Source: a virus. From it: a stretch of DNA of 20,487 bases. The DNA is taken from positions 1 through 20,487 of IMG/VR virus record IMGVR_UViG_3300009593_000159. The stretch is one strand, 5' to 3'. The position numbers and the translations under genes are program-made. The notes under the pieces were generated by a model. The model was not told the origin of the DNA. It saw only the letters and a program-made list of their open reading frames with translations, and searched no databases. Shown here in pieces: positions 1-20,487 of the stretch (within the stretch, counting starts at the first letter, position 1; each line of letters opens with the position of its first letter).

Positions 1-1
1 A

Positions 2-424
2 ATGCAACCTGAGTTTGAGGATGAGGAAGCAATTGATCCATTCGATTTCTGGCAAGGTGCTAACTTCAAGTTGAAGGCAAAGAACGTTGCTGGTTACAGA
101 AACTATGACTCTTCTGAGTTCGCTGCCACTAGTGCTTTACTAGATGATGACGATGCGATGGAAGCAATCTGGAAGAAGGAGTATTCCTTAGCAGAACTAG
201 TTGCTAATGATCAGTTCAAAACATATGATGAACTCAAGACTCGTCTTGGTTATGTTCTTGGTAATAAGCCAGTTCGTAATGATTCTGAAACTGTAGATCA
301 AGAGGTTGAAGATGTGAGAGCATCTGCTCCTGTTGCTGAGACAGTAGAATCCGTATCTAGATCTTCTGCTACAGAAGATGAAGATGACACACTATCATAC
401 TTTGCTAAATTAGCAGAATCATGA
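2..424 (+). CDS. 32: gp32 single-stranded DNA-binding protein, C-terminal part (5' end outside window)
   Basis: This is the last 140 residues of a T4 gp32-type single-stranded DNA-binding protein, which coats ssDNA during replication, recombination and repair. The segment DPFDFWQGANFKLKAK followed by GYRNYDSSEF aligns with the end of the T4 gp32 DNA-binding core (EGANFVLKVKQ...GFSNYDESKF). The FKTYDELKTRLGYVLG stretch matches the following helix. The tail is strongly acidic (DSETVDQEVEDV, ATEDEDDTLSYF), as expected for the gp32 C-terminal protein-interaction domain. T4 gp32 is about 300 residues, so roughly half is missing. The frame is open to the window edge and the ATG at base 2 is probably an internal Met, not the start. 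The gene ends at TGA 422-424, is followed by a strong terminator, and converges with gp53. Confidence 0.9.
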   Translation: MQPEFEDEEAIDPFDFWQGANFKLKAKNVAGYRNYDSSEFAATSALLDDDDAMEAIWKKEYSLAELVANDQFKTYDELKTRLGYVLGNKPVRNDSETVDQEVEDVRASAPVAETVESVSRSSATEDEDDTLSYFAKLAES

Positions 425-433
425 TATAATAAG

Positions 434-455
434 GGAGTTCTCATAGAACTACTCC
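434..455 (+). other. Hairpin in the gene 32 3' UTR, upstream of the terminator
   Basis: AGTTCT (436-441), loop CAT and AGAACT (445-450) form a perfect 6-bp stem. An alternative pairing uses GGAGT (434-438) with ACTCC (451-455). No T tract follows, so it is unlikely to be a terminator itself. It could stabilise the abundant gene 32 message. The function is inferred only. Confidence 0.4.
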
Positions 456-470
456 TGTTTGTTTTTGATC

Positions 471-493
471 AGACCCCTTCGGGGGTCTTTTTT
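471..493 (+). terminator. Intrinsic terminator of gene 32
   Basis: AGACCCC (471-477), tetraloop TTCG (478-481) and GGGGTCT (482-488) form a 7-bp GC-rich stem with the very stable UUCG loop, followed directly by six T residues (488-493). This is a textbook Rho-independent terminator for the plus strand. On the minus strand the hairpin is followed by GATCAAAAAC with no T run, so it should not be an efficient terminator for the convergent gp53 message. The gp53 stop codon lies within its T tract. Confidence 0.93.
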
Positions 494-1214
494 ATTGCAC
501 TAAATTATTATTTTCTGTTGATATAAGAGTTTCTGAAACATATTGAGTATTTCTATCATATTTCATGATTCTTCTGAAATCATTTATAAACATCTGAACA
601 TATTGTCTTTTTAGAGGTCTTATTAATCTTTTCTCTTCATTCAATTGAGTTTCATAGTCAAAATTAGATATTCCTATTACAGGTGAAATTTTATCTCCTG
701 TAAGTGCTTCTACTATTCCTCCAACTTTAGTGTACCAAGTATTAGCAGATCCACCAAATCCTGCAGCAGGACCATCAATTTGAAATGGTCTACCACTTGG
801 TACATTATGTTCTACTACTTGACCTGATGGTAATATCATTCTATCTTCACCATCTCTTACCTCTACAGTTTCATAATGGTGAATATCATTCATCTTAAGA
901 CCATACTTATCTTCAACATATTCATATAATTCTTTATTTGTGAGTGGCCATTCATTTCTAATATTGGTTATACCACAAGAAATAATAACAATATAATCTA
1001 ATTCTGGGTCTCCGTAGAGATCTTCAGCAACAGTATCAGGTCTAGCACCTTCAGCAATAATAAATTTATTGAATATTGTTGTCTCTTTAGTCAATGAATC
1101 TAAAAGTTTATTCTTACGGAATAAATTTTTTATTACAATAAAATCATTTGATGATGTTTTATGTGATAGTGGTGATTGATACCTTACATTAGGTAATTCT
1201 CTTAAGTATCCCAT
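492..1214 (-). CDS. 53: gp53-like baseplate wedge protein
   Basis: A 240-residue protein recognised as the T4 gp53-type baseplate wedge subunit, which joins the wedges around the hub. T4 gp53 is about 196 residues, so this version is somewhat longer. Supporting features are the N-terminal NDFIVIKNLFRK region, the central PDTVAEDLYGDPELDYIVII stretch (family pattern: low-complexity start, then LYG-P-L-WVI) and the NEWPLTNKELYEYVEDKYG helix. The start ATG (1212-1214) overlaps the gp48 stop by one base in a TAATG junction, indicating translational coupling. The stop codon (494-492) sits inside the T tract of the gene 32 terminator. It is the last gene of the minus-strand baseplate unit and has no promoter of its own that I can see. 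Confidence 0.82.
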   Translation of the reverse strand: MGYLRELPNVRYQSPLSHKTSSNDFIVIKNLFRKNKLLDSLTKETTIFNKFIIAEGARPDTVAEDLYGDPELDYIVIISCGITNIRNEWPLTNKELYEYVEDKYGLKMNDIHHYETVEVRDGEDRMILPSGQVVEHNVPSGRPFQIDGPAAGFGGSANTWYTKVGGIVEALTGDKISPVIGISNFDYETQLNEEKRLIRPLKRQYVQMFINDFRRIMKYDRNTQYVSETLISTENNNLVQ

Positions 1215-2380
1215 TAGTATCCTACTCCTCCAATTCCTTTGTAATCTTCCTCATATACTGGATTTGTCTCTTTAAATGACATAGCAACTTTCATATGAAC
1301 AGGTACTGATCCATCAGCATAGGTTGCATAAGTTCCTGAACCAGTATAGTTAACAGATAATGATGTCATCGCACATGGTTTAAATGTATTTAAGAATGGA
1401 TGTGTTTTACCACCACTTCTATATTCTAATAAAAATAAGTCTGGGGAATTTATAAGAACTCCACCAGCACTACCAGCATTATCTTCACCTTTTTTAGGAG
1501 ACATCGCCATTTTTAAGGATCTAATTATATCCATCGCTCTTTGACCTTCATCAAAACTTCTTGGTGTAAATGTAAAATCAAATTTAAATTCTCTTAAATT
1601 AACACCGTCAAATAATAACTCCTTATTACTGTTTAGGATTTTTCCCATTCCCCTTGACATTACACTATTGGGTGTAGTGTTACCACCGAATTGGTTTATG
1701 GCAAGACCAGAAAGAGATGCTCTTATGGCATTTTGCATTTCTTCACCATCACCAATTCCAAGATCCGTAAAGTCACCACCCTTAAGTAACGAATCTATTA
1801 TTTTTTGAACCTGTCCTAAGGTTTCACCTGGTTTTTGCATAAGACCACTAGCCAAGTCTAAACCTGCTAAGGTGAATAAATTCATGGAATTACCAGACCA
1901 TACACAAGAATTTCCATCGTTAACTTGTTTTGGTATTGGTAGTTCTACATAAAATCTTGTTTGATTTTTCATCTCACCTACACGACTGTCCATCCCAACG
2001 TTGGCAAGTCTAGATCTGGTTTTATCTATGAACTTCAGATCTTGTTTTAGCATCCCCTTATTCTTCCCTTCTTTATGCTTCTCCAAACCACCATCTTTAC
2101 TTTCAGAAGTAGCACCTGTCATTCCTGCTTCTGTAAATGCAAATGACAAACCTTTATCCATAGCTGGTGGTAAGTATTTGACGCATTGTATTAAGAAACT
2201 ATCTTCTGATTTAGCTTTAGCTCTTTCTAATGGATATGATAGATAGAATTTATCATTTGGTTTAAATGCTTTTTTCTTTCCAACTTCTTCTATGGGTTTA
2301 TCAGTTGATTCTGTTAGGTCTCCATATGTGTTCTCATCCAACATCCCAGTATCATGCATTTCCTTCCAACTTAATGCCAT
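1214..2380 (-). CDS. 48: gp48-like baseplate tail-tube cap protein
   Basis: A 388-residue protein of the T4 gp48 class (T4: 364 residues), which caps the hub and, with gp54, starts tail-tube polymerisation. The C-terminal half carries the tube-initiator pattern: FKFDFTFTPRSFDEGQRAMD, a long helix, then SPDLFLLEYRSG, HPFLNTFKPCAMTSLSVNYT, an aromatic YATYADGSVPVHMKVAMSF strand pair and the FKETNPVYEEDY ending. The middle (residues about 90-130) is rich in Lys, Gly and Ser and probably flexible. The ATG at 2378-2380 lies 27 bases downstream of a minus-strand TATAAATA box at 2415-2408. It is coupled to gp53 by a 1-nt overlap. gp54 and gp48 are related families, but the separate gp54 gene at 3230 supports calling this one gp48. 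Confidence 0.85.
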   Translation of the reverse strand: MALSWKEMHDTGMLDENTYGDLTESTDKPIEEVGKKKAFKPNDKFYLSYPLERAKAKSEDSFLIQCVKYLPPAMDKGLSFAFTEAGMTGATSESKDGGLEKHKEGKNKGMLKQDLKFIDKTRSRLANVGMDSRVGEMKNQTRFYVELPIPKQVNDGNSCVWSGNSMNLFTLAGLDLASGLMQKPGETLGQVQKIIDSLLKGGDFTDLGIGDGEEMQNAIRASLSGLAINQFGGNTTPNSVMSRGMGKILNSNKELLFDGVNLREFKFDFTFTPRSFDEGQRAMDIIRSLKMAMSPKKGEDNAGSAGGVLINSPDLFLLEYRSGGKTHPFLNTFKPCAMTSLSVNYTGSGTYATYADGSVPVHMKVAMSFKETNPVYEEDYKGIGGVGY

Positions 2381-2407
2381 TTATCGACCTAATTTACTAT
2401 TATCAGC

Positions 2408-2415
2408 TATTTATA
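2408..2415 (-). promoter_or_regulatory. T4-type late promoter for gp48-gp53
   Basis: Reading the minus strand, TATAAATA occupies 2415-2408, an exact match to the T4 late -10 box recognised by the gp55 sigma factor. It lies in the gap between the unknown 114-aa gene (stop at 2424) and the gp48 ATG, 27 bases upstream of the latter. The same spacing to a start codon is seen at the other boxes in this window. Confidence 0.85.
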
Positions 2416-2423
2416 CCTTTTTT

Positions 2424-2768
2424 CTATGAATGTCTAAATCTTGCAAATGGAATACCATCCAAGTCATTTAATTCATCATTAGATATTTCATATAAACCTC
2501 CTGCAACTTCATTCCATGTGTAATTTCTATGATCATTCCAGTGAAAGTTAATTCCTTTGAATCCCCATTCATATACTCCAGTTACACCAACTAGGGGATT
2601 TTGGTCATATCTAATACCTGAAGTTTTTGGATTATATACAAAGACATAGAACTTTCCTACTTGAGGTGTTTTACCACCTTCTTCTAAGACACCCATAATT
2701 TCCATCATTAAATCATCGGCATTTTCTGTACCGATTAAGTTATCACGTATGTCTTTAACTCTACTCAT
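2424..2768 (-). CDS. Conserved-looking 114-aa protein between gp4 and gp48, function unknown
   Basis: I do not recognise a named family with confidence. The protein is 114 residues, with an acidic N-terminal helix (MSRVKDIRDNLIGTENADDLMMEIMGV) and then a compact beta-rich section with many aromatics (KFYVFVYNPKTSGIRYDQNP, GVYEWGFKGINFHWNDHRNY). It ends in a charged segment (LYEISNDELNDLDGIPFARF). There is no signal peptide, membrane segment or obvious catalytic motif. Its ATG (2768-2766) overlaps the gp4 stop in an ATGA junction, so the two are translationally coupled. The position among gp4, gp48 and gp53 suggests a structural or assembly role in head completion or the baseplate, which is inference from neighbours only. 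Confidence 0.8.
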   Translation of the reverse strand: MSRVKDIRDNLIGTENADDLMMEIMGVLEEGGKTPQVGKFYVFVYNPKTSGIRYDQNPLVGVTGVYEWGFKGINFHWNDHRNYTWNEVAGGLYEISNDELNDLDGIPFARFRHS

Positions 2769-3196
2769 TTAATTCCTAGTTCTTTTTCGGTAATCACTTT
2801 AAATTCCCATTGTCTATCGGCACAATATTCTCTTGCTTCTTTCCATTTTGTTTGGTTTGTGGCATATGTATATGCTTCTTTTATGTAACGTGGTGTTTGT
2901 CGTTTTGGTTTTTTAGGTGGACTGCACTGCTTTAGTGGTTTTACTTCAATAATATATTTTTTTACTCTACCATCAGTTTCTTTTACCTTCATGTAGAAAT
3001 CTGGAAAGTATCTGCGAGGTTTTCCATCAAAGACATAGGGAATAATAATTTCTTCACTTGCCCATTCTAATACATTTGCATTCTTATCACAGTAAACCAT
3101 AAATTTTCTTTCCCATAATGATCGAAATATTATATTAGTAGGATCACCTTTATATTTGTGAGGAAAAGTTGGATAATACTTTCCTTTATAAGCCAT
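2765..3196 (-). CDS. 4: gp4-like head-completion nuclease
   Basis: A 143-residue protein matching the T4 gp4 (gp50) head-completion family in size (T4: about 150 residues) and motif. It has a PD-(D/E)XK-type nuclease layout: FRSLWERKF with Glu29, KPRRYFPDF with Asp66, then YIIEVKP giving Glu84-x-Lys86. This resembles the TnsA-like fold, in which Glu, Asp and E-x-K bind the metal. Gp4 acts at the end of head maturation so that tails can join; the nuclease activity is inferred from the motif. The start ATG is at 3196-3194, 24 bases downstream of a CTAAATAG box on the same strand, and the gene overlaps the following 114-aa gene by 4 nt. Confidence 0.85.
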   Translation of the reverse strand: MAYKGKYYPTFPHKYKGDPTNIIFRSLWERKFMVYCDKNANVLEWASEEIIIPYVFDGKPRRYFPDFYMKVKETDGRVKKYIIEVKPLKQCSPPKKPKRQTPRYIKEAYTYATNQTKWKEAREYCADRQWEFKVITEKELGIK

Positions 3197-3204
3197 CTAA
3201 ATAG
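3197..3204 (+). promoter_or_regulatory. Probable late promoter for gp54 (CTAAATAG box)
   Basis: CTAAATAG on the plus strand begins at the base immediately upstream of the gp4 start codon and lies 25 bases before the GTG of gp54. It differs from the T4 late consensus TATAAATA at the first two positions. The distance to the start codon equals that of the canonical box at 4075 (23 bases between box end and ATG) to within two bases. Confidence 0.6.
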
Positions 3205-3220
3205 AAATGATATAATACAT

Positions 3221-3228
3221 CTATTTAG
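3221..3228 (-). promoter_or_regulatory. Probable late promoter for gp4 (CTAAATAG box)
   Basis: The minus strand reads CTAAATAG from 3228 to 3221, 24 bases before the gp4 ATG. It is an exact inverted copy of the box at 3197-3204, so the two promoters face each other across 16 bases. The late-promoter role is inferred from resemblance to TATAAATA and from spacing. Confidence 0.6.
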
Positions 3229-3229
3229 A

Positions 3230-4060
3230 GTGTCTGCTCCATTTCCAAAGAAAATATCTCAGATATTACCAAAGTTCCAGAACGTTGCTCAAAGTTCTCA
3301 TTATCTGGTTAAGTTTGGTTTGCCTGGTGGAAAACTGAGAAAGGTATTAAGAAGTAAAGGTGTAGATTATAGATTTCATACACATGATATAGGATTACTT
3401 TGCAACTCTGCAGTTTTGCCTGGATCTACTTTTGCTACAGAAGTGGTTCAAGGTGAGTTTCAAGGTGTAACTGAGACGATACCACATACAAGAAATTTTA
3501 CCAGAATTAAATTAGAGTTTTATGTAGATAATGAATATAGAACACTTAAGTTCTTAGAGCATTGGATGGAATTTATTACAGGAGCATCTTCAGCAGATTC
3601 TGCTCGTGGTGGATATAATTTTAAATTACATTATCCAGAACAATATAGATCACAGACAACTAAGATAGTTAAGTTTGAAAAGAATTACAGACAAAATATG
3701 GAGTGGAATTTTGTTGGGTTATATCCTATTGCATTAGATTCTACTAGAGTTCAGTATCAAAGTTCTCAGGTATTAAAAGCAAGTTGTGCTTTTGCCTTTG
3801 ATAGATATGTTTGCGGAAGAGCAGATTCATTCGCTCAAGCTAAAAATATTGATAAGAATACAAAGGGACCTCATGCTGGTATTGCTGCCGATGATAAAGA
3901 AAGAATTTTACTTTTAAATCCAACTACTACTCCAAATGATCAAAGAGTAGATGAACTGACGTCAACATTTCAGAATACTAACCTGAGTATGGACCTTGCA
4001 TCATATTATAGTAATGATGCCCTTTCTGCTTTTACTATTAGTGAAGGTAGAGTAAAATAA
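3230..4060 (+). CDS. 54: gp54-like baseplate tail-tube initiator
   Basis: A 276-residue protein of the T4 gp54 class (T4: 320 residues), which binds the completed baseplate with gp48 and starts tube assembly. The segment NRQ-MEWNFVGLYPIALDST followed by QVLKASCAFAFDRYVCGRA parallels the gp54 pattern of GCIPISV, a strand pair, then FDVTFAYRVMQAG. The LKFLEHWMEFITG helix matches the RAMQDWVN region. I choose GTG at 3230 because the protein then begins (M)SAPFPKKISQILPKFQNV, which looks like a real N-terminus. The upstream in-frame ATG at 3158 lies inside gp4 on the other strand and upstream of the promoter box. The next in-frame Met is over 100 residues in. The only ribosome-binding hint is a weak AGAG overlapping the GTG. 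Confidence 0.82.
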   Translation: MSAPFPKKISQILPKFQNVAQSSHYLVKFGLPGGKLRKVLRSKGVDYRFHTHDIGLLCNSAVLPGSTFATEVVQGEFQGVTETIPHTRNFTRIKLEFYVDNEYRTLKFLEHWMEFITGASSADSARGGYNFKLHYPEQYRSQTTKIVKFEKNYRQNMEWNFVGLYPIALDSTRVQYQSSQVLKASCAFAFDRYVCGRADSFAQAKNIDKNTKGPHAGIAADDKERILLLNPTTTPNDQRVDELTSTFQNTNLSMDLASYYSNDALSAFTISEGRVK

Positions 4061-4074
4061 CTTCAAATAACCCC

Positions 4075-4082
4075 TATAAATA
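4075..4082 (+). promoter_or_regulatory. Canonical T4-type late promoter for gp26 and downstream hub genes
   Basis: TATAAATA at 4075-4082, preceded by C, is an exact T4 late -10 box. It sits between the gp54 stop (4058-4060) and the gp26 ATG (4106). There is no other box before 11714, so it probably drives gp26 through the gp5-like gene. Confidence 0.9.
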
Positions 4083-4105
4083 AAAATACTTGAACTGAGC
4101 ATATT

Positions 4106-4825
4106 ATGCCTTTACCAAAGATTGCGACTCCTTCTTATGAGTTAGTTGTTCCTTCTACTAAGAAGAAACTTAAATATAGACCTTTTTTAGTTAAAGAGGA
4201 GAAGATTCTGATTATCGCTATGGAAAGTCAGGATAATAAACAAATAGCAAATGCTATCAAAGATGTTCTTTCTTCTTGTATTTTAACTAAAAGTGTGAAA
4301 GTTAATGAACTTTCTACTTTTGATATTGAATACCTCTTTCTTAACATTCGTGGTAAGTCTGTTGGAGAAGAAGTTGAAGTTATGATTACTTGTCCTGATG
4401 ATGGTGAGACTCAAGTTCCCACGACCATTAATTTGGATGATATAAAGGTTAATATTAATAAGGATCATACTCCAGATATTAAATTAGATGATCAGTATAC
4501 TTTAAGAATGAAGTATCCATCTATGGAAGAATTCATTAAAACTAATTTTTCTGTTGATGGGGATGTGAATGTTGATGACACATTTAAATTAATTGCATCA
4601 TGTGTTGAACAAGTTTATTCTGAAGAGGAATCTTGGGCTGGTGCTGATTGTACAAAGAAAGAATTGTCCGACTTTGTAGAATCTCTTAATTCAAAACAGT
4701 TTAAGAATATTGAAAAATTTTTCGATACTATGCCTAAATTGTCACATACCGTTAAGGTGACTAATCCAAAAACAAAAAAGGAAAATGAAATAGTGTTGGA
4801 GGGTTTGCAGAGTTTTTTCGTATAA
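4106..4825 (+). CDS. 26: gp26-like baseplate hub assembly protein
   Basis: A 239-residue protein of the T4 gp26 hub family (T4: 208 residues). It opens with the typical LPKIATPSYELVVPSTKKKL and KYRPFLVKEEKILIIAMES segments, continues with the IANAIKDVLSSCIL helix and the LSTFDIEYLFLNIRGKSVGE motif, followed by a beta region around TCPDDGE. In T4, gp26 helps assemble the central hub and is not abundant in virions. The gene follows a canonical late promoter. The last codons read AGT TTT TTC GTA TAA, a homopolymeric slippery heptamer two codons from the stop. The short gp51-like ORF lies in the -1 frame with no stop codon in between, so a frameshifted fusion of about 298 residues is possible. 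Confidence 0.85.
   Translation: MPLPKIATPSYELVVPSTKKKLKYRPFLVKEEKILIIAMESQDNKQIANAIKDVLSSCILTKSVKVNELSTFDIEYLFLNIRGKSVGEEVEVMITCPDDGETQVPTTINLDDIKVNINKDHTPDIKLDDQYTLRMKYPSMEEFIKTNFSVDGDVNVDDTFKLIASCVEQVYSEEESWAGADCTKKELSDFVESLNSKQFKNIEKFFDTMPKLSHTVKVTNPKTKKENEIVLEGLQSFFV
4813..4819 (+). other. Candidate -1 ribosomal frameshift site (T TTT TTC)
   Basis: In the gp26 frame the bases are phased T|TTT|TTC, the X-XXY-YYZ pattern of a -1 slippery heptamer. Slipping back one base keeps both codons as Phe and continues CGT ATA AGT ATG into the 57-aa ORF starting at 4828. Tail assembly chaperones immediately upstream of tape measure genes are often made this way in lambda-like and other tailed phages. 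I cannot see a clear downstream stem-loop or pseudoknot by eye. This is a hypothesis. Confidence 0.45.
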
Positions 4826-4827
4826 GT

Positions 4828-5001
4828 ATGTCTCATGAAGATCTTGAGTCATACTATAAAATTAATTTTGCTTTGATGCAACACCATAAATATAGCTTAA
4901 CGGAGTTAGAAAATATGATGCCTTGGGAAAGAGAAATTTATCTCGCACTCCTACAGCAATATATTGAAGAAGAAAATTTAAAGCAACAACAAAATGGCTG
5001 A
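4828..5001 (+). CDS. Short 57-aa gp51-like hub assembly / tail chaperone ORF
   Basis: A 57-residue reading frame from ATG 4828 to TGA 4999-5001. It starts MSHEDLESYYKINFALMQHH and contains SLTELENMMPWEREIYLALL and QQYIEEENLKQQQ, a mostly helical sequence. The MPWEREIYLALL-type motif is common in short ORFs downstream of gp26-like or tail-chaperone genes and just before tape measure genes. By position it corresponds to T4 gene 51 (hub assembly catalyst) but is far shorter than T4 gp51 (249 residues), so homology is uncertain. The ATG lies two bases after the gp26 stop, and the 3' end overlaps the next gene by 8 nt. It may be translated separately, as a -1 frameshift extension of gp26, or both. 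Confidence 0.75.
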   Translation: MSHEDLESYYKINFALMQHHKYSLTELENMMPWEREIYLALLQQYIEEENLKQQQNG

Positions 5002-6610
5002 ACCCATTCAATCACCAATAGGAGGAGGAATACGTGCTGTAAGACGCAACGTTTCTTCTAGTATCTTTACGGGTGGTGGTGTTGTAAGACAAAGACAAGA
5101 TTCTGTAGCAGCAAATGCAACAGTTAGAAATTCTGCGTTATTGGGTGGTATTGCATCTCAAGTTAGTAATGTAAGTCAACAGACAATCCAGTTAAATAAG
5201 TCTTTACAAATTATTTCGCAAAGTTTAGCAGTTGGTGCTAATTTAGATAGACAAAGAGAAGCAGCAAATGCTCAAAGACAAAGAAGGTTAATAAGTCAAG
5301 GATTAGCAGATGCAAATGAGCAGAGTATAGAGGGTAAGATTAGAGAATCTCTAATGGAACCTGTTAAGAAGATAGGTAAGAAAGTACAATTTGGATTAAG
5401 TAGATTAGTTAATGTATTTTTTATATTAGCTGGTGGTTGGCTACTAGAAAAAACTGTTAATATGCTTAAGGCATTAAGTGGTGATAATCAAGAGAAGTTT
5501 GTAAAGATAAGAAATGATTTAATAAAGGGATTATTAGTCATTGGAGGAACGGTTGCTCTTGTTACCGCAGGAATGGGAGCTTTGACTATAGGTATAGGAA
5601 AACTTTCGTTGGCATTAGGGTCAGTTGCTCTTGGTGGTATATTAATAAGACCATTAGATAAATTAAAGAATGCGATATTTGGTGTTGCCAGAAACGCAAC
5701 GGGAATGAAACCACCTACGGGAGGTGCTATACCAGGAGGACAACCAACTAATAAAAATCAAAGAGTACCTAAAGGTAGTACTCCTATTGGATCTAAACAA
5801 TACCAAAATAATAAAGGTAATCTTAACAAGGTTTCAATATTTGTTACTTCCATGTTTGGTGTGAAAAATGTACTTGAAGGGAAACCTTTCCAGTATGAAG
5901 TTATGGATCAAGGTGCAGGATGGGCTGGTGCTAATATTGGAGGTAAGCTTGGTTCTAAAATTCCTGGACCTCCTTGGTTTAAAGCATTAGCAGGTGTAAT
6001 TACTAGTATGATTTTCTTCCAAGGGGGTTATGGTGCTAGAGGAACTGTCCAAGACATAGTAGGAACAGAGAAATTAGACGAACTTCAAAAAGAACTGGAG
6101 AGTGGTAATGTTCAAGCTGGAATGATGAGTCCTATAACAGATGAAGATTTACTTAATGAAATTGAAAATCAGAGACCTGTAAGAGAGGATTTCAAAGATA
6201 AAAAAGAATATAAAAAAGCTTTAGAAGAATTTCAATTAGATAAGGGTGATAGGATAAACGAATTAACATCTAGAATTGAATCAAAGAAGAAACCACAAGG
6301 GTTTATGAGAGGTCTTTCTGGTTTTGGTGATTTAATAACTGGTAATGCATTTGATTTTGATAAAAGAGGTAGTTTTCTTGAACCAAAGAAAAATGATGTG
6401 AATGTTTCCAAGAATATTTCTTCTTTACAGGAACCTAAACCTAGTGTAATTCCATACCCTAATGTTGGTGATGGTGGTGATCCTAATGCAGCAGGTGGAA
6501 ATGTTGCTGCTGGTGCTGTTGGTGGTGGTGTTCCTGTTATACCACCATCAAATGTAGATAATAGTTATATATTTCTTGCATTTAAAAACTATCAGGTAGT
6601 TCCAACATAA
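4994..6610 (+). CDS. Putative tail tape-measure-like / hub-associated protein A (538 aa)
   Basis: A 538-residue protein with no family I can name firmly. Residues 40-130 look helical and polar, with Gln/Arg-rich RQREAANAQRQRR. Strongly hydrophobic stretches lie at about 133-156 (FFILAGGWLL), 177-218 (alternating Gly/Ala/Leu/Val) and 330-345. Residues 355-430 are charged and probably coiled coil, and residues 480-525 are Gly/Pro-rich before a short conserved-looking tail (FLAFKNYQVVPT). Long helices plus membrane-like segments, and the position directly after the gp26/gp51 chaperone genes, are typical of tape measure proteins, which fill the tail lumen and may enter the host membrane. T4 gp29 is 590 residues. 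The layout resembles the next gene, so the two may be related. Function is inferred. Confidence 0.75.
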   Translation: MAEPIQSPIGGGIRAVRRNVSSSIFTGGGVVRQRQDSVAANATVRNSALLGGIASQVSNVSQQTIQLNKSLQIISQSLAVGANLDRQREAANAQRQRRLISQGLADANEQSIEGKIRESLMEPVKKIGKKVQFGLSRLVNVFFILAGGWLLEKTVNMLKALSGDNQEKFVKIRNDLIKGLLVIGGTVALVTAGMGALTIGIGKLSLALGSVALGGILIRPLDKLKNAIFGVARNATGMKPPTGGAIPGGQPTNKNQRVPKGSTPIGSKQYQNNKGNLNKVSIFVTSMFGVKNVLEGKPFQYEVMDQGAGWAGANIGGKLGSKIPGPPWFKALAGVITSMIFFQGGYGARGTVQDIVGTEKLDELQKELESGNVQAGMMSPITDEDLLNEIENQRPVREDFKDKKEYKKALEEFQLDKGDRINELTSRIESKKKPQGFMRGLSGFGDLITGNAFDFDKRGSFLEPKKNDVNVSKNISSLQEPKPSVIPYPNVGDGGDPNAAGGNVAAGAVGGGVPVIPPSNVDNSYIFLAFKNYQVVPT

Positions 6611-6611
6611 C

Positions 6612-8120
6612 ATGGATCCACAAGCTTTAGTACAATCAACTTCTAGTCTTAATAATATAAGTAGATCATTTAATGGTCTTGCTGCTGGTATTACACGTTC
6701 TAGTTTTTTAGCTAGATCTATTGCTAAAACTGTTAAGACTGATAATATAGGTAAAAAGAAACTTTTAACATCTGATGCTACTTATTTTAAGAGAAGAAGA
6801 GAATCATTTTTAAGGAGGAGAAGAGAAGATCAACTTGAAGCATCTACAGTTAATGGTGCAGCAAAGGCAAGAGGAAAAGCTATAACAAATACTGGAAAGG
6901 GAGTTCTAGGTAGGATACTTAGTTTCCTTGGAATTGTTTTGATAGGATTTGTGGTTCAAAGATTGCCACAGATTCTAAAAGGTGTTACTGCACTTATTAA
7001 AAGGATTACTCAGGTAGTTCAAATTTTTAAGGGATTTATAAATGGGGTGATTGGTGTCTTTGAAAGTATGTCTGGTAAGTTGGATCAAGTAATTGGAATG
7101 TTTCGTTTCTGGGATTTTGGTAAGCAGAGAGATGAGGCAGAAGATTCGTTCAATAAGGTTAATGATAAAATTAAAAATCTGAATACAAGTTTCATTGCTG
7201 GAGTCAATAGATATCAGGATGATGGTGATTTGGATGAAGAAATAGAGAGAATTGATGCAGAATCGAAACAGAAAGAGAGAATATTTGGGGGTGAAGACGA
7301 TCCAGGTGCAAAAAACCAATGGTGGGATTTTCTTGACTTATTCCCAAATAAAAATAAGACAGAAGGGGAAGGTAATGAAGATGGTCAAAAAGATGATATT
7401 AAAGAAGAGGTTAAGAATGAAGTTTTAGAGTACTTTGAGGGAGGAGAAATTAAGGCTGGTGAAACAGCACTTGTAGGTGAAGGTAAGGATGGTAAATCTA
7501 AGGATAGGGAATTATTCACCCCTAAGCAGGATGGATTTATTCTTCCAAATAATATAACTGAAAGATTAATGGAAGCATCTAGTTTCTTAGAATCTGACAA
7601 ATTGCAAAATAGCATGAAATCAAGTGTTGAAAACTTTGATATCAGTACTATGAATGATATGATGAAGGGATTTAGTAGTGTGATGGATACTATGGGAAAT
7701 ATTGAAGATCCTTCTAAGAATATTGAAAAAATTGATGATGTTAAAGAGGAAAAGGATAAAGGAAATCGTGGATTCCTTGGTTGGAGATCTTCTGTTGATT
7801 GGATGACAGGTGGATTGACTGATTTGGATAAAAAAGGAAATGAATTTAATCTTATTAATCCTAAGGATGATGATTCAGAAATTGAATCTTTATTTAAGTC
7901 TATAAAGACAGATTCTGATGGTCTTATTGATGAGATAACACCAGAAAGAAAAGGTCAAAAAATCATGATGCCTCCACCACCAGGATTAGGAGCAGGATCT
8001 CAATCTAAGAATACACCACAAAGTTCTGGTGGTATACCTAAGTCAGGAGGAAAGTCTGGTGGGTTAAATATAAAGGAATACCATAAGCATATAACAACGT
8101 TAATTACAGCATATACTTAG
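6612..8120 (+). CDS. Putative tail tape-measure-like protein B (502 aa)
   Basis: A 502-residue protein starting one base after the stop of the previous gene. Its layout is an N-terminal polar helical region, a basic cluster (FKRRRESFLRRRRED, 59-73), hydrophobic stretches at about 97-120 (ILSFLGIVLIGFVV) and 122-150, acidic coiled-coil-like stretches (170-225 and 250-275), and then residues 276-314. That last region reads FEGGEIKAGETALVGE then RELFTPKQDGFILPNN, which resembles the GG-x-aG-x-alVGE-ELF-P-G-I-pN motif seen in many phage tape measure proteins. The C-terminus is Pro/Gly-rich and ends in KEYHKHITTLITAYT. I infer a tape-measure or tail-lumen role; which of the two adjacent proteins sets tail length cannot be told from sequence. 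The stop TAG touches the gp27 ATG. Confidence 0.75.
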   Translation: MDPQALVQSTSSLNNISRSFNGLAAGITRSSFLARSIAKTVKTDNIGKKKLLTSDATYFKRRRESFLRRRREDQLEASTVNGAAKARGKAITNTGKGVLGRILSFLGIVLIGFVVQRLPQILKGVTALIKRITQVVQIFKGFINGVIGVFESMSGKLDQVIGMFRFWDFGKQRDEAEDSFNKVNDKIKNLNTSFIAGVNRYQDDGDLDEEIERIDAESKQKERIFGGEDDPGAKNQWWDFLDLFPNKNKTEGEGNEDGQKDDIKEEVKNEVLEYFEGGEIKAGETALVGEGKDGKSKDRELFTPKQDGFILPNNITERLMEASSFLESDKLQNSMKSSVENFDISTMNDMMKGFSSVMDTMGNIEDPSKNIEKIDDVKEEKDKGNRGFLGWRSSVDWMTGGLTDLDKKGNEFNLINPKDDDSEIESLFKSIKTDSDGLIDEITPERKGQKIMMPPPPGLGAGSQSKNTPQSSGGIPKSGGKSGGLNIKEYHKHITTLITAYT

Positions 8121-9401
8121 ATGGAAGCATTAAAAAGATCGACATATGAAGAAATTGTAATTGAATCCACAGATGGTTCAAAGACGATTGATATTGCTCC
8201 TGGTACTGTAATGATTGATTATTATGAGGATATATTTTCACCAACTCTTACTGCCAAATTACAAGTTACTTCTGAAGGAAATACTATAGAGGGTGATGAT
8301 GGAGAATTACAATCAATTTATAATGGTTTACCTTTAAGAGGTGGAGAAACAGTTACTATAAAAATTGCTGGTAATTGTGAAAATAATCCAGGAATGGATT
8401 TATCATTTTTTGTATCTAGTATTAGTAATGTAATTACTAGAAAGAAATCAGAATCATTTACATTAAATTTGGTTTCTATAGGTGCAATAACTAATGAAAC
8501 ATCTAGGGTTGGTAGAAAGTATCCAACATCTAATAAGATATCAGAATCTATAAAGGATATAGTTAAAAACTATTTGGGTGATGAACGTGAGGTTGATGTA
8601 GATGCAACTCAAAATGTATATGGATTTCTTGGTAACATGAGAAAACCATTTACACTTTTAACGTGGTTAGCATCAAAATCTGTACCTGAAAGTGCAAAGG
8701 ATAGTAGTACTTCAGGATATGTATTTTTTGAAACTAAGGATGGATTTCATTTTAGATCTATTGATAGTTTAATAAATGCTGAACCTGCTGCAAGATATTA
8801 TTCTACTGAAGTTATAGAACAAACAAATAATGATTTTAAAATTATAAGATACAGTACATCTAAAAATGAAGATGTTTTAGGTAAACTTCAAAGAGGTGCT
8901 TATTGTAGTTATAGAATATTTTTTGATCCGTTAACTTTTAATTATACAGACCCTGCTAAGGGTATATTTACATCTGAAAATTATGCTAGTACAGATCCAA
9001 AAAAAGGTAAAGCTTCAACTTTAGGTAAAAGTATTAAGTTGCCAGGTAATCTTGCTAGTACTCCAAGTAGATTTGTTACTGCTGTTATGGACAGGGGAAC
9101 TATGGAAAGAGGTGTATCTAAAGCAGAGAATGCTGATCCAACTTTTACACAATCTCAAGCACTTATGAGATATAATTCTATATTCTCTCAATTGATTACT
9201 ATGACAATACCTTCTAATACTAATTTAAGGGCTGGTGATATTATTGAGTGTGAATTTGCTCTTACTTCAGCAAAGGATGCAATTGACACTGAGCAAAGTG
9301 GTCTATATATGATTAAAGAATTGTGCCATCATTTTGACCCAACAGGATCTTACACTTCATTAACATTAATTAAAGATACATACGGAACTAAAGCGAAATG
9401 A
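8121..9401 (+). CDS. 27: gp27-like baseplate hub protein
   Basis: A 426-residue protein assigned to the T4 gp27 hub class (T4: 391 residues), the trimeric ring that carries the gp5 spike and connects to the tube. Evidence is the N-terminal beta domain (IAPGTVMIDYYEDIFSPTLT, AKLQVTSEGNTI), the later FEGFHFRSIDSL-like segment (here KDGFHFRSIDSLI), and a C-terminal strand set NLRAGDIIECEF then LYMIKELCHHFDPTGSYTSL. The latter parallels the T4 LTPGVKIIF and [22 protein letters not shown] pattern. Its position immediately before the gp5-like gene also fits. The start ATG abuts the preceding stop, and the end overlaps the next gene by ATGA (9398-9401). Confidence 0.8.
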   Translation: MEALKRSTYEEIVIESTDGSKTIDIAPGTVMIDYYEDIFSPTLTAKLQVTSEGNTIEGDDGELQSIYNGLPLRGGETVTIKIAGNCENNPGMDLSFFVSSISNVITRKKSESFTLNLVSIGAITNETSRVGRKYPTSNKISESIKDIVKNYLGDEREVDVDATQNVYGFLGNMRKPFTLLTWLASKSVPESAKDSSTSGYVFFETKDGFHFRSIDSLINAEPAARYYSTEVIEQTNNDFKIIRYSTSKNEDVLGKLQRGAYCSYRIFFDPLTFNYTDPAKGIFTSENYASTDPKKGKASTLGKSIKLPGNLASTPSRFVTAVMDRGTMERGVSKAENADPTFTQSQALMRYNSIFSQLITMTIPSNTNLRAGDIIECEFALTSAKDAIDTEQSGLYMIKELCHHFDPTGSYTSLTLIKDTYGTKAK

Positions 9402-11713
9402 TAGAGGAATCAATATTAAAAAGTAATTTTGTAGGAAGAGATGGATTCAAGTGGTGGATCGGTCAGATTGCACCAGAGGAATGTCAAGGTGGTCAATTAA
9501 ATCAAGTTGTAGATACAATACCAGCTCCATTACCACCTGGTGCTAAACCTGATGATTATGATCAAGCTGATCCTTGGGGAAATAGAATTAAGGTAAGGAT
9601 CATGGGATATCATCCTCAAGATCCAATTGAATTGCCTGATAAAGATTTACCTTGGGCTCAGATTTTATTGCCATCAACTGCAGGATCTGGTGGTGGTGGT
9701 GTTTTTAGATCAACTAGATTAACACCAGGAGATAGTGTATTTGGTTTTTTCCTTGATGGTGATGATGCACAATTACCTGTAATATTAGGAATATTTGGTA
9801 GATCTTCAAGTCCAGTAAAACTTGGACCTTACAAGCAACCATTTCAACCATATACTGGATATACTAAAAAGAATCCACCTAGTGCATATTTCTTGAATAA
9901 GGAAGTTGGTGATCAATCAGGACCTAGTGCTACTCCATTACCTATTGATTTACCTAAGGAAGTTGCTGATAAGGTAAACACAGCTAAACTTAGTAAATTA
10001 ATTAGTAAGTTTGGTCAAGAACTTGGTGAAATTGAATTTGATAAACAAAAGATACAATCTTCTTTTACTGCTTTAGGAAGTTTGATTGATAGTCCTACGG
10101 TATCTCAAGGCATATCGACTATGAAACTTGCCAGTAGGCAAATGAAGACTGAGATGAAAAATATGCAGAAGGATTTGAAAATATTAACTGAGAAAATTGA
10201 TACTGAAGCAATTAAAGATCAATTTGAAGATGTTCTTGGTGGAATTGATACTGATGCATTTAAAGCAAAGGCAGAAGAACTTAAAGGTATAGTAAATTTA
10301 CAAATAAAAGAAAGAACTGCGAATGCGAAGGAGCAAATAAAATCTTTAGGTGGTGGAATGGCTAAAGATATGATGGGAAAGTTGCAAACTGCAGTTGCTA
10401 AAGAAGCGAATAGTGGAGTTAAAAAGACATATGCTAAGGTATTTGGTGCTGTTTTTGCAGCAACTAAGAGTAGAGCTAAAGCAAAACAAGCTGGTATAAA
10501 GGCACAAGCAGCATTTATTAACCCACTTAAGTCTTTCCATGAAGGTCTTCCTTGTGTTATGCAGAATGTTATAGGTGGTATGGGCGATGCTATCGATGGA
10601 ATAATTGACCAATTAGTAGATAATGTGACTAATTTTACTGATTGTATTATGGATCAGGCAATTGGTGGTATAATGAATAGTGTAATTGGAGGTCTTACGA
10701 AGGGTATTATGCCATCTTTAGGTGGGATATCTAAAATTTTAGGTGGATTTAGTCCTGGTGATTTTCTTAGAGGTAAAGCAGAAAATTTACAAGCAATAGC
10801 AAGTATGTTTGAGTGTCAAGAAAAATCAGATGATGACTCTATGACAGTTCAGCAATATGTTGTTGGTGGAGGACCAGCAGAAGCATTTGATTCTCTTATA
10901 GAAGGTATATTAGAAGTAGCAAATACAGCAGATTCTCTAACAGAAGGATTAGTAGGTGCTGTTCAAGACTTTAATATTGGTGGATATAAAGGTAGTTTGG
11001 GTGTATTTGACTTTATGAATCCAAGCGTATCTGTTCCTGGATTTAAGAGTCCACTTGGAGAATGTTATAGTGGACCTCCACTAGGATGTGCTGGTGTGAA
11101 GCTTAATATTTTTGGTGGCGGTGGTGTAGGTGCAAATGCTAGAGCATTATTCGGTGATGTTATTGGTTCTGGTGTAGAAGCAGTTGGTAGTATTATTGGT
11201 ATAGATTTAAAGAGTGGTGGATCTGGATATAATGCAGCACCATTTGTTGAAATTGTTGATACATGTAATAAGGGATATGGTGCTGTCGCTAGAGCAAAAA
11301 TAGATCTTGATCCAGAATCACCTACTTATCAGGAAGTTGTTGATGTTATAATTCTTACTCCTGGTGAAAATTATCCAGTTAGAAATGTTGATGGTGAAGA
11401 TAATGAACCTGTTATAGTTGATCATGTAACTGTTATTTCTCCTGGTGAAGATTATGATAGGGATGATAAGGTAATTGATGATGCAGGTAATGAATACACT
11501 ACTTTTGTAGATGACTTTGGTAGAATTGTTAATGTGGTTGCACCAGACGGTACAACAATGAATGTACCAGAAATAACTGAGTTCCCTGAACTTACAGTGG
11601 TATCTAAAGATGGTTCACCATCTACTGGTTTTGGTGCAATATTAAGAGCACAGTTGAAACCAAGACCTCCATATCAAGGAGAAGTCAAGCAAGTTATCGA
11701 CTGTATTAGTTGA
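9398..11713 (+). CDS. 5: gp5-like baseplate hub protein without a visible lysozyme domain (771 aa)
   Basis: A 771-residue protein. Residues about 14-135 look like the gp5/VgrG OB-fold: NRIKVRIMGYHPQDP, DLPWAQILLPSTAG, a Gly run, then GDSVFGFFLDGDDAQLPVILGIFG. T4 gp5 continues with a lysozyme domain and a triple beta-helix. Here residues 185-375 are instead long charged helices, 385-470 a Gly/Ile-rich hydrophobic region with several Cys, and 600-771 a beta-rich end with motifs such as SGGSGYNAAPFVEI, LTPGENYPV and ISPGEDYDRDD. I see no T4-lysozyme catalytic Glu/Asp/Thr arrangement. The role as hub and spike base is inferred from the OB-fold and from coupling to gp27. The AATAAATA box of the next unit begins at the base after its stop codon. 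Confidence 0.75.
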   Translation: MIEESILKSNFVGRDGFKWWIGQIAPEECQGGQLNQVVDTIPAPLPPGAKPDDYDQADPWGNRIKVRIMGYHPQDPIELPDKDLPWAQILLPSTAGSGGGGVFRSTRLTPGDSVFGFFLDGDDAQLPVILGIFGRSSSPVKLGPYKQPFQPYTGYTKKNPPSAYFLNKEVGDQSGPSATPLPIDLPKEVADKVNTAKLSKLISKFGQELGEIEFDKQKIQSSFTALGSLIDSPTVSQGISTMKLASRQMKTEMKNMQKDLKILTEKIDTEAIKDQFEDVLGGIDTDAFKAKAEELKGIVNLQIKERTANAKEQIKSLGGGMAKDMMGKLQTAVAKEANSGVKKTYAKVFGAVFAATKSRAKAKQAGIKAQAAFINPLKSFHEGLPCVMQNVIGGMGDAIDGIIDQLVDNVTNFTDCIMDQAIGGIMNSVIGGLTKGIMPSLGGISKILGGFSPGDFLRGKAENLQAIASMFECQEKSDDDSMTVQQYVVGGGPAEAFDSLIEGILEVANTADSLTEGLVGAVQDFNIGGYKGSLGVFDFMNPSVSVPGFKSPLGECYSGPPLGCAGVKLNIFGGGGVGANARALFGDVIGSGVEAVGSIIGIDLKSGGSGYNAAPFVEIVDTCNKGYGAVARAKIDLDPESPTYQEVVDVIILTPGENYPVRNVDGEDNEPVIVDHVTVISPGEDYDRDDKVIDDAGNEYTTFVDDFGRIVNVVAPDGTTMNVPEITEFPELTVVSKDGSPSTGFGAILRAQLKPRPPYQGEVKQVIDCIS

Positions 11714-11721
11714 AATAAATA
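11714..11721 (+). promoter_or_regulatory. T4-type late promoter for the spike/fibre unit
   Basis: AATAAATA at 11714-11721 matches the late -10 consensus apart from the variable first base. It starts at the base immediately after the gp5-like stop codon and lies 20 bases before the ATG at 11742. No other box precedes a gene start until 18981, so it probably drives the next five genes. Confidence 0.8.
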
Positions 11722-11741
11722 GAAGGGTAAGGTATTAGTAT

Positions 11742-12266
11742 ATGGCAAAACAACCAAGTTGGCAAAAAAGACAGGTTGATTCATTTGGTAATTTTAAAGT
11801 TGAATATGGAAACCCATTAAATCACTTGGGTGGTCCTGCAGTTTTTAGTTTGATCGGTAATGGTGCTGGTGGAACTGGTAAATTAGGACTGAGAGAAAGT
11901 GGAACTTTTGATATTATTGTCGATCAAACTGTAAAGATTACTGGTGCTGCCAATAATCAAAGACCTGATGGTGGTAATGGGGTTGAGATTCTCTCTATGG
12001 AAGGTGGTATTCTTCTTAATTGTCAGAAAGGAACTCTTAAGATAAATGCTAAGAATATTGAAATTAACTCAAATACTAATATAACTTTCAAAGCATCAGA
12101 GAAGATTACTCACGATGCTGATCATGTTCATTTTCATGTTAGAGATTTAGATGTGGATCCTGGTAGATTTAATGGAAATGTTAAGAGAGGTGATATTAGG
12201 GTAAGAGAATTGGGATTCTTATATAATTGTTATAGAGGAACCGAAGTCGGGGAGTTTGGAACCTAA
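11742..12266 (+). CDS. Small beta-rich spike-like baseplate protein with a histidine cluster
   Basis: A 174-residue protein without a named family that I can assign firmly. Residues about 50-135 are a run of short beta strands separated by Gly/Asn/Asp turns (FDIIVDQTVKITG, VEILSMEGGILLNC, GTLKINAKNIEINSNTNITF). This resembles the beta-helical spikes of VgrG and gp5 C-termini. Directly after it comes HDADHVHFHVRD, with His at 124, 128, 130 and 132. HxH motifs bind iron at the tips of several phage spikes. Because it follows a gp5-like protein that lacks an obvious beta-helix, it could supply the spike as a separate polypeptide (inference). A purine-rich AGAAGGGTAAGG lies upstream of the ATG. 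It overlaps the next gene by one base. Confidence 0.75.
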   Translation: MAKQPSWQKRQVDSFGNFKVEYGNPLNHLGGPAVFSLIGNGAGGTGKLGLRESGTFDIIVDQTVKITGAANNQRPDGGNGVEILSMEGGILLNCQKGTLKINAKNIEINSNTNITFKASEKITHDADHVHFHVRDLDVDPGRFNGNVKRGDIRVRELGFLYNCYRGTEVGEFGT

Positions 12267-15200
12267 TGACACAAGAACAGAATTTTTCAGATATAAATGA
12301 CGGTGGCAATCATCAGGTAAGTAATGTTGCCGAATTTTATAATGATGTTCATGTTTATGGAAAATTATATGCAGATTTAGTTGGTGGATTATCTGGTGAT
12401 GGTAGTCAAGGACTAACTGTAGATAGTTTAACTGTTAATAATAATGCTACTTTTTTAGGTGATATATTTGTAGAAGGTCTTATTGATACTGATTATCTAA
12501 CAGTAAGCCAGAGGTTAGATGTTGGTATGGGTGGGACAGTTTTTACTGCCATATCTACTACTGATGGAAGGAATGGTGAAGGTCAGATAGGAGGTCGGGT
12601 TGGTATTGGTAGTACACGACCAGACGCTTTATTGCAAGTTGGTGAGAGATTACAATCACTTGTTGTTACTGATGGTGGTAACGTAGGATTGGGATCTACG
12701 ACACCTGGAGCACGTTTCCAGGTTGGTTCTGAATGTTTAATTGTTAATACTGATCCTTGTTCAGTAGGAATAGGAACTACTTTACCTCAACAAAAGTTTC
12801 AAGTTAACACTGGTACGAATGGTGCTGTTATAAGTGATACTGGACAAGTTGGTGTAAGAACCGCTATGTTTGAAGGGACAGAAGTCTTTAAAGTAAATTC
12901 GTTAGATAATTCATTTGTTATTACCGATACTGGTAATGTTGGTATTGGTAGTTTAGATCCTACTGCGATTCCTGGTTATAATTCAAGTCAAGAGGGTATA
13001 ATAAAATTAAATGTAGAGGGATCAGTTAAGATTGATCGAAATATAATTGACTCTGCAGATTCTCCAGGTGTAAATGGATATTATTTGAATAGAGATGGGA
13101 ATGGTATCCGTTGGGTACAAGCATCTCCAATCTCCTTAGATGGAATGTATGTTCAGGATGAAGGTACTGATTTACCTACAAATGGAACAGCACAATTATT
13201 CCAGTGGTTGAATTTTGTACAATTAGATAGTCAGGGTCTTGGAGTAGATACCTTACTTCCAATTCCAGATCCAGCAAACCCAACTGCTATTGCAAAGATT
13301 CAAACACAGGATTTATGGGGTCATACTAATAGTAATAATGATTCTCCAATCTATAGGATGACTAAGGTTGGTATTAAGAATAATAGTCCTAGCACAGAAT
13401 TAGATGTAACTGGAGAAGTTCATGCAACTGGTGCTGTTGATTTTGATGATACATTAAATGTTGATGGTGATACAACTTTAAAGGCTGCTTTAGATGTTGA
13501 TGGTCTTGCTACCTTTAACAATACTACTGATGCCACCTCACCAACATCTGCCTCTGTTCAATTAGATGGTGGTTTAGGTATAGTAAAGCAGATTTATGTT
13601 GGTGGAATAGCAAAGATACAAGATACAACCGATTCTTCAAGTTGTACTACAGGTGCTTTAACAGTTGCTGGTGGTGTTGGTATTTCTAAGGACTTAAATA
13701 TTTGTGGTGATCAAAAAATATCATCATCAACAGAATCTGTAAACTGTACTACTGGTGCTTTAGTAGTTACTGGTGGTGTTGGTATTTCTAAGAACTTAAA
13801 TGTTTGTGGTGATGCAGATATTTACGGTACAACACAATCAGTAGATAAGAATAGTGGTGCTTTAGTTGTTGATGGTGGTGTAGGAATTGATAAAAACTTA
13901 AATGTTGGTCAGAATACAAAACTTGAGGGTACTTTAGAACTAGAGAACCAAATAATTGATAAGTTTGATAGTAATGGTGTTGGTGTATGTAAGACAGATT
14001 ATAGATTATCAACCTTTAGTACGGGTGTTGGTGTTGGTGTATCTTGGAGACCTTCTGGAGTTCAAACTAAGAAAACTATATGGGTGACTAAGAATGGATG
14101 TGATAGTAATAGCGGATTATTGGAAGGTGATGCAAAATATACTATATCCGCTGCTGCTGCCGTAGCACAGATGGGTGATACTATTAAAGTTCGTTCTGGT
14201 ATTTACTATGAAGATAACCCAATTGGATTAAATTATGATGTTGCCATTTCTGGTGAAGATTTAAGATTAGTTACTGTGGTTCCTAATAACACTTCTAAGG
14301 ATATATTCCATGTTAGAAATGGATGCTTAGTAGAGAATTTAAGTTTCAAAGGATCTGGTGGAACAACAACAACTCATCATGGTTTAGCAGCAGTAGCATT
14401 TCCACCAACAGATAATGCTGATAAAGCAATTGGTGGTTTTATTGACCTTGGTCCATCTAATGAAGGACCTAATGGTAGATATAAGAGTCCTTATGTTAGA
14501 AACTGTACTAACTTTATGACGGGTAGTATTGGAATGAAGATTGATGGTAATCATGTTGACGCTTCACACACAGGAACTAATGATCTAGGTCAAGATTTGA
14601 AGAGTATGGTTTGTGATGCCTTTACTCAATATAATGAGGCTGGTATCGGTGTTTCAATTACTAATAAAGGATATGCACAGTTAGTTTCTATCTTTACTAT
14701 TGGTTGTGAGAAAGCAATTTATTGTGATAGTGGTGGACAATGTGACCTTACAAACTCTAACTCATCATTCGGTAAGTTTGGATTAGTTGCTGATGGCACA
14801 AGTGGTGTTGAATTTGATGGAACTCTAAGTGCTAAGATGGAAGCTGAGGCTGATAAGATAGAAGTTACTAATTGCCAAGATCAAAGCAATAATAATAGAA
14901 CTCCTTTTGATGGACAGGGTGCATACTTCCACTTAGATATGAGTGATTACCCAGATACAATTTCAACTGCATCAGTAACTGCACCGTTACAAACTATTAG
15001 ATCTATTGTAGTTGTGAATGGTGGTAATCCTGGTGATTATTCTGCATCTGCACCTCCTCTTGTTACTGCTTCCTTACCAGAAGGTCCTGAATCAATTATT
15101 GCCGAGTTCTCACCAAACGTAAGTGCTGCTGGAACAATTACTTCTGTTGATGTGATTGCTAGTGGTAGAAACTTCTTACCCACTCAGAATGTTGTAATGA

Positions 15201-15643
15201 GTATATCTGGTAGTGGTAATGCTCAGTTGACAGCAGATATGGATCCGATTCTATATACTGTGGATGAGGCAACCGAAGTTACTAATAGTGGTGAAACAAC
15301 AGTAACCTTTAATGAATTTATTCCTTATGAAGTAAAATCTACTGCAAAGGTTGAATTTATGAGGTTGAGTAGAATCATAACCAGTTCACATTCGTTTGAA
15401 TATGTGGGTGCAGGTGTAGATATAAATACAGCTAACCCATTCCAGGCTGGAAAACCAATACCAGAAAATGAAGTTGTTGCCATTAACGGTGGTCAAGTTC
15501 CTTTCACAAGTACGGATCAAAAAGGTAATTTTAGAATTGGTGATGGATTGACTATTGATCAAACAACTTCTACAATACGTGGTAGAGATTTCAATAGAGC
15601 AATACAAGCACAATTAACACCACTTATATTAGCGTTAAGATAA
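12266..15643 (+). CDS. Large repeat and beta-helix structural protein, probable tail fibre or baseplate appendage (1125 aa)
   Basis: A 1125-residue protein. Residues about 105-240 carry four degenerate VGIGST-type repeats (RVGIGSTRP, NVGLGSTTPGARFQV, SVGIGTTLPQQKFQV, NVGIGSLDP), typical of phage fibres. Residues 429-564 hold four tandem 34-aa units around GALVVTGGVGISKNLNVCGD. From about 604, IWVTKNGCDSNSG and AQMGDTIKVRSGIYYEDNPI begin a likely right-handed parallel beta-helix (pectin-lyase-like) reaching about 895. Residues 914-995 are a beta module resembling the end of the gp5-like protein. The C-terminus (GNFRIGDGLTIDQ...RDFNRAIQAQLTPLIL) looks like a compact folding or attachment end. 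An extended trimeric appendage is likely; whether the beta-helix has enzymatic activity cannot be judged. GGGGAG at 12249-12254 is a fair ribosome-binding site. Confidence 0.8.
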   Translation: MTQEQNFSDINDGGNHQVSNVAEFYNDVHVYGKLYADLVGGLSGDGSQGLTVDSLTVNNNATFLGDIFVEGLIDTDYLTVSQRLDVGMGGTVFTAISTTDGRNGEGQIGGRVGIGSTRPDALLQVGERLQSLVVTDGGNVGLGSTTPGARFQVGSECLIVNTDPCSVGIGTTLPQQKFQVNTGTNGAVISDTGQVGVRTAMFEGTEVFKVNSLDNSFVITDTGNVGIGSLDPTAIPGYNSSQEGIIKLNVEGSVKIDRNIIDSADSPGVNGYYLNRDGNGIRWVQASPISLDGMYVQDEGTDLPTNGTAQLFQWLNFVQLDSQGLGVDTLLPIPDPANPTAIAKIQTQDLWGHTNSNNDSPIYRMTKVGIKNNSPSTELDVTGEVHATGAVDFDDTLNVDGDTTLKAALDVDGLATFNNTTDATSPTSASVQLDGGLGIVKQIYVGGIAKIQDTTDSSSCTTGALTVAGGVGISKDLNICGDQKISSSTESVNCTTGALVVTGGVGISKNLNVCGDADIYGTTQSVDKNSGALVVDGGVGIDKNLNVGQNTKLEGTLELENQIIDKFDSNGVGVCKTDYRLSTFSTGVGVGVSWRPSGVQTKKTIWVTKNGCDSNSGLLEGDAKYTISAAAAVAQMGDTIKVRSGIYYEDNPIGLNYDVAISGEDLRLVTVVPNNTSKDIFHVRNGCLVENLSFKGSGGTTTTHHGLAAVAFPPTDNADKAIGGFIDLGPSNEGPNGRYKSPYVRNCTNFMTGSIGMKIDGNHVDASHTGTNDLGQDLKSMVCDAFTQYNEAGIGVSITNKGYAQLVSIFTIGCEKAIYCDSGGQCDLTNSNSSFGKFGLVADGTSGVEFDGTLSAKMEAEADKIEVTNCQDQSNNNRTPFDGQGAYFHLDMSDYPDTISTASVTAPLQTIRSIVVVNGGNPGDYSASAPPLVTASLPEGPESIIAEFSPNVSAAGTITSVDVIASGRNFLPTQNVVMSISGSGNAQLTADMDPILYTVDEATEVTNSGETTVTFNEFIPYEVKSTAKVEFMRLSRIITSSHSFEYVGAGVDINTANPFQAGKPIPENEVVAINGGQVPFTSTDQKGNFRIGDGLTIDQTTSTIRGRDFNRAIQAQLTPLILALR
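13550..13957 (+). repeat. Four tandem 102-bp (34-aa) repeats
   Basis: The GGTGGT(G/T)T(A/T)GG core recurs with exact 102-base spacing (13568, 13670, 13772, 13874). Units begin near 13550, 13652, 13754 and 13856. The second and third units are the most alike at the nucleotide level, sharing long identical blocks such as the run encoding GGVGISK. This suggests recent internal duplication. The second and third units also keep Cys at the same two positions. Confidence 0.85.
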
Positions 15644-15644
15644 T

Positions 15645-16637
15645 ATGGCAATAGCACCAGTAAATAAGTTTATTAATATTGCCGTTCCTGTTGCACCAGG
15701 TGTGCAGAAACTTTATGAGGTTCCAACAGGAACTTCTGCTTTATTATTGTATGCACAAGTATCTAATGTTGCTGTTGGGACAACTTATCCTACAACTACA
15801 TTTTGGCAGAGAAGAACGCAGAGAAGTACTGGTAGTGAAAGAGATATACGAGTTATAAAATCAGCAGAGATACCACCACAGGATGCATTAATAATGGTGG
15901 ATGGTAGAATAGTATTAGAAAAAACACCATTAGTAGTTGACAGTTTATACATTCGTGGAACCCAACAAGGTGTTGGTATTATTACTGATGTTCAATATGA
16001 TGAACCAAGTGGAATTGCTACAGTTGTTACGAAGATAAAGCATGGATTTAATGCTGGTGATCAGATTAGTATGGGTGGAATGTATTTCACTTGCCCAAGT
16101 TATTCTGGTATAACAACTAATATCTTCCCAGATCCTCAGAGATCTTATACTGTAGATACTGTTGATGGTAATGTAGGAACATCTAAAACATTCTCAATTG
16201 ATATTGGTGGTGCTAGTGGAAACGAACATGTTTATAGCACAGCAATTCATAGATTTGTTAGAGCAGTTCCTCAGGCTGTAGAAGTAACTGCAAGTTCAGG
16301 TGTGGCAGTTGGAACAAAGTTTAATGTAAGTGCTGCAACTTATACTGGATCAACTGGAGAAATAACTTTAAATATTGGAAATAATTCTTTAGCAAATGGA
16401 GATACGATTAAGATAGCAGATAATTCTATAATAATGACTTGTACTATGGATAATCATTATAGTGAACATTCTTATCCTAGAGCAACAGATCCAGCATCTA
16501 ATACTGCATTAACTCTTGCTGTTGCTGTTGCAAACGAATCAATTCGAGTAAATGTTGGTAAGTCTTATTCTGGTGGATACGTTGCTCCATTAGAAATGGA
16601 ATTAATAGCAAGTATCCTAGAGAATAGTAATGTCTAA
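15645..16637 (+). CDS. 330-aa virion structural protein, function unknown
   Basis: I do not recognise a characterised family. The 330-residue protein is almost entirely beta-type. It begins [23 protein letters not shown]-like strands (residues 7-29), then [28 protein letters not shown] with a [17 protein letters not shown] segment (about 150-165), a [19 protein letters not shown] stretch, and near the end [19 protein letters not shown]. There is no signal peptide, membrane segment or catalytic signature. The start ATG follows the previous stop after one base, and the 3' end overlaps the next gene by 8 bases (ATGTCTAA). Its position among fibre genes suggests a baseplate or fibre-adaptor protein, which is inference from context. 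Confidence 0.78.
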
Positions 16638-18447
16638 GAGATATTTAAGTGGGCGGGTTAAAAGATTACCGCAAGATCAATTAAAAGATGATAGGTATAA
16701 GTATCTTGGTCTAGAACAGGCAGAACCAAATCTTGCCGATCCAATTACTAGTCCTGCAGTTCCTTCTGGTCAACAGTATCAGTTGGTTGCTATTCCTGGT
16801 TTTGAAGGTAAGAGATATTGGGTTCCTGTTGGTGGTGGATTAATTCCAGGTGCTATAAGTGTATATGATGAAGGAGTTCTTGTTAGTGCTGCGAGTAGTG
16901 TAACTCAACTTAATTTTGTTGGTGCAGCAGTAACAGCACAAGTAGATGTTCAAAATCCTTCAGGGCATCCAGGTATTGCTGCAACTGTAACTGTTGTACC
17001 TGTTACGATTGGTTCTGAGCCTCCAGTTAATCCTATTCATGGAGAATTGTGGTGGGAAGATGATATTGGAGATTTATGTATTTACTATAATGATGGTGAT
17101 ACTAGTCAGTGGGTTACTGTAGTTGCTAGTGGAAACGGTGGAGGTCCCACAGGTCCTGTTGGTCCTACAGGTCCAACTGGAATAACTGGTCCTTCTGGTC
17201 CTCCAGGTCCTGCATCTACAGTACCAGGACCTCCTGGTCCTACAGGTGACGATGGTGCTGCTGGTCCTCCAGGTTCTGATGGTCCTCCAGGTTCTGATGG
17301 TTCTCCAGGTCCAAGTGGTCCTCCAGGTCCAGATGGTCCTGCTGGTCCTCCAGGTGATGATGGTCCAGCTGGTCCTCCAGGTCCTGCTGGTGGTCCTCCA
17401 GGTCCAAGTGGTCCTCCAGGTCCAAGTGGTCCTCCAGGTAATGATGGTGGATCTGGTACTCCAGGTCCTCCAGGTAATGATGGTCCTGCAGGTCCTCCAG
17501 GTCCAAGTGGTGGTCCTCCAGGTCCTCCAGGTCCAAGTGGTCCTCCAGGTCCTGATGGTGGTAGTGGTTCTGATGGTCCTCCAGGTCCTGCAGGTCCTCC
17601 AGGTCCAAGTGGTGGTCCTCCAGGTCCTCCAGGTCCTCCTGGAAATGATGGTTCTGATGGTTCTGGTAGTCCTGGTCCTCCAGGTACAATAGGTCCAAGT
17701 GGTCCTCCAGGTGCTGATGGTAATGATGGTTCTGATGGTTCAACTGGTCCAAGTGGTCCTCCAGGTACAATAGGTCCAAGTGGTCCTCCAGGTCCTCCAG
17801 GTCCTCCAGGTTCAGGTGGAACAGCAAATACTGATCCAGCATTTGACATATATGTAAGAAATACCCAAACAACTCCATCAACTATATCAGTTACTTTTGA
17901 TACTACCAATTATGATAGTTGGTTAGTTTTCGTTACTTCTGGTGGTGGAGGAGCTGGTGGTGGTTCTTCCAGTGGTAACTCTGGTGGAGGAGGCGGCGGT
18001 GGCGGTACAGCCATTCGTAGATATTCTGCTGCAGAAATGGGTAATGGTCAGTGTACTTTATTTGTTGGACAAGGTGGTGCTGCTGGTCAAGGTGGAGGTA
18101 ATGGATCTTCTGGTCAGTATTCTCAGTTCTATCCAAACTCAAGTCAGTATGCTATAACTGCTTATCCTGGTCAAGGTGGTGTTGGTGGTAATTCTGGTGC
18201 TATTGTTTCTGGTGGTGGAGGAGGAGTTGGATATGGTGATATAAATTCCTTTGGTGGTGAAGGTACTCCTGGTGCTGGTGGAGAAACTGGTAGAGGTGGA
18301 GAAACTTATTGGGGTGGTGGTCACGTTTGGACTCCTGGTGGAGGTGGAAGAGGAGTTCAGGGTAATGCTAATCCTATAGGAATAAATGATGGAAAACCAG
18401 GGCAAATTGTAGTTTTTTCATACAAGAAGAGTAAATTTACAGTTTAA
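16630..18447 (+). CDS. Collagen-like tail fibre with glycine-rich tip domain, candidate adhesin (605 aa)
   Basis: A 605-residue modular protein. Residues 1-125 form a probable virion-anchor region ([40 protein letters not shown]). Residues about 130-168 are a Trp/Tyr module ([25 protein letters not shown]). Residues 172-396 are some 70 Gly-X-Y triplets, a collagen-like triple helix with occasional one-Gly interruptions. Residues 400-435 are a beta segment. Residues 438-577 are a glycine-rich domain with runs such as [18 protein letters not shown] and [12 protein letters not shown], and the protein closes with GQIVVFSY. Glycine-rich ends of this kind are known at the receptor-binding tips of phage fibres (T-even gp38-type polyglycine adhesins). 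A receptor-binding role is therefore plausible but inferred. A fibre-assembly chaperone-like gene follows. Confidence 0.85.
17143..17817 (+). repeat. Collagen-coding GGT CCT CCA repeat tract
   Basis: About 675 bases of tandem 9-base and 18-base units built from GGTCCTCCA and GGTCCAAGT, encoding Gly-X-Y triplets. Codon choice is nearly uniform (GGT for Gly, CCT/CCA for Pro), so long direct repeats exist at the DNA level. Similar tracts lie in the tail gene at 19009. The lack of stop codons in all frames here produces spurious long open frames. Confidence 0.95.
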
Positions 18448-18449
18448 TT

Positions 18450-18980
18450 ATGAGTTTTTTAAACGATTTTAAAAAAACAGATCTTCAACAGCAAGCTGAT
18501 GCTGATGCTGTTCAAACTAATATAAGAGCTGGTATTGGAACTACTTACATAGATTTTGCTATAGTTGACAATTCTACTAGTTTAGTAGCAACTACTATAG
18601 TGGGTTATGCAGATACATCCAAGAATCCAACTTGTACTCAAATGGGTTTTACTGAACATCATTTCGTTGCTATTGGTGCTACTTATCGTGGTGAATTTGC
18701 TGGTATTCCAAATCGGTGCTTAGTAAGACCTGATTGGAAATATACTGATGCTGGTGGATTCTTTGATCCAGTTGATTATACGGAAGCATGGACAAAAGGT
18801 TTGAGAGAAGCCAGAGATAAAAAATTATCAGAATCTGATTGGACTCAATCGGCAACAGATAGTACATTATCATCTGCTAAGAAGACTGAGTGGGCTACTT
18901 ATAGACAGGCACTAAGAGATTTACCTGCTAACACTACAGATATTGCCAATCCTCCTTGGCCGACAAAACCATCAACTTAA
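18450..18980 (+). CDS. Tail-fibre assembly chaperone-like protein (176 aa)
   Basis: A 176-residue protein. The C-terminal third (about residues 115-172: LREARDKKLSESDWTQSA, LSSAKKTEWATYRQALRD, LPANTTDIANPPWPTKP) matches the phage tail assembly chaperone family typical of tail-fibre operons. In that family a DWTQ...W..YRQALRDLP...P.WP pattern recurs. The middle (SKNPTCTQMGFTEHHFVA) is less clear and may be a host- or fibre-specific part. It lies between two fibre genes, as expected for a protein that helps fibres trimerise or mature. The ATG is two bases after the previous stop and the ribosome-binding signal is weak. Whether it also stays in the virion cannot be told. Confidence 0.78.
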   Translation: MSFLNDFKKTDLQQQADADAVQTNIRAGIGTTYIDFAIVDNSTSLVATTIVGYADTSKNPTCTQMGFTEHHFVAIGATYRGEFAGIPNRCLVRPDWKYTDAGGFFDPVDYTEAWTKGLREARDKKLSESDWTQSATDSTLSSAKKTEWATYRQALRDLPANTTDIANPPWPTKPST

Positions 18981-18988
18981 AATAAATA
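18981..18988 (+). promoter_or_regulatory. T4-type late promoter for the last tail fibre gene
   Basis: AATAAATA at 18981-18988 begins at the base directly after the TAA of the preceding gene and lies 20 bases before the ATG at 19009. It repeats the arrangement at 11714. A purine-rich AAGAGG about 12 bases before the ATG can serve as ribosome-binding site. Confidence 0.78.
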
Positions 18989-19008
18989 AAGAGGTATATT
19001 AATACAGA

Positions 19009-20487
19009 ATGTCCAAGATTGATTTTCCAGCTAATCCTAATGTAGGTCAAGATTATTCCTACAATAATTCCATTTGGAGATGGGATGGTTTTGTCTGGAG
19101 AAGAATTCCCGATCCAGGTGCTCCAGGTCAAACTGGTCCTACTGGTCCTCCAGGTTTAACTGGACCTGCTGGTCCCGATGGTCCTACAGGTCCTGATGGT
19201 CCTCCAGGTCCTGCTGGTGGTCCTCCAGGACCAACTGGTCCTTCAGGTAATGATGGTGCTGATGGTCCTATTGGACCTCCTGGTATTGGCGGACCTACTG
19301 GTCCAACTGGTCCTAGTGGTGGTCCAGGTGCTCCAGGTCCAAGTGGTGGAACTGGTCCTGCTGGTCCTGTTGGTCCTGTTGGTCCTACTGGTCCCGATGG
19401 TCCTCCAGGTCCAACTGGTCCAGGTAATACAGGAACGATTGATAGTGTAAAGCAATATAGAACTACTGGTGTAGAGAGAAGTTGTGAAAGCCCGATCTTT
19501 GTAGTTAATAACAATACAATAGGTATTGGATCGACAAGTAACGCTTACGGAAATAGATTTACTCAGAATGATGATCCTACTACTGCTAATGGTGGTAGTT
19601 GGACTGTATGTGATGGAGATTTATGGTATGATATGGACTCTGGTGCTGGTGGAGGACCTGGTCCTGCTGGACCTCCTGGTCCTCCTGGTCCTACTGGTGG
19701 TGGACCTCCTGGTCCAACTGGTCCTGCTGGTCCTCCAGGTGGAGATGGTCCTACTGGTCCTGATGGTCCTGATGGTCCTCCAGGTCCTCCAGGTTCGGGT
19801 GGCGGTGGTGCTAATGTAGAAACATCAGATACACCTCCAACAAGTCCTAGTGATGGTGATCTCTGGTGGGATTCTATTAATGGACGATTAAATGTTTATT
19901 ATCAAGATGCTGATAGTTCACAATGGGTTAGTGCTAGTGGTGTAGGAATTGGATCTACTGGTGCTACTGGTCCTGCTGGTCCTCCAGGTCCAACAGGTGG
20001 AGATGGTCCTCCTGGTCCAGGTGGTACTGGTCCTGCTGGTCCTCCAGGTCCTGCTGGTCCAACTGGTCCTGCTGGTCCTCCAGGAACTGGTAGCGTATCA
20101 GATAAAATAGAAGAGGGTAATAGTAAAGTAGAAGTTATTGATACTGGAGTTGGTTTAGGTACTGTTTTTGTCAATACAGAGGGTACTGATCGTTGGGAAT
20201 TTACCCATCAAGGTCATCTTCTTCCAGTAGCACATGAACAATATGATATTGGATCAGCAGATCAAAAAGTTAGACACTTATTCTTATCTGATAACAGTAT
20301 AAAATTTGTTAAGAGTGATAATACAGTTAATTCATTAGGTATATGGACAGGTACTGATAAATTAACCTGGACTGGATCATATGGTTTTATGAATTTAAGT
20401 GGGCATATTATTCCCACTGATAATGCACAGTATGATCTAGGTAATGCAGAATATAAGATTAGACATTTATTCTTATCTGATAATAGT
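19009..20487 (+). CDS. Modular collagen-like tail fibre protein (5' 493 codons, 3' end outside window)
   Basis: From ATG 19009 the frame stays open for exactly 493 codons to the last base, so the gene continues beyond the window. The product starts [20 protein letters not shown] and [11 protein letters not shown], a short Trp/Tyr module, followed by collagen-like Gly-X-Y at residues 37-139. A beta segment and a second Trp/Tyr module ([12 protein letters not shown], about 185-211) lead into collagen 216-264. A third module ([20 protein letters not shown], about 271-309) leads into collagen 318-361. From 365 a beta domain begins, with two 63-aa-spaced repeats at 402 and 465 ([20 protein letters not shown] and [20 protein letters not shown]). 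That last motif is typical of phage tail fibres. It is probably a long trimeric fibre with hinges; the receptor-binding tip should lie downstream. Confidence 0.88.
20212..20487 (+). repeat. DIG...RHLFLSDNS tail fibre repeats (63-aa period)
   Basis: GH(L/I)(L/I)P...QYD(I/L)G followed by (V/I)RHLFLSDNS occurs at 20212 and again at 20401, spaced 189 bases. The DNA is near identical over the run encoding RHLFLSDN. Further copies probably follow outside the window. Confidence 0.8.

Follow-up and report, generated by a model that had tools for sequence, protein, structure and literature searches.

The gp26 gene in the analysed virus DNA very probably encodes two proteins: a short form, and a longer fusion in which a −1 ribosomal frameshift joins gp26 to a C-terminal T domain, so that the two would form a tail assembly chaperone pair of the lambda kind. 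The evidence read from the sequence consists of a slippery heptamer and its phase, an open −1 frame, their conservation, a covarying hairpin, and the homology of the fusion to T4-type gp51. The window, which is the whole 20,487-base virus fragment analysed here, has Prochlorococcus phages P-SSM2 and P-SSM5 as close relatives (approximately 84% identical over the region). The features of the window that are discussed are as follows.

3158–4060, plus strand: tail tube gene upstream of gp26 (Phage_TTP_2, E = 1.3e-18; PHROG 45 tail tube, E = 3.4e-36)
4106–4825, plus strand: gp26 gene, 0 frame; putative short chaperone form of 239 amino acids, equivalent to TAC-N and lambda gpG
4798–4803, plus strand: Shine-Dalgarno-like element GGAGGG, separated by 9 nt from the heptamer that follows
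4813–4819, plus strand: slippery heptamer T_TTT_TTC, in phase (X_XXY_YYZ) with gp26
4819–5001, plus strand: −1 frame extension (T domain), predicted to be joined to gp26 by the slip; the 57-residue open reading frame within it spans 4828–5001
4823–4825, plus strand: 0-frame stop codon TAA, one codon after the heptamer
4825–4855, plus strand: hairpin with a stem of 4825–4835 paired with 4845–4855; 5-nt spacer from the heptamer
4994–6610, plus strand: 538-residue protein, candidate of tape-measure type by position and hydrophobic segments
6612–8120, plus strand: 502-residue protein, second tape-measure candidate; the match to PHROG 305 (tape measure) is weak (E = 0.005) and suggestive only

The gp26 product matches the Pfam family T4_baseplate (PF12322) with 258.4 bits, above the curated cut-off of 24.5, and PHROG 150 with an E-value of 1.8e-82. 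The tail tube gene upstream is clear, and the tape-measure identity of the genes downstream is suggested by the weak match and by position. The T-domain frame overlaps at its end with the start codon (ATG at 4994) of the 538-residue gene, and searches of Pfam and PHROG gave no significant family match for the product of this gene. The two consecutive proteins with hydrophobic stretches encoded at 4994–8120 occupy a place that in T4-like phages is taken by a single tape-measure gene. Elsewhere in the window, putative tail fibre genes at 16630–18447 and 19000–20180 contain long collagen-like Gly-X-Y repeats (GPPGPP...), which give rise to long open frames on both strands.

Conservation of the heptamer and of the −1 frame

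The gp26 reading frame ends with the codons AGT TTT TTC GTA TAA, in which T_TTT_TTC is phased one codon before the stop, as the first-pass annotation had stated. Its placement of the 57-residue reading frame in the −1 frame is also correct: there is no −1 stop codon from the heptamer to 4999, and the frame terminates at 4999–5001. The slip product would have 298 residues, the size that had been estimated, with the junction ...LQSFF-RIS-MSHEDLESYYKINF.... The long open reading frames of the window contain 31 phased X_XXY_YYZ heptamers; therefore, a single such heptamer is little evidence, and conservation decides. Another phased heptamer, A_AAA_AAG at 4774–4780 within gp26, was considered as a second site and rejected, because the −1 frame meets a stop codon at 4786–4788 and the codons are not conserved in relatives.

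The junction set comprised 240 relatives from viral contigs together with named phages, and 248 junctions were read. The exact T_TTT_TTC is present in phase in 245 of them. The three exceptions are phiM12 (T_TTT_TTT), RHph_I1_9 (T_TTT_TTG), and contig L048, in which the site is lost. Dereplication at 85% nucleotide identity resulted in 116 representatives, all of which have the heptamer and a stop codon one codon later, in counts taken over related phages that are not phylogenetically independent. The site is also found in KVP40, D484, P-HM2, CC2, and S13, and it has the form T_TTT_TTT or T_TTT_TTG in pf16 and P10VF. Among pelagiphages, HTVC008M has T_TTT_TTT, and Mosig has T_TTT_TTC with the stop eight codons downstream; in Pseudomonas phage Milchi, the heptamer lies directly before the stop. 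A search of viral contigs with gp26 of Vibrio phage D484 returned no matches. The comparison of junctions that had been proposed as a check thus found both the phased heptamer and the −1 frame conserved in cyanophages, pelagiphages, KVP40, CC2, and S13, and also in pf16 and rhizobial phages, where the heptamer reads T_TTT_TTT or T_TTT_TTG.

The heptamer could in principle be a chance by-product of a conserved Phe-Phe pair, given that the pair is indeed conserved and that phased heptamers are frequent in the window. The probability of this explanation is negligible, and the conservation data already contradict it. Synonymous codons do not occur at the slip site, which is invariant in the 116 representatives, whereas Phe-Phe elsewhere in gp26 is coded TTT TTC in only 12 of 118 cases. 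The codon before Phe-Phe varies between AAT, TCT, AGT, GCT, and GAT, encoding Ser, Asn, Ala, or Asp, but its third base is always T (116/116, compared to 42% in the gene body). In contrast, the control heptamer T_TTT_TTA at 4183, located within a fully conserved R-P-F motif of the same gene, is kept in only eight of the 116 representatives. The heptamer is real and is conserved far beyond chance.

Every complete junction among the representatives has a −1 frame that stays open for 56–64 codons, and the +1 frame is shut within 21 codons; the frame that is kept open is always −1. In public records, the T domain bears the name "gp51" or "baseplate hub assembly catalyst", and the 57-residue reading frame is treated as a gene of its own. 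It is very unlikely that this frame stands alone as a gene whose translation starts at the ATG at 4828, two bases past the gp26 stop codon, through coupling or reinitiation and without any fusion being made. In favour of a separate gene are these annotations and the presence of an ATG just after the stop in 63 of the 71 representatives of the group that includes the window. However, none of the codons ATG, GTG, or TTG occurs among the first seven codons of the extension in any of the 34 representatives of the S-CAM4 group or in eight of the window group. Because the second reading frame has no start codon at its head in these phages, the fusion is the only reasonable product in about a third of the lineages. 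Where early ATGs exist, a Shine-Dalgarno sequence at the right distance accompanies none of them (0/69), and the ATG at 4828 of the window sits inside the hairpin stem. An invariant, phased heptamer would be purposeless if the two proteins were made separately, and T4-type gp51 has the same domain fused.

Contig L048 is 92% identical at gp26 to L023, and at 3205–3230 the heptamer is absent and the T domain follows gp26 in the same frame. This arrangement results from two missing bases and reflects either a fusion that exists in nature or an error in the sequence. If it is not an error, coding for the fusion alone would be odd for a phage that needs the short form, which counts against the frameshift reading. 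The Ackermannviridae relatives SE14 and ChubbyThor and Vibrio phage D503 have a T-domain-like reading frame at −1, but their gp26 genes contain no canonical heptamer at the junction. In contigs L269 (2150–2200), L273 (2265–2310), and L272 (2035–2080), gp26 ends with ATT TTC or CTT TTC, one further codon, and the stop. A −1 T domain that lacks the canonical heptamer, as in the Ackermannviridae relatives, is a point against frameshifting.

Elements flanking the slip site

The first-pass annotation had seen no obvious stimulatory RNA structure, which is incorrect. Folding of the downstream bases, as it had recommended, yields a stable hairpin that begins 5 nt after the heptamer and is conserved with covariation. 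The window hairpin has a folding energy of −12.2 kcal/mol, and none of 300 synonymous recodings is as stable. In the window group, 92.6% of the stem cells of the alignment can pair compared to 87.3% in shuffled alignments, and the covariation score is 0.156 compared to 0.070, a value reached by none of 500 shuffles. Stem pair 8/22 is UA, GC, or AU in different phages of this group, and shifting the stem partner along the alignment abolishes the pairing. The S-PM2 group has an AU-rich stem of 11 pairs, also with a double change, and the S-CAM4 group has a stem of the ACUCUUCC/GGAAGGGU type. The median hairpin energies are approximately −14 kcal/mol compared to approximately −5.5 kcal/mol when the same −1 peptide is recoded with synonymous codons, and the hairpin is more stable than the recodings at p ≤ 0.05 in 82–94% of the representatives. 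When 45-nt segments were scanned over 600 nt upstream and 120 nt downstream, the segment right after the heptamer was the most stable in two of the three groups and ranked third in the S-PM2 group. A sub-threshold match of the hairpin region to the Rfam family mir-1302 (28 bits, cut-off 62) was taken as chance. The conserved hairpin is likely to be a stimulator of frameshifting.

The GGAGGG element upstream of the heptamer is a probable second stimulator, by its sequence and position. In 79 of the 82 representatives of the window and S-PM2 groups, compared to a background of 13%, a Shine-Dalgarno-like tetramer lies within the 22 nt that precede the heptamer, with a spacer of 8–11 nt. At this position the Glu codon is GAG in 67 of 81 cases, whereas GAG accounts for 28% in the gene body. 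Only eight of the 34 representatives of the S-CAM4 group have such an element; hence it is not universal. It resembles the element that stimulates the frameshift in E. coli dnaX.

The flanking structure also bears on whether the fusion originates from slippage of RNA polymerase on the T-run rather than from ribosomal frameshifting, which is highly improbable. The run of six T is homopolymeric, and HTVC008M has eight T. However, six T is short for transcriptional slippage, and the conserved codon phase, the C at position 7 of the heptamer, and the hairpin at a spacing suited to the ribosome fit tandem slippage of tRNAs.

It is possible, and is proposed here tentatively, that the Shine-Dalgarno-like element, T_TTT_TTC, and the hairpin form a three-part cassette, in which the hairpin sequence differs between sister groups at the same spacing. 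The window-group hairpin may additionally hide the ATG of the second reading frame, so that the T domain would be made only as a fusion. If this is true, loss of frameshifting by gene duplication would explain the separate T4 genes 26 and 51, an order of origin of the two-gene and frameshift arrangements that we infer.

Relation to T4 gp26 and gp51 and to the lambda chaperones

The gp26 and gp51 proteins of T4 have long been listed as hub assembly factors, and the function of gp51 is unknown (PMC3004832). In profile comparisons, gp26 of the window matches T4-type gp26 with a probability of 99.0 and the first part of T4-type gp51 with a probability of 97.9, and T4-type gp51 and T4-type gp26 match each other with a probability of 98.8. 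The 57-residue reading frame matches the C-terminus of T4-type gp51 (probability 95.2, E = 2.8e-8) and also that of PHROG 150. In an alignment built with natural fusions, the gp26/T junction falls at the place of the shift. By these comparisons, gp51 of T4 is a paralogue of gp26 with the same C-terminal domain in frame. The description of the 57-residue reading frame as gp51-like is therefore right regarding its match to the gp51 C-terminus, but it corresponds only to the T domain. A gp26-like N-terminal domain and the C-terminal domain occur together in one chain in the fusion, which is the true equivalent of gp51 and is homologous to it over its whole length. In T4-type phages, gene 51 is separate and divergently oriented from gene 26, and gp26 is without the heptamer, whereas the window phage has one frameshifting gene. 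Thus, T4 would obtain the short and long forms from two genes and the window phage by frameshifting. The proposed equivalence of the gp26/gp51 pair to lambda G/GT is supported for the window, where the heptamer and the −1 frame are conserved, but T4 itself uses two paralogous genes.

The predicted structure of the naturally fused L048 protein (pLDDT 90, pTM 0.84) was compared to the PDB. VIA-align placed the HK97 tail assembly chaperone 2ob9 first, with a Z-score of 7.4 over 84 of 107 residues at an rmsd of 3.6, where values below 8 call for caution. It was followed by 3fgx (Z 7.1), and the next, unrelated entry had a Z-score of 4.0. Foldseek gave no significant match of the model to the PDB, and sequence-profile searches for a solved structure found none. 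The N-terminal domain thus appears similar, in the model, to the HK97 chaperone 2ob9, and the T domain is modelled as a helical extension. The window shares with lambda gpG/gpGT a predicted short form and −1-extended long form and a slip site near the 3′ end of the gene, and it may also share the gene order, in which the chaperone gene would be flanked by those for the tail tube and the tape measure (PMC5009743). It differs in the heptamer (T_TTT_TTC), in the larger N-terminal protein, and in the probable hairpin and Shine-Dalgarno-like stimulators found here. With a phased heptamer and a conserved open −1 frame that gives a C-terminal extension, as in TAC-N/TAC-NC pairs, gp26/T almost certainly belongs to the lambda G/GT class.

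Tail chaperones made by frameshifting are a classical finding, to which T4 is named as the exception in a 2016 review (PMC5009743). A passage in PMC10885494 credits a study by Vladimirov in 2022 with finding that some T4-like phages have separate short and long chaperone genes, and a section of PMC12846349 credits it with TAC-N genes of T4-like phages that have poly-T slippery sequences. The same section describes a chaperone frameshift with the motif GTTTTT in Vandenendeviridae and Andersonviridae. In these other phage families, as in the window, the chaperone gene has a poly-T site for a −1 shift at its 3′ end and the open −1 frame is conserved; that section contains no analysis of a heptamer plus hairpin (PMC12846349). 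The core finding is therefore of an already known type. No paper on frameshifting of the cyanophage gp26 gene turned up in our literature searches, which reached the 2022 study only through the papers that cite it. Vladimirov, Gautam, and Davidson reportedly identified the chaperone genes of T4-like phages in that study. As far as was searched, the new points are the covarying hairpin, the Shine-Dalgarno-like element, the observation that start codons are missing throughout entire groups, and the recognition that the T domain has been misannotated as gp51.

Proposed mechanism and implications

In the proposed mechanism, in which we infer the slippage itself, its rate, and the binding partners, most ribosomes would stop at the TAA at 4823 and release gp26, the short chaperone. 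A minority would pause on T_TTT_TTC with the hairpin ahead of them, and the GGAGGG behind, paired with 16S rRNA, would probably add to the pause. With tRNA-Phe occupying both sites, the paused ribosomes would slip back by one base and then continue translation to 5001, yielding the 298-residue gp26-T fusion. By analogy to lambda gpG/gpGT, the tape-measure protein may be coated by numerous short and few long molecules, and the latter may recruit tail tube subunits through their T domain.

As a natural −1 site that is well conserved and comes with variant hairpins, it is usable for reporter work in cyanobacteria. Frameshifting explains the tiny "gp51" in hundreds of cyanophage records, which is sometimes without a start codon or unannotated, as the C-terminal part of the frameshift product. 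It also supports a tail-chaperone role for gp26 and gp51 of T4.
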